A stretch of 50,886 nucleotides of DNA from Verrucomicrobiia bacterium (GTDB lineage: Bacteria; Verrucomicrobiota; Verrucomicrobiia; Limisphaerales; DSYF01): the NCBI GenBank assembly GCA_035765895.1, contig DASTWL010000055.1, forward strand, positions 1 through 50,886. Reading direction: 5' to 3'. Made by a program: the position numbers and the translations under genes. Positions 1-50,886 of the stretch are shown here, in pieces (positions within the stretch are counted from its first letter, which is position 1; every line of letters starts with the position of its first letter). The notes beneath the pieces are model-generated. The model was not told where the DNA came from. It ran no database searches and was given only the letters and a program-made list of their open reading frames with translations.

Positions 1-733
1 TGCGGCCGTGCTGGTCGCGCAATTGGGCGACCAGCTGACAGAGCGCCATGGCCGGGTTTTCCACCGAGCCGCCAAAAATGCCGGAGTGCAAATCACGCGC
101 CGGCCCGTGCAGCGTGACCTCGATCGCACAAATGCCGCGCAGCCCGTAGGTCAAGGCTGGCAATCCCCTGGCGGGCATGCCCGTGTCGGAAACCACGACC
201 GCGTCGCACGCCAGCTCCCGCTTGTGCGCCTTGAGAAACGCGGGCAGGCTCTTGCTGCCGACTTCCTCTTCGCCCTCGATGACAAATGTGAGGTCGCAGG
301 GCAGGGGCGTGTTGGTTTTCAGATACGCCTCAACCGCCTTCAGATGCGCGAAGTTCTGGCCCTTGTTGTCGCAGGCGCCGCGTGCGAAAAGTTTTCCGTT
401 GGCGATGCGCGGCTCAAACGGCGGCGAGTTCCACAATTCGAACGGCTCCGGTGGCTGCACGTCGTAATGCCCGTAAACGACGAAGTGCTTGCGCCCGCGT
501 TGCGCGGCCTTCGGCCGCGGGGTGCGCGCCACGACGATGGGATGGCCTTTGGTCGGCACCACCTCCGCCTCAAGTCCAATCTGGCTGCAATGCGCGACGA
601 GCCACGCGGCGCAGGCGCGCATGTCGGAGGCGTGTCGGGGTTGCGCCGAAACGCTGGGGAAGCGGAGGTAGTCGCAAAGCTCCTGGAGATGACGGGGTTG
701 ATTGGTTTTGAGATGCTCAAGGACGGCCTTCAT
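1..733 (-). CDS. M20-family metallopeptidase/dipeptidase, truncated at the left window edge
   Basis: Reading down from the ATG at 733 gives an uninterrupted 244-codon frame that leaves the window. It carries the hallmarks of M20 zinc dipeptidases (PepV/CNDP-like): YGHYDVQPPEP supplies the first metal histidine and aspartate, FARGACDNKGQ the bridging aspartate, and IEGEEEVGS the catalytic and metal glutamates. The segment GLRGICAIEVTLHGPARDLHSG near the edge begins the dimerisation (lid) domain. The C-terminal half, with the last metal histidine, lies outside the window. The family hydrolyses dipeptides or related amide bonds in the cytoplasm with two zinc ions; the substrate cannot be told from this part. 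It lies 73 bp downstream of, and on the same strand as, the AsmA-like gene. Confidence 0.9.
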   Translation of the reverse strand, partial: MKAVLEHLKTNQPRHLQELCDYLRFPSVSAQPRHASDMRACAAWLVAHCSQIGLEAEVVPTKGHPIVVARTPRPKAAQRGRKHFVVYGHYDVQPPEPFELWNSPPFEPRIANGKLFARGACDNKGQNFAHLKAVEAYLKTNTPLPCDLTFVIEGEEEVGSKSLPAFLKAHKRELACDAVVVSDTGMPARGLPALTYGLRGICAIEVTLHGPARDLHSGIFGGSVENPAMALCQLVAQLRDQHGR

Positions 734-806
734 GCAGACGCATCGTCGATGGAATCCGACGGCATTTCAAGCCGAAGGATGTGCCGCCCGGCGGCCGCGG
801 CCGGCT

Positions 807-3800
807 TCACTGCTTTGGCGTGGCGGGCGTCTGATTGGAGTCCGACTTCTTGCCTCCGCCGAGCAGATCGCCGAGTCCCCGGATGATTTCGGCCGCCGGC
901 GAGCCGGCTGGGGCGTTGGTCGCTGTCGTAGTGGTGTTCGTTCCAGCCGTGGTCTTCTCGCCCAACAAACCGCCAATCACGCCCAGCGCACCCTCCGCCT
1001 TGCTGGTGGCGGCGCCGCCGCTCTTGCCCAAAATGCCGCCGCCCGTTTTCAAGGCGAGTTGCGCGAGCACGAGATAGTTTACATCCGGCTTGGGCACGCC
1101 CAGCGACCCTTTCATCCTCACAAATTCCGGCAGCGCGACATACGCGGCATTGGTAGGGGTGCCAGCCGGTGTCAAACCAAGCTTGTCGGACAGGCTGCGG
1201 CCCAGTTCGACCGACACCGGGAACTGCATGATGGAATTGCTCAGCACATTCGCGATGTCAATCGTGCCCGTCGCGCCGCCGCGAAAAGCCGCGCTTTCGA
1301 TGACCGCCTGCTGCAACTCGATCTTGCCACCACCTGCCTTGCCCTGCGCCACGATGGCGTTGATGGGCGACTGGAGAAACTCGTCCACCACGCCGCTGCC
1401 GGTGCCTTTTTTCGCGCCCACGAGCCCACTCAGCAAACTGCCCACCGCCGCCGTCGGATTACGAATAGCGTCCGGGATCGCCACGATGACGTTGATGAGC
1501 GACTTGATGACCGGCATCCGGGCATTGTTCAACGAGAGATTCAGATTCGTGGAGAGCATGCTGAACTGACCGGCCAGGTTCTTTTTCAAGTTGGCGCCGG
1601 TCACGCCTGCGCCTTGCAGTTGTCCGGTGGCGGTCACGGTGCCTCCGATCTGGCCCTTCCGCTCGGGCTGGAACGAATTCACCAACGGGGCCAACGGCAC
1701 GCCGGGCGCGTTGAAGTCCACGGCGTATTTGAAACCGGCCACGCCCAGATCCAGATCCGCGGAGGCCGTCACCGGTGCGCCGTTCAGGACAAGTTGCACC
1801 GGCTTGATGGTGACTTGGCCGCCATTCAAACGCACCGTTGCCTGGCAGTTGGTGATTTCAACCTCGCGCAAATACAGCCGGCCAATATTCGCCTCCACCG
1901 TGAAATCGCGGAACGGCAGCGTCATGGCCGCCGGCTCCGTTTCCGCCGGGGCGGGCGCGTTGGGCTGGGCCGGGGCCGCCGCCGGAGCGTTGGTAAACAA
2001 ATCGTAGTAGGGCGTGAGATCGAGCGAATCCGCCGCCAGCTTCAACTGGCCGGTGATGGCCTCGGGCGCGCTCATGTCCACGCGCCCGGTCAGGCTCAAT
2101 TCGTTGGTTGCGCGGGACGATGGTGCCAGCCGGGCCACCAGTTGCTTCAACTCAAGCAGCTGATTGGTCAGCGTCATGTCAAACGTCGCGCTCGTGTCGG
2201 GAAGCCGTAATTCGTGGCCGCCTGAGCGCGTGCGCAGCGCCGCCACAGTCAGCTGGCCATTCACCGCCGTGGTGCCGTTATTCAACGCTATGTTGGCCGT
2301 CAGGCTTGGCTTCGTAGAAATGGCCGTGGTCTCACCCGTGGTGGAAACAGTAGTCACATTTTGAACATCGGACACCAGTTCGATGCTCAACCGCTTGCCC
2401 GCCGCTTGGGAAAGCACCTTGACGGTGGCATCAATGGTGCCGCCGGACACACTGCCGCCCAGGAACGGACGCCAGTCCGCGAGATTCAAGCCCGTCAAAT
2501 GCAAGGCCAGCGTGGCGTCGCCAACATCCGCCGCAGCCTGGCCCCAGGCAATGGTCATCGGCTTGGACAATTCGGATGTCACCAACGGACGGCCGTCCTG
2601 CGAACCGGCGAGGTTCAGCGCCTGCAGCACGGCGGATTTTTTGTCCGTGTCCACGGCGAGTCCGTAATTCGCGTTCACCTGAAGCGTCGGCGTGGTCTGG
2701 CTCTGCCGCATAATGCGGGCATCGGCAACCAGCAGCTGGCCATTCACGGTGATGCTCGTGCCGCCTTTGGCGATTTCCACGACGTTGGAGGAACTGATGC
2801 GCGTCGTGCCGAAGTCCACGCCAAACAGGCTGCCGGCGAGGTTCAGGAGCTGCTGGTCGACGCCGGTGAGCGCTACGTTGAGTTTGCCCGTCCGCCGCGC
2901 GGCATCAAAGGGGCCCGCGACCTGGAGGGCACCGAGCGTCGCGCCCGCCTTGCGAAACTTCAGGGCCAGCGATTTGACTTCGCTGGCGGTGGTCTCCACC
3001 TGCAAATCCATGCCCGCGCCAGCAAAGCCCTCAAACGCGCCCGTGGCGCCCGTGACATCTGTCTGGTCGCTGCCGCTGATTTGCGTGGGCACGAGGTCGG
3101 CGCCGAGCGTGAAGGTGTAATTGCCGGCATGCTTCAACTGCATCGTGCCGCGTTGGGCGGCGACGGGCGGGTTCAAGGCCGCGTCCGCGTTCAGCGCAAA
3201 GCCCAGCCTGCCTGCGGCGCCGTTCTTCAGATCGTCCAATGTGATGTTTATGCCGGTGAGGTTTACCTCGTCCCGTGTGCCGTCCGCGTGGTGGCGGATG
3301 AAGTGCACGATGGCGTTTTTGAGTTGAAAGGATTTCAGGTCGATTTGAGGCGCCTTGCCCGCACTTTGCGCCGGAGTTTTTTCCTTCGAGCCTTGCATCA
3401 GCGGGTCGACATTGCTTTTTCCGTCCGCCGCCACCTCGACGGTGACGACCGGGGAATCAATCAGCACTTCATCAACCTTGATCGTGCCGCCCAGCATGGC
3501 CGTCAGATGGTAACGCGCCCGCACCTCGTTGACGGCCAGCAAGGGCGTGCTGCCCGTGGTGGTTACCTTCAGTCCGCGCAAATCCACCTGCGAAAACGGG
3601 CTCAGACTCGCGCCTTCCGCAGTGATGCTCGCGTTAATCGCCTTGCCAACACGCGGCAGCACCACGCCCTTGAAAAAGGCTTCGCTGGTGACAACTAACC
3701 AGCCGATGACAAGCAAAACCACCAGCCCCACCGCCAGGAACGCCAGGCGTTTCAGCCAGCGACGTTTTGTCGGCGCATTTCCAGTCGTTTCAGTTTTCAT
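807..3800 (-). CDS. AsmA-like inner-membrane-anchored envelope protein
   Basis: This 997-residue protein has a basic start (TKRRWLKR), one membrane segment at about residues 15-35 (LAFLAVGLVVLLVIGWLVV) and a long beta-rich periplasmic body. The layout matches the AsmA/TamB/DUF748 group of repeating-beta-groove proteins. Members of that group are implicated in lipid movement between inner and outer membranes and in outer-membrane assembly. The region after about residue 640 contains an alanine/proline-rich linker. The ATG at 3800 is preferred over an upstream in-frame ATG at 3878, because the extra 26 residues precede the basic membrane anchor, and GGGAGA lies about 14 nt before the 3800 start. 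The C-terminus is low-complexity, rich in T, N, A and G. Exact function is unknown; the AsmA-like assignment rests on topology and sequence style. Confidence 0.8.
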   Translation of the reverse strand: MKTETTGNAPTKRRWLKRLAFLAVGLVVLLVIGWLVVTSEAFFKGVVLPRVGKAINASITAEGASLSPFSQVDLRGLKVTTTGSTPLLAVNEVRARYHLTAMLGGTIKVDEVLIDSPVVTVEVAADGKSNVDPLMQGSKEKTPAQSAGKAPQIDLKSFQLKNAIVHFIRHHADGTRDEVNLTGINITLDDLKNGAAGRLGFALNADAALNPPVAAQRGTMQLKHAGNYTFTLGADLVPTQISGSDQTDVTGATGAFEGFAGAGMDLQVETTASEVKSLALKFRKAGATLGALQVAGPFDAARRTGKLNVALTGVDQQLLNLAGSLFGVDFGTTRISSSNVVEIAKGGTSITVNGQLLVADARIMRQSQTTPTLQVNANYGLAVDTDKKSAVLQALNLAGSQDGRPLVTSELSKPMTIAWGQAAADVGDATLALHLTGLNLADWRPFLGGSVSGGTIDATVKVLSQAAGKRLSIELVSDVQNVTTVSTTGETTAISTKPSLTANIALNNGTTAVNGQLTVAALRTRSGGHELRLPDTSATFDMTLTNQLLELKQLVARLAPSSRATNELSLTGRVDMSAPEAITGQLKLAADSLDLTPYYDLFTNAPAAAPAQPNAPAPAETEPAAMTLPFRDFTVEANIGRLYLREVEITNCQATVRLNGGQVTIKPVQLVLNGAPVTASADLDLGVAGFKYAVDFNAPGVPLAPLVNSFQPERKGQIGGTVTATGQLQGAGVTGANLKKNLAGQFSMLSTNLNLSLNNARMPVIKSLINVIVAIPDAIRNPTAAVGSLLSGLVGAKKGTGSGVVDEFLQSPINAIVAQGKAGGGKIELQQAVIESAAFRGGATGTIDIANVLSNSIMQFPVSVELGRSLSDKLGLTPAGTPTNAAYVALPEFVRMKGSLGVPKPDVNYLVLAQLALKTGGGILGKSGGAATSKAEGALGVIGGLLGEKTTAGTNTTTTATNAPAGSPAAEIIRGLGDLLGGGKKSDSNQTPATPKQ

Positions 3801-3910
3801 GGTCAATGCAAATTCTCCCTTGTCTGCCAATCTACTCCAAAACGGTCCGCCCGTCTGGACGAATTGTCCGGCCCGCACATTCAGACAGTGCCGGTGGAAA
3901 ACGGCTCAAA

Positions 3911-4375
3911 CTATCTTCCGCCCGCGAAGCCCTGTTGCCGCAGCGCCTCGAACAGCACGAGGGCGACGCAGTTGGAAAGATTGAGGGAGCGCGCATCCGG
4001 ATTGAACATTGGAATTCGCAGCCAGGTGTCCGGATTGGCGTCCAGCAGGGCGGCAGGCACCCCGGCGGTTTCACGGCCGAACACAAGGTAATCCTCCGGA
4101 CCAAAGCGGGCTTCAGAATAAAGCTGTGCGCCGCCCTGTTCGATGAACCACAGAGGGGCGTCCGGCGCGACGCTCGCCGCGAACGCGTTCCAATCGGGCC
4201 AGCGGCGCCACGTCACGTGCTGCCAGTAATCCATGCCCGCCCGCTTCAACGCCGCGTCATCGAGTTTGAACCCGAATGGCTCGATCAAATGGAGCGTGGT
4301 CCGTGTCGCCGCGCAAAGCCGGGCGACGTTGCCGGTGTTGGGCGGGATTTCGGGTTCGAGCAGGACGACGTGCAT
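3911..4375 (-). CDS. trmL: tRNA (cytidine(34)-2'-O)-methyltransferase TrmL
   Basis: A 154-residue SPOUT methyltransferase of normal TrmL length. It starts MHVVLLEPEIPPNTGNVAR, the typical beta-1 and loop. The trefoil-knot SAM-binding motifs are LVFGRETAGVP and IPMFNPDARSLNLSNCVAL, which closely follow TrmL. The enzyme methylates the 2'-OH of the wobble nucleotide 34 of tRNA-Leu isoacceptors. The longer frame up to 4489 was rejected because family homology begins exactly at the ATG at 4375. The gene lies 55 bp downstream of truA and 110 bp upstream of the AsmA-like gene, all on the minus strand, so a tRNA-modification pair with truA is likely. Confidence 0.92.
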   Translation of the reverse strand: MHVVLLEPEIPPNTGNVARLCAATRTTLHLIEPFGFKLDDAALKRAGMDYWQHVTWRRWPDWNAFAASVAPDAPLWFIEQGGAQLYSEARFGPEDYLVFGRETAGVPAALLDANPDTWLRIPMFNPDARSLNLSNCVALVLFEALRQQGFAGGR

Positions 4376-4430
4376 GGGGCCGGTGAATGAGTGAGAGGTT
4401 AAACGCGTGAATGGATTCCCGGGCAACGGT

Positions 4431-5210
4431 TCACTTGTTTGAGGATTTGACTTTCCTCCCGTAAAACACCTGCCACAGGACCAGTCCATGTGCCGGGGCC
4501 GTCATCCCGGCCACGCGGCGGTCGCGATGCGCGAGGATGCGCGGCATGTCGCCGGGCGCAATCCGTCCCGAACCCACCTGAACCAGCGTGCCCACGATGC
4601 CACGGCACATTTTGTAGAGAAAGCCGTCGCCGGCGATGGTGAAGGTCAGCAGCGCACCGCTGCGCCGCACGTCGCAGCGGGTGAGCGTGCGCACGGTGGA
4701 TTCGGTGTCGTAATCAGGATTGGCGCGAAACGAGCGGAAGTCGTGCTTGCCGACAAAGTGCCGGGCGGCGGCGCGCATCGCGGCAACATTGAGCTTCGGT
4801 TTCACGTGCCACGCGTTGCGGCGGAGCAGGGGATTGTGCGCGGGATGATTCCAGACGAAGTAGCGGTATTGCTTGCCCCGGGCGTCGAAGCGCGCGTGAA
4901 AATCCGCGGGACACCGCTTCGCTGCCAGCACGCGAATGTCCTCGGGCAGCCACGCATTGATGGCCAGCAGCAGCTTGACGACCGGCATCTTGAACTCCGC
5001 GCGGGGCACTTCGAAATGCGCCACCAGTCCCAGGGCGTGCACACCCGTGTCGGTGCGGCTGGAACCATGAACGCGCGGCGCGCTCGGGAACAGCCGGGCC
5101 AGCGCCTCCTCCACCTTCTGCTGCACGCCCGTCCCGGTCTTCTGCACCTGCCAGCCTTCGTAGGCGGCGCCGTCGTAGGCGATCGTGAGTTTGAATTTGA
5201 GCGGGTTCAT
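4431..5210 (-). CDS. truA: tRNA pseudouridine(38-40) synthase TruA
   Basis: A 259-residue protein starting MNPLKFKLTIAYDGAAYEGW, the classic TruA N-terminus. The catalytic aspartate is in GSSRTDTGVHALG. Later family blocks such as ARGKQYRYFVWN, FRSFRAN and FLYKMCRGIVGTLV are all present. TruA isomerises uridines 38-40 in the anticodon stem of many tRNAs. An in-frame ATG at 5255 would add 15 residues without homology and overlap ruvX by four bases, so the ATG at 5210 is chosen. The gene sits between ruvX and trmL in a compact minus-strand run. Confidence 0.95.
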   Translation of the reverse strand: MNPLKFKLTIAYDGAAYEGWQVQKTGTGVQQKVEEALARLFPSAPRVHGSSRTDTGVHALGLVAHFEVPRAEFKMPVVKLLLAINAWLPEDIRVLAAKRCPADFHARFDARGKQYRYFVWNHPAHNPLLRRNAWHVKPKLNVAAMRAAARHFVGKHDFRSFRANPDYDTESTVRTLTRCDVRRSGALLTFTIAGDGFLYKMCRGIVGTLVQVGSGRIAPGDMPRILAHRDRRVAGMTAPAHGLVLWQVFYGRKVKSSNK

Positions 5211-5251
5211 GAATGGATCCGCCGCGCTGCGCGCGGATGCCGGCCGGGCGA

Positions 5252-5665
5252 TCACCGGCTGATGGCATCGAGGTAGCTTTGCAACAGAATGGCCGCCGCC
5301 ATGCCATCCACCTTTTCCTTCCGCTTTTCGCGGCGCACGCCGCCGGCGACGAGCGCGCGATTTGCTTGCGCCGAGGTCAGCCGCTCGTCCCAGGTCTTGA
5401 TGGGAATGGCGATGGCATCCTTCAACGCAGTGGCGAACTCCCGCACCTTGTCCGCCGCCGGACCGTAGCTGCCATCCATGTTGCGCGGCATGCCGATCAG
5501 GATGAGTTCCACCTCGCGTTCCCGAATGAGCTGGCGGATGCGGCCCAGCACGTTGGCGAAGGGCTCCGCGGGAATGAACTCCTGCGGCGAGGCGATCATC
5601 TGCAATTCGTCGCTCAGCGCGACGCCGATGCGAACCGTTCCGTGGTCAAGGGCAAGGATGCGCAT
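5252..5665 (-). CDS. ruvX: Putative pre-16S rRNA nuclease / Holliday junction resolvase-like YqgF (RuvX)
   Basis: A 137-residue RNase-H-fold protein of the usual RuvX length. The first catalytic aspartate is in LALDHGTVRIGVALSD (the family usually has DPG). Other conserved blocks are GMPRNMDGSYG, the acidic TWDERLTSAQA and KVDGMAAAILLQSYL with the last aspartate. RuvX/YqgF proteins process the 5' end of 16S rRNA and have been proposed to resolve Holliday junctions. The gene begins only four bases after the hemL stop and precedes truA by about 40 bp, so it is probably cotranscribed with both. Confidence 0.92.
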   Translation of the reverse strand: MRILALDHGTVRIGVALSDELQMIASPQEFIPAEPFANVLGRIRQLIREREVELILIGMPRNMDGSYGPAADKVREFATALKDAIAIPIKTWDERLTSAQANRALVAGGVRREKRKEKVDGMAAAILLQSYLDAISR

Positions 5666-5669
5666 GGGC

Positions 5670-6956
5670 TTAAAGTGCTTTCATCACCTTCGCCGCCGCC
5701 TTGACCGTGGCATCGATGTCCGCGGGCGTGTGGGCCACGGAAATGAAGCCGGCCTCGAATTGCGACGGCGCAAGGTAAATGCGTTCGTTGAGCATGCCGT
5801 GGAAAAACTTCTTGAAACGCTCGCGGTCCGACTTCATCGCGTTGGCAAGATTCCAGACGGGGCCGCGGGTGAAGTAACCGCAGAACATCGAGCCGCAGTT
5901 GTTCACAGTGAAATCAAGCCCGGCAGACTTCGCGGCAGACTTCATGCCTTCTTCAAGCTGCTGTCCGAGTTCCTCCAACTGGCAATACGCGCCGCCCATT
6001 TGCAGTTCCTCCAAATTCGCAATCCCCGCCGCCATCGCGAGCGGATTGCCGCTGAGCGTGCCGGCCTGATAGACGGGGCCGAGCGGCGCCAGGCAGTCCA
6101 TGATGTCCGTGCGCCCGCCAAATGCGCCCACCGGCAGGCCGCCGCCGATGATTTTGCCAAAGCAGCTCAGGTCGGGCGTGATGCCGAAACGCTGTTGCGC
6201 GCCGCCGAGCGCCAGGCGGAAACCGGTCATCACTTCGTCGAAGATGAGCAACGCGCCGTGTTCCTGCGTGATTTGGCGAAGGAATTCCAGGTAACCCGGC
6301 CGGGGCAGATACAAGCCGGCGTTGCCGGGCACGGGTTCCACAATGACGCCGGCAATCTGACCCGGATTGGCCGCAAACACGGCGCGCACGGCATCGGCGT
6401 CGTTGTAAGGCACCACGATGGTGTGTTGCGTGAACGCGGCGGGAACGCCGGCGCTGTCCGGATGGCCAAAGGTCAACGCGCCAGAGCCGGCCTTCACCAG
6501 CAACGAATCGACGTGGCCGTGATAACAACCGTCGAACTTGATGATCTTGTCGCGTTTCGTGAAGCCGCGTGCCAGGCGGATTGCACTCATGCAGGCTTCG
6601 GTGCCCGAGTTGGTCATGCGGACTTTCTCCACGCTGGGCACGGCGGCGCAAATGAGCTTCGCCATGGTGACCTCCAGCGGGTTGGGAATGCCGAAGCTGG
6701 TGCCGTGCGCCGCGGCGTCCTGCACCGCCTGGATGATGCGGGGATGCGCGTGCCCGAGAATCGCCGGCCCCCATGTGCCGACGTAATCAATCAGCTCGTC
6801 GCCGTCCACGGTCGTCACGCGGCAGCCCTGGGCGTGGTTGACGAAAAATGGCTGCCCGCCAACCGCCCGAAAGGCGCGCACCGGCGAATTGACGCCGCCG
6901 GGGATGTAATTCAGGGCCTCGGCGAAAAGCGTTTCGGATTTGGACCACGAAATCAT
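5670..6956 (-). CDS. hemL: Glutamate-1-semialdehyde 2,1-aminomutase HemL
   Basis: A 428-residue class III PLP aminotransferase-fold enzyme of full length. It has [17 protein letters not shown] (cofactor phosphate binding), [21 protein letters not shown] (aspartate to the pyridine nitrogen) and the PLP lysine at about K268 in [18 protein letters not shown]. HemL converts glutamate-1-semialdehyde to 5-aminolevulinate in the C5 route to haem. Residues 15-30 ([16 protein letters not shown]) are the typical HemL start region, so the ATG at 6956 is sound. It is the first gene of the minus-strand hemL-ruvX-truA-trmL run. Confidence 0.96.
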
Positions 6957-7032
6957 GCCCGAAGCATAGCGGAGGCGACGAGGAAATCACGCGCATTCGG
7001 GCGCTCGGCAACGAGCGTGATGAGGGGGCGCA

Positions 7033-7677
7033 TCAATGCTCCAACGGCCGGTGGTCCGGGGAACTGAGCACTTCGAGGGCGCGCAAGCTGGCAGCACTGC
7101 GGGTTTCGACGCCCAGCCGGGCGAAGATTTCCAGCACGTGCTTTTTCACCGTGCTCTCGCTGATGCCCAGGATGGTGGCGATGTCTCCGTTCGTTTTGCC
7201 CTGCGCAATCCAGAGCAACGTTTCGGCGACGCGCGGCGTCAACCCCAGCGCCTGCTCCAATGGCCGGGCCGAGGCAAAGTTGGGTTTGAATTCCGGCACG
7301 GCCGTTTCATCGGCGCGTTTCAGGCGGGACGAAATGGCGTTCAGCAGGTCACCTTTCGCCACGGGCTTGGTGAGGTAATCATCGGCTCCGAGATTCATGC
7401 CGGCGCGCACGTCGGGCTTTTCGCCTCGGGCGGTCAGAAAAATGAACGGCGTTGCGCGGGTCGCCGCGTTTTCGCGCAGGGCCTTCAACACGCCGTAACC
7501 ATCGAGCTCGGGCATCATCACGTCGCACAGGATGAGGTCGGGCTTTTCCCGCAAGGCGAGTTCCAGTCCGGCGCGGCCATGCTCGGCCGTGAGCGGTTGA
7601 AAGCGTTCGAGGCGCAGAATCGTGGCGAGGTTGCGCCGCATTTCGGGTTCGTCTTCGATGATGAGGATGCGCTTCAT
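7033..7677 (-). CDS. Two-component response regulator, REC plus LuxR-type helix-turn-helix
   Basis: A 214-residue protein. Residues 1-120 form a receiver domain with the acidic pair in IIEDEPE, the phosphoacceptor D52 in LILCDVMMPELDG, T82 and K104 (YLTKPV). Residues 145-205 form a LuxR/GerE DNA-binding domain (LTPRVAETLLWIAQGKTNGD, then SESTVKKHVLEIFARLGV). Its ATG overlaps the stop codon of the upstream kinase gene by four bases (ATGA), so the two are translationally coupled and the cognate pairing is very likely. The operon ends 76 bp before the hemL start. The target genes are unknown. The divergent exported protein starting at 10983 is one candidate. Confidence 0.95.
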   Translation of the reverse strand: MKRILIIEDEPEMRRNLATILRLERFQPLTAEHGRAGLELALREKPDLILCDVMMPELDGYGVLKALRENAATRATPFIFLTARGEKPDVRAGMNLGADDYLTKPVAKGDLLNAISSRLKRADETAVPEFKPNFASARPLEQALGLTPRVAETLLWIAQGKTNGDIATILGISESTVKKHVLEIFARLGVETRSAASLRALEVLSSPDHRPLEH

Positions 7678-10600
7678 GCTGCTGGACTGGAAGGAATGAT
7701 GACCCGCACCGTGGTGCCTTCGCCGGGCTTGCTGCTCACGTGAATTTCGCCGCCGTGCAAATCCACGCAGCGCTTCACAATGAGCAGACCGAGGCCGCTG
7801 CCGTGACGGTTGCCCACGTTTGAGCCGCGCTGAAATGCCTCGAACAGGCGTTCCTGCTGCGCCTCGGGAATGCCGATGCCGCGGTCTGCGACGATGAATT
7901 CCAGGTTGCCGCCGTGCCCTTGCGCGTGGAACGAAACGCGCTGGCCCGGCTCGGAGTATTTCAAGGCGTTGGTCAGCAGGTTCAGCAGGATGTGCCGCAG
8001 CAACCGTTCGTCAACCCGGGCCTCGGCGGGCAGGCTGGAGGTGAAAAACTCGATTGGGCAGGGCGCGTCCGTCGTGGCGCGCGCCTCGTCCACAAGCTGT
8101 CGGCAGAGCGCCGCGAGGTCCAGGGGGGCGGGATGGAAATGCATCCGGCCGGCATCCAGCCGCCCGACGAGCAGCACGTCCTCCATCAGGCCCGCCATGC
8201 GACGGGTGTTCTTGATGATGGACTGCAACTGCTCACGCCGTTCGGCGGGCTCCAGCCGGTCGAGGTAGTCATCCAGGATTTCCGCCGAAGACTGGATGAT
8301 GCCCAGCGGCGTGCGGAATTCGTGTGAAACCATCGAGACGAAACTGCTCTTGAGTTCGCCCAGTTCCTTTTCGTGCGCCAGCGCCTTGCGCAATTCCGCC
8401 TCCGCCTGTTTGCGTTGCGAGATGTCGTTGACCGCCGCCTGGATGATTTGTTTGCCGCCCCACTGGATGCGCGTGAGAAAAACTTCCACGGGAATGTTCT
8501 CGCCGGTCTTGCGCCGTGCCACCCAGTCGAAACGCACGTGGCCGTGCGTCAGGCACGCGTCGATGTGCTTTTGCGCCTCGGTCATGCTGTCCCCGCCGTT
8601 GGGCTGCACCGGCGGCGAGGTGACGCCGGGATGCAGGCCGATCAGCTCCTCGGCGGAATCATATCCCAGCATGCGCACGATGGCGGGATTCACCTCAAGG
8701 TATTGCCGTTCGTCATGCAGCATGACGCCCTGGCTGGAGGCCATGAACAGGGCGCGGAATTTCTCCTCCGATTCGCGCAGGGCCCGTTCGGACTGACGGC
8801 GCTGGGTGATGTCCTGGACGATGCCCCAGATTTCATTGTCGCCCGCGGCGTTTTTGACCAGCATGCCCGAGATGACAATCGGCACGCGGTGGCCGTCGCG
8901 GTGCAGATACTCCTTTTCAAACGGGCCGAAGCGGCCCGTCCGGCGGATCGTGTCGAGCACCATGAGCTCCTGCGCCTCGTATTCGCGGGGGGTGACATCC
9001 CAGTAACTCAGTTGCAGCACCTCCGCGGGCAGGCGGCCGATAATGCGCGCAAAGGAATCGTTCACCTGCAGGAAACGGCCATCCCAGCTCACCCGCGCCA
9101 TGCCGAGCGGCGACAGGGCGAAGAGCGCCTTGAATTTTTCCTCCGACTCGCGCAACAGCCGTTCGGAACGGGCGCGCTGCGATTCCTCAACCGCCAGCGA
9201 AACCATGGCGGCGAGCGACGAGGCAAAGTCAACCTCCTCGGGCGACCACTCGCGCTGAGGTCCGGTGTGCTCGTGACAAATTACCCCGATGACTTCGCCG
9301 CGGACCCAGACGGGAACATCGAGCATCGAAGTGATGTTCAGCGGCCGCAGATAGCTGGCCAGCAACCCCTCGGTGGCGGGATGAACGCTGACGTCGTTGG
9401 CCGCGATGGGACGCTTGAGCGCGAGGGCGGAAAAGTAGGCGGGCGCATCCTGGGCGCCGAGCCGCGTGCCCTTGAACTCCGGCACCGCCCTGTCTTCGGG
9501 ACCGAGGTGCAACAATTCGCACACCAGTGCAGCGTCCTGGGCCGCCAGCGACCAGTAGCTCACGCGCGCCACTTCGAGCGTGCTCGCTGCGCAGGACGTG
9601 ATGGCAGCCAGAGCGCGGTCGAAGTCGGATTTGTCGAGCCGGGCGAGCTTCAGCAGCACATCGCGGTGCTTTTGAATCTGCTCGCCGCGCCGGCGCAGCT
9701 TTTCCTCGGTGCGTTTGTGCTCCGTGTTGTCGGTGATGCTGGCGCGCAGCAGCGTCCGGCCTTCGTGCGGCAGCCGGACGAGTCGCACCTCGGTGGGAAC
9801 CAGGCGCCCGGAACGATGTTGATGCACCCATTCGAAGCTCGGGACCTTGCCGGTGATGGCCTGGCTCATCCAGTCCCGCGCCGCCTCCGCGGACCGGCGG
9901 CCGTCCGGCTGGAACTCCGGGCTGACCTCCGCCGGCGTAAGGGTCTGCAATTCCTCCGGCGTGCAGCCGTAAAGCTCCAGCGCATGACGATTCGCGTTGA
10001 GAAATTTTCCCGTGTCGCCATCGAACACCACGATGGCCTCCGGGGCATGCTCCAGGATGGTTCGCAGCCGCGCTTCACTGGCCGTGAGCGCCGCGGTGCG
10101 TTCGGCAATGCGTCGTTCCAGCGTGGCGTTGAGTTCGCGGACTTCATCTGCGGCCCGCTTGCGCTCCGTGATGTCGGCGACCGAACCGACATGATACAGC
10201 ACGCGGCCCGTGGCCTCGTCGTGAATCGCGACACTGTTCGTCAGGCCCCACCAGGGCGCGCCGTCACGGCGGCGATACTGGATTTCCTCGTTGTGAAAGG
10301 CGCCGTGACGCGTCAGCAGGTCCAGCAGCCGCTGCCGGTCCGCCGGATGCGCGTAAAGCTGCTCCCGCGGGCAGTCCCGCAGTTCCTCGAACGAGGCGTA
10401 ACCAGCCAGACGCAAATAGGCGTTGTTGGTAAAAATCAACTCGTGATTCGGACCGGTCCGGTAAATCGCTTCGGAGAGATTGTCCGTCACCGACACGAGG
10501 AGCTGCTGGTGCGCGCGCAGTTCGGCTTCCGTGCGCAGCCGCTCGGTGATGTCGCGCGAGACCGACAGGAGCAGGGGCCGTTCGCCGCTGCGAATCAACG

Positions 10601-10976
10601 TGAGCACGATCTCCACGGGCAGTTGCGTGCCGTCGAAGCGGTTGATGACCCATTCAAAGCGGTGGCTGCCGCGTTCCACCGCGACGCGCAGCACTTCCTT
10701 GACCTTCTCGGCGGACAGTGCGCCGTCAGGCTGCCGCTCCGGCGAAATGAGCACCGGATTGCTGTCCAGGAGCGCGGCCCGGTTGGGCGCGCCCGTCATG
10801 CGCACCGACGCGGCGTTTGCGTCCACAAAACTGCCGGTTAGCGGATCCTGCAACGTCATGGCGTCCGCGCTGCGCTCGAACAGCAGGCGGAACATGGCCA
10901 CCGACTCGTCCAGCGCGGCAGCATTGGCGGTGGACCTTTCGGTCCATTTACCCTCGGCGGATGACGGATTCATCAT
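7674..10976 (-). CDS. Multi-PAS/GAF sensor histidine kinase
   Basis: This is an 1100-residue kinase without an obvious membrane segment. I read five PAS domains, roughly at residues 25-150, 155-275, 305-425, 610-735 and 740-860, each closing with a PAC-like DITERLR, DITERKR, DNTEHKR, DITQRRQ or DISQRKQ. A GAF domain lies at about 435-600. HisKA follows with the phosphoacceptor histidine near 880 (VSMVSHEFRTPL). The HATPase_c domain has the N box LLNLLTNALKYS, G1 DRGIGIP and G2 GSGLGLLIV. It is therefore a complete cytoplasmic sensor, probably reading a diffusible ligand or redox state. Start codons ATGATG at 10976/10973 lie only 6 bp from the possible GTG start of the divergent exported-protein gene. 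At least one of the two starts may be placed too far upstream. Confidence 0.95.
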   Translation of the reverse strand: MMNPSSAEGKWTERSTANAAALDESVAMFRLLFERSADAMTLQDPLTGSFVDANAASVRMTGAPNRAALLDSNPVLISPERQPDGALSAEKVKEVLRVAVERGSHRFEWVINRFDGTQLPVEIVLTLIRSGERPLLLSVSRDITERLRTEAELRAHQQLLVSVTDNLSEAIYRTGPNHELIFTNNAYLRLAGYASFEELRDCPREQLYAHPADRQRLLDLLTRHGAFHNEEIQYRRRDGAPWWGLTNSVAIHDEATGRVLYHVGSVADITERKRAADEVRELNATLERRIAERTAALTASEARLRTILEHAPEAIVVFDGDTGKFLNANRHALELYGCTPEELQTLTPAEVSPEFQPDGRRSAEAARDWMSQAITGKVPSFEWVHQHRSGRLVPTEVRLVRLPHEGRTLLRASITDNTEHKRTEEKLRRRGEQIQKHRDVLLKLARLDKSDFDRALAAITSCAASTLEVARVSYWSLAAQDAALVCELLHLGPEDRAVPEFKGTRLGAQDAPAYFSALALKRPIAANDVSVHPATEGLLASYLRPLNITSMLDVPVWVRGEVIGVICHEHTGPQREWSPEEVDFASSLAAMVSLAVEESQRARSERLLRESEEKFKALFALSPLGMARVSWDGRFLQVNDSFARIIGRLPAEVLQLSYWDVTPREYEAQELMVLDTIRRTGRFGPFEKEYLHRDGHRVPIVISGMLVKNAAGDNEIWGIVQDITQRRQSERALRESEEKFRALFMASSQGVMLHDERQYLEVNPAIVRMLGYDSAEELIGLHPGVTSPPVQPNGGDSMTEAQKHIDACLTHGHVRFDWVARRKTGENIPVEVFLTRIQWGGKQIIQAAVNDISQRKQAEAELRKALAHEKELGELKSSFVSMVSHEFRTPLGIIQSSAEILDDYLDRLEPAERREQLQSIIKNTRRMAGLMEDVLLVGRLDAGRMHFHPAPLDLAALCRQLVDEARATTDAPCPIEFFTSSLPAEARVDERLLRHILLNLLTNALKYSEPGQRVSFHAQGHGGNLEFIVADRGIGIPEAQQERLFEAFQRGSNVGNRHGSGLGLLIVKRCVDLHGGEIHVSSKPGEGTTVRVIIPSSPAA

Positions 10977-10982
10977 GCGGAT

Positions 10983-13781
10983 GTGAACGTGACCCGAAAC
11001 TTACCATTGAGCCTGAAGCGGACGCAATCACGCGCCCAGACAAAGATTCACCTCGCCGCGCTGCTGCTGTCTTGCACCGTCATCCCGCTGCGCCGCGCCG
11101 CCGCAACCAACGCCTACTGGAACCCCAACCAGACCGGCCGCTGGGCGCAAAGCGCCAACTGGAGCACGCCAACTTACCCGAACAATGACGGCACGAATCT
11201 CTTCTCCGCCACGGTGGATGCCGTGACGCACGTGGTGACGCTGGATTGCCCGGTCACCATCGAGGTTTTTTCCCTCGCGCACGGCACACTCACGGCCTCG
11301 AATGCGCCGGTGCTGACCGTGAACCAGCAGTTTCAGTGGGGCGGCAACAAACTCGACGGCGCCGGCACACTGCCGGCCAACAGCCTGAGCATCACTGGTG
11401 CAACCAAGACCCTTTCAGGTTGGCTGCTGGAAAACCACGGAGCCGGCGAGTGGCTGGGTGGTGACATCCACCTCGGCAACGGCGGCATCCTGCGCAACGC
11501 CACCGGCGCGGTGTTCCAGGTCGGCTGCGACAGCCAGCTTGTCAACGATCTGGGCGGCACCGCGCAATTCGAGAACGCCGGGACGTTTCGCAAGACCGCC
11601 GGGCTTCCGCCCGCACAAACGAAAATTTACGTGCCATTCCAAAATTCCGGAACCGTGCAGGTGGACGTAGGCGAACTGGCGTTTTACGGCAACTGCACAA
11701 ACACGGGCGGTCAGGTCGTTGTGTCCAACGGCGCAACGCTTCAGTTGACCGGACCGCACCAGGTGTTCGACGCCAATTCAATGCTGGGTGGCGCGGGGAC
11801 GGTGAAATTCGACAATGGCACGGTGGATTTGGCCGGCGAAGTCAACCTCTCCGGGCCGGTGGTCGTCGGCCTGGGCACGGTCAATGTGCTGCCCTCCGCC
11901 ACGGTCAAGCAGTGCGGCGAAGACCTGACGTTCGGCCAGTCGGGCGCGCTGAACTTGAACAGCGGCGAAACGGCGTCGTGGCATTCCCTGACCATGTCCA
12001 ACGGCACGCTCGACGGCAGTGATGACTGCGCGATTGGCGTGGGCGGCTTCTATTGGGCCGGCGGCCTGCTCAAGGGGTCCGGCCGGCTGGACCTGAACGA
12101 CAACAGCGGATTTGCGGGCGGCGCCAAGACGTTGCGCGGGCGGCGCATGAACAACCACGGCAGCGTGCAGTGGCTCAGCGGCGATGTTTACACCGGCGAC
12201 GGCGCGCAGTTCGTGAACCTGTTCGGAGCGACGGTGACAACGGATTTTGATGGCAACTGGGCCAACACCAGCGGCGCGTCCCGTTTCGACAATTTCGGTG
12301 CCATCGAAAAAACGGGCGGCACGAACGCCACCAGTTTCACGATTCCGTTCTACAACGAAGGCCTGGTGTTCGCGAGCAGCGGCGCATTCCGCTTCAATGC
12401 GGCGCTGACCAACGCCGGCGGGCTTGCGATGGCCGCGGGCGCGTCGCTGGTGTTTGCCACGGCCAGCGCCCAACTTTCCGCGCTCGGCTCGGTGGATGGC
12501 GACGGCGAGGTGATCTTGAATTCCGGGGCGCTGACCGACTTCGGCAGCTTCCGGGTTGGCGGCCTGACGCTGAAGAGCGGCTTGCTCCGTTTCACCAACA
12601 CAACCAGCCGGCCCGATTTTGGTGCGAAGATTGAGTTCGACGGCACCGCCACGCTCGATTTGAGCAGCGGCCACGCGTTGAGCGTGCCCGTGCTGATTCA
12701 TACCAACGGCACCCTGACTGGCAGTGATTCGCTGGTGGTTTCCAACGCGTGGATCTGTGCCGGCGGCGATCTGGCCGGGTCGGGCCGCCTGGAGTTGCGC
12801 GGCTCTTCCATCATCACGGGCGGACCCAGTTGGAGCGGACGCGAAGTGGTGAACTACGGCGACTTCGATTGGGCCGGCGGGAACATTTCCGCCGGAGTGG
12901 GGCTGATGCTGCGCAACGCGCCGGGCGGCCACATTTACGTGGATTGCAGCGCCACGCTGAACGGCAGTTACGGCACGGCGACGATGTGGGTGAATCAGGG
13001 CTCCATCAGCAAGAGTTCGAACGGCATCACTTCGGTGCAGCCGCCGTTTGTCAGCCAGAACGGATACGTCTATTGCAACGCCGGCGTGTTCCAGTTCAAC
13101 GGCGGTTACGCGCAAACCAACGGCCTGCTGGCGTTGAACGGGGGAGCGGTCGCTTCCAGCAAGCTCATCACAATCAACGCCGGTTGGATCGCGGGGAGCG
13201 GCGACGTCCTCGGCTCACTTTACAACGACGGCACGATGGCGCCGGGCTGGGCCAACGGATTCGGACAAATCCGGGTCTCCGGCAATTGCACGCAGGCCGT
13301 CACGGCAACCCTGCTGATTGAATTGGGCGGCACGAACGATTTTGACACGCTCGTGGTGACCAACGTGGCGAGCCTGGCTGGCACGCTGGCCATCAATGCG
13401 GCCCCCGACTTTGCGCCGCGCGAAGGCGACTCCTTCCGCATCGTGCAATGCGGCGCGCGCAGCGGGACGTTCGCGCAGGTGACGGGTGCCAGCCTGCCGG
13501 GCCATTTGCGGCTCGTTCCAACGTATGACGCCACGGGAATGAGCCTCACGGTCGTCAACGCGCTCACGCCGCCACTCAGCATCGAGCGGCTCGCCGGCAC
13601 CAATGCGGTCAAGGTGAGCTGGCCGGACAATGGCTTGCAATGGACGCTGCAGGGCGCGTCCCAGCTCGCTCCGACGAACTGGACGTCGCTGTTGCAAACG
13701 AGCACGAACTTCGTTGTTTTGCCAGCCGACCAGCCGGTCCAGTTCTTCCGCCTGTCGCGCCCGGCCGATCAACCACTTTGA
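10983..13781 (+). CDS. Large exported autotransporter-like beta-helix protein with three internal repeats
   Basis: A protein of up to 932 residues starting at GTG 10983 (alternatives are GTG 10989 or a later TTG). It has a signal peptide at about residues 20-41 ([21 protein letters not shown]). The body is rich in G, N, T and A and contains three copies of a unit of about 235-240 residues. They begin near 11334, 12048 and 12751, each with a W-x-GG-x-L-x-GSG-type start followed by an N-x-G/HG-x-(E/V/D)W-x-GG element. The region from about residue 770 ([20 protein letters not shown]) resembles autotransporter-associated beta strands. The last 70 residues ([18 protein letters not shown] and QFFRLSRP) look like a terminal domain seen on other Verrucomicrobia exported proteins. 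Function is unknown; a surface or extracellular role is inferred. Confidence 0.8.
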
Positions 13782-13819
13782 GGTCCGAATTTTCCCATCA
13801 CAGCCAACAAAACAAAACC

Positions 13820-14884
13820 ATGAACACAACCATTGCTCATTCCCAAACCAACGCAACGCCACCATCAAACGCGGCGGCCCCGGCTCCGACGCTCGATCAC
13901 ATCCTGCAAACCGGCCTCGGCTTCTGGGCGTCCAAAACGCTGCTGAGCGCCGTTGAACTCGGGCTGTTTACCGAACTCGCCGCCGGTTCGCTGGACACGG
14001 AAACGCTGCGCCGCCGCCTGGGCCTTCACCCGCGCGGGGCGCAGGACTTTTTTGACGCGCTGGTGGCGCTGCGCCTGTTGGAACGCGCGGACGGGCGTTA
14101 CGCCAACACGGCTGAGACGGCGCGCTTCCTGGATCGCAACCAGCCAACCTATGCGGGCGGGATTCTGGAAATGTGCAACGCGCGGCTGTTCGCGCATTGG
14201 AATCATCTGACGGAAGCGTTGCGCACCGGGAAGCCGCAGAATGAGGCGAAGGACGGTGGGGACGCATTCGCCAAAATCTACGGCACGCCCGAGCGCCTGG
14301 AGACGTTCCTGAAGGGCATGACCGGCATCAGCCTGCCGGCCGCCGGCGCCATCGCGCAGAAATTTCCGTGGGGCGATTACGGCACCTTTGCTGACATTGG
14401 CACGGCGCAGGGCGCGCTGGCAGTGCACGTGGCGAAGGCGCATCCGCACCTCAAGGGCATCGGTTACGATCTGCCGGTGGTGCGCCCGGTGTTTGAAAAA
14501 TATGCCACGGCGCATGGGGCGGCGGACCGCGTTCAATTCCAGGCCGGCGATTTCTTTGCTGACGAGCTGCCCCGGGCGGAAGTGCTCGTCATGGGCCACA
14601 TTCTCCACGACTGGAACCTGGAGCAGAAACGACAGTTGATTGACAAGGCCTATCGCGCACTGCCCGAGGGCGGGGCGTTGATTGTGTATGAAACATTGAT
14701 TGACGACGACCGCCGGGAAAATGCCACCGGCTTGTTGATGAGTCTGAACATGCTGATTGAAACTGCCGGCGGCTTCGATTTTTCCGGGGCCGACTGCCGG
14801 CGCTGGCTCCACGAAGCCGGCTTCCGCGAAACCTGCGTCGAACCGCTGGCCGGGCCGGATGCGATGGTCATCGGCTTCAAGTGA
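13820..14884 (+). CDS. SAM-dependent O-methyltransferase (acetylserotonin/caffeate type)
   Basis: A 354-residue class I methyltransferase. The N-terminal third is a winged-helix dimerisation domain ([20 protein letters not shown]). The catalytic domain has the SAM site [16 protein letters not shown], an acidic loop GYDLPVV, and the segment [16 protein letters not shown], whose histidine matches the general base of the Methyltransf_2 family. Such enzymes methylate hydroxyls on small, often aromatic, secondary metabolites; the substrate is not predictable here. ATG 13820 is preferred over an upstream in-frame start inside the preceding gene. Its leader is A-rich (AACAAAACC before ATG) with no Shine-Dalgarno sequence. 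It follows the exported-protein gene by 38 bp on the same strand, so cotranscription is possible. Confidence 0.9.
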
Positions 14885-14908
14885 GCTGAAAGTCCCCGGC
14901 TGAAAACG

Positions 14909-14944
14909 AACGAACCCGCAAATCGCGCGATTTGCGGGTTCGTT
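14909..14944. terminator. Perfect inverted repeat between convergent genes, likely bidirectional terminator
   Basis: AACGAACCCGCAAATCGC is followed at once by its exact reverse complement, giving 18-bp arms with no spacer. It sits between the methyltransferase stop (14884) and the FKBP stop (14961), which converge. There is no clear T tract on either side, so Rho-independent termination is likely but not certain. Confidence 0.7.
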
Positions 14945-14960
14945 GTGTCGGGGGACGAAA

Positions 14961-15809
14961 TTACTTCTTTTGCTCGGCCTTCAGCTTCTCGACGTCTTCC
15001 GCCTTGATCGTCTCAATCTTGGCGCCCTTCTTCATCTCCTCGGCGGAAGGCACCTTGATGATGTCACTCACGATGGGCTCCGGCCCCTTTGTGGCGAGCA
15101 GTTCCATTTCAAAGACCAGCGTCGAGCCGGGGGCGATTTGCGGTCCACGCTGCATGTCGCCATACGCCAGATCAGCCGGGATGAACAACTGCCACTTGGA
15201 GCCTACCGGCATCATGAGCAGGGCTTCCGTCCAGCCTTTGATCACGCCGGTCACCGGGAACTGGCTGGTGCCGCCGTGCTTCTCCGAGGAGTCGAATTCC
15301 GTGCCGTCAACCAACGTGCCGCGGTATTTGACGGTCACCGTGTGGTTCTCCTTGGGAATCTCGCCGTGGCCTTCGGTCAAAATCTTGTATTGCAGCCCGG
15401 CCTTTTTGCCGTCCGGCAGGGTGATTTCCTTGATCTTCACGCCGTCCTTTTTGGCGTTTTCGGCGAGGAACGCCTCGCCGGCGGCGCGGTTCTTCGCGGC
15501 CAGTTCCTTGCGCTGTTCCTCGGCCTTGGTGCGCATTTCCTGCTGGTAGGCCATGATGGCGCTGCGGGCTTCCTCCTCGCTGATGACGGTGTTCGAGCCG
15601 GTGTAGGCGTCCCGCAACCCCGCTTCGATCAGGGCCGGATCGATCTCGAAATTCTGCGCCTTGAGATTATGCCCGATGTTCATGCCGATGGCGTAGCTCA
15701 GCTTGTCCTTGGGGGTTTCCAGCTTGGGCGCATCCGCAGCCCACAAGCTGGCCGCGCACAGCGCGGTGCCGACGAAGAGGGTGGTTTGGGTGAGTCTGTT
15801 TGTATTCAT
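14961..15809 (-). CDS. Exported FKBP-type peptidyl-prolyl cis-trans isomerase (Mip/FkpA-like)
   Basis: A 282-residue protein with a signal peptide ending near residue 25 (LFVGTALCAASLWAADA). Next comes the helical FKBP_N dimerisation domain at about 30-125 (KLSYAIGMNIGHNLKAQNFE). The FKBP catalytic domain at about 145-245 contains VTVKYRGTLVDGTEFDSS, VIKGWTEALLMMPVGSKW, IPADLAYGD and GSTLVFEMELL. A charged lysine/glutamate tail of about 35 residues follows. It should assist proline isomerisation of proteins folding in the periplasm. The gene is monocistronic and diverges from purD across 151 bp. Confidence 0.93.
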   Translation of the reverse strand: MNTNRLTQTTLFVGTALCAASLWAADAPKLETPKDKLSYAIGMNIGHNLKAQNFEIDPALIEAGLRDAYTGSNTVISEEEARSAIMAYQQEMRTKAEEQRKELAAKNRAAGEAFLAENAKKDGVKIKEITLPDGKKAGLQYKILTEGHGEIPKENHTVTVKYRGTLVDGTEFDSSEKHGGTSQFPVTGVIKGWTEALLMMPVGSKWQLFIPADLAYGDMQRGPQIAPGSTLVFEMELLATKGPEPIVSDIIKVPSAEEMKKGAKIETIKAEDVEKLKAEQKK

Positions 15810-15960
15810 CGTTGAAATAACAGTGAACCGTCGTTTTCGTTCAATCTCGAGTCAGGATGCGCCTTTTTACCGGAGCGCCGCTGAATGTCCAGCGTGAAGG
15901 GGCGGGGCGCCGGTGAAAATCCTTTTCCCGCCCGGCGATTTGGCCTTCAATCCGCGTCCC

Positions 15961-17250
15961 ATGAAACTGCTCGTCATCGGTTCCGGCGGCCGCGAACACG
16001 CCCTCGTTTGGAAACTCGTCCGGTCGTCGCACATCACGCAGATGTGGTGCGCGCCGGGCAACGCCGGCATCGCGCAGGAACGCCTCCTCAAAAACGGCGC
16101 CGCCGTCGAATGCGTCAGCCTTGGGGCGGAGGACTTGCCCAAGCTGCTCACGTTTGCCCAGGAGATGCGGGTGGACCTCACCGTCGTCGGCCCCGACAAC
16201 CCGCTTGCCCTCGGCGTTGTGGATTTGTTTCAACACAATGGGCTGCGCATTTGGGGGCCGAACCAGCGCGCCGCGCGCTTCGAATCTTCCAAGGCGTTTT
16301 CTCAGGCGTTCATGGAAAAGCACGGCATCCCGACCGCCCGGTCCGGCACGTTCGACAATCCGTTTGGCGCCAAAAAATTCGCGGCCTCGCTGGACGGACG
16401 GTGCGTGGTCAAGGCCGACGGTCTGGCGCTGGGCAAAGGGGTCTTGATCTGCGCGAACCTTGCCGAGGCTGAACGCGCCGTGGACGAAATCATGGTCAGC
16501 AAAGCCTTCGGTGCCGCCGGATCGCAGGTGGTCATCCAGGAATTTTTGGAAGGGGTGGAGGTATCCCTGCACGCCTTGTGTGACGGCAAGGTGGCCAAAG
16601 TGTTTCCCACTTCGCAGGATCACAAGCGTGCGCTCGATGGCGACCAGGGGCTGAACACCGGCGGCATGGGCACCTATTCGCCCACACCATTTTTGACAGA
16701 CGCGCAACTGGCTGAGGCGGCCAAAACGATTCTTGATCCGTTCATGCGCGGCTGCGCCGCGGAGGGCATCGATTACCGCGGTATTTTGTATCCCGGCATC
16801 ATGCTGACCCGGACCGGTCCCAAGGTGCTTGAATTCAACGCCCGCTTTGGTGACCCGGAAACACAGGTTTATTTGATGCGCCTGGAAAACGACCTGGTCG
16901 AACTCCTCGACGCCAGCGTCAGCGGAACGCTGGACAAGCTGGAGCTCAAGTGGAATCCGATGGCGAGCGTCTGCGTGGTCATGGCCAGCGGCGGTTATCC
17001 CGGCAGTTACCCGAAGGGCAAAGTCATCGCCGGCCTGGACACCGCGAACGCATTGCCGAACACCAAGGTCTTCCACGCCGGCACCGCGCTGAAGAATGGT
17101 CAAATTGTCACCAACGGCGGCCGCGTCCTCGGCGTGACCGCGCTCGGCAAGGATTTGCGCGCCGCCCAAGCCGCCGCCTATGCCGCCGTGGAATGCATCC
17201 AGTTTGAAGGTGCGCATTTCCGCCGGGACATTGCGGCGAAGGCGTTTTGA
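15961..17250 (+). CDS. purD: Phosphoribosylamine-glycine ligase PurD
   Basis: A 429-residue ATP-grasp enzyme. The start MKLLVIGSGGREHALVWKL is the canonical PurD N-terminus, so ATG 15961 is chosen over the in-frame ATG at 15913. Later blocks include VVGPDNPLALGVVD, KAFSQAFMEKHGIPTA, VVKADGLALGKGV, GVEVSLHALCDG, LNTGGMGTYSPTP and KVLEFNARFGDPETQ (metal-binding glutamate and asparagine). PurD makes glycinamide ribonucleotide, the second step of de novo purine synthesis. It stands alone here, not in a pur operon. It diverges from the FKBP gene and converges on the GH110-like gene. Confidence 0.96.
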   Translation: MKLLVIGSGGREHALVWKLVRSSHITQMWCAPGNAGIAQERLLKNGAAVECVSLGAEDLPKLLTFAQEMRVDLTVVGPDNPLALGVVDLFQHNGLRIWGPNQRAARFESSKAFSQAFMEKHGIPTARSGTFDNPFGAKKFAASLDGRCVVKADGLALGKGVLICANLAEAERAVDEIMVSKAFGAAGSQVVIQEFLEGVEVSLHALCDGKVAKVFPTSQDHKRALDGDQGLNTGGMGTYSPTPFLTDAQLAEAAKTILDPFMRGCAAEGIDYRGILYPGIMLTRTGPKVLEFNARFGDPETQVYLMRLENDLVELLDASVSGTLDKLELKWNPMASVCVVMASGGYPGSYPKGKVIAGLDTANALPNTKVFHAGTALKNGQIVTNGGRVLGVTALGKDLRAAQAAAYAAVECIQFEGAHFRRDIAAKAF

Positions 17251-17330
17251 ACCCAGGCGCTTGCAGGTGGCAGGGCTGCGCCATCCTCCCAAGTCAGTCA
17301 TCACAGACAAAGTGGATCAGAGGAAAGGCA

Positions 17331-17360
17331 GGCACACGAGGGGCTCCCGGAGGGTGTGCC
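17331..17360. terminator. Weak hairpin between convergent purD and GH110-like genes
   Basis: GGCACAC at 17331-17337 pairs with GTGTGCC at 17354-17360 around a 16-nt GC-rich loop. It lies within the 128-bp gap between two converging stop codons. No T tract is present, so this is only a possible terminator. Confidence 0.35.
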
Positions 17361-17378
17361 GCAACGGGTGCCAGTGTG

Positions 17379-19064
17379 TTACTTCTGTATCACTTCGCGG
17401 CAGCCGGTCAATTCGGGAGCGCCCTCGTGAAAGGTGTTGTTTTCCAAAACGACTTTCTGCGCGTCGCGAATGATGGCTGGGCCGTAGAATTGATTGTGCT
17501 CCAGTCGGACGCTTTGCAACGGCAGCCGGGCCCTGGCGGCAGGCGACGAATGCGGCCCGGCCCAACCGGTAAAACTCGCGGCGGTTTTTGAACCGCCCCG
17601 GCCGCGGCGCAGGATGGAATCGCGAAGGATCACGGTGTCCGGCCCGGGGCCTTCGATGGTCGCGCCATAGAACCACGCCAGCGCCGCAAAATCACAATGC
17701 TCGATGGTCACCGGGGTTTGAAAGCGGCAACTGTTGCGGATGACGCAGTCGCGCAACACGGTGTGCGGATTGGCGCTGGTGACTTCCCACGCGATGGCCT
17801 GCGGCACCAGCCCCGCAATCGGCCGGCCAAGGGTGAGTTCCACCGGACGGGCGTGCTCGTGTTTGCCCGGTTCCACGCCGCCGGATACGGCTACGATGGG
17901 TGCTTCGCCCAGCACTTCACTGCCGCTGGGATTCATCACGCGGAGCACGCCGCCGACCTGAAATGGAATGTAATTCAGCGGATAAAATTGCCGCACGATC
18001 AGCCGGGTCGGCGAACTGGTCGCGATCACGCGGGAGCAATGCGTGGACACATTGAAGGCGTCGTCGTTCATGCCGATCAGCGTGCAATGATCAAACAGGA
18101 GCGAGGCCCGATTGCCTTTCACATGGAAGCCGTCGCGCCACGAGGAAGTCAATTGGCCGGTGCCGGGTTGTGGGCGGATATTGACGTGACGAAATTGCAA
18201 TTCCCCGGTGTTGCGCCCAATCCAAAAAGCGAACCACGGCGCGCTCCAGGTTTCGAGGTTCTCCAAGGTCACGGTGTCATTGCGATCAATCACCACATTG
18301 GCGCCCGGGCCGCGTCGATGGGCGATCCCCGGCACCGGCAGGCTGACTTTCCAGTGTGGCTGCGCCTGAAATTCACTCGCGTTGGGAAACGGATGTCCTG
18401 GCGGCACAACCACGCGAACGGTGCCTGGCGGATTGGTTTCGGTCAGAGGCGCGACCGAGGCCACGTAAAGATGCTGGCTGATGAGATCGTAGGGGCCAGG
18501 CTTCCAGAGCATGCCAAAGAAGTCCTGCTCACCGTCGGCGTGCGTGGGGCCGCCCAGTTCGGTGGCGCGTTCGGGTGCAAACAACCGCACATCTACGGAG
18601 CGGGTTTGCGGATGCAGGGCGATGACTTCGCCATCCACATAGGGCAGGGGAGAGAAGTCAATATTCGCGTTGCGCACAATGACATTGCGGCTCTGCGTGA
18701 GATGCAGAAAGCGCACGTCCGGTCCGAGCCGGAAGGTGCAGCCGCCGCCGTCAATCGTCAGGTTGGTCCGGCCGGCGAGCCAAAACACGTAACGCGATGC
18801 CGATGAGCGAACGGAAATGGTCTGATTGTGGGGGAACTGAATCGTCACGGGACCGCGGTTCGTGGCGGCGCAGAGCAGCAATCGTCCGATCGCGGGACCG
18901 TCATCGGTCACGCCATCGGCCGCCAGCCCAAAATTCTCGGCCGGCAGAATTGGCTTTGGTGGCCTGTCACTCGGGGATTCCGCGGCGGCGAGGCTGCTGG
19001 CAAAGGCCACTGCCAGGCCGCCCCAGATCATGAGCAAGACAGTCCTCAAAAAATGATCCTTCAT
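17379..19064 (-). CDS. Exported right-handed beta-helix protein, GH110-like (putative alpha-galactosidase)
   Basis: A 561-residue protein with a signal peptide (residues 1-28, VLLMIWGGLAVAFASSLAAA). The opening ENFGLAADGVTDDGPAIGRLL is typical of pectate-lyase-fold enzymes. Beta-helix coils follow, including LTIDGGGCTFRLG, NVIVRNANIDFS and the segment CTLIGMNDDAFNVSTH. The adjacent aspartates there fit the catalytic DD region of GH110 alpha-1,3-galactosidases. It may release galactose from host- or algal-derived glycans outside the cytoplasm. The fold is well supported; the GH110 label is from memory of family motifs and is less secure. It is a single gene with 368 bp of noncoding DNA upstream. 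Confidence 0.7.
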   Translation of the reverse strand: MKDHFLRTVLLMIWGGLAVAFASSLAAAESPSDRPPKPILPAENFGLAADGVTDDGPAIGRLLLCAATNRGPVTIQFPHNQTISVRSSASRYVFWLAGRTNLTIDGGGCTFRLGPDVRFLHLTQSRNVIVRNANIDFSPLPYVDGEVIALHPQTRSVDVRLFAPERATELGGPTHADGEQDFFGMLWKPGPYDLISQHLYVASVAPLTETNPPGTVRVVVPPGHPFPNASEFQAQPHWKVSLPVPGIAHRRGPGANVVIDRNDTVTLENLETWSAPWFAFWIGRNTGELQFRHVNIRPQPGTGQLTSSWRDGFHVKGNRASLLFDHCTLIGMNDDAFNVSTHCSRVIATSSPTRLIVRQFYPLNYIPFQVGGVLRVMNPSGSEVLGEAPIVAVSGGVEPGKHEHARPVELTLGRPIAGLVPQAIAWEVTSANPHTVLRDCVIRNSCRFQTPVTIEHCDFAALAWFYGATIEGPGPDTVILRDSILRRGRGGSKTAASFTGWAGPHSSPAARARLPLQSVRLEHNQFYGPAIIRDAQKVVLENNTFHEGAPELTGCREVIQK

Positions 19065-19432
19065 TCCATGGTCGAAGAACTCTGGGCGGTTCGTCGTTTG
19101 ATGGAGTTATTGTTGGGGACAAAATCAATCCTGCACCGACGACGGCTGATTCTTGTCTGCATGGCACCCTGATTCGACCACAAAGCACCCAAACAGGCGA
19201 TTGAGAATTTCATCCAGCGGCGAAGCGGTGCTTGACGGCAGGCTGGTTCGGTCTTAATGCCGACCGAAAGGATAATGAATCCGCTAGGCCGACTGGGCAC
19301 AGCTGTTGGAATCATCCTGACATGCGGTGACAAGCATCAAAATTCAACGAGGCGGAGCAACAGGCCGCGCTGTCTCAAATTGTTTGGCAGGGCAAAGCTG
19401 CTGCTTTGCTCCATTTGCATTTGAATTCCCGG
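19065..19432. other. 368-bp intergenic region
   Basis: No convincing coding frame. It holds the promoter region of the GH110-like gene and the 3' flank of the DnaJ-like gene. Two small hairpins are visible: TTCGGTC/GACCGAA at 19247-19268, and GCAAAGC/GCTTTGC at 19392-19409. The latter lies about 25 bp past the DnaJ-like stop and could weakly terminate it. Confidence 0.5.
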
Positions 19433-20152
19433 TCATTTTTTGTGACGGATTTGCACCATTGGCGAGTAGGTGATGCGCACCAACAAATCGCCGCGGCCGC
19501 CGCGTGGTTTGGGCAGGCCTTCGCCGGGCAGGCGGATGATTTCGCCGCGAGGCACTTTCGCAGGGATTTGGACGCGCAGAAAATTTCCCGTCAAACCGCG
19601 CACTGCTTCGGTGCCGCCTTGCTGGACAAGGTGGGAACGGATCTTCAGGTCGCAGCGCAAATCCGAGCCGCGCACTTTGAAACGGAAATCCGGGCGCGCC
19701 TTGACGCGCACGGTGACAAAGCCGCCGCTGTCCCGGGCGAGCTTGAAGCGCGTGCCGGGGGCGGTTTCCGGCGGCACAACGAGCTCGTAAGTTTCCAAGC
19801 CTGAGGAATGACCGGGATCGTCCACGCGCACTTCCAGTTTGCAGCCGCGCAGAAACTCGTCGAGGCGTAGATGCACTTCTTTGGTGATATTGGCCGTAAA
19901 TTTCCCATTGCGCGCGGCCGTTTTCGGCGTTGCGGCCAGTTCGTGGTCATATTCGCGCCGGCGGACTGGATCACTTAAGATTTCATACGCGGCATTGAGG
20001 GCCTGAGTCTGCGCAACGGCCGCTTGAGAACCGCCGTTCAAGTCCGGATGCAGTTGTTTGGCCAGCAGCCGGTAGGCGGCGCGAATCTGCGCGTCGGTGC
20101 AATTCCGATGCAGGCCGAGCGTGGCGTAATGATCTGGGACGGCGGATTTCAA
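19433..20152 (-). CDS. DnaJ-class co-chaperone, CbpA-like
   Basis: A 239-residue protein. The J domain occupies residues 8-72, with the HPD tripeptide at 35-37 (AKQLHPDLNG). Two CTDI/II-like substrate-binding beta domains follow (ITKEVHLRLDEFLRGCKLEV and VQIPAKVPRGEIIRLPGEGL). The Gly/Phe linker is very short and there is no zinc-finger domain, so it resembles CbpA more than DnaJ. It should stimulate a DnaK-type Hsp70. No dnaK or grpE is nearby. It diverges from the DEAD-box helicase across 87 bp. Confidence 0.88.
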   Translation of the reverse strand: MKSAVPDHYATLGLHRNCTDAQIRAAYRLLAKQLHPDLNGGSQAAVAQTQALNAAYEILSDPVRRREYDHELAATPKTAARNGKFTANITKEVHLRLDEFLRGCKLEVRVDDPGHSSGLETYELVVPPETAPGTRFKLARDSGGFVTVRVKARPDFRFKVRGSDLRCDLKIRSHLVQQGGTEAVRGLTGNFLRVQIPAKVPRGEIIRLPGEGLPKPRGGRGDLLVRITYSPMVQIRHKK

Positions 20153-20239
20153 CGCGACGAAGCTAAGGAGTTTGGAGCTGTTTTGTCACGGTTAAGTAAA
20201 TTGCTGCTATTGGGTTCAGAACTGATATCATGACGATTC

Positions 20240-21628
20240 ATGTCATTTAGCATTCTTGGGCTTGATCCCAAAATCTTGCGGGCGGTCAAGGAAGCCGGTT
20301 ACACCGAGCCGACGCCGATTCAGTCCGCCGCCATCCCGCCGATTCTGGCGGGGCACGATCTCATCGGCATCGCGCAGACGGGCACGGGCAAGACGGCGGC
20401 GTTCACGCTGCCCATCCTCACCAAGCTGGCGGCGCTGCCGGCCAACGCACGGCGTGGCACCAAATTGCTGGTGCTTGCGCCGACGCGCGAACTGGCGGTG
20501 CAGATCGAGGAAAACGTCCGCATCTACGCGAAACATCTTTCGCTCACGGTGGCAACGGTGTTTGGCGGCGTGGGCGAACAGCCGCAGATCCGGGCGCTGC
20601 GCGCGGGCACGGACATCATCATCGCGTGTCCGGGGCGGTTGCTGGATTTGATGAATCAACGCGCGGCGGATTTCTCGTCGTTGCAATTTCTCGTGTTGGA
20701 CGAGGCCGACCGGATGCTGGACATGGGTTTCCTGCCGTCCATCCGTCGGATCGTCCAGCAATTGCCGAAGCAGCGGCAGACGCTGCTGTTTTCCGCGACG
20801 CTCTCGAAGGAGATCGAAGCGCTCACGCATCAGTTTCAGCATCAGCCCAAGACGATTCAGGTCGGTCGCCGATCCAATCCCGCGGAGACCGTCACGCAAT
20901 TTGTCTATGAAGTGCCGAAGCACCTGAAAACCGCGCTGCTGCTGCACCTGTTGCAGGACCCGCAGATGAACATGGTGCTGGTATTTTCGCGCATGAAACA
21001 CGGCGCGGATCGCATTGCCCGGCAGCTGGAACAAAAGGGGGTTCGCTGTGCAACGCTGCATTCGAACCGCTCGCAAAACCAGCGGCTGCGGGCGTTGAAA
21101 GATTTCAAGGACGGCGCGGTGCGCGTGCTGGTGGCGACGGACATCGCGGCACGCGGCATTGATGTGGACGGCATTTCGCACGTGGTGAACTACGATTTCC
21201 CGATGCACGTCGAGGATTACATTCATCGCATCGGCCGCACGGGTCGCGCGAACGCTATTGGCGATGCCATCAGCTTTGTGACCGGCGAAGACCATCAGGA
21301 ACTGCGGGCACTGGAGCGCTTCATCGGCCGCGGCATCGTGCGCAAGAAGGCGGAAGGATTCAATTACTCGCAACCAGCGCCGCAATTTAACTCAGCGGAG
21401 GAACCGCGACGTCCATTCCAACGCGGCTCACATCCGCAACGGTCGCAAGGCGATGATCGCCGGCCCTCTCAGCGCCCGGGTCAAGGTCAGCGACCTCAAA
21501 GTTTCGGCGGTCAGCATCGTGGAACGCAGAGCGGCCGGCCAGCTTCGGGCAACCGTCCGCCGCGCTCGGGGAACGCCCAATCGCAATCGCGTCCTGCGAG
21601 CGGCAATCGCGGGGGCCTATTCCCCTAA
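20240..21628 (+). CDS. rhlE: DEAD-box ATP-dependent RNA helicase, RhlE-like
   Basis: A 462-residue protein with all helicase motifs: the Q motif (YTEPTPIQSAAIP), Walker A AQTGTGKT (45-52), PTRELA, LVLDEADRMLD (DEAD at 154-157), SAT, and in the second RecA-like lobe ATDIAARGIDVDGISHVVNY and HRIGRTGR. The tail from about residue 380 is basic and disordered, rich in R, P, Q, S and G (GQGQRPQSFGGQHRGTQSGR), as in RhlE proteins, and probably binds RNA. The likely role is ribosome assembly or RNA turnover, especially in the cold. The decayed DUF4256 gene starts a few bases after its stop. Confidence 0.93.
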   Translation: MSFSILGLDPKILRAVKEAGYTEPTPIQSAAIPPILAGHDLIGIAQTGTGKTAAFTLPILTKLAALPANARRGTKLLVLAPTRELAVQIEENVRIYAKHLSLTVATVFGGVGEQPQIRALRAGTDIIIACPGRLLDLMNQRAADFSSLQFLVLDEADRMLDMGFLPSIRRIVQQLPKQRQTLLFSATLSKEIEALTHQFQHQPKTIQVGRRSNPAETVTQFVYEVPKHLKTALLLHLLQDPQMNMVLVFSRMKHGADRIARQLEQKGVRCATLHSNRSQNQRLRALKDFKDGAVRVLVATDIAARGIDVDGISHVVNYDFPMHVEDYIHRIGRTGRANAIGDAISFVTGEDHQELRALERFIGRGIVRKKAEGFNYSQPAPQFNSAEEPRRPFQRGSHPQRSQGDDRRPSQRPGQGQRPQSFGGQHRGTQSGRPASGNRPPRSGNAQSQSRPASGNRGGLFP

Positions 21629-21632
21629 ACCA

Positions 21633-21965
21633 ACTGACCCTCAAACAAACGGCAAGTTGCGGGCGGCGTTGGCGGTGCAGTTTGAAAAGAACATGACGTG
21701 CCACCAAGGATTGGCGTGGACCAAGGTGCAGGCGTGGTTGGACGCCAGGCTGCGGCGATGGGCATCGAACTGCTGCTCGAGGAGAAATACTTCGCGTGCA
21801 GAAGCCGGGCGATTTCGATGCAAGCGCTCGAGCTGGCTCGCGGCCCCGGCGGACTTTCGCAAACAGGGCGGCGCGCTCTGGGATGGTCGCAGTTTCGGCC
21901 GCGTCTTCATTGGTTGCAACGATGTGGATTCCTATCACGTCGGCTGCGGCTTTCGCGCGTCTTGA
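21633..21965 (+). pseudogene. Decayed DUF4256 gene (frameshifts plus internal deletion)
   Basis: Pieces of a DUF4256 protein appear in order but in all three frames. The N-terminal part LAVQFEKNMTCHQGLAWTKV lies at about 21663-21740. AAAMGIELLLEEKYF follows in the next frame, then VQKPGDFDASA in the third, and SSWLAAPADFRKQGGALWDG to DSYHVGCGFRAS is back in the first frame, up to a stop at 21965. About 60 residues that the family has between the first two pieces are missing. No start codon with a plausible leader is seen. The pattern shows real decay and not one sequencing slip. The assignment is based on recalled family sequence. Confidence 0.75.
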
Positions 21966-21999
21966 GGGCTTGAAGAAATAGACATAAATTGCGCTGCTT

Positions 22000-22030
22000 G
22001 AAACGAATTCAGCTCGTGGAAGTTCGTTTC
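22000..22030 (+). terminator. Hairpin with T-rich tail directly before the beta-propeller gene
   Basis: GAAACGAATTC (22000-22010) pairs with GAAGTTCGTTTC (22019-22030) with one bulged base and an 8-nt loop, followed by TATTGTTTT. The next ATG is at 22045. It could end readthrough from rhlE and the DUF4256 remnant, or act as a leader structure for the next gene. Confidence 0.5.
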
Positions 22031-22044
22031 TATTGTTTTAAGTT

Positions 22045-23025
22045 ATGAAAGCATTCCTACTTTGCCTCATGTTGCTGGCCCTGAATCTGCAAGCGGCAAA
22101 TACGAACGCGCTTGCGTTCCTCAAAAACATCCCCCTGCCGGGTGTGCGCGGACGCATTGACCATTTTGCTTTGGATGCGCAAGGCCGGCGGCTCTTCATG
22201 GCTGCACTCGGCAATGACACGGTGGAAGTGATCGATCTGGCCGGGGGCAAAAGGCTTCGCAGCATTGGTGATTGTTCTACGCCGCAGGGTGTCGCGTTCG
22301 TGCCCCGCGCCAACCGGTTGTTTATCGCCAACGGCGGTAATGGCAATGTAACCGTGCTGGAGGGCGCGAACTTCAAACCCCTCGCACACGTTGGCGATCT
22401 GCCCGATGCAGATAATGTGCGTTATGATGCAAAGGCGGGTTTGATCTATGTCGGCTATGGGGATGGTGCGCTCGCTGTTATTGGCGCCACGAATGGCGAA
22501 CTTATCGCCCGCATCAATCTGGCCGGTCATCCTGAATCATTTCAACTGGAGAAGAATGGCAACCGGATTTTCGTCAACGTGCCGGATGCAAACCAGATTG
22601 CGGTGGTTGACCGGAAAAAGCGTTCGGTCATCGCCACCTGGCCGATGGGGAAATTCCATTCCAATTTCCCCATGGCATTGGATGAGGCAAGTCACCGCTT
22701 GTTTGTCGGCTGCCGCCGTCCCGCGAGGCTGGCGGTTCTGGATACGACCAGCGGGAGCAGGGTGGCCGACGTGGAAATTGCCGGTGACACCGACGATGTG
22801 TTTTATGACGCAAACCGCAAACTGATTTACGTTTCCTGCGGGGCTGGTTTCATTGACGTGATTGGGCAACGCGACGCGAACACTTACCAGCTACGCGAGC
22901 ATATTCCGACATCAGGCGGAGCACGAACGAGCTTCTTTGCAGCGGAGCTGGATCGGTTGTTCCTGGCCGTGCGCGCTGGCACTTTGTCCGGCGGCGCGGG
23001 AATTCGCATTTACCAACCCCAATGA
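22045..23025 (+). CDS. Exported YncE-like seven-bladed beta-propeller protein
   Basis: A 326-residue protein with a signal peptide (residues 1-18, AFLLCLMLLALNLQAAN). The rest is repeated YVTN/NHL-type blades, with recurring units such as HFALDAQGRRLFMAALGNDT, GVAFVPRANRLFIANGGNGN, VRYDAKAGLIYVGYGDGA and DVFYDANRKLIYVSCGAGFI. Proteins of this kind are periplasmic or extracellular and may scaffold or bind ligands; no catalytic function can be assigned. The ATG at 22045 follows an AT-rich stretch with no clear Shine-Dalgarno sequence. The GH31 gene follows on the same strand, 116 bp downstream by the preferred start. Confidence 0.85.
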   Translation: MKAFLLCLMLLALNLQAANTNALAFLKNIPLPGVRGRIDHFALDAQGRRLFMAALGNDTVEVIDLAGGKRLRSIGDCSTPQGVAFVPRANRLFIANGGNGNVTVLEGANFKPLAHVGDLPDADNVRYDAKAGLIYVGYGDGALAVIGATNGELIARINLAGHPESFQLEKNGNRIFVNVPDANQIAVVDRKKRSVIATWPMGKFHSNFPMALDEASHRLFVGCRRPARLAVLDTTSGSRVADVEIAGDTDDVFYDANRKLIYVSCGAGFIDVIGQRDANTYQLREHIPTSGGARTSFFAAELDRLFLAVRAGTLSGGAGIRIYQPQ

Positions 23026-23141
23026 CTCCCCAGCCAACATCGGAAAGTATGGTGCCCCAGGTTTGGATTGAAGCCGCGCAGCCTGGTTTGGCGCCATCTC
23101 AAAGCTTTCCGGCTGCAGATGTATTGGTAACACTAAGGGCA

Positions 23142-25523
23142 ATGCGCCAATCCCCGTTCCGAAATTTTCGGACCGCCGCACCATTTTACTTCGTATTGGT
23201 CATCTCGGCCGTCGTGGTGGCCGGACGGAGTGCAGCTGAATCGAATGCGGCCTGGCAAGCACCGACGTCACTTGCGATCAGACAAGCGGGTGAACATTCA
23301 ATCCGTATCACAGTGAAACCGTCCGGATACACCAACGAGTTTCCATTTCATCCAGCCGTTGCGGAGCGAGATTATCCGTTGCCGGGGTTGATATGGCACC
23401 CTTCTTCAAATTCGGTCGCTGCAACTGTCGCCGGGTTGCACGTCAGTGTGAAGCCTGCCCCGCTCAGGGTGAGCGTGATGCGGGCGGATGGCTCGCTGGT
23501 CCAATCTCTTCAGTTCAACCCAAATGGCACAGTGACGTTCAAGCTGGATGGCCAGCCCATACTAGGTTTGGGTGAAGGCGGGCCAAAGCCGGTGCGAGGT
23601 CAGGATTGGCGTTCGCAACCCGTGCAGTTCAACCGCAACGGGGCGTATTTCAAAATGGAACCGCGCTGGCAGGGGGATATGTATGGCTCCCGCAATCCGG
23701 TGGCGATGCTCTGGGGCACAGGCGGCTGGGGATTATTCCTGCCGACACCGTGGGCGCAGGTGGACTTGCGGCAGCCGAAGCAGGGGATGTTCATACCCTG
23801 GCAACCCACCGCGGCGGACTCAGTGCCACAAACAGAGCGCAATCAAGGCTTGGCCGCGGCCAAGGGGCGACCGCCGGTGGATGGCGTCGTGCCCGGGTTG
23901 GTGGACCTGTTTCTGTTCGATGCAAAAGATCCGACTGCGGCGTTGAGAGACTTTTCATTGATCACCGGTCCGTCTGCCATGCCTCCGAAGTGGGCGCTGG
24001 GCTACATGCAGTCGCACCGCACGTTGAAGAATGATACCCAGATGCTCGACGTGATCGACACGTTTCGGAAGAAGGAAATTCCGATTGATGCGGTGATTTA
24101 CTTGGGCACCGGTTTTTGTCCGCGTGGTTGGAACACCATGCAGCCGTCATTCACTTTCAATCCGGAAGTGTTCAAACACGCCCCAAAGGCAGTGCTGGCT
24201 GAAATGCACACGAATCATGTAAAGGTCGTTCTCCACATGGTGCCCTGGGATCGCGACAGGCTGCCGACGCTGCACGGTTCCATTCCGCCGAAGCCCGGGG
24301 AAACCGTGGATTCCTCGCATATTCAGAGTTACTGGAATGAGCATATGTCGCTCGTGAACGCCGGGGTGGATGCCTTCTGGCCGGATGAAGGGGACTGGTT
24401 CGACCTGTTCGAACGGATCAAGCGGTTTCAGATGTATTTTCAGGGTGGACTACAAGCGAAGCCGGATGAACGGCCCTGGAGCCTGCAGCGAAATGGCTAT
24501 CCGGGCATCGCTCAATGGGGCGGATGGGTGTGGTCGGGCGACACAGAATCGTCCTGGAAGACGCTCGAAGCGCAGATCGCCGTCGGCCTCAATTACTCGC
24601 TTAGCATAGGTCCGTATTGGGGATCAGACATAGGCGGATTCAATCCCAATCGGGAGTTGACGGGTGAACTTTATGCACGTTGGTTTCAGTTTGGGGCATT
24701 CTGCGCCTCGTTTCGTGCCCACGGACGGGTGTGGTGGATGCGGCTGCCTTGGGCGTGGGGTGGCAAGGATCGTGGGCCGCAGGAATACGGAAACAATAAT
24801 GCGCCCCTTCCACCAGACGACCCTCGTAACATCCTGATTTCCGAGTTGAACAATCCAACGATTGAACCCGTGGTGAAAAAGTATGACGAGCTTCGTTATC
24901 AACTGATGCCCTATACCTACACCCTCGCGTGGGAGGCGCGCGAACGTGGACTGCCGCTGATGCGTGCGCTCTGGGTCTATTACCCCAAGGACAAAGTCGC
25001 CCAAGGAATGGGAACCGAATTCCTGTGGGGGCGAGACCTGCTGATTGCGCCGGTGTTCACCAAAGGCGCAACGAATCGCGATGTATATTTACCAGCCGGC
25101 GACTGGTATGACTGGTGGACCAATCAAGAAATCAAGGGCGGGCGAACTGTCTCACGCGCCGTGGATCTAGCAACGATGCCCATTTATGTCCGCGCAGGAG
25201 CCATTGTGCCAACGGATCCGGTCCGTCAATACACCACCCAGCCCGTCAGCGAGCGGACCACCATCAACATCTACCGGGGCGCAAACGGTTCTTTCACCCT
25301 CTACGAAGACGACGGAATCAGCCAGAAGTATCTGCGTGATGGCGGGCAGCAGACGAGATTCACTTGGAACGATTCAACGTCGACCCTCACGCTCGAGCAG
25401 GGCCATTCATCGGACATCGTCAAGCAAACGGCCAATCGAAGATTCCGAGTCTGCTTGCATCCCGACGGAACGTCCCGTGAGATTGTTTGGTCAGGAGAAC
25501 GACTGCAAGTTGCAGTCCCTTAG
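23142..25523 (+). CDS. Exported GH31 family glycoside hydrolase (alpha-glucosidase/alpha-xylosidase type)
   Basis: With the preferred ATG at 23142 (AAGG a few bases upstream) the product has 793 residues and opens with a signal peptide (APFYFVLVISAVVVAGRSAA). An upstream ATG at 23022 would overlap the previous stop but adds 40 residues before the signal. The (beta/alpha)8 barrel carries WALGYMQSHRTLKN, the nucleophile aspartate in DAFWPDEGDWFD (about residue 416) and the acid/base aspartate in WSGDTESSWKTLEAQI (about 467). FLWGRDLLIAPVFTKGATNR and the C-terminal beta domains (YLPAGDWYDWWTNQEI, FTLYEDDGISQKY) follow. It should act outside the cytoplasm on alpha-linked glucosides, xylosides or galactosides. 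A nearby GH63-like remnant suggests a former glycan-use locus. Confidence 0.93.
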   Translation: MRQSPFRNFRTAAPFYFVLVISAVVVAGRSAAESNAAWQAPTSLAIRQAGEHSIRITVKPSGYTNEFPFHPAVAERDYPLPGLIWHPSSNSVAATVAGLHVSVKPAPLRVSVMRADGSLVQSLQFNPNGTVTFKLDGQPILGLGEGGPKPVRGQDWRSQPVQFNRNGAYFKMEPRWQGDMYGSRNPVAMLWGTGGWGLFLPTPWAQVDLRQPKQGMFIPWQPTAADSVPQTERNQGLAAAKGRPPVDGVVPGLVDLFLFDAKDPTAALRDFSLITGPSAMPPKWALGYMQSHRTLKNDTQMLDVIDTFRKKEIPIDAVIYLGTGFCPRGWNTMQPSFTFNPEVFKHAPKAVLAEMHTNHVKVVLHMVPWDRDRLPTLHGSIPPKPGETVDSSHIQSYWNEHMSLVNAGVDAFWPDEGDWFDLFERIKRFQMYFQGGLQAKPDERPWSLQRNGYPGIAQWGGWVWSGDTESSWKTLEAQIAVGLNYSLSIGPYWGSDIGGFNPNRELTGELYARWFQFGAFCASFRAHGRVWWMRLPWAWGGKDRGPQEYGNNNAPLPPDDPRNILISELNNPTIEPVVKKYDELRYQLMPYTYTLAWEARERGLPLMRALWVYYPKDKVAQGMGTEFLWGRDLLIAPVFTKGATNRDVYLPAGDWYDWWTNQEIKGGRTVSRAVDLATMPIYVRAGAIVPTDPVRQYTTQPVSERTTINIYRGANGSFTLYEDDGISQKYLRDGGQQTRFTWNDSTSTLTLEQGHSSDIVKQTANRRFRVCLHPDGTSREIVWSGERLQVAVP

Positions 25524-25610
25524 AGCAGCATTTCGTGGCGAAGATTTGAGGGCGCACCCCAAATCTCAATAATCACGATCCTGCATCCACGGTCGGCCCG
25601 TGGTTCTTGG

Positions 25611-25870
25611 GTGAACCTGTCTTTTCCGTGCACAAGGAGTGACGGTCGGATCGGAAAGCGAAGTCTAGCAGAAAACAAGGCGCGGGAGAAGAATTGGAGC
25701 CGCTGGGGCACTTGTCTTCCTGAACACCAGTGGGGAACCGCCCTTGAAGATTACTCTGGCAACCAGGAAAGCTGGAAGTCTTTCCCTCATGATCAGGCTC
25801 GCATCCGCGCGTATCATTGGGCGATGGTGGATTAATGGGCTGGACCGACCGGGAACCGCATGAGCACAGG
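25611..25870 (+). pseudogene. N-terminal remnant of a GH63/MGH1-like glucosidase
   Basis: The frame 25611-25835 contains REKNWSRWGTCLPEHQWGTA and LEDYSGNQESWKSFPHDQAR, followed by IRAYHWAMVD and a stop. This closely matches the conserved opening of the large MGH1-like (GH63-related) glucosidases (RKKNWKRWGPYLSERQWGTV in typical members). After the stop, family-like sequence continues briefly in another frame (GDGGLMGWTDRE, about 25823-25858) and then vanishes. Several hundred residues are missing, so this is a scrap and not a gene. The assignment is from memory of the family. Confidence 0.6.
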
Positions 25871-25969
25871 GGTTCCGATCTGAATGTGGGTTTGAATCTC
25901 AACAAGGTTGCATCGCCAACGCCGGGTTGAATGATTGAATCCCGTTAGAATTCTATCCACATTGCACTG
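25871..25969. other. Leader of the ECF42 gene, no motif recognised
   Basis: This is the last part of the 446-bp gap between the GH31 stop and the sigma-factor start. I see no TGTC-N19-CGWC site, no hairpin and no coding frame. The promoter of the sigma gene is therefore not of the ECF type found downstream. Confidence 0.4.
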
Positions 25970-27229
25970 GTGTCGGAAATCCCAATTGAAAAGGTCCGGG
26001 GAATTCTGGATTCCCTGTATCGCGCGGAGTTCGGCCGCATTCTCGCCACGCTCATCCGATTGCTTGGCGATTTCGATCTGGCCGAGGACGCCGTGCAAGA
26101 TGCCTTTACCGCGGCCTTGGAACGGTGGCCACACGATGGCGTGCCGGCCAATCCCCGCGCCTGGTTGATTTCCACCGGACGGTTCAAAGCCATCGATGCG
26201 CTGCGTCGGCGCGCACGATTCGATGCAGCCCAGGAGGCGATTGCTGAACAACTGGAACCGGGAACGGGCGATGCAGCGCTTGAGACGGACGATGGCATTA
26301 AAGACGACCAGTTGCGGCTCATCTTCACCTGCTGCCATCCCGCACTCGCGCCGGAGGCTCGCGTGGCATTGACCTTGCGGGAAGTCTGTGGTCTGACGAC
26401 CGAGGAAATCGCCCGCGCATTCCTCACGGCGGCACCTACGCTTGCCCAACGGATTGTGCGGGCCAAGGCGAAGATTCGTGACGCCAGAATTCCTTATCAG
26501 GTGCCATCGGTGGAGGAACTGCCCGACCGCTTGGATGCGGTGCTGCAAGTGGTCTATCTGGTTTTCAACGAGGGTTATTCAGCATCGTCGGGCACATCGC
26601 TGACGCGGGCAGAACTTTCAGCGGAAGCCATCCGGCTCGGACGATTGCTGTTGGAGTTATTGCCTGAACCGGAGGTGAGGGGATTGCTCGCGCTGATGCT
26701 CTTGCAGGAATCGCGGCGGGCAGCCAGAACTTCGCCGTCCGGTGAACTGGTTCTTTTGGAGAATCAAGACCGCTCGTTATGGGATCGCGAAAAGATCGCG
26801 GAGGGGGTGAAACTGGTTGAACGGGCATTATTGTCGCGTCGGTTTGGCCCTTACACGCTTCAGGCGGCGATCGCGGCGGTGCATGCCGAAGCATCCGAAG
26901 CTGCGGCAACAGACTGGCCCCAAATCGTAGCGCTTTACAGCGTCCTTGCACGGGCTGACCCCTCGCCGGTTATCGAACTGAATCGCGCCGTGGCCGTGGC
27001 GATGCGCGACGGACCGGAGGCGGGATTGGCGCTGATTGATGCCATTTTCGCGCGTGGTGAGTTGATGGAATATCACCTGGCACACTCGGCCCGGGCAGAT
27101 TTGTGCCGCCAATTGGACAGAAATGACGAGGCCCGTTCTTCCTACCAGCGTGCCTTGTCGCTCGCGCGACAAGAATCGGAACAACGTTTCCTCAAAACCC
27201 GGCTTCAGGAATTGGACGAAAAAAAGTGA
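25970..27229 (+). CDS. ECF42-type RNA polymerase sigma factor with C-terminal TPR-like domain
   Basis: A 419-residue protein starting at GTG 25970. Region sigma-2 lies at about 15-85 (LGDFDLAEDAVQDAFTAALE, PRAWLISTGRFKAIDALRRR) and sigma-4 at about 115-175 (LREVCGLTTEEIARAFLTAA, then LAQRIVRAKAKIRDARIPYQ). A helical C-terminal region of some 230 residues follows (YLVFNEGYSASSGTSLTRAE, LNRAVAVAMRDGPEAGLALI, LDRNDEARSSYQRALSLARQ). That long TPR-like/DUF6596 tail and the neighbouring DGPF genes define ECF42. No anti-sigma gene is present; in this group the tail is thought to be needed for activity. Its stop is 8 bp before an ECF42-like promoter that should drive the DGPF operon. Confidence 0.92.
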   Translation: MSEIPIEKVRGILDSLYRAEFGRILATLIRLLGDFDLAEDAVQDAFTAALERWPHDGVPANPRAWLISTGRFKAIDALRRRARFDAAQEAIAEQLEPGTGDAALETDDGIKDDQLRLIFTCCHPALAPEARVALTLREVCGLTTEEIARAFLTAAPTLAQRIVRAKAKIRDARIPYQVPSVEELPDRLDAVLQVVYLVFNEGYSASSGTSLTRAELSAEAIRLGRLLLELLPEPEVRGLLALMLLQESRRAARTSPSGELVLLENQDRSLWDREKIAEGVKLVERALLSRRFGPYTLQAAIAAVHAEASEAAATDWPQIVALYSVLARADPSPVIELNRAVAVAMRDGPEAGLALIDAIFARGELMEYHLAHSARADLCRQLDRNDEARSSYQRALSLARQESEQRFLKTRLQELDEKK

Positions 27230-27236
27230 GGAGCAC

Positions 27237-27263
27237 TGTCGAATTACGCCAAACCCAATCGAC
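27237..27263 (+). promoter_or_regulatory. Predicted ECF42-dependent promoter of the DGPF operon
   Basis: TGTCGA (27237-27242), then 17 nt, then CGAC (27260-27263). The ECF42 consensus I recall from Streptomyces work is TGTCGA in the -35 region and CG(A/T)C in the -10 region. Measured from TGTC the spacing is N19, the same as the other two sites in this window. It lies between the sigma gene stop and the first DGPF gene, leaving a leader of about 60 nt before ATG 27332. Confidence 0.7.
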
Positions 27264-27331
27264 AAGTTGATGAATGGCCACAGGCCGCAACAACAAAACG
27301 AACAGAACAAACAAAGCAACAGCACAAAACC

Positions 27332-27775
27332 ATGAAATTCCTCATGATGATGATTCCTCGTGTTTACCAGCCGGATACACCTGCTGCGGAAAGGGCCGGC
27401 GAAGGTTTTACGCCTCCGGCCGACGCCGTTGCCAAGATGATGAAGTATAACGAGGAACTGACCCAAGCGGGCGCGCTGGTCGCATTGGATGGGTTGCACC
27501 CCATTGCCAAAGGAGCCCGGGTCAAATTCGGCGAAGGGAAGCCCATCGTCACCGATGGCCCATTTGTCGAGTCGAAGGAGGTGCTCGGTGGCTACTGGAT
27601 TATCCAAGTGAAATCAAAAGAGGAGGCCGTCGAGTGGGCGCGGCGCGTCCCGGCAGCGGCAGGAGACGTGATTGAACTGCGCCAGATCTTTGAAATGTCC
27701 GATTTTCCTCAAGACGTTCAAAAGGCCGCCGACAGTCCCGCGGTGCGCGCCCAAGTTGCGGGAAAGAAGCATTAA
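27332..27775 (+). CDS. DGPF-domain (YCII-related) protein 1
   Basis: A 147-residue YCII/DGPF protein. It opens MKFLMMMIPR and has the name-giving motif at 75-78 within IVTDGPFVESKEVLGGYWII. The fold is a ferredoxin-like alpha/beta barrel that dimerises; small-molecule binding or lyase activity has been suggested for the superfamily, but no reaction is established. DGPF proteins are the standard genomic partners and targets of ECF42 sigma factors, which fits the promoter just upstream. The ATG is preceded by GCACAAAACC, with no Shine-Dalgarno sequence. The second DGPF gene starts 38 bp after its stop. Confidence 0.92.
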   Translation: MKFLMMMIPRVYQPDTPAAERAGEGFTPPADAVAKMMKYNEELTQAGALVALDGLHPIAKGARVKFGEGKPIVTDGPFVESKEVLGGYWIIQVKSKEEAVEWARRVPAAAGDVIELRQIFEMSDFPQDVQKAADSPAVRAQVAGKKH

Positions 27776-27813
27776 CCCGGTTGGCCGAACCCATTGCATA
27801 AAATCCTGATAAA

Positions 27814-28224
27814 ATGAAATACATCTGCCTTGGTTATATCGAACCGAACAAGTTTGAATCGATGTCTGAAAGTGAGCGCAACACGATGTTGGATGAATGC
27901 TTCACCTACGACAACGAGTTGCGGAGGAACGGGCACTTCGCTGGCGGTGAGGCGTTACAGCCCCCGCAGACGGCCACAACCTTGCGCTGGAAAAACGGCA
28001 AAGTGTCCATTACGGACGGCCCCTATGCCGAGACGAAGGAACAAATCGGGGGCATTCTCATTCTTGAAGCTCGAGACCTGAATCACGCCATCCAGTTGAT
28101 GTCAAAACATCCCGGTGTGAAAGCCGGGCCGTTCGAGATACGTCCCGCTGCGGACCTGACTGACATGATCAGCGAAAGTGAACAGCGACGTGTGAACGCA
28201 AGTCAGGGATTCGGAAGGAGGTAA
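27814..28224 (+). CDS. DGPF-domain (YCII-related) protein 2
   Basis: A 136-residue paralogue of the preceding gene, with DGPY at 68-71 in [20 protein letters not shown]. It starts [17 protein letters not shown], the more common form of ECF42-linked DGPF proteins, whereas its neighbour starts MKFLMMM. Two DGPF proteins of different subtypes next to one ECF42 gene is a usual arrangement. It is probably cotranscribed with protein 1 from the site at 27237. The IS3 remnant begins within about 75 bp of its stop, so any former downstream operon members may have been lost. Confidence 0.92.
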
Positions 28225-28297
28225 CGGATCACATACGCAGCGGCGGAGCCTCAGACTGCACCTCCCTGTTTGGAAAGCCGTTTTTCCGCATATCGCT

Positions 28298-28504
28298 GTT
28301 ATCGAATCGTGCTACGACAACGCGCTGATGGAAAGCTTCTGGAGCACCCTCAAGTGCGGCTTGGTCCATCGCACGCACTTTGCCACCCGCGCCCAGGCGC
28401 GGGCGGCGATCTTTGAATGGATTGAAATCTTTTACAACCGGGAGCGGCTCCACAGCGCCCTCGGCTACCAATCCCCTGTGGACTTTGAAACCCAACTAAA
28501 CTAA
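28298..28504 (+). mobile_element. 3' remnant of an IS3-family transposase gene
   Basis: A frame ending at the stop 28504 encodes IESCYDNALMESFWSTLK, then VHRTHFATRAQARAAIFEWI and FYNRERLHSALGYQSPVDFE. This is the C-terminal end of an IS3-type integrase, including the last catalytic glutamate in ALMES. There is no start codon, no N-terminal catalytic domain, no orfA and no recognisable inverted repeats. Only about 68 codons are left. It lies between the DGPF operon and the cupin gene and marks past insertion followed by deletion. Confidence 0.88.
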
Positions 28505-28593
28505 AAACAAACAACCCAATGCCTCATGCATTCACCACCTGTCCACCGAATCGAGGCAAGGCCAGTCTCATCAAGCACGAAAGCACAACCATC

Positions 28594-29058
28594 ATGAAAA
28601 CATTCCAGGGCTACCAACTCATCGCCCCCGACGACCTGCACTGGCGGCCGTCGAACCTGATGCGCATCCCGAACGCGGATTTTCTGGAGCGCACGGGCAG
28701 CGAGAATCTCAGCGCGCGACTTTGGCGGCTGCCGCCGAAAAGCGCCAACACGCTGCACAAGCACATCCGGCAGGAGGAATTTTATTTCGTGCTCGAAGGC
28801 ACGGGCCGCATGCGCGTGGGCGAGGAGACGTTGACGGTTCCCAAACACGGCGGCGTGCTGGTCGGCCCGGATCAGTTGCGACAGGTTTTCAACGACACCG
28901 ACGCGGACGTGCTCTGGCTCATCGTTGGCGCGCCGGAAGAACTGGAATTTCTGCAAGGCTCCAAGTCCACCGACATGGATTTGAAACTCATCTATCCGAC
29001 CGATCCAACGCAACTGCCCAAGGAACTCGCCGGCGTATCATGGCCGCCAAAGGCGTGA
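28594..29058 (+). CDS. Small cupin-domain protein
   Basis: A 154-residue single-domain cupin. The double-stranded beta-helix motifs are LPPKSANTLHKHIRQEEFYFVLEG (motif 1, with H, H, E as metal ligands) and HGGVLVGPDQLRQVFN (motif 2; the usual histidine is not obvious, Q or N in its place). It may bind a metal and a small ligand; no reaction can be named. ATG 28594 is preferred over 28519 because the extra 25 residues lie outside the fold. The start is preceded by AGCACAACCATC, not a Shine-Dalgarno sequence. It lies between the two ECF modules, with the ECF41-type promoter beginning 45 bp after its stop. Confidence 0.85.
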   Translation: MKTFQGYQLIAPDDLHWRPSNLMRIPNADFLERTGSENLSARLWRLPPKSANTLHKHIRQEEFYFVLEGTGRMRVGEETLTVPKHGGVLVGPDQLRQVFNDTDADVLWLIVGAPEELEFLQGSKSTDMDLKLIYPTDPTQLPKELAGVSWPPKA

Positions 29059-29102
29059 GTTTGTCCGCGTTCGTTTCGAACGTCGCAAAAAGAATCCGGT
29101 TT

Positions 29103-29129
29103 TGTCACAGCCGCGGCGGCTGGTTCGTC
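29103..29129 (+). promoter_or_regulatory. Predicted ECF41-dependent promoter of the CMD-sigma operon
   Basis: TGTCACA (29103-29109), a 16-nt spacer, then CGTC (29126-29129). This equals the ECF41 promoter consensus TGTCACA-N16-CGTC as I recall it from published work on Bacillus and Rhodobacter ECF41 proteins. It stands 10 nt before ATG 29140 of the partner gene, so the transcript would be nearly leaderless. The sigma gene would thereby activate its own operon. Confidence 0.82.
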
Positions 29130-29139
29130 TTCCTTGGTG

Positions 29140-29610
29140 ATGAAAACAAATATTGCCAATCTAAACGAACCGCGTCTGAACTATCGCAAAGTGTCGCCGA
29201 CCGTGTTGCAAGCCTTGTGGGGCGTGGAAAAGGCCGTGAACGAAAGCGGGCTGGAAAGTTCCTTGCAGGAACTGGTCAAGCTGCGCGCGTCGCAACTCAA
29301 CGGCTGCGCCTTTTGCATTGATATGCACTATCGCGATGCCCTCAAGGCCGGCGAGGCGGAACAACGCTTGTTTCTGTTGAATGCGTGGGAGGAAGCGCCG
29401 GTTTACACGCCGCGCGAACGGGCGGCGTTGCGCTGGACGGAAGCGCTGACCAAGCTGGCCGGGAATAGTGTCAGCGAGGAACTTTACGAAGCCGTGCGCG
29501 CGGAATTTTCCGAAACCGAACTGGTGAGCCTCACGCTGGCCGTGGTGGCGATCAATAGTTGGAACCGTTTTAGTGTGGGCTTCCGCGTGCCGCCCGGGTT
29601 TACTTTGTGA
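29140..29610 (+). CDS. Carboxymuconolactone decarboxylase-like/AhpD-fold protein (ECF41 partner)
   Basis: A 156-residue all-helical AhpD/CMD-fold protein. The redox-type site GCAFCIDMHYRDALKAGE has cysteines at 56 and 59 and a histidine at 63, as in AhpD-like peroxidase-coupled proteins. It may reduce or scavenge reactive species using a thiol relay. Genes of this family (with oxidoreductases and epimerases, the so-called COE proteins) are the hallmark neighbours and targets of ECF41 sigma factors. ATG 29140 is chosen; in-frame TTG 29134 and GTG 29137 lie inside the predicted transcription start region. Its stop is 4 bp before the sigma start, so the two form an operon. Confidence 0.92.
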   Translation: MKTNIANLNEPRLNYRKVSPTVLQALWGVEKAVNESGLESSLQELVKLRASQLNGCAFCIDMHYRDALKAGEAEQRLFLLNAWEEAPVYTPRERAALRWTEALTKLAGNSVSEELYEAVRAEFSETELVSLTLAVVAINSWNRFSVGFRVPPGFTL

Positions 29611-29614
29611 CGCC

Positions 29615-30481
29615 ATGATCGAATCGTTCAACGCACATCGCGGCCAGTTGTTCGGCATCGCCTATCGGATGCTGGGCAGCGTGGCCGAGGCGGACGACCT
29701 GGTGCAGGAGACGTGGCTGCGCTGGCAGAAGCAGGATTTAGAAAAAGTGTCTTCGCCCAAGGCTTGGTTGATTGCCACGATCACGCGGCTGTGCATTGAT
29801 CAACTGCGGTCCGCGCGGCGCCAGCGCGAGGAATATTACGGCGTCTGGCTGCCGGAACCGCTGGTGGAAAACGCGCCCGCGTCGCCGGAAAATTCGGCGA
29901 TGATTGCGGAGTCGTTGACGATGGCGTTCATGCTGTTGCTCGAAACGCTCGACCCGGTGGAACGCGCGGTCTTCGTGCTACGCGAGGCATTTGATTACGA
30001 TTACGCGGACATCGCCGCCATCGTGGGCAAGAGCGAAGCGAACTGCCGCCAGATCGTGCGGCGCTCCAAACTGCAACTGGCCACGCCGCCCGTGGCGACC
30101 GCTCCGAGCGAGTGCGCGCGGCGCGTGGTGGAGAAATTCATGGCCGCCGCGGCGGGCGGCGAAGTGCGTGACTTGCTGGCTTTGCTGACCGCGGATGCGA
30201 CGCTGTATTCCGACGGCGGCGGACGCGTTTCTGCGGCGGGTCGGCCGATTCACAGCGCGGATCACATCAGCCGGTTTTTCGTCGGCATTCGCGATCGTCA
30301 GCCGGCGGATGTGGCGTTGCGCTTCGTGGCCATCAATGGCCGGCCGGGCGTGTTGATGAGCAGCGGCGGACACATTTTCAACGCGGTTTCGTTCGACTTG
30401 GACGACGAACGGGTTCGCGCTATTTACATCGTGCGCAATCCGGAAAAGTTGAAACATCTGCCGCCCGTGGCGAACAACTGA
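29615..30481 (+). CDS. ECF41-type sigma factor (SigJ-like) with SnoaL-like C-terminal domain
   Basis: A 288-residue protein. Sigma-2 is at about 5-70 (FGIAYRMLGSVAEADDLVQE) and sigma-4 at about 105-155 (LREAFDYDYADIAAIVGKSE). A SnoaL/NTF2-like domain of about 120 residues follows. The three ECF41 signature motifs are all present: WLPEP at 78-82 in the linker, DGGGR at 200-204, and NPEKL near 274 (usually NPDKL). In this group the fused tail replaces an anti-sigma factor and both supports and restrains activity. ATG 29615 fits the family start. It lies between the CMD gene and the ICL/PEPM gene with 4 and 3 bp gaps. Confidence 0.95.
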   Translation: MIESFNAHRGQLFGIAYRMLGSVAEADDLVQETWLRWQKQDLEKVSSPKAWLIATITRLCIDQLRSARRQREEYYGVWLPEPLVENAPASPENSAMIAESLTMAFMLLLETLDPVERAVFVLREAFDYDYADIAAIVGKSEANCRQIVRRSKLQLATPPVATAPSECARRVVEKFMAAAAGGEVRDLLALLTADATLYSDGGGRVSAAGRPIHSADHISRFFVGIRDRQPADVALRFVAINGRPGVLMSSGGHIFNAVSFDLDDERVRAIYIVRNPEKLKHLPPVANN

Positions 30482-30484
30482 TTT

Positions 30485-31303
30485 ATGAACCAGAACGAAA
30501 AAGCGGCACGCTTTCAAGCGTTGCATCAAAGCGGGGAAGTTCTGTTATTTCCCAATCTTTGGGACGGTGGTTCGGCGCGCATGCTGGAACAACTCGGCTT
30601 TCAGGCGCTCGCCACGTCCAGCGGCGCGTGCGCGGCCACGCTCGGCCGACGCGACGGAAAAATCTCCCGTGCCGAAGCGCTGGCGCACTGCCGGCAGATT
30701 GTCGCGGCAACGAATCTGCCGGTCGCGGCGGATTTGGAAAATGGATTTGCGCACGATCCGGCTAGCGTGGCGGAAACCATACGGCTGGCGGCGGAAGTGG
30801 GATTGGTGGGCGGTTCGATTGAAGATTCCAGCGGCGACCAGAACCAGCCGCAATACGATTTGAGCCTGGCTGTGGAACGCATCGTCGCCGCCGTGGAGGC
30901 AGCGAAAGCGTTGCCGTTCAAATTCACGCTCACGGCGCGCGCGGAAAATTTCTTCCGCGGCAAACCGGATTTGTCCGACACCATCCAACGGCTCACAGCC
31001 TACGAGCGGGCCGGCGCGGATGTGCTGTTCGCCCCGGCGTTGCCGGATCTGGCGGCGGTGCGCGAATTGTGTTCCGCCGTGCGGAAGCCGGTGAATTTCA
31101 TGGTGGGCATCAAGGGGAAATCTTTCACGGTCGCGGAACTCACAGCGGCAGGCGTCAAGCGCATCAGTTTCGCGAGTTCGTTGTATCGAACGGCGATGAC
31201 GGGTTTGTTGAACGCGGCCCGGGAAATTAAAACTACCGGCACGTTTGGCTACCTGGAAAACACGCTGACCACACCGCAGTTGAACGAGTTTTTGCGGTCC
31301 TAG
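30485..31303 (+). CDS. Isocitrate lyase/PEP mutase superfamily protein
   Basis: A 272-residue TIM-barrel protein of the ICL/PEPM group. It has FPNLWDGGSARMLEQLGFQA, the metal-binding aspartate region LPVAADLENGF, GLVGGSIEDSSG and FTLTARAENFF. It lacks the KKCGH loop of true isocitrate lyases. It belongs to the short group that includes 2-methylisocitrate-lyase-like and oxaloacetate-decarboxylase-like enzymes acting on C-C or C-P bonds of small 2-oxo acids. It starts 3 bp after the ECF41 sigma stop, so it should be the third gene of that operon. Such a partner is not among the classic ECF41 neighbours I recall. Confidence 0.9.
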   Translation: MNQNEKAARFQALHQSGEVLLFPNLWDGGSARMLEQLGFQALATSSGACAATLGRRDGKISRAEALAHCRQIVAATNLPVAADLENGFAHDPASVAETIRLAAEVGLVGGSIEDSSGDQNQPQYDLSLAVERIVAAVEAAKALPFKFTLTARAENFFRGKPDLSDTIQRLTAYERAGADVLFAPALPDLAAVRELCSAVRKPVNFMVGIKGKSFTVAELTAAGVKRISFASSLYRTAMTGLLNAAREIKTTGTFGYLENTLTTPQLNEFLRS

Positions 31304-31521
31304 TCATTCCGGCAAGAGCGGTTCCGGCTCCATTGAGGCAGTGAACCGCCGCCGCTTTGGGCGCTGGCGTTCATTCCCCGAACGGGGTGCAGGCGGCTTG
31401 TGTTCAAGCACCGCATCATCCACTCTGCGGACAGCAAATGGCACCGAACTGGGATGGCTTCACCGGTGTCGGCGGAGTCATTCACACGGGCCGCCAAACG
31501 GGCAGGCAAAAATAATCGGCC
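31304..31521. other. 218-bp gap, no feature recognised
   Basis: No coding frame resembles a known protein, and no TGTC-N19-CGWC site or strong terminator hairpin is visible. It separates the ECF41 operon from the GNAT gene, which probably has its own promoter here. Confidence 0.35.
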
Positions 31522-32481
31522 ATGCAAAACCTGAAGGACGACAAATCAGCGCCGGTTGCGGTGCGCCCACTCCGCGAGGCGGACCTGACGGAGGCGAGGC
31601 TCATTTTCCATCTTGCGTTCGGCACATTTTTGGGGCTTTCGGAGCCGATGCGGTTTTGCGCAGGGCGGGACTTTTTCCGTGGCCGCTACTTTGCGAATCC
31701 AGAAGGGTTCCTGGGTGCGGAGGCACATGGCATGCTGATCGGATCGAATATTGCGAGCCATTGGGGCAGCGTCGGTTTTTTGGGACCGCTGGCCATCCAC
31801 CCGGATTTTTGGGATCGTGGCGTCGCCCGGAAGTTGCTGGAACCGACGGTGCAGCTCTTCGATAGATGGCACACGCGGCACGCCGGTTTGTTTACATTTC
31901 CGCACAGCACCAAGCACGTGCATCTCTACCAGAAATTCGGATTCGCCCCACGCTTTCTCACGGCGGTGATGTCCAAGACAGTCCGGCCGCCGGCGTCATC
32001 CTTGGATGGCGAGCTTTACTACTCCGGATTGACGCCCGCCCGGCAGTCCGAATGCCTGAAGGCATCCCTCGAATTGTCGGATGCGATATATGAGGGGCTG
32101 GACCTGCGAGGGGAAATTCGTGCGGTCGCGGAACAAAAATTGGGTGAAGTCATCTTTCTCTGGAACGGTTCCCAGCTGATGGCGTTTGCCATTTGCCATT
32201 GCGGCGCCGAAACGGAAGCGGGCGAGCTGACGTGTTACGTGAAGTTTGGCGCCGCACGCCACGCTAAGGGACTTGAGCAGTTGCTTTCCGCCTGTGAGGC
32301 GCTCGCGGTCCGTCGCGGCCTGACGCGCATCGAGGCCGGCGTAAGCACGGCGCGTGAGGAAGCCTATCGTCGGATGCAGGCCCGGGGCTTTCGCACAGAC
32401 GTCCTTGGTGTGGCGATGCACCGGCCCAACGAAGCGGGCTATAGTCGCCCAGAGGCTTTCGTTCTGGACGATTGGCGGTAG
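31522..32481 (+). CDS. Protein with two GNAT acetyltransferase domains
   Basis: A 319-residue protein. The N-terminal GNAT (about 10-160) has VGFLGPLAIHPDFWDRGVAR, matching motif A where acetyl-CoA binds, then LYQKFGFAPRF. The C-terminal half (about 170-305) is a second, more divergent GNAT (GLEQLLSACEALAVRRGLTR, YRRMQARGFRTDVLGVAM). Double-GNAT proteins acetylate amines on small molecules or proteins; the acceptor is unknown. It stands alone, converging on the broken oxidoreductase gene 18 bp beyond its stop. Confidence 0.87.
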   Translation: MQNLKDDKSAPVAVRPLREADLTEARLIFHLAFGTFLGLSEPMRFCAGRDFFRGRYFANPEGFLGAEAHGMLIGSNIASHWGSVGFLGPLAIHPDFWDRGVARKLLEPTVQLFDRWHTRHAGLFTFPHSTKHVHLYQKFGFAPRFLTAVMSKTVRPPASSLDGELYYSGLTPARQSECLKASLELSDAIYEGLDLRGEIRAVAEQKLGEVIFLWNGSQLMAFAICHCGAETEAGELTCYVKFGAARHAKGLEQLLSACEALAVRRGLTRIEAGVSTAREEAYRRMQARGFRTDVLGVAMHRPNEAGYSRPEAFVLDDWR

Positions 32482-32499
32482 GCATGTCGGAGGGCTGGT

Positions 32500-33893
32500 T
32501 TAGTATTCAGCATCACGCTTCACGCCCGGTTCAGGAGCAGGATACCGGCCGTCAGCGTCGGCCAACAGTGGTGCGGGATAATCCATCTGCAACTTGTCCA
32601 CCGAGGGGGCATATTCGCGGTCCGAGGCGAGAAGGCTTTCCAACGTTGTTTCCTGGCCCGTGTGCGCGGCTATGCGTCCCAAGGAACTGACCGCACTGGC
32701 ATAAACGCCACGCTCGACTTCGTTGTAAGGCCGGTCGTTCCGAATGCTGTCAACCAGGTCATTCCATTCGTTCAAATACGGATTGTCTTCTCCGGGCGGC
32801 GTTTTGGATTCTCATATCAACTTGGCGCGATCCGGCATCAGGCCGCTGAACAGGCTGGAAGGCTGTCCGCAGTCGCCGGAACTGGAAATGATCGCGTTGC
32901 CCTTGGTTCCCTGCGCGTAGCTGGAGTAGATCTGCTTGCAGCCATTGATGCAGCGGTCATCCATGATCAGCCTGGCCCCATCGGCGAAGGTGTATTCCAC
33001 CGAGTAAACATCAAAATTCTGGTCCACGTAAGGAGCGCCTTCGGGACTGATGCGATAATTCCGTGCGCCCAGGCCTTGCGCTTTGACCGGCCACGCGTTT
33101 TTCATCCAGCAGCAGTGGTCAAGGTGGTGGATGTAAAAAATCATTGAAACATCCGCCGCTGGCCCAGATGAAACTGTGGAAGCGCTGAATCTGCCAGAGC
33201 AACTCACTGGGGGCGCCGGGCCAAAGGGTCGAAAATGCCGTGCCCCCGGTCCGTGCATGCGATAACCGCGCAGCAGGGTCACCTCGCCGATCTCCCCGTC
33301 GGCAATGCGCTGGGCGAGTTCCTGCATGGGCCGGTTGTGCCGCGACATCAATCCCACGCCGACCTTCAGATTCTTTCCCGCCGCCGCCTTGCCCAGAGCA
33401 AGCATGCGGCGCGACGTGGGCCCATCAGCCGTCAATGGCTTTTCCATAAAGACATGCAGCCCCTTTTGGATGGCGTAGCCGAAGTGAACCCAACGGAAGG
33501 CCAGCGGCGTGGTGAAGATGGCAATGTCTCCCGGTCGGAGGCAGTCCATCGCCTTTTGGCAGGCATCAAACCCGATGAACTTGCGTTCTTCCGGCACATC
33601 CACCCGGCCAGCGACGGAATGGCCTTTCAACGCATTGTAGGAGCTGTCGAGGTGATTCCGAAAAACATCCGCCATGGCCACAAGTTTCAGGGGGCCATTC
33701 TTAACGGACAGCGCGTCGATGGCGGCACCCGTGCCACGGCCGCCGCAACCGATCAAGGCAACGCGCAGTGTGTTGTCCTCGACGGCATGAACGCTGGGAA
33801 TGACAACTCCCACCAGCGCTGAGGCGGCCGTGAACCGCCCGTGCTTTTCAAAAACTCCCGGCGGGAAGTGACCTGTTTGGTTGGTGTATTCAT
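32500..33893 (-). pseudogene. Tat-exported Gfo/Idh/MocA oxidoreductase, broken by three frameshifts and a stop
   Basis: Read from ATG 33893 the pieces form one protein of about 460 residues: a Tat signal (TSRREFLKSTG), a Rossmann part (LRVALIGCGGRGTGAAIDAL, HVFMEKPLT), the substrate domain (FYIHHLDHCCWMKNAW, VDQNFDVYSVEYTFADGAR) and the end MNEWNDLVDSIRNDRPYNEV to the stop at 32500. Lesions: a one-base loss near 33845 (after STG, before FTAASAL); a lost G in a G run near 33242; an extra T in a T run near 33137, so that FSTLWPG to SGGCFND is read only in another frame; and TGA at 32814-32812 where relatives have Trp. Function would be NAD(P)-dependent sugar oxidation or rearrangement outside the cytoplasm. 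Confidence 0.85.
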
Positions 33894-34458
33894 GGGCGAT
33901 TGGTGTAGGTCAGCATCGGCACGCGGCGGCATGTCTTTCTGAAGCGGGCGAGAAATTGTGTCCCGCCAAAGACAAACGCGGATCTGCTGCCGAGAAGTAG
34001 CTGCACAGGCACATGCCAGTCAGTTTCGGCGGGATCATCAGCGCGGAACCTCTCTCATTCTGCGAGGCCAAACAAGCGGAAAGGCGCCTTCGCTGATTGC
34101 CTTCGGGTGAACCGACGCAGGCCGCGCATTTGCAGCAGCCGCTTCAGCCAACGTTCGCCAAGCGGGGGAGAAGCTGCGGCTGACCAGGCGTGCTTTGCAG
34201 CCTGAAACCGTTCCTTGAAACCAGCCAGAGCGTCAATGTCTTCGCCGGTTGTTGAAGGCGCAAGACCGCCAAACGCGCAGGCCGGTGGGCCAAACGGGAG
34301 GCGGTCTTGGGAGCGCCACCGTCATCGTCGGCTTGGCTTGGGCGAACGGGCGCGCCAGAAATGCGATTCGCCAAAGCCGGCCGTTAGATCGGCGCTCCAC
34401 AGCCCGCCTTTTCAGGGGCTGCGCCCCATGCGCCACGTGCGGGGCCGGCTTGTAGTCG
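33894..34458. other. 565-bp noncoding region with tandem hairpins
   Basis: No credible protein. The first 350 bp show nothing I recognise. The stretch 34257-34378 holds two large inverted repeats (listed separately). The last 80 bp lead up to the AHSA1 stop codon. Confidence 0.5.
34257..34378. repeat. Tandem inverted-repeat element
   Basis: First hairpin: AAGACCGCC (34262-34270) pairs with GGCGGTCTT (34300-34308), extended outward by GGCGC/GCGCC with a small bulge, and with GGCC/GGCC inside the loop. Second hairpin: GGCTTGGGCGAA (34335-34346) pairs with TTCGCCAAAGCC (34367-34378) with one mismatch. It may be a dispersed repeat unit, a structured RNA or a terminator array for the AHSA1 gene (minus strand, stop at 34459). 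Confidence 0.5.
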
Positions 34459-34920
34459 CTATGGCTGATCGGGAATTTCCGCCTCGACCAGTTTCGCCAA
34501 CAGCGTCAATGATTCCTGCCAGCCGAGATAGCAGGCTTCGGCGGGAATCATTGGCGGGATGCCTTCCTGCGTGATGTTCACTTCCGTGCCGCAGAAGACC
34601 TGTTTGAGCGAAACGGTTGTCACCATTTCGCCCGGCAAATTGGGATCGTCGAACCGGTCGGTGTAGCGGAGCAGTTCGTCCGGTTTGAGTTCAAGATACG
34701 TGCCGCCAAAAGAATGGCTCTTCCGGGTCGTAAAATTGGTAAACGACATCTTGAACGTTCCACCGATCCTGGCGTCCAGATGATGCACCTTCCCGGTGAA
34801 TCCGTTTGGCGGAAGCCACTTGGTCATTGCGTCTGCATCGAGAAACGCACGGTAAATCCGCTCCGGCGTTGCGCGGAGCACCCGGTGAAGTCGCACGGTG
34901 TTGGTATTGCTGGTGTTCAT
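34459..34920 (-). CDS. AHSA1/SRPBCC-family ligand-binding protein
   Basis: A 153-residue START/Bet v1-fold protein. It has TVRLHRVLRATPERIYRAFL at the start, AMTKWLPPNGFTGKVHHLDA, IGGTFKMSFTNF and the closing GWQESLTLLAKLVEAEIP, typical of the AHSA1 (activator of Hsp90 ATPase homologue 1-like) family. Such proteins bind hydrophobic ligands and are frequent members of ECF/DGPF regulons. ATG 34920 (MNTSNTNTV) is preferred; an in-frame ATG at 34947 would add nine residues and sits 6 nt after a predicted ECF promoter. It diverges from the DUF5069 gene across 121 bp. Confidence 0.9.
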   Translation of the reverse strand: MNTSNTNTVRLHRVLRATPERIYRAFLDADAMTKWLPPNGFTGKVHHLDARIGGTFKMSFTNFTTRKSHSFGGTYLELKPDELLRYTDRFDDPNLPGEMVTTVSLKQVFCGTEVNITQEGIPPMIPAEACYLGWQESLTLLAKLVEAEIPDQP

Positions 34921-34953
34921 GGTTTGAGGATGTGTTTGTCGTTTCATATCTTC

Positions 34954-34980
34954 GACGAACCACCCGGTCGCGTCAGGACA
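34954..34980 (-). promoter_or_regulatory. Predicted ECF41/ECF42-type promoter of the AHSA1 gene
   Basis: On the minus strand TGTC (34980-34977) is followed by 19 nt and CGTC (34957-34954). The spacing equals that of the two ECF sites at 27237 and 29103. The bases after TGTC (CTG) match neither TGTCACA nor TGTCGA, so it is unclear which sigma factor would read it. CGTC ends 34 nt before ATG 34920. Confidence 0.55.
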
Positions 34981-35041
34981 ATTATCGCAAAGAATTTCCG
35001 CACCACTTGCGCGCAGGATTCGCCGGTGGTCTATTCTGCGG

Positions 35042-35503
35042 ATGCCACAACCGTATCCAACTATTATCCCGGGTCTGCGCAGCCCGTCTGAACAAATCCA
35101 AGGCCTCGTCTGGTTTGGCCGCATGCTGGACAAAATCCGGCTCGCCGCGGCAGGGAAACTGCCCGAAGACTGGCAGCCGGCGCGCGGCACGAACATGAGC
35201 GGCAGCTTCGATGCGCGCTGCTGTCGCTTTCTGAAAATCGATTACGCGGCGCTTGAGGCCGAAGCGCTCAAGGGCGACAAGACTGACGAACAATTGCTGG
35301 AGTGGGCCTTTCAACACGGCCGCCGGCCCGGCGAGGAGGAGATGGAAATCTGGAATGCCTTCATGACCAAGCGCGGCTGGCGTGATGCCGGCACCCAGCG
35401 GCTGAACGAACGGCTCGCGGAGATCGGACTGCCGCCCGGCGCGGTGCAGACGATGTTCGAATTTATCGATCTGGACGAGGGGCGGCTGAAACCCGAACGT
35501 TAA
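35042..35503 (+). CDS. DUF5069 family protein
   Basis: A 153-residue protein. It contains PGLRSPSEQIQGLVWFGRML followed by DKIRLAAAGKLPEDW, the family signature. Conserved acidic and aromatic residues follow (LLEWAFQHGRRPGEEEMEIW). DUF5069 is a small soluble family found mainly in Verrucomicrobiota, Planctomycetota and relatives, with no known function. No signal peptide or membrane segment is seen. It diverges from the AHSA1 gene and precedes the HTH_42 gene by about 107 bp. Confidence 0.85.
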   Translation: MPQPYPTIIPGLRSPSEQIQGLVWFGRMLDKIRLAAAGKLPEDWQPARGTNMSGSFDARCCRFLKIDYAALEAEALKGDKTDEQLLEWAFQHGRRPGEEEMEIWNAFMTKRGWRDAGTQRLNERLAEIGLPPGAVQTMFEFIDLDEGRLKPER

Positions 35504-35610
35504 TTCCACGGCATGCCGGTTTCCGCACTCCTTACCTTCAACGCATGTGACGCCGCGCGAAATCTTGCGGCGCTGGCAGAATCACTCTGGCCAGGCTGCG
35601 GCAAGCCTCA

Positions 35611-36687
35611 ATGACCTTCATGCACATCGGACTCGAACGACTGGCGAATTTGGGAATCGCCGCCGCCAACGGTGCCACACCCGCGCAGGTTGTCTCCCGG
35701 CTGGGCGCCATGCAGGCCCAAGATTATCCCGGGGCGCTATGGTCGATTGGACTGCGCACCGCGAATGCCACGGAAGCCGACGTCGAGCACGCGATCCGGG
35801 AGCGACAGATTGTCCGCACCTGGCCGATGCGGGGAACACTGCATTTCGTGGCGGCGCCGGATGTGCGCTGGATGCTGGCGCTGTTGACGCCCCGGATCCT
35901 CGCCAACGCCAGGCGGCGGGCCGTGCGCCTGGAACTGGACGCCAAAACGCTGGCGCGCTGTGAAAAGCTGGTCGTGCAGGCGCTCGCTGGCGGCCGCATC
36001 ATGCCTCGCGAACTCCTGCTGGCCCGGCTGGAACAAGCCAAAATTTCCACGGCCGGTTCGCGCGGCTACCATATTCTCTGGCGTCTGGCGCAACAGGGGG
36101 TGATTTGCTTCGGCCCCCGTGAGGCAAAGCAACATACGTTTGTATTGCTGGATGAATGGCTTCCGGCAGCAAAGCCGGTGGAGCGCGAAGTGGGGCTCGC
36201 TGAACTGGCCCGCCGCTACGTTACCAGCCATGGTCCGGCAACGTTGGCGGATTTTGCCGGCTGGGCGGGATTGCGGGCGGCGGACGCAAGGGACGGGGTG
36301 GACGGCGCCGCTTCAGCGCTGGAACGGGTGGCAATGAACAACAAAGTTTACTGGCTGCCGCGCCGGACAGCGCCGGCAACGCCAGCAGTGGCACAGGGGC
36401 ACCTTCTGCCAGGCTTCGATGAATTCGTGCTCGGTTACAAGGACCGCGAGGCGGTGCTTGAGGCACGCCATGCGGCAAAAATCATTCCCGGCAACAACGG
36501 CATGTTCATGCCGACGATCGCCGTGGCAGGGCGCATTGCCGGCACGTGGCAACGCACGTTGAAAAAGTCCGTCACCATCCAGCTTATGCCATTTCAACGC
36601 CTGACCCGAGCCCACCGGCTGGCTCTGACGCCTGCGGTTGAGCGCTACGCCCGTTTTCTTGGAATGCCGGTGAAGTGGGAAGAGTGA
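35611..36687 (+). CDS. Winged-helix DNA-binding protein of the HTH_42 (YcaQ/AlkX-related) family
   Basis: A 358-residue protein. It has LAAANGATPAQVVSRLGAMQ-type opening residues, AQDYPGALWSIGLR, IVRTWPMRGTLHFVAAPDVR, and later RRYVTSHGPATLADFAGWAG and GHLLPGFDEFVLGYKDRE. These are the conserved blocks of the winged-helix HTH_42 family. Characterised relatives (YcaQ, AlkX) are DNA glycosylases that unhook interstrand crosslinks. The catalytic QxQ or QxD motif of that group may correspond to QAQD here (about residue 37), so DNA repair is plausible but not proven. ATG 35620 is an alternative start. A tRNA gene follows 4 bp later on the other strand. Confidence 0.85.
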   Translation: MTFMHIGLERLANLGIAAANGATPAQVVSRLGAMQAQDYPGALWSIGLRTANATEADVEHAIRERQIVRTWPMRGTLHFVAAPDVRWMLALLTPRILANARRRAVRLELDAKTLARCEKLVVQALAGGRIMPRELLLARLEQAKISTAGSRGYHILWRLAQQGVICFGPREAKQHTFVLLDEWLPAAKPVEREVGLAELARRYVTSHGPATLADFAGWAGLRAADARDGVDGAASALERVAMNNKVYWLPRRTAPATPAVAQGHLLPGFDEFVLGYKDREAVLEARHAAKIIPGNNGMFMPTIAVAGRIAGTWQRTLKKSVTIQLMPFQRLTRAHRLALTPAVERYARFLGMPVKWEE

Positions 36688-36691
36688 TATT

Positions 36692-36785
36692 TGGCGGAAG
36701 GGGAGGGATTTGAACCCCCGGTAGGATTGCTCCTACGCCTGATTTCGAGTCAGGTGCCTTCAACCACTCAGCCACCCTTCCCGCC
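36692..36785 (-). tRNA. tRNA-Ser (anticodon CGA)
   Basis: On the minus strand a 94-nt cloverleaf: acceptor GGCGGGA/TTCCGCC (one G-U pair), D arm with TGGCTGAGTGGTTGA, anticodon stem CCTGA/TCAGG with loop CTCGAAA giving anticodon CGA (codon UCG), a long class II variable arm (GTAGGAGCAATCCTAC), and the T arm GGGTTCAAATCCC. CCA is not encoded. The discriminator position reads A, where bacterial tRNA-Ser usually has G. Confidence 0.93.
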
Positions 36786-36857
36786 AGCCCGGCATTTGTA
36801 ATCCATCAATGCCCGCCCAGCAACGAATTATTCTGCCGGTCTTCCGTGTCGGAGCGT

Positions 36858-36886
36858 TTGACTCGCCCGGACCCGTTCACTACGCT
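36858..36886 (+). promoter_or_regulatory. Candidate housekeeping promoter of recA
   Basis: TTGACT (36858-36863) and TACGCT (36881-36886) are separated by 17 bp, upstream of recA. The -35 is good and the -10 is weak. No LexA-type operator is recognised nearby. Confidence 0.35.
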
Positions 36887-36912
36887 GGCGCTCGTTTTCA
36901 AAATCGAACATC

Positions 36913-36917
36913 AGGAG
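36913..36917 (+). promoter_or_regulatory. recA ribosome binding site
   Basis: AGGAG lies five bases before ATG 36923. It decides the start over the in-frame ATG at 36809, and stands out because many genes here lack a Shine-Dalgarno sequence. Confidence 0.8.
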
Positions 36918-36922
36918 TTACC

Positions 36923-37996
36923 ATGCCGCCCAAAAACACCGAAAAGAACGTCGAACCGAAGGAAGCCAAAGCCGCTGAAGCCGCCAAAATTTCCGCCACC
37001 CGCCAGCGCGACCTCGAAGCGGCCATTTCCACGATTACCAAGTCCTATGGCGAAGGCGCCATCATGCGCCTCGGCTCGGCCCACGCCCAGAAGTCCATTG
37101 AAGTGATTCCCACCGGCGCGCTGGCGGTTGACCTCGCACTGGGGGTGGGCGGCGTGCCGCGCGGGCGCGTTGTGGAAATCTTCGGCCCGGAGTCGTCCGG
37201 CAAAACCACGTTGATGTTGCACGTGATTGCCAATGCGCAAAAGGCCGGCGGGTTGGCGGCGTTCATCGATGCCGAGCACGCCCTGGATCCGGCCTACGCC
37301 AAGAAACTGGGCGTGAACCTCGACGATTTGCTGGTTTCGCAACCCGATTCCGGCGAGGAAGCCCTGACCATCTGCGAAACACTTGCCCGCTCAAACGCAC
37401 TGGATGTGATCGTCGTGGACTCGGTTGCCGCCCTGGTCCCGAAAGCCGAACTGGAGGGCGAAATGGGCATGGCCACGATGGGCATGCAGGCGCGGCTCAT
37501 GAGCCAGGCCCTGCGCAAGCTGACGGCGCTGCTCAACAAATCGAAGACCACCTGCATCTTCACCAACCAGCTGCGCGAAAAGGTCGGCGTGATGTTCGGC
37601 AATCCCGAAACCACGCCAGGTGGCAAGGCGCTCAAGTTTTACGCCAGCGTGCGCATGGACATCCGCCGCAAAGATACGCTCAAGGACGCCTCGGGCAACG
37701 CGATCGGCAATCACGTCAAGGTGAAGATTGTGAAGAACAAGGTGGCGCCACCATTCGCCGAGGCGGAGTTCGACATCATTTACAATCACGGCATCGACAA
37801 GGAAGGCAGCATCCTCGAAGTCGGTATCGACAACGGTGTGGTCGATAAAAAGGGCGCGTGGCTCCAGTTTAACGGCGAACTGATCGGGCAGGGGAAGGAT
37901 GCCGCCAAGAAGGCGCTGATTGAGAAGCCCGAGCTGAGGCAGACCATCATGGAAGCCATTCTCGCGAAGCGCGCCGCGGCTGTGCCGGCAAACTGA
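36923..37996 (+). CDS. recA: Recombinase RecA
   Basis: A 357-residue RecA. Residues 1-30 form a lysine/alanine-rich N-terminal extension, followed by the core. Walker A is GPESSGKTT (about 88-96). Later blocks are [36 protein letters not shown] (Walker B), loop L1/L2 regions ([40 protein letters not shown]) and [17 protein letters not shown]. It forms filaments on single-stranded DNA, drives strand exchange and stimulates LexA self-cleavage. The gene is monocistronic, converging on the alcohol dehydrogenase with only 6 bp between stops. No recX follows. Confidence 0.98.
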
Positions 37997-38002
37997 CTGG
38001 GT

Positions 38003-39157
38003 TCAAAGCGCGGCGAGCAAAAGGCCGCTCGTTTCGGCCGCCGTCAGCGGCAGCGGGTTTCCCTTCATGCTGCTGGCGGCGGTCGCTTTTTGAACAAGTT
38101 CCGGGACGTGCGTCGCGGCGATGCCGTAATCGCCCAAACGCGGAATCTTCAAATCCTTCACCAGCGCGCTCACCCAACGCACGCCATCCTCCGCTCTGGC
38201 CTCCACGTTGCCGGTCAGCAGCCTCGCCACCTCGTCAAACCGTGCCAGCGTTTCGCCCGTGGGCGCACGTTCCCGCAGCGCCCGGAGGTTGGCGGCCATG
38301 ACCGACGGCAGGAGGGCAGCGCAAATGGCTCCGTGCGGCGCGGAAAAACGGCCACCAATCGGCCCTGCGAAGCCGTGCACGGCACCCAGACCCGCGTTGG
38401 CCAGGGCCATGCCGCTCCACAAGCTGACCAGCGACATCTCAGTGCGGGCGGCCAGATTGTCACCTTGGGCGCAGACACGCGGCAAAGCCAACGCCGCACG
38501 GCGCAGTCCTTCCCGGCACAGCGCATCCGTCATGGGGTTGGCCCGGCAGGAAACGAAGGGCTCAATCAACTGCGTCAGCGCATCAAGACCGGACGCGGCC
38601 GTGATGTGGCACGGCAGTTCACAGGTGAGTTCCGGATCCACGATGGCGGCTTGGGGCAACAGCAGCGGGCTGCGCAGGCTGACTTTGACCTGCTGTGCCA
38701 GAGCGGTCAGCACGGCGTTGCGCGTGACTTCGGCACCCGTTCCCGCCGTGGTGGGAACGGCGATGAACGGGGCCGGCGCGGCGGTCAGGCTGCGTCCCCG
38801 CCCGACCACTTCCAGGTAATCGAGCAATTCGCCGGGATTCGTCAACATGGCGGCGATTGCCTTACCTGCATCAATCGCACTGCCGCCGCCAAAGCCAATC
38901 ACCAGTTCGGCGCCGGTCTGGCGCGCTGCCGCGACCCCGTGGTCCACCATTTCGGTCGAAGGTTCGCCGGGAATGGAAAAAAGCGTGACCTGCACACCGT
39001 GTTGAGCAAGCCCGGTCACGAGCGGTTCGGCCCGCGCGGGAGTGCGACCGGTGACGACCAGCGCATGCCGGCCGAATTGACGCGCCATGGGGCCGGCTTC
39101 CGTCAATGTGCCGGGGCCGAAAACAATGCGGGCGGCGGTGGCAAATTCAAAGCGCAT
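38003..39157 (-). CDS. Iron-type (group III) alcohol dehydrogenase
   Basis: A 384-residue two-domain enzyme. The N-terminal NAD(P)-binding part has FGPGTLTEAG and ELVIGFGGGSAIDAGKAIAA, then AVPTTAGTGAEVTRNAVL. The helical metal domain has SGLDALTQLIEPFVSCRANP and GLGAVHGFAGPIGGRFSAPHG. In the family Asp-x3-His and two later His bind Fe2+ or Zn2+. Here the aspartate and the two later histidines are present, but the first histidine is Gln (DALTQ). It should oxidise an alcohol or reduce an aldehyde or maleylacetate-like compound. The upstream gene ends one base before its ATG, so the pair is an operon. Confidence 0.9.
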   Translation of the reverse strand: MRFEFATAARIVFGPGTLTEAGPMARQFGRHALVVTGRTPARAEPLVTGLAQHGVQVTLFSIPGEPSTEMVDHGVAAARQTGAELVIGFGGGSAIDAGKAIAAMLTNPGELLDYLEVVGRGRSLTAAPAPFIAVPTTAGTGAEVTRNAVLTALAQQVKVSLRSPLLLPQAAIVDPELTCELPCHITAASGLDALTQLIEPFVSCRANPMTDALCREGLRRAALALPRVCAQGDNLAARTEMSLVSLWSGMALANAGLGAVHGFAGPIGGRFSAPHGAICAALLPSVMAANLRALRERAPTGETLARFDEVARLLTGNVEARAEDGVRWVSALVKDLKIPRLGDYGIAATHVPELVQKATAASSMKGNPLPLTAAETSGLLLAAL

Positions 39158-39158
39158 G

Positions 39159-39464
39159 TCACCAGTTTGCGTCGTCCGGAAACAGGTTGGCGTATTTCAC
39201 ACTGGTGCGCGGCTCGGCCATCATGGGCGCAACCGTGTCACGCCAGATTTGGTAGTGCTTCGTCTCCTTGTGGGCGGTCGGCGCGGCGGATGTGCGATAC
39301 GCCTCCACCAGCACGAAATGCGTCGAGTCATCCTGGTGCTGCACAACGTCAAAACCGGCGACGCCGGGTTCCTGCACACTGTGACGGGCGTTTTCCAGCG
39401 TGGCCGCCTTGAACGCCTCGACGTATTCGGGTTTCACGTGAACATGGACATGCACGACAAGCAT
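39159..39464 (-). CDS. Antibiotic biosynthesis monooxygenase (ABM/LsrG-like) domain protein
   Basis: A 101-residue dimeric ferredoxin-like protein of the ABM fold: [20 protein letters not shown], the central [13 protein letters not shown] and [20 protein letters not shown], then HYQIW. Relatives include LsrG, which isomerises phosphorylated autoinducer-2, and small quinone monooxygenases. It is translationally close to the alcohol dehydrogenase gene (1-bp gap), suggesting that both act on the same oxidised small molecule. No lsr genes are nearby. Confidence 0.87.
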
Positions 39465-39539
39465 GGCGGCAAGTTAAGCGCGAAGCTCGCCGCCGTGCAA
39501 CTCATCCGGCCACGCGCCGTGTGTTTCAGCCATCCGGGC

Positions 39540-39574
39540 AAAAAAACGCGCCTCCGGCCAACCGGAGGCGCGTT
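39540..39574 (-). terminator. Rho-independent terminator of the MscS gene
   Basis: On the minus strand a 13-bp stem (AACGCGCCTCCGG / CCGGAGGCGCGTT) with a 4-nt loop is followed by a run of seven T, two of them paired in the stem. It starts 24 nt after the mscS stop codon at 39598. Confidence 0.9.
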
Positions 39575-39597
39575 GACGCAGCGCAAGTGCGGGACGG

Positions 39598-40452
39598 TCA
39601 CTTTTCCTGGAACAAATGCACGTCGTGCTGCGGGAAGGGGATCGTGATGCCTTCCTTGTCGAATTCCACTTTCACCTTTTCTGTCGTGTCAAACTTGAAC
39701 GGCCAGTAATCGCCGGATTTCAGCCAGACCCGCATGATGAAATTGACCGAGCTGGCCGCCAGTTCGCCGACCAAGATTTGCGCGGCCGGATCCTTGAGCA
39801 CCCGCGGATCCTCGGCAACGATGCGTTGCAGCACGGCTTTCACCTTTTGAATGTCGTCCCCGTAGCTGACCCCAAACGTGAGGTCGAGCCGGCGGGTGTC
39901 CATCGCGGAATAATTTGTGATGTTGTCACTCATGATTTTGGCGTTGGGCACAATGACGCGACGATTGTCAGGGGTGTTCAGAATCGTTGTGAACACCTGG
40001 ATTTCATCGACAATTCCGGCCGTGCCGCCCGCCTCCACGTAATCGCCCTTCTTGAAGGGGCGGAAGACGATCATGAGAAAGCCCGCAGCAAAATTGGCCA
40101 GCGAGCCTTGCAGGGCGAGGCCGATGGCCAGGCCGGCGGCACCGAGAATCGCCACGAACGACGTGGTTTTAACCCCGACCTTTTCAAGGGCGGCGAGCAC
40201 CACAAACACCATGAAGAGAATGTAGGTGAAGTTCGCGATGAAGCCGACGATGATGGGATCGAGCTTCCGGCGGGAGAGAAGCCGGTGAATCACGTCCTTG
40301 GAGATTTTCGCCGCCCACGCGCCCACGATCAGTATGATGATCGCGAAGAGAACCGGCAGCCCGTAGTCATGCACGTAGCCTTGGATGCTCTCCGGGCTCA
40401 GCCAGCCTTTGACCTGCTGGGCCGTTTGCGTGAACGAATTGGTCTCATTCAT
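39598..40452 (-). CDS. mscS: Small-conductance mechanosensitive channel MscS
   Basis: A 284-residue MscS of minimal E. coli-like size. Three membrane segments are at about 30-50 (LPVLFAIIILIVGAWAAKI), 70-90 (FIANFTYILFMVFVVLAAL) and 100-130. The pore helix is glycine/alanine-packed (GAAGLAIGLALQGSLANFAAG), followed by FRPFKKGDYVEAGGTAGIVD of the beta domain and a cytoplasmic vestibule. It releases solutes on hypo-osmotic shock. AAGGA lies six bases upstream of ATG 40452, which decides the start over the in-frame start at 40710. It is a single gene with its own terminator. Confidence 0.95.
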   Translation of the reverse strand: MNETNSFTQTAQQVKGWLSPESIQGYVHDYGLPVLFAIIILIVGAWAAKISKDVIHRLLSRRKLDPIIVGFIANFTYILFMVFVVLAALEKVGVKTTSFVAILGAAGLAIGLALQGSLANFAAGFLMIVFRPFKKGDYVEAGGTAGIVDEIQVFTTILNTPDNRRVIVPNAKIMSDNITNYSAMDTRRLDLTFGVSYGDDIQKVKAVLQRIVAEDPRVLKDPAAQILVGELAASSVNFIMRVWLKSGDYWPFKFDTTEKVKVEFDKEGITIPFPQHDVHLFQEK

Positions 40453-40757
40453 GGAGTTCCTTTCTTTTAACAGGTTTAGGATCGCCCCTGTAACGCACGA
40501 GTGGAGTATGCGCCGCGCGGGATGAATGAAGTTTTCGTGCCCACCGCAGGCCGCGTTCCGAGGCGCGGGCCCAACCGCTGGTGAAAACCTCTTGCCCAGC
40601 ACATTGCGGTCAAGTGTCGGCGACGTCAAGCGCTTCGGCCGTTCTACGCCATCGCCAATGGGCGCTGACGGTCGCAAATCGCGTTCCGTGGTGCGCCCGG
40701 CTGACCTCAATCCGCATCATCGCTTTGCTGCGCCAGCGAACGCGGCAAAGCGTGACG
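40453..40757. other. 305-bp intergenic region with hairpin
   Basis: It holds the upstream region of mscS and the 3' flank of msrB. Apart from the hairpin at 40721-40752 I see no gene, promoter or repeat I can support. Confidence 0.4.
40721..40752 (-). terminator. Stem-loop just after msrB
   Basis: CGCTTTGCTGCG (40721-40732) pairs with CGCGGCAAAGCG (40741-40752) with one T-G pair and an 8-nt loop, starting 5 nt past the msrB stop codon. There is no T tract. Confidence 0.5.
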
Positions 40758-41396
40758 TCACTTTTGGGCGGTCGAATTCGTCGCCGGGCTGCCTTTTGCC
40801 GGATAGAGGCCGGCCTTGATGAAGGGCTCCACGTATTGGCCGTAGCCTTCCTTTTCCATGTCGGCCAGCGGCACAAAACGCAGCGACGCGGAGTTGATGC
40901 AGAAACGAAGACCGGAAGGCCCCGGCCCGTCATTAAAGACGTGCCCCAAGTGCGAGTTGGCGTGCTTGGAGCGCACTTCGGTGCGCAGCATGCCAAACGA
41001 CGTGTCCGTCTTTTGGACGATTTCGGTCTTGTCCACGGGTTTGGAAAACGCCGGCCAGCCGCAGCCGGAATCGAATTTGTCGAGCGAACTGAACAGTGGT
41101 TCGCCGGAAACGACGTCCACATAGAGGCCCGGCTTGAAGTTGTGGTCATACTCGTTGCGAAACGGCGGCTCCGTGGCGGCGTTCTGCGTCACGTTGAACT
41201 GCATCGGCGTGAGCTTCTTCTTCAACTCCTCGACGGACGGCTTCTGGAAGTTTTGCATGGTTGAATTGGTATAGATGGGCGGTGGTGCAGTCGGGCCGGG
41301 CGTTTTCTCCTGCGCACAGCCGGTGAAAGCGATGCTCAACGCGACGGCCAAAGTCAACTGCCCAATCATCAGGGGCGATTTCATTTTGCGAATCAT
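40758..41396 (-). CDS. msrB: Peptide methionine-R-sulfoxide reductase MsrB, lipoprotein form
   Basis: A 212-residue protein with a lipoprotein signal ([10 protein letters not shown], lipid-anchored Cys at about 27). A linker and the MsrB domain at about 55-190 follow. It has [29 protein letters not shown] and the catalytic Cys at about 166 in [15 protein letters not shown]. The two CxxC zinc motifs of many MsrBs are absent (for example [11 protein letters not shown]), so this is the zinc-free form; C112 is a possible resolving cysteine. It should repair oxidised methionines of envelope proteins. ATG 41384 is an alternative start. It diverges from the ClC gene. Confidence 0.93.
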
Positions 41397-41580
41397 AGCA
41401 CAGGACGACGTTTTGTCGAAGCAGCCGGCGCAATTGTCGGGCGCTGCTGGCAGTTGGTCGCAGGAAGTGGGGCAACCTTACAACCTGTGTGGCACGGCCG
41501 GAGGGTTTCGACCGCGGTTAAAATGCGCCGGACCGGACCCGACACTCGTCAATCACACACGTCCAGTGTAAACTGGCTTC

Positions 41581-43452
41581 GTGCAGCAGGCAGCGGACAA
41601 CGGGCCGGGCGGACCGAAGCGTCGTTGGTGGCGGCGGGACTGGCGACATGACGGACGGGAGTGGCTGCGCCGCAACTGGCGCCGGATGGTGCGCCTGCGC
41701 GAACGCCTGCAGTTGAGTGAAGAGGCGTTTCATCTGGTGATGGCCGGCGCGGTGGGTGTGCTCGGCGGCATCGTCAATCTGGTCTTCTATTACGGCATCG
41801 AGTCCGCCAAGTGGATATTTCTTCACAAGCTCGATGACCCCGTCGTGGTGGCGGAGGAGATGGGCTGGGCGGCCCGGCTTTTGACGCCAACCCTTGGCGG
41901 GCTGGCCGCCGGCGCCGTGCTTCACTGGGGTGGCAAGCTCGCGCGCGGCCAGGGCTCGACCAATTTGCTGGAGGTTGTGGTGGCGGGCGACGGCCGGTTG
42001 CCGGCCCGCCGCGGTTTGGTGAAATCGCTTTCGTCGCTGATGAGCATCGGTTCGGGTGCGTCCATCGGGCGCGAGGGCGGCATTGTGCAGCTCGCCGCGA
42101 CGGTCGCGTCGAAATGGGGCCAATGGCAAGGGTGGCCGCCCTACCGGTTACGCCTGCTGGTCGGGTGCGGGGCCGCTGCGGGCATCGCGGCTGCCTACAA
42201 CGCCCCGATTGCCGGCGCCGTGTTCGCCGCATGGATCGTGCTCGGGAATTTCTCCATGAACCAGTTCGCACCGCTGGTGTTTGCTTCCGTGGCCTCGACG
42301 CTGGTATCGCGCGGCTTTTTTGGCATCCGACCGTGGTATTCCGTGCCGGCGGTGGACTTCACCAGCCTGACGCAGCTTCCCTGGTTTCTGGTTTTGGGAG
42401 CGGCGTGTGGCGCGCTCGGCGCGGTCTTTCTGCGTTTGCTGCGCGTGGCCGAAGGGCTGTTCGGCAGGCTGGGGCTGCCGTTGTATCTGCGCCTGGGGCT
42501 GGGGGGCGCACTGGTTGGCCTGATTGCGCTGCGCTTTCCCGGCGTATGCGGGAACGGTTACGCGGTGGTAAACCGGTTGCTGCACGGAGACTTTGAAGGG
42601 GCCCCCAATCCAGTGTGGTTTCTCGTCGGCCTGCTCGTCGCCAAAATCATCGCCACGTGCGTCACCGTTGGTTCTGGCGGAGTCGGCGGAGTCATGACGC
42701 CGACCATGTTTGTCGGCGCGGGCCTGGGCTCGGTGCTTGGGGTTTGCCTGCATCTGGCCGGGTATGCTGAAGGATTGCCGACGGCGTTGTTCACCGCGGT
42801 GGGCATGGGGGCAACACTCGCGGCTACGACCAGATCCCCGCTGTTGGCCATCATCCTGACTTTTGAACTATCCCTGGATTATTCGCTGATGCCGCCATTG
42901 ATGGTGGCCACGGTGGTCTCGGTGCTGGTGGCGCGGCGCATACATCGCGAGTCGGTTTACACGGATGTGTTGCGCCACCGCGACGTGACCGCCGGCCGGG
43001 AAAGCGAACACCCCGGCGCATCCCTGGAATGCACCGTGGGCGACCTGATGCAACCGCCGGTCAACCCGGTCCACGAAGCGGCGTCCATTTCCTACGTGGC
43101 CGAACGCTTTCTGATGGGCTCCAACAATTATCTGCCGGTGATTGATTCGCACCTGCGCCTCGTCGGGGTCATTGCACTGCATGACATCAAGGAACATCTC
43201 ACGCGCGGCGAAGATTTGAAGGGTGTGATTGCCCTCGACGTCATGCGTCCGCCGCCCGTGGTGCTGACGCCGTCTCAACGTCTGCTGGAAGCGCTGCCGA
43301 CGGTGGTGGCCAGCGACCAGCGCAATGTGCCGGTCGTCAACAGCCTGGCCGAAATGAAGCTCGTCGGGGCGCTGATCCGCGCCGAAGCGCTGGGAGTGGT
43401 GGCCCAGGCGATTGACGTTCACACCAAACCCGCCAGCCAGCTCAGCGGTTGA
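41581..43452 (+). CDS. ClC-family chloride channel/transporter with tandem CBS domains
   Basis: A 623-residue protein from GTG 41581. A basic N-terminus (RRWWRRDWRHDGREWLRR) precedes about 10 or more membrane helices. ClC motifs are GSGASIGREGGIVQLAA (gating glutamate in GREG; Gly replaces the usual Pro), AAAYNAPIAGAVFA and GSGGVGGVMTPTMFVGAG. CBS domains lie at about 485-605 (TVGDLMQPPVNPVHEAASIS, LDVMRPPPVVLTPSQRLLEA). The CBS pair may sense adenine nucleotides. The start is uncertain; an internal ATG (MVRLRERL) is possible. Its 3' end overlaps the convergent WecA-like gene by 11 bp. Confidence 0.92.
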   Translation: MQQAADNGPGGPKRRWWRRDWRHDGREWLRRNWRRMVRLRERLQLSEEAFHLVMAGAVGVLGGIVNLVFYYGIESAKWIFLHKLDDPVVVAEEMGWAARLLTPTLGGLAAGAVLHWGGKLARGQGSTNLLEVVVAGDGRLPARRGLVKSLSSLMSIGSGASIGREGGIVQLAATVASKWGQWQGWPPYRLRLLVGCGAAAGIAAAYNAPIAGAVFAAWIVLGNFSMNQFAPLVFASVASTLVSRGFFGIRPWYSVPAVDFTSLTQLPWFLVLGAACGALGAVFLRLLRVAEGLFGRLGLPLYLRLGLGGALVGLIALRFPGVCGNGYAVVNRLLHGDFEGAPNPVWFLVGLLVAKIIATCVTVGSGGVGGVMTPTMFVGAGLGSVLGVCLHLAGYAEGLPTALFTAVGMGATLAATTRSPLLAIILTFELSLDYSLMPPLMVATVVSVLVARRIHRESVYTDVLRHRDVTAGRESEHPGASLECTVGDLMQPPVNPVHEAASISYVAERFLMGSNNYLPVIDSHLRLVGVIALHDIKEHLTRGEDLKGVIALDVMRPPPVVLTPSQRLLEALPTVVASDQRNVPVVNSLAEMKLVGALIRAEALGVVAQAIDVHTKPASQLSG

Positions 43453-44425
43453 TCCAGCAGGCGAGGGCGCCGCAAAGCGCCGCCACCAACCAGATCACCA
43501 GCACAGCCGAGGTATTGGACAAACCGCGGCGCACCAGACGATGCGACAGGTGATTGTTGTCGCCCACGTAAAAGGGCTTCCGATGCCACGTCCGAATAAG
43601 CACCACGTTCACCAGGTCCGCCAACGGCACGGCCAGCACGAGCAGGGGAGTCAGGACCGCCAGCGGCCGTGGTTTTTGCTGGGTGTAGAAATGCGGCAAA
43701 ATTGCCAGCACGGCCAGCAGATAGCCGACCAGATGGCTGCCGGCATCGCCAAGAAAGGCGCGGGCTCGCGGAAAATTATGCGGCAGAAATCCGGTCAGCG
43801 TTCCGGCAATCAAAAGTCCCAGGGCTGCCACCAGATATTGCCCGTCCGACGCGGCGAGCAGGGCGAAGAAAAAGGCCGCCAAGCCGCCCAGCCCCGCGCA
43901 GAGGCCATTCATGTTGTCCATGAAGTTGAGCGCGTTGATAAGGGCAAGGGTCCAGAGCACCGTCACCGCAAAGCTGAAAGCCGGGCTGGGCACAAACAAC
44001 GTGATGCGCACGCCCGCGAGTGCGACGACCGACGCCACGAACAATTGCCCCACAAACTTCGGTAACGGCCGCAATTCATGCCGGTCGTCCAAAATGCCCA
44101 GCGTCGTCATGCCAAACGCACCGAACAGGATGGCCCACAACTGCGGCGCCCGGCGCATGATGCCGTGATGCATGGCCGCTTCGGCGTTGGACGGCAGCCA
44201 GCCAAGGCGCAGCGCCAGCGCGCCCGCCAAGCACGGGAGAGCGATCCCGGTGAGGACTGCCAGTCCGCCGGCCAGCGGGATGGTGTGATCATGGATTTTG
44301 CGGTGCCCCGGTTCATCTATCAGACCAATTCGGATGCAGCAGCGAGCCCACAGCGGCAGGCTGGCGAACGTTGTCACAAACGCCGTCGCAAATGCGGCCA
44401 CATACACGTTGAAGGGAAAACTCAT
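43442..44425 (-). CDS. WecA/TagO-like polyprenyl-phosphate sugar-1-phosphate transferase
   Basis: A 327-residue multi-spanning membrane protein of the GT4/MraY superfamily. It has GLIDEPGHRKIHDHTIPLAGG (cytoplasmic loop 1), TLGILDDRHELRPLPKF (DD motif), INALNFMDNMNGLCAGLGG (NxxNxxDGxxG-like) and FLGDAGSHLVGYLLA. It transfers a sugar-1-phosphate, probably N-acetylhexosamine-1-phosphate, to undecaprenyl phosphate and so starts a surface glycan. The final histidine-rich loop NNHLSHRLVRRGLS also fits WecA. Its ATG overlaps the stop of the GT4 gene by four bases, so the two should be translated together. Confidence 0.92.
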   Translation of the reverse strand: MSFPFNVYVAAFATAFVTTFASLPLWARCCIRIGLIDEPGHRKIHDHTIPLAGGLAVLTGIALPCLAGALALRLGWLPSNAEAAMHHGIMRRAPQLWAILFGAFGMTTLGILDDRHELRPLPKFVGQLFVASVVALAGVRITLFVPSPAFSFAVTVLWTLALINALNFMDNMNGLCAGLGGLAAFFFALLAASDGQYLVAALGLLIAGTLTGFLPHNFPRARAFLGDAGSHLVGYLLAVLAILPHFYTQQKPRPLAVLTPLLVLAVPLADLVNVVLIRTWHRKPFYVGDNNHLSHRLVRRGLSNTSAVLVIWLVAALCGALACWINR

Positions 44426-45588
44426 CGGTTCGACGTCTGCTTGAGCAACTGCTGGTAGAGTGCAAATATTTGCTCGACCATGCGGACCGTGGAGAATTGT
44501 TCTCGCACGAGCGCCCGTCCTGCGTGACCGAACCGTGCGCGCAATCCGGGGTCAGCCGCCAGACGCAAAATGGATTCGCGCAAGCGGGCTTGGTCGCCCA
44601 CGGCAATCAGAAAGCCGGTTTCGCCGTCGCGACAGACTTCGCGGGCACCATCGGCATCAAAGGCCACCACTGGCCTGGCCGCGGCCAGCGCCTGGGGCAG
44701 GGCACGTGGCAGCCCCTCGCGGCGGGAAAGGTGCACCAGCAAATCCATGAGGCCCACATATTGAGCCACGCGTTGCGGCGGCACCAGTCCGGCGAAGATC
44801 ACGCGGTCGCGGATTCCCAAGGCGGCAGCCTGCGCTTCAAACTTGCTGCGCCATGGACCATCGCCCAGTAACAGCAACTTTATGCGCGGCTCCCGGCGAA
44901 TCAATTCGGGCGCCACGGCGAGCAGGTCAGCATGCCCCTTGAGTTTGAATAGCCGGGCGATCTTGCCCACGACGATGTCGTCCGACGCCAAACCGAGTTC
45001 CGCACGCAACGCCGGCGCATTGTCGGCGCGCAGGAAAGGTTCCAGATCAAACCCGCTGCGAATGGTGGTGAAACGGGCAGGGGAGCCAATGCCGGCGCGC
45101 AGGTATTGGGCGGTCATTGCGTCCGCCACAGAAACAAAATGCGTGGTCACGCGGGCGGCGCGACGTTCGGCCACGGTAAAAAGCCAGTTCGCCAGCGGAT
45201 TTTGCCACGAGCCGAAGGATGGACCGTGAATGGTGTGCACGATGACCGGCACCTGGGCCCGCGCGGCGGCCAGCCGGCCGAGCACGCCCGCCTTGCCGCT
45301 GTGGGTGTGGACGATGTCCGGCTTCTGTGCGGTGAACTGGCGGGTGAGGGCGCGCAACGCCTGCCCGTCCCGAAGTGGATGAACGGGCCGAACAAGATCG
45401 GGCACAATGGTCAAGGGCACGCCCTGTTCGCGCACGGAGGATTCCAAGCTGCCTTCCGCACCACAGCTGGGGCCGGAAATGAGCGTTGCCTCGCACGCTG
45501 CTTGCAGCCGCAGGCCGACGACGCTCGCGATGGTGTTTTCCTGTGCGCCGCCGACGATGAGCCGCGTGATGACGTGGGCGACTCTCAT
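44422..45588 (-). CDS. GT4-family glycosyltransferase
   Basis: A 388-residue GT-B glycosyltransferase. The acceptor half starts MRVAHVITRLIVGGAQENTI and includes DIVHTHSGKAGVLGRLAAAR. The donor half has VGKIARLFKLKGHADLLAVA, KLLLLGDGPWRSKFEAQAAA and the EX7E-type region VHLSRREGLPRALPQALAAA. It should add a sugar from a nucleotide donor to the lipid-linked product of the downstream WecA-like enzyme. It is 11 bp downstream of the DUF2723 gene, in one minus-strand operon. Confidence 0.93.
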   Translation of the reverse strand: MRVAHVITRLIVGGAQENTIASVVGLRLQAACEATLISGPSCGAEGSLESSVREQGVPLTIVPDLVRPVHPLRDGQALRALTRQFTAQKPDIVHTHSGKAGVLGRLAAARAQVPVIVHTIHGPSFGSWQNPLANWLFTVAERRAARVTTHFVSVADAMTAQYLRAGIGSPARFTTIRSGFDLEPFLRADNAPALRAELGLASDDIVVGKIARLFKLKGHADLLAVAPELIRREPRIKLLLLGDGPWRSKFEAQAAALGIRDRVIFAGLVPPQRVAQYVGLMDLLVHLSRREGLPRALPQALAAARPVVAFDADGAREVCRDGETGFLIAVGDQARLRESILRLAADPGLRARFGHAGRALVREQFSTVRMVEQIFALYQQLLKQTSNR

Positions 45589-45599
45589 TGCTTGGAGGA

Positions 45600-48512
45600 C
45601 TACTGGCCGCCCGGTCCTGGTCGCAGCGTCGCCAGCCGGTTGCTGACCTGAAGATAATCGGGGCTGCCCGGCGGGACGATTTTCAGACAGGCTTCGAGAT
45701 GCTGCACCGCCGAATTAGTGTCGCCTTTGGCCGCAGCCAGTTCCGCAAAACCGAATTCCACCTGATAGGCATTCGGAAATTCCTTGGCGAGCACCTGGTA
45801 ATCCTCCGCCGCCGCGGCGTATTTCTTCGCCCGCAGAAGTGTAATTGCGCGATTGAGGCGAATGACGCCGTTGGTGGGCGCGAGTTCCAGGGCGCGGGTC
45901 AACGATTCGTTCGCCTCGTCATACTGGCCCAGTTGCAGGCAGGCAAAGCCCCGATTGGCCAGCGCATTCACGTCGGCCGGGTGATCCGTAACAATCCGGT
46001 TGAGCACGGGCAGGGCCTCGGCGTTGAGTCCGGCGCGAAGATAGATTTGCGCCGCAATGGAACGGAACTGGTCATTGGCCGCCGGACTTTCCAGCGCGCC
46101 CGCAAGCAACGTCTTGGCTTTCTCCTTGTCCCCCAGGCGCAGCCACGCCGCGGCATCAATGCGCGCCAAATCCAGTTGATTTGTGGCGGTCAAATTGAAG
46201 CTGGCGGCGTGGTCGCGCAGGTATTGAACGGTGGTTTGGGCCTCGGCCGGATGTCCAAGCGTATTGAAGAGGTCGGCCAGCCAGATTTGCGCCATCACGT
46301 TGGTGGGCTGCAAATCGGTCACCCGCCTGATGGCTTCGATGGCCTGACGGTAAAGTCCGCCGCGCAAAAAGATGCGCCCCTGCTCAAATGTGAAGCGCGG
46401 TTCGTCGAACGGACCGCACTCGCGCGCCAGCTGATTCCAGTCATCGTATTTGGCCAGCCGTTCTTCGATCGAGGCCGACACCGGCGGCGCGGGCTGGCCG
46501 GCACGGTGGGCCTTGTTGAAGTCCAAGTTGATCCGGGCCACGATGTTGTAGGGGTTCAAGGCCAGTGCCCGCTCGAAACCCTTTGCGGCCTCGTCCCACC
46601 GATCGAGCTTCTGAAGTTCCACCGCCCAATACGTGGCCGCGCGTGAGTAGAACACCGCCAGCCAGTCGGCGGTCAGCACGTGTTCGCGCGCCAGATGCAG
46701 CTTGGACGAAAGCTTGGTCAGCCAGGTGACCGTGCGGGGGCTGTCATCCGAAGCGAGGCACTCCTTGATTGCCGGCAGCATGGTGTCGTCGAACGTCGCC
46801 CAGAATTGTTCGTTGCTCTGCACGGTTGCCGCGTCGAGTGCCGCAGGGAAAAGGACATTGGTCGGGAAAGCGCTGAGGGGATAAACAACGCCCTCGGGAT
46901 TTAGATCGAAGCGTTCAAAGTAATAGCCGAAGCTCGGTTGCAGGTAGCACACCGGTCCTTTCGCGGCGAGACCGTTCAAAAAATAGATCAGCCCAACCGG
47001 CGCAATCTTCGCGTGGTTCGTCAGGTGGGCAAACGTATCCGGCCAGGCCGCCTGAACACGCTTTTCAAACGCATGGTAATCGCTCACGTCCGCTGACTGG
47101 GTGTCGTAGAACAGGTAATTGCCGGCCTTGCCCTGGCTCAACAAGTGTGTGCGGAGCAACGCCAGTTGGGTGGGATCGTCGCTGACAATGGACGCCGGGC
47201 CGGCTGGCAGGCTTTGCTCCGCGGCGGCCACGAAGCCGCCCACGAGTTGATGGTTCGTGAGGCGAATCGCCCCCAGGTTGCGCCCGATCAACGCGGCCGG
47301 CACGATAAAGAGCATCAAAACCACGGCAACCCACGTCGCGCGCCCGGCCAGACGGAGCAGGGGATTCATGCGCGTGCGGTGCCGGAATGCGGGCCGGCAG
47401 ATCAGCAAAAAATAACCCGCGCAATATCCCACGGTGATGGCCGCCAGATAGTAGTGCGTCAGGAAGGGCACGCCTGGAAACATCACCCGCGGACTGAACG
47501 GCGGACTGAGCATGACGAGCAGGCAAATCGCGAAGAAGGCCGCATACACCACGTGAAACACCGAACGCGCGATAAAGATGCCCAGCGGGCTGTTGTCGCC
47601 AAAGGAGGAACTCCAGCGCAGCCCGAGAAAGGCCAGCGGCAGGATTGAAGTGGCTGCCAGCACGAGGATGCGGTAATTCTCCCGCAGATACGCAAACACG
47701 CCACGCAACGTCGCCCATTGCGACTTAAGTTCACCCAGCAACCCGGACCCGAAAGGCACCGGGGTGGTCGCACTCAGACTGTGGACGATGGGCAGGAACA
47801 GATAAAGCAGCAGCCCGAGAAAGCCCCAAAGCATCATGCGCCCCAGGAAGCCCAGATTGAAAAAGCCCAGTCCCTTGATCCAGAGCACGGCGATGACAAA
47901 CGCGGGCAACAGGCCGATGAGCGCCCAGTTGTTGGTCATGCCCAGGGCGTAAAGAAAGGCCGCGCGCGTCAGCCATGACTGCCGTTCGTCGATGCGGAAC
48001 TCGAGCAGGCAGCGGATCACGTAGGCAACGACGAAGGTGTCCAGCATTTCGCCGGTGATGGCCGTCGCATTCTCCCAGAAGGAAATTTGCAGGCCCAGCA
48101 CCGCGGCGGCCAGCAGGGGCGGCAACCAGGCGGACCGCAGCGAGAGAATCGCGTGGTCGTCCTGCTCGAGCTCCCGCTGCGCGGGCGTGCGGTCGCGCGG
48201 CAGCAACGCGACCGTGCGCGCCAGCAGCGTGAGCACCAGCGCGGCCAGCACGGCGTTGAAGACGTTCAGGGCCAGCGGCAGCCACGACGCGGGCAGCACG
48301 TGAAGCGGCAGGAGCACCAGCTTCAGCAGGGGTTGCTGGAAATCGGGCCGCCAGTTCCAGCCCGCGGCCTGGGTTACCACGCCCACACTGCCGAGATTGG
48401 CCCAGGTGTTCAGCGTCGCCAGATACAGCAGCAGCGCGCCCAGCCCAATCAACCAGGGAAGCACGGCCGTCACGAAGCGTCTGGGCAGCGCCGAGTTTTG
48501 TTCAAAGGTCAT
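45600..48512 (-). CDS. DUF2723 membrane protein with C-terminal TPR repeats
   Basis: A 970-residue protein from ATG 48512 (the in-frame start at 48593 adds 27 unlike residues). Residues 1-430 are a polytopic membrane region of about ten helices, with the DUF2723 blocks WENATAITGEMLDTFVVAY and MTNNWALIGLLPAF. The fold resembles GT-C/PMT-like glycosyltransferases. From about residue 630 onward are tetratricopeptide repeats (AKGFERALALNPYNIVARIN, RVTDLQPTNVMAQIWLADLF, LTRALELAPTNGVIRLNRAI). It may glycosylate or flip envelope substrates, with the TPR part binding partners outside the cytoplasm. Operon position before the GT4 and WecA-like genes supports glycan work; the activity is inferred. Confidence 0.88.
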   Translation of the reverse strand: MTFEQNSALPRRFVTAVLPWLIGLGALLLYLATLNTWANLGSVGVVTQAAGWNWRPDFQQPLLKLVLLPLHVLPASWLPLALNVFNAVLAALVLTLLARTVALLPRDRTPAQRELEQDDHAILSLRSAWLPPLLAAAVLGLQISFWENATAITGEMLDTFVVAYVIRCLLEFRIDERQSWLTRAAFLYALGMTNNWALIGLLPAFVIAVLWIKGLGFFNLGFLGRMMLWGFLGLLLYLFLPIVHSLSATTPVPFGSGLLGELKSQWATLRGVFAYLRENYRILVLAATSILPLAFLGLRWSSSFGDNSPLGIFIARSVFHVVYAAFFAICLLVMLSPPFSPRVMFPGVPFLTHYYLAAITVGYCAGYFLLICRPAFRHRTRMNPLLRLAGRATWVAVVLMLFIVPAALIGRNLGAIRLTNHQLVGGFVAAAEQSLPAGPASIVSDDPTQLALLRTHLLSQGKAGNYLFYDTQSADVSDYHAFEKRVQAAWPDTFAHLTNHAKIAPVGLIYFLNGLAAKGPVCYLQPSFGYYFERFDLNPEGVVYPLSAFPTNVLFPAALDAATVQSNEQFWATFDDTMLPAIKECLASDDSPRTVTWLTKLSSKLHLAREHVLTADWLAVFYSRAATYWAVELQKLDRWDEAAKGFERALALNPYNIVARINLDFNKAHRAGQPAPPVSASIEERLAKYDDWNQLARECGPFDEPRFTFEQGRIFLRGGLYRQAIEAIRRVTDLQPTNVMAQIWLADLFNTLGHPAEAQTTVQYLRDHAASFNLTATNQLDLARIDAAAWLRLGDKEKAKTLLAGALESPAANDQFRSIAAQIYLRAGLNAEALPVLNRIVTDHPADVNALANRGFACLQLGQYDEANESLTRALELAPTNGVIRLNRAITLLRAKKYAAAAEDYQVLAKEFPNAYQVEFGFAELAAAKGDTNSAVQHLEACLKIVPPGSPDYLQVSNRLATLRPGPGGQ

Positions 48513-48556
48513 GCAGTAAGTCCAGTTGAGCCGATGGGTGCCGGCTTGGCAAGATT

Positions 48557-49696
48557 TCAAGTTGCAGCCCGTGCGCGGAGATCCGCCACGCATTCGACGT
48601 GCTGGGTTTGGGGAAACATGTCCAGCGGCACCACTCGTTTCAGTTCAAAGACACTGTCGTGGGTGAAAGCGTTCAAGTCCCGCGCCATCGTGGCCGGATG
48701 GCAGGAGACGTAAATGACCTGCGCCGGCCGGATGTGGCGCAGCAGTTCGATTGTTTGCAGCTGACATCCCTTGCGCGGCGGATCAAGGACCACCGTGGTC
48801 GCCGCCGGCGAAAAGCGCCGTAACAATGCGGGCAACTGCTCTTCGGCCGTGCCCGAGACGAATTCGCCGTTCTTCACCCCGTGCGCCACCGCATTCTGGT
48901 TGGCCGCCGCAATGGCCAGCCGGTCATATTCCACGCCCGCGAAGGATGTGACATCGCCGGCCAGTTCGATGGCAAAGAAGCCGACGCCGCAATAGACATC
49001 CACCAGGTGCGCCGAGCCGGAATCCTTCAGGCATTGCCGCACCGTCTCGACCATTTTGGGCAACAGGAAAAAATTGTTTTGAAAAAACGAATCGCGCGGC
49101 ACTTCCCAGTTCTCGGGCGGAATGCGCAGCACAATCTTGATGCCGCCCTTCGGCGGCGGATGCTGGCGCACCTGCGCAATTTGCTGGTTCAGCGCCGGCT
49201 CGGCGATTTTACATTCGAAGACATCCTCCACCAGGCCGCAGTCGTGCCGGACAAAGCCAATATTCAGGCGCTGCTCGGGCTTGTTCCACTGGCTCCGGAT
49301 CATGAGGCGGTTGCGGTAGCCATAAGGCTGGGGGCAGGGGACGACCGGCGCCACCACGTCCGGATTGATGCCGCCGATGCGTTGGAACAGGTCCGCCACC
49401 TGCTTGTGTTTGATGCGCAACTGTTCGGTGTAGGCCAGATGCTGATACTGACAACCGCCGCAGGCCGCGAAATGGGCGCACGCCGGTTCCACGCGGTGCG
49501 GCGAAGGCGTGACCACGCGGAGGAGCCGGCCTCGCGCAAAATTCTTTTTCACCTCGGTCAATTCCGCCGCCACCGTTTCACCGACGGCCACAAACGGCAC
49601 GAACACCACGAAATCATCCACGCGCCCGACGCCTTCGCCGCCGAACGCGATGTCCTGAATGTCCAGGGCAAGCTGGTCTCCAACTTTGAATTGCAC
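48557..49696 (-). CDS. rlmD: RlmD/RumA-type 23S rRNA (uracil-C5)-methyltransferase
   Basis: A 379-residue enzyme. A TRAM domain (about 1-62) is followed by iron-sulphur cysteines C73, C79 and C82 (PACAHFAACGGCQYQH) with a fourth in VFECKIAEPAL. The SAM site is VDVYCGVGFFAIELAG. The catalytic motifs are TVVLDPPRKGCQLQTIELL and YVSCHPATMARDL. It methylates C5 of a uracil in 23S rRNA (U1939 in the E. coli enzyme); RlmCD-type double specificity cannot be excluded. It lies 44 bp upstream of the DUF2723 gene on the same strand and diverges from the YmdB-type gene across 93 bp. Confidence 0.9.
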   Translation of the reverse strand: MQFKVGDQLALDIQDIAFGGEGVGRVDDFVVFVPFVAVGETVAAELTEVKKNFARGRLLRVVTPSPHRVEPACAHFAACGGCQYQHLAYTEQLRIKHKQVADLFQRIGGINPDVVAPVVPCPQPYGYRNRLMIRSQWNKPEQRLNIGFVRHDCGLVEDVFECKIAEPALNQQIAQVRQHPPPKGGIKIVLRIPPENWEVPRDSFFQNNFFLLPKMVETVRQCLKDSGSAHLVDVYCGVGFFAIELAGDVTSFAGVEYDRLAIAAANQNAVAHGVKNGEFVSGTAEEQLPALLRRFSPAATTVVLDPPRKGCQLQTIELLRHIRPAQVIYVSCHPATMARDLNAFTHDSVFELKRVVPLDMFPQTQHVECVADLRARAAT

Positions 49697-49789
49697 GGCG
49701 CCAAATTAGGCAGTTGTCATGCTCCTAAAAAAGCCATTTTTGCCGCGACCGGCTCGACAACGCCGCGGTGGCTGCTTACGGTTGGGTCG

Positions 49790-50566
49790 GTGAAAATCCT
49801 TTTCATTGGCGACATCGTGGGCGAACCCGGCCGGCGCGCAGTCAAACAACTGGTGCCGGGGTTGCGGGAACGTCACGGGCTGGACGTGGTGATTGCCAAT
49901 GGAGAAAATTCAGCCGGCGGTTCCGGCATCACCGTCGGCACGGCCAGGGAAATCTTTGAGGCGGGCGTGGACATCATCACGAGCGGAGACCATTTGTGGG
50001 ACCAGAAGGAAGTCACCGAACTGCTCGCGAACGAGCCGCGTTTTGTCCGGCCGTTGAATTATCCGCCGGGCACGCCAGGGCAGGGGAGCGCCCTGCTCCA
50101 TCGCGACGGTCTGCCAACCGTGGCGGTTATCAACGTCCAGGGACGCACCTTCATGCCCGACCTCGAAAATCCCTTTCTGGCCGTCCGGGCCGAGATCGAA
50201 CGGCTGCGGTCGCTGGCGCCGGTCATTTTTGTGGATATGCATGCCGAGGCCACGTCGGAGAAAATAGCGCTCGCGCGCATGCTTGACGGCTTGGTGACGG
50301 CGGTCGTCGGCACGCATACGCACGTGCAAACTGCCGACGAACAAATTTTCCCCGGTGGCACCGCCTTCCTGTGCGATGCCGGCTTCACCGGCCCACAGGA
50401 AAGCATCCTGGGGCGCGAAATCGATCCGATCATCAAACGCTTCCTGACCGGCATGCCGCAACGCTTTGGCGTGGCCAAGGATCGGATCATCCTGCACGGC
50501 GCCATTATTGAAGCCGAAGCCAGCGGGAAAGCGCTCGGCATCCAACGCCTGAGCGTTCCAATTTAA
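49790..50566 (+). CDS. YmdB/TIGR00282-family metallophosphoesterase
   Basis: A 258-residue protein starting at GTG 49790 (KILFIGDIVGEPGRRA). Metal ligands follow the YmdB pattern: D8, E39 and N40 (ANGENSAGG), a residue at 67, then DMHAEATSEK and GTHTHVQTAD with the three histidines. At 67 YmdB has Asn; here it is Asp (SGDHLW). Characterised YmdB hydrolyses cyclic nucleotides and affects biofilm formation and motility in Bacillus. In many genomes the gene lies near rny; no such neighbour is here. The long open frame extending upstream to 48881 is antisense to rlmD and is not used. Confidence 0.92.
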   Translation: MKILFIGDIVGEPGRRAVKQLVPGLRERHGLDVVIANGENSAGGSGITVGTAREIFEAGVDIITSGDHLWDQKEVTELLANEPRFVRPLNYPPGTPGQGSALLHRDGLPTVAVINVQGRTFMPDLENPFLAVRAEIERLRSLAPVIFVDMHAEATSEKIALARMLDGLVTAVVGTHTHVQTADEQIFPGGTAFLCDAGFTGPQESILGREIDPIIKRFLTGMPQRFGVAKDRIILHGAIIEAEASGKALGIQRLSVPI

Positions 50567-50612
50567 ACTCACTTAACCAGGTGGGCGGGCCTCCGCTTCG
50601 ATGGTTTGCGTC

Positions 50613-50680
50613 ATGCTTGGCGCAGCGGGATGGGGTTCCCGGGGCGCCGTCGCGCCCCGGGGGCCAAAAAGGCCAAGCAT
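50613..50680. repeat. Nested inverted repeat, possible terminator
   Basis: An outer pair ATGCTTGGC/GCCAAGCAT (50613-50621, 50672-50680) encloses a 10-bp stem CCCGGGGCGC/GCGCCCCGGG (50638-50647, 50652-50661) with loop CGTC. It lies between the YmdB-type stop and the convergent IS630 fragment, and may end both transcripts or be part of the element's flank. Confidence 0.6.
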
Positions 50681-50745
50681 CCCGCAGCGCCTCAACCACT
50701 AACGCAAGTAAATATAACAAACATTGTGCATATGTAATTAAATCC

Positions 50746-50886
50746 CTAGTGTGGTGAGCGATTAGTTCGCTTACAAAGTGTGGCGACGCGATCGAGAATG
50801 AGTTCGGCGGTGGCGGTCCAAACAAAGGGCTTTGGCTTCTGGTTGTTGGCCGCGATGTAATCGTCAATGGCCGCAATGAGTTCGTC
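50746..50886 (-). mobile_element. 3' end of an IS630-family transposase gene, cut by the right window edge
   Basis: The minus-strand frame entering at 50886 encodes ELIAAIDDYIAANNQKPKPF, VWTATAELILDRVATLCKRT and NRSPH, then a stop. This is the familiar C-terminal tail of IS630-type transposases (the IDDYIAHHNENPKPF form). The catalytic DDE core lies outside the window, so intactness cannot be judged. An AT-rich stretch at 50701-50745 precedes the stop on the plus side; terminal inverted repeats were not recognised. Confidence 0.85.

Follow-up and report, generated by a model that had tools for sequence, protein, structure and literature searches.

What transcribes a pair of DGPF genes standing directly behind the gene of a sigma factor, and does that sigma factor also act upon itself? 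The question is raised by a locus in a stretch of 50,886 nucleotides from a Verrucomicrobiia bacterium, the whole of which we call the window. A first inspection of the DNA (the sequence-only reading) had noticed TGTCGA-N17-CGAC at positions 27237–27263 of the plus strand, taken it for a promoter of the type used by ECF42 sigma factors, and proposed a feed-forward design. We conclude, with a probability of about nine in ten, that an ECF42-dependent promoter for the DGPF pair has its core in this segment. Core, spacer, flanks and position, as they recur in relatives from many phyla, support the assignment, and so does the spacer of mapped promoters of RpoE10. The design, by contrast, has to be redrawn.

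The site and its surroundings

The features that matter here are the following:

25970–27229, plus strand: ECF42-type sigma gene, 419 aa, GTG start (Pfam and AlphaFold2 model)
27219–27224, plus strand: A6 tract, UP-element-like (A 63% vs 27% background in 38 relatives' sites)
27237–27242, plus strand: −35 element TGTCGA, read directly, recurring in relatives
27255–27256, plus strand: conserved CC inside the 17-nt spacer (C at 82–84% among relatives)
27260–27263, plus strand: −10 element CGAC, read directly, recurring in relatives
27271–27274, plus strand: initiation region with the conserved TGAA, predicted start at G27272
27332–27775, plus strand: DGPF/YCII gene 1, 147 aa, predicted target (PF03795, E=4.8e-20)
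27814–28224, plus strand: DGPF/YCII gene 2, 136 aa, predicted target (PF03795, E=8.3e-20)

The motif is present where it had been seen, and reads TGTCGAATTACGCCAAACCCAATCGAC. It begins 7 bp (GGAGCAC) after the sigma stop codon (TGA, 27227–27229), one less than the 8 bp first counted, and its last base lies 68 bp 5′ of the first DGPF ATG, ahead of both DGPF genes as had been claimed. It conforms to the general pattern TGTCG[AG]-N17-CG[AT]C of ECF42-dependent promoters. The A6 tract, 13–18 nt 5′ of the −35 hexamer, overlaps the final sigma codons. No RNA structure was found over the sigma–DGPF junction (z = −0.9).

How easily might such a motif arise by accident? A genome-wide scan, suggested as a check by the sequence-only reading, was run by pattern: in the 4.64-Mb genome the exact TGTCGA-N17-CGAC occurs in four further places, whence a chance of about 5e-5 of meeting it in this 103-bp gap on this strand. 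All four are overlapped by long open frames; none was accepted as a promoter, and a wider regulon built upon them was rejected. Looser patterns gave no excess genome-wide (41 matches vs 67 in a reversed control). Scored with a matrix, the site (23.3) outranks every other place of the window, whichever strand is taken. This value is at the bottom of the range found in relatives (23.0–34.8), mainly because spacer positions differ and because an A rather than a T follows CGAC.

The sigma factor and its YCII neighbours

The sigma protein is of the ECF42 kind in all the traits considered. Its sigma domains are sigma2 and sigma4 only (Sigma70_r2, PF04542, residues 16–83; Sigma70_r4_2, PF08281, residues 118–169), and Pfam also finds DUF6596 (PF20239). 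In the AlphaFold2 model, residues 184–417 make helical hairpins; this C-terminal extension, some 200 residues long, is predicted to have a TPR-like fold. A Foldseek search of the model against the PDB matched both TPR proteins and ECF sigma factors; the best TPR match (E 8e-4 over the whole model) has a low TM-score, so that it speaks for the fold class only. Two YCII genes lie directly 3′, and no anti-sigma gene is adjacent: among the downstream neighbours scanned with Pfam (YCII, YCII, cupin, CMD, ECF41, PEP mutase, GNAT) no anti-sigma family appears, while upstream the genes were viewed as open reading frames only.

The two YCII proteins carry TDGPF and TDGPY, respectively. Their genes, 38 nt apart, were assigned to the same operon, and the second lacks a separate ECF42 site. 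At 28300–28505, behind DGPF gene 2 and ahead of the cupin gene, the remnant of an integrase-core transposase end was recognized by eye (MESFWSTLKCGLVHRTHF...RERLHSALGYQSPVDFE), and the 3′ end of the operon may have been rearranged.

Directly downstream stands another module (28519–30481), of the ECF41 type, consisting of a cupin gene, a CMD gene (CxxC) and the gene of a SigJ-like ECF41 sigma factor (29573–30481). A TGTCACA-N16-CGTC at 29103–29129 lies 10 bp before the CMD ATG (29140), with the spacing of the Sinorhizobium meliloti RpoE9 promoter. In these adjoining systems the ECF42 promoter comes after its sigma gene, the ECF41 promoter before.

A site that recurs with its flanks

The sequence-only reading had also proposed an alignment of the regions upstream of DGPF genes from related genomes. 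Named genomes supplied 80 ECF42 loci, and genomes of the same order another 40; a later set of 40 loci from the same phylum was kept out of pattern-forming, but has kinship to the first. Overall the survey covers 122 ECF42 loci and the 40 later ones. On the sense strand of the loci fetched first, TGTCG[AG]-N-CG[AT]C gives 75 sites at N17 vs 2–19 at other spacers, and only 9 on the antisense strand at N17. Where the sigma gene comes first, as judged from the position of YCII alone, an ECF42-type site follows its stop codon in 37/37 loci of the first set, typically within 100 bp, and in none of these 37 does one precede the sigma gene; on the antisense strand, taken as a control, the figure is 1/37. 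The later set agrees (12/12, all N17), with eight exact sites, of which one has CGTC at its end, and four with one mismatch (L216, L218, L219 and L221). Taken together, all 49 sigma-first loci, from many phyla, have the site after the sigma stop, 45 of them exactly and 4 with one mismatch. In loci that begin with DGPF, the site lies ahead of DGPF in 51 of 58, and sigma is then downstream of it.

Conservation is not limited to the core. The aligned sites of the relatives have in common an A-tract (−18 to −13 relative to the −35 hexamer), CC at spacer positions 13–14 and TGAA at 34–37, the second position of which is a purine in 38/38. The window has AAAAAA, CC and TGAA, all in register. In its closest relatives (L145, L141, L028) the element is kept while the interior of the spacer has changed. 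Some loci, in Acidobacteria, Nitrospira and a few others, have TGTCGA and CGAC separated by N16, not N17 (L030, L033, L034, L035, L037, L048, L051, L055, L064, L066, L081).

This recurrence bears upon the other ways in which the site might be explained. The DGPF genes could be transcribed solely by readthrough from the sigma gene, the motif being accidental or a relic. The genes are indeed on the same strand, with a gap of about 102 bp and no terminator-like site between the sigma gene and DGPF gene 1, so that readthrough as such may take place. As the only source of DGPF transcripts it is very unlikely, since motif, N17 and flanks are found again in all 49 sigma-first loci, and since the motif would be expected in this gap with a chance as low as that given above. 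Slightly less probable still is that the site serves mainly another sigma factor, be it a second ECF42 encoded on contig C72 of the same genome or the ECF41 neighbour. All three proteins would recognize a −35 of the TGTC type and a −10 of the CGNC type, but the clade of the C72 protein has sites of the form TGTCC[TCA]-N17-CGTC, those of ECF41 read TGTCAC[A]-N15/16-CGTC (PMC3426412, PMC6180224), and the ECF41 neighbour has a site of its own type before its own CMD gene. Least likely of all is the operator of a dimeric repressor, or a two-way promoter, at the perfect 6-bp inverted repeat TGTCGA-N16-TCGACA: the minus strand too reads TGTCGA-N17-CGAC (27264–27238), but scores 15.6 vs 23.3, the symmetry exists in few loci only (the window, L055, L101, L171) with a second arm that is not conserved, and the spacer CC, the A-tract and TGAA are conserved and directional, which favours a promoter over an operator.

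How the promoter would work

On the reading as an ECF42 promoter, RNA polymerase carrying the adjacent sigma factor would bind at 27237–27263, sigma4 contacting TGTCGA and sigma2 contacting CGAC, with the A6 tract presumably aiding the binding. Transcription would begin at about G27272, the ninth base after CGAC, and yield a transcript with a 5′ leader of some 60 nt spanning both DGPF genes. That the adjacent sigma factor is the user of the site, and the exact start, we infer. Being located 5′ of this promoter and having no site of its own, the sigma gene would not be activated through it by its product. The output of the sigma factor would be set instead by a different promoter and, if studied ECF42 proteins are a guide, by the TPR extension. 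The latter has been suggested to be required for activity, and YCII proteins may join in control (reviews PMC8999054, PMC9023288). If they do, the circuit could include feedback among proteins, through the DGPF products.

A proposed open cascade

The absence of a similar site before the sigma gene, which had been noted at the outset, is borne out: positions 25400–25990 are empty at ≤2 mismatches and with spacers of 15–19, the best matrix score in this interval being −4.0 vs 23.3 for 27237–27263. This is general, as TGTCGA-N17-CGAC (≤1 mismatch) is found in the 300 bp before sigma in 0/49 sigma-first loci. It suggests that the sigma gene is under other control. No promoter or regulator driving it by other means was identified: no motif is shared upstream of the sigma genes in the 49 loci, and a search for Sigma-70-like promoters before the window's sigma gene did not exceed shuffles, its single weak match lying at 25546. 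Here we part with the feed-forward label, because such a loop needs an upstream regulator acting on the DGPF genes too. An open cascade, without autoregulation, fits instead and is the simplest reading of the sigma–DGPF circuit.

Comparison with known systems

A counterpart with mapped promoters is RpoE10 of S. meliloti, an ECF42 factor with a TPR extension adjoining a YCII gene. These promoters (SMb20475, SMc01149 and SMc01151) read TGTCGG-N17-CGTC, with the spacer counted from the published table, and for SMc01149 two methods place the start on the ninth base behind CGTC (PMC6180224). TGTCGR, N17 and CGNC are therefore common to both systems, the offset of the start equals that predicted for G27272, and there is no evidence of sigma self-activation there either. 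The differences are that in S. meliloti YCII precedes sigma, that the −35 is TGTCGG and the −10 CGTC, and that the targets are partly elsewhere. In Streptomyces venezuelae, which belongs to another phylum, the ECF42 motif is said to be TGTCGA / CGA(T)C. The ECF42 sigma factors of that organism (Sven_0747, Sven_4377, Sven_7131) resemble ours in having a TPR extension at the C terminus and YCII genes as conserved neighbours, according to PMC8999054.

Nearer at hand, Brevifollis gellanilyticus (L028) and other Verrucomicrobiota (L141, L145, L211–L213) have the same order of sigma gene, promoter and two DGPF genes, with sigma proteins 75–83% identical to that of the window; they differ only in the interior of the spacer and in flanking distance, the site of L028, TGTCGAATTCCGAATCTGCCAATCGAC, being 29 bp 3′ of the sigma stop. 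Like the present one, ECF41 systems (PMC3426412) have an ECF sigma factor to which a regulatory domain is fused, one local target and a TGTC / CGTC promoter, and their gene orders are similarly varied. They differ from it by a SnoaL-like domain in place of TPR, a −35 of TGTCACA, and CMD, oxidoreductase or epimerase targets. The reading of the locus as an ordinary ECF42 module is well supported; it is a good example of a circuit type already known in bacteria.

Two promoter codes in one genome

The second ECF42 sigma gene, on contig C72, has a YCII gene in front of it. Near it are three sites, TGTCCA, TGTCCC and TGTCCT, each followed by N17 and CGTC; in this locus (L005, C72:8000–24000) they precede a pair of YCII genes as well as a glyoxalase-like gene that starts at 6995 of L005. 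Genome-wide, TGTCCN-N17-CGTCGT has three matches only, two of which are the TGTCCA and TGTCCC sites of C72. In a tree of the 122 sigma factors, clade I, with the window protein, goes with TGTCGA/CGAC (71 loci have that class alone), and clade II, with the C72 protein, goes with TGTCC/CGTC (18 loci). The class of the motif follows the clade (71:0 vs 0:18), no locus having the motif of the other clade alone; the Fisher value of 3e-19 ignores kinship and rests in effect on one or a few splits.

Within the recognition helix, a single residue separates the classes fully, Q160 in clade I vs K160 in clade II (73:0, 0:18). It aligns with S172 of Escherichia coli sigma-E. Many other residues separate the two clades too, so the role of Q160/K160 is put forward as a hypothesis only. 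On balance, we lean slightly towards the view that the sigma4 recognition helix, through this residue, largely sets the split, together with changes in sigma2, and that a single genome would harbour two insulated ECF42–DGPF circuits.

The related genome G108 also carries both types. In all three of its ECF42 loci (L141, L145, L148) sigma stands before DGPF; the site is TGTCGA/CGAC in two of them and TGTCCT/CGTC in the third. Outside the order, loci resembling clade II (L235, L239, L242, L245, L246, L249) often show a third variant, TGTCC-N18-CGTTG, before DGPF.

What the locus offers

The ECF42 group is widespread, and here the target promoter is cleanly separate from the sigma gene, which makes it possible to measure output free of autoregulation. 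The pairing of two codes within one genome, a side result, is of more interest than the module itself: two ECF42 clades facing different promoters make a testable hypothesis of specificity, and possibly a source of orthogonal parts.

Follow-up and report, generated by a model that had tools for sequence, protein, structure and literature searches.

A conserved ECF41 promoter before the CMD-sigma factor operon of a Verrucomicrobiia bacterium, with a predicted leaderless CMD mRNA and a probable second target

The ECF41 promoter motif was derived from 285 promoters in a survey that found the group in ten phyla, Verrucomicrobia included, with the motif before the COE gene in 97 of 107 COE-ECF operons (Wecke 2012, PMC3426412). 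The same work described WLPEP and three motifs of the C-terminal extension, the sequences of the extension motifs being absent from its text. In Rhodobacter sphaeroides, the operon RSP_0606-ecf41Rsp encodes a CxxC CMD protein and an ECF41 sigma factor with a fused C-terminal domain, and is preceded by an exact TGTCACA-N16-CGTC; its mapped transcription start is a G, followed by a leader of 22/23 nt to the ATG (PMC3426412). The promoter sequence there places 31 nt between CGTC and ATG, which puts the mapped G at position 9 past CGTC; the leader lengths of 31 and 32 in Table 5 of that paper apparently include the stretch back to the -10 element. Sinorhizobium meliloti, the third studied ECF41 case, has a CMD-ECF41 operon (SMb20029-rpoE9) with the ECF41 motif 9 nt upstream of the mapped start; a single target was reported, and the transcript was not described as leaderless (PMC6180224, PMC3616915). 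Mycobacterium tuberculosis SigJ (5xe7) also combines sigma2 and sigma4 with a fused C-terminal domain.

The window (the whole stretch of DNA analysed, 50,886 nt) carries a locus of the same plan (Table 1). The CMD protein is closest in the PDB to PA0269 (2ijc/2o4d, E 6e-44, alignment from residue 11) and Atu0492. The sigma factor scores 360 bits against the SigX4 profile TIGR02957 (cut-off 323) over positions 1-280 of 281, is homologous to SigJ over residues 3-280 (E 7e-50), and consists of sigma2 and sigma4 with a long fused C-terminal extension. WLPEP, DGGGR and NPEKL are all present, in agreement with a preliminary description of this DNA; at the last motif NPDKL is commoner in relatives and NPEKL is a frequent variant. 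This protein is the sole ECF41 in the genome, the eight other matches being weak (1.6e-9 or worse) and covering the sigma domains only. The CMD gene is its direct upstream neighbour across a 4-nt gap and qualifies as a COE neighbour, which bears out the CMD-sigma operon of the earlier account. Just 3 nt separate the sigma gene from the PEP mutase family gene, which is possibly the third gene of the operon; such a gene is missing beside ECF41 at every other ECF41 locus retrieved.

Table 1. Features of the ECF41 locus (window coordinates)
Feature	Position	Strand	Remarks
-35 element TGTCACA	29103..29109	+	exact ECF41 consensus (Wecke 2012)
Spacer, 16 nt	29110..29125	+	spacer 16 predominant in relatives (15, 16 and 17 all scanned)
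-10 element CGTC	29126..29129	+	exact ECF41 consensus
Predicted transcription start region GGTG	29136..29139	+	most likely 29138-29139, leader 0-3 nt
CMD/AhpD-like protein, 156 aa, CxxC (NGCAFCIDMH)	29140..29610	+	PF02627, E 3e-22
ECF41-group sigma factor, 288 aa, fused C-terminal domain	29615..30481	+	TIGR02957
PEP mutase / isocitrate lyase family protein	30485..31303	+	PF13714, E 9e-76

Among the neighbouring genes (cupin, CMD, PEP mutase, GNAT, second sigma factor and YCII proteins) no anti-sigma factor gene was found, as the proposal of an anti-sigma-free circuit had it. The second sigma factor, likewise extended at its C-terminus (DUF6596, ECF42-like), and the two YCII-type genes that follow it occupy 25970-28224, directly upstream of the ECF41 region, placing two sigma modules without anti-sigma factors next to each other. 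A nearly palindromic TGTCGA-N17-CGAC (27237-27263) lies some 69 nt upstream of the first YCII gene and resembles ECF42 promoters. It also resembles the RpoE10 sites of S. meliloti (PMC6180224). An IS3-type transposase remnant (PF13683/PF13333 integrase core, 28241-28504) separates the YCII genes from the cupin gene (28594-29058), which is on the same strand as the CMD operon and ends 44 nt before the ECF41 promoter; read-through from it into the operon is possible.

The exact motif in front of the CMD gene was confirmed in coordinates and spacer, with a gap of 10 nt between CGTC and the ATG. No second match occurs in the window, where shuffled sequence leads one to expect 0.03. Over the genome (4.64 Mb) three exact matches were found, with a chance expectation between 2.1, calculated from base composition, and 2.7, from scaled dinucleotide shuffles. 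The genome-wide enrichment that had been suggested as a check is thus missing, with 3 exact sites versus 2-3 expected, and the case for a promoter is therefore made by position and conservation. Two of the three exact sites stand directly before COE-type genes, namely the CMD gene of the window and an unlinked gene for an NmrA-like epimerase. The third (contig C72) has no COE gene and was taken as chance; a 34-codon frame lies downstream, followed by an NtrC-like activator gene about 280 nt on.

ECF41 is patchily distributed, occurring in 4 of 97 genomes among the nearest relatives, at least 19 of 388 in a phylum sample and at least 31 of 384 in a class sample (own genome included throughout), the latter two counts being lower bounds as six candidates were scored per genome. 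The spacer-16 motif with at most two mismatches is present at 32 of 36 Verrucomicrobiota ECF41 loci (exact in 19), which represent about ten families but are not all independent, some sharing a genome or genus. The motif precedes the leading gene of the operon, or at one locus (L017) the sigma gene itself, and the proposed check for conservation upstream of orthologous operons came out in favour of the promoter. A good motif is absent at L016/G046 and L054; L016 also has neither WLPEP nor DGGG and is doubtful as an ECF41. The operon partner varies among CMD, a second CxxC protein that is only distantly CMD-like, a flavodoxin-like oxidoreductase and an NmrA-like epimerase, which are the COE classes described in Wecke 2012. 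The motif followed by an ATG at 7-14 nt gave 23 rows in 32 ECF41-bearing genomes versus 1 for the reversed pattern, one site being listed twice and most rows being the linked loci themselves, since the genomes were chosen for carrying ECF41; only 4 were found in about 93 relatives without ECF41.

The mapped ECF41 transcripts of S. meliloti and R. sphaeroides start about 9-10 nt after CGTC, which is the reason for placing the start of the CMD transcript as in Table 1. Following an in-frame stop at 29056, the only in-frame CMD starts before the conserved domain are TTG 29134, GTG 29137 and ATG 29140. Given this start position and the lack of another usable start codon, the CMD mRNA should be leaderless if the promoter is used as in the other species, whereas the R. 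sphaeroides operon has a Shine-Dalgarno sequence within its much longer CGTC-ATG interval. An in-frame ATG at 9-13 nt after CGTC was found for 27 of 35 Verrucomicrobiota targets (4, 10, 6, 6 and 1 at 9, 10, 11, 12 and 13 nt, respectively). None has an ATG nearer than 9 nt, and this lower edge agrees with the mapped ECF41 start; at L015 a GTG stands in frame 7 nt after CGTC. The remaining eight comprise the epimerase encoded in the window's own genome and seven others, and the start of that epimerase, 39 nt after CGTC, indicates that not every member of the regulon has the leaderless geometry. In a set of 32 COE genes from other phyla, almost every plausible start lies 28-61 nt after CGTC, often behind a purine-rich, GGAG-like Shine-Dalgarno sequence, and where one of the few nearer ATGs occurs a later in-frame start is also present. 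The difference in spacing between Verrucomicrobiota and other phyla has a Fisher P of about 2e-9, with two of the others counted as leaderless and phylogeny not corrected for. In those cases from Xanthomonadaceae, Burkholderiales and some actinobacteria in which the sigma gene comes immediately behind the motif, its ATG lies 8-9 nt after CGTC, and leaderless ECF41 transcripts would thus not be confined to one phylum. A partial literature search returned no report linking ECF41 with leaderless transcripts and none of leaderless genes in Verrucomicrobia.

Two further observations concern the region after the -10 element. The sequence TTGGTGATG (window 29134-29142; also at L019 and L073) recurs there in several Verrucomicrobiota, and GGTG is also found around the mapped start in R. 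sphaeroides, possibly as an initiator preference. At L031 (~888-916) and L038 (~993-1020) the COE start lies about 30 nt after CGTC, and a short frame, whose ATG follows CGTC at 4-6 nt, shares an ATGA overlap with the COE start codon. Such frames could possibly encode leader peptides, themselves leaderless and translationally coupled to the COE gene. The idea is suggestive but was set aside, since L032 departs from the pattern and the numbers are too small.

The exact site before the unlinked epimerase gene (C3:24293-24319, minus strand) has no ECF41 nearby. The closest ECF41 in the order (G086, 59% identity to that of the window) has a homologous epimerase gene directly upstream, with the exact motif. 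The epimerase homologues in G065 and G069 have no motif, and no ECF41 was found in either genome, making a natural control of four genomes. In G275, an exact site also precedes an epimerase gene on a contig different from that of its ECF41 genes. From these sequence comparisons the window sigma factor probably also drives the C3 epimerase gene, which we read as a COE gene, unlinked or become so, that kept its ECF41 promoter. Exact motifs with ATG at 10-11 nt also stand before a cupin gene (L073, G694) and a TetR gene (L078, G351), both unlinked to ECF41; neither was counted as a target, since genomes lacking ECF41 also show such sites, at a rate of about one per 20-25 genomes.

Several alternative explanations were weighed. 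A fortuitous motif, with the operon read from another promoter, would suit the two to three exact matches expected at this genome size, but the site is kept in position and sequence at nearly all of the orthologous loci, and this reading is almost certainly wrong. The CMD protein could instead belong to the signalling, as an anti-sigma factor or sensor, in keeping with its place as first gene of the operon and its frequent pairing with ECF41. However, no signalling role of COE proteins was seen by Wecke 2012 (PMC3426412), and in relatives epimerase or flavodoxin-like proteins occupy the place of CMD, which renders such a role very improbable. It is also improbable that a genuine promoter is followed by an ordinary leader, with the CMD protein starting at a later codon. 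Poor conservation of the residues ahead of position 11 speaks for this, but the next in-frame start, GTG 29191, corresponds to residue 18, inside the region in which solved homologues align from residue 11, and many families share an ATG at 9-13 nt.

The epimerase site might likewise be a chance occurrence, leaving a single-target circuit as in R. sphaeroides, Bacillus licheniformis and S. meliloti. The single target in all three studied species and a number of exact sites equal to chance speak for this; but a chance site would seldom fall directly before a COE-type gene, the ECF41-linked homologue has the site while homologues in genomes without ECF41 do not, and G275 repeats the arrangement on another contig. 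We regard a chance epimerase site as rather unlikely and retain the epimerase as the probable second target.

Therefore, we propose that the window site is very likely the promoter of an ECF41 circuit, with the leaderless CMD mRNA and the probable epimerase target as parts of it. The sigma factor would direct RNA polymerase to TGTCACA-N16-CGTC, and transcription would cover the CMD gene, the sigma gene and possibly the PEP mutase gene. By transcribing its own gene the sigma factor would activate itself; autoregulation, as put forward in the preliminary description, is the most likely wiring. Its activity would be held by its own fused C-terminal domain in place of a separate anti-sigma factor, a mechanism reviewed in PMC8999054. 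Transcription is predicted to begin at 29138-29139, which would put the CMD start codon at the extreme 5' end for leaderless translation, and the same sigma factor would probably drive the epimerase gene on contig C3. The view of the locus as far removed from the organisms that served to define the motif is not supported, as Verrucomicrobia are among the ten phyla of Wecke 2012, and the novelty claimed on that ground is weak. The points that go beyond the earlier account are that the mRNA is probably leaderless, that an unlinked epimerase gene has an exact site as well, and that the operon may include a third gene.

These results confirm an ECF41 promoter in a poorly studied lineage. A second target in trans, which is likely here, would break with the rule of a single target that three species had suggested. 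In a leaderless mRNA the promoter fixes the start codon, so that predictions of start site and start codon check each other. For the Verrucomicrobiota at large, we lean towards an ECF41 regulon that is leaderless across CMD, flavodoxin-like oxidoreductase and epimerase genes and can include unlinked COE genes; if this is true, induction by an ECF41 sigma factor would be tied to leaderless translation.
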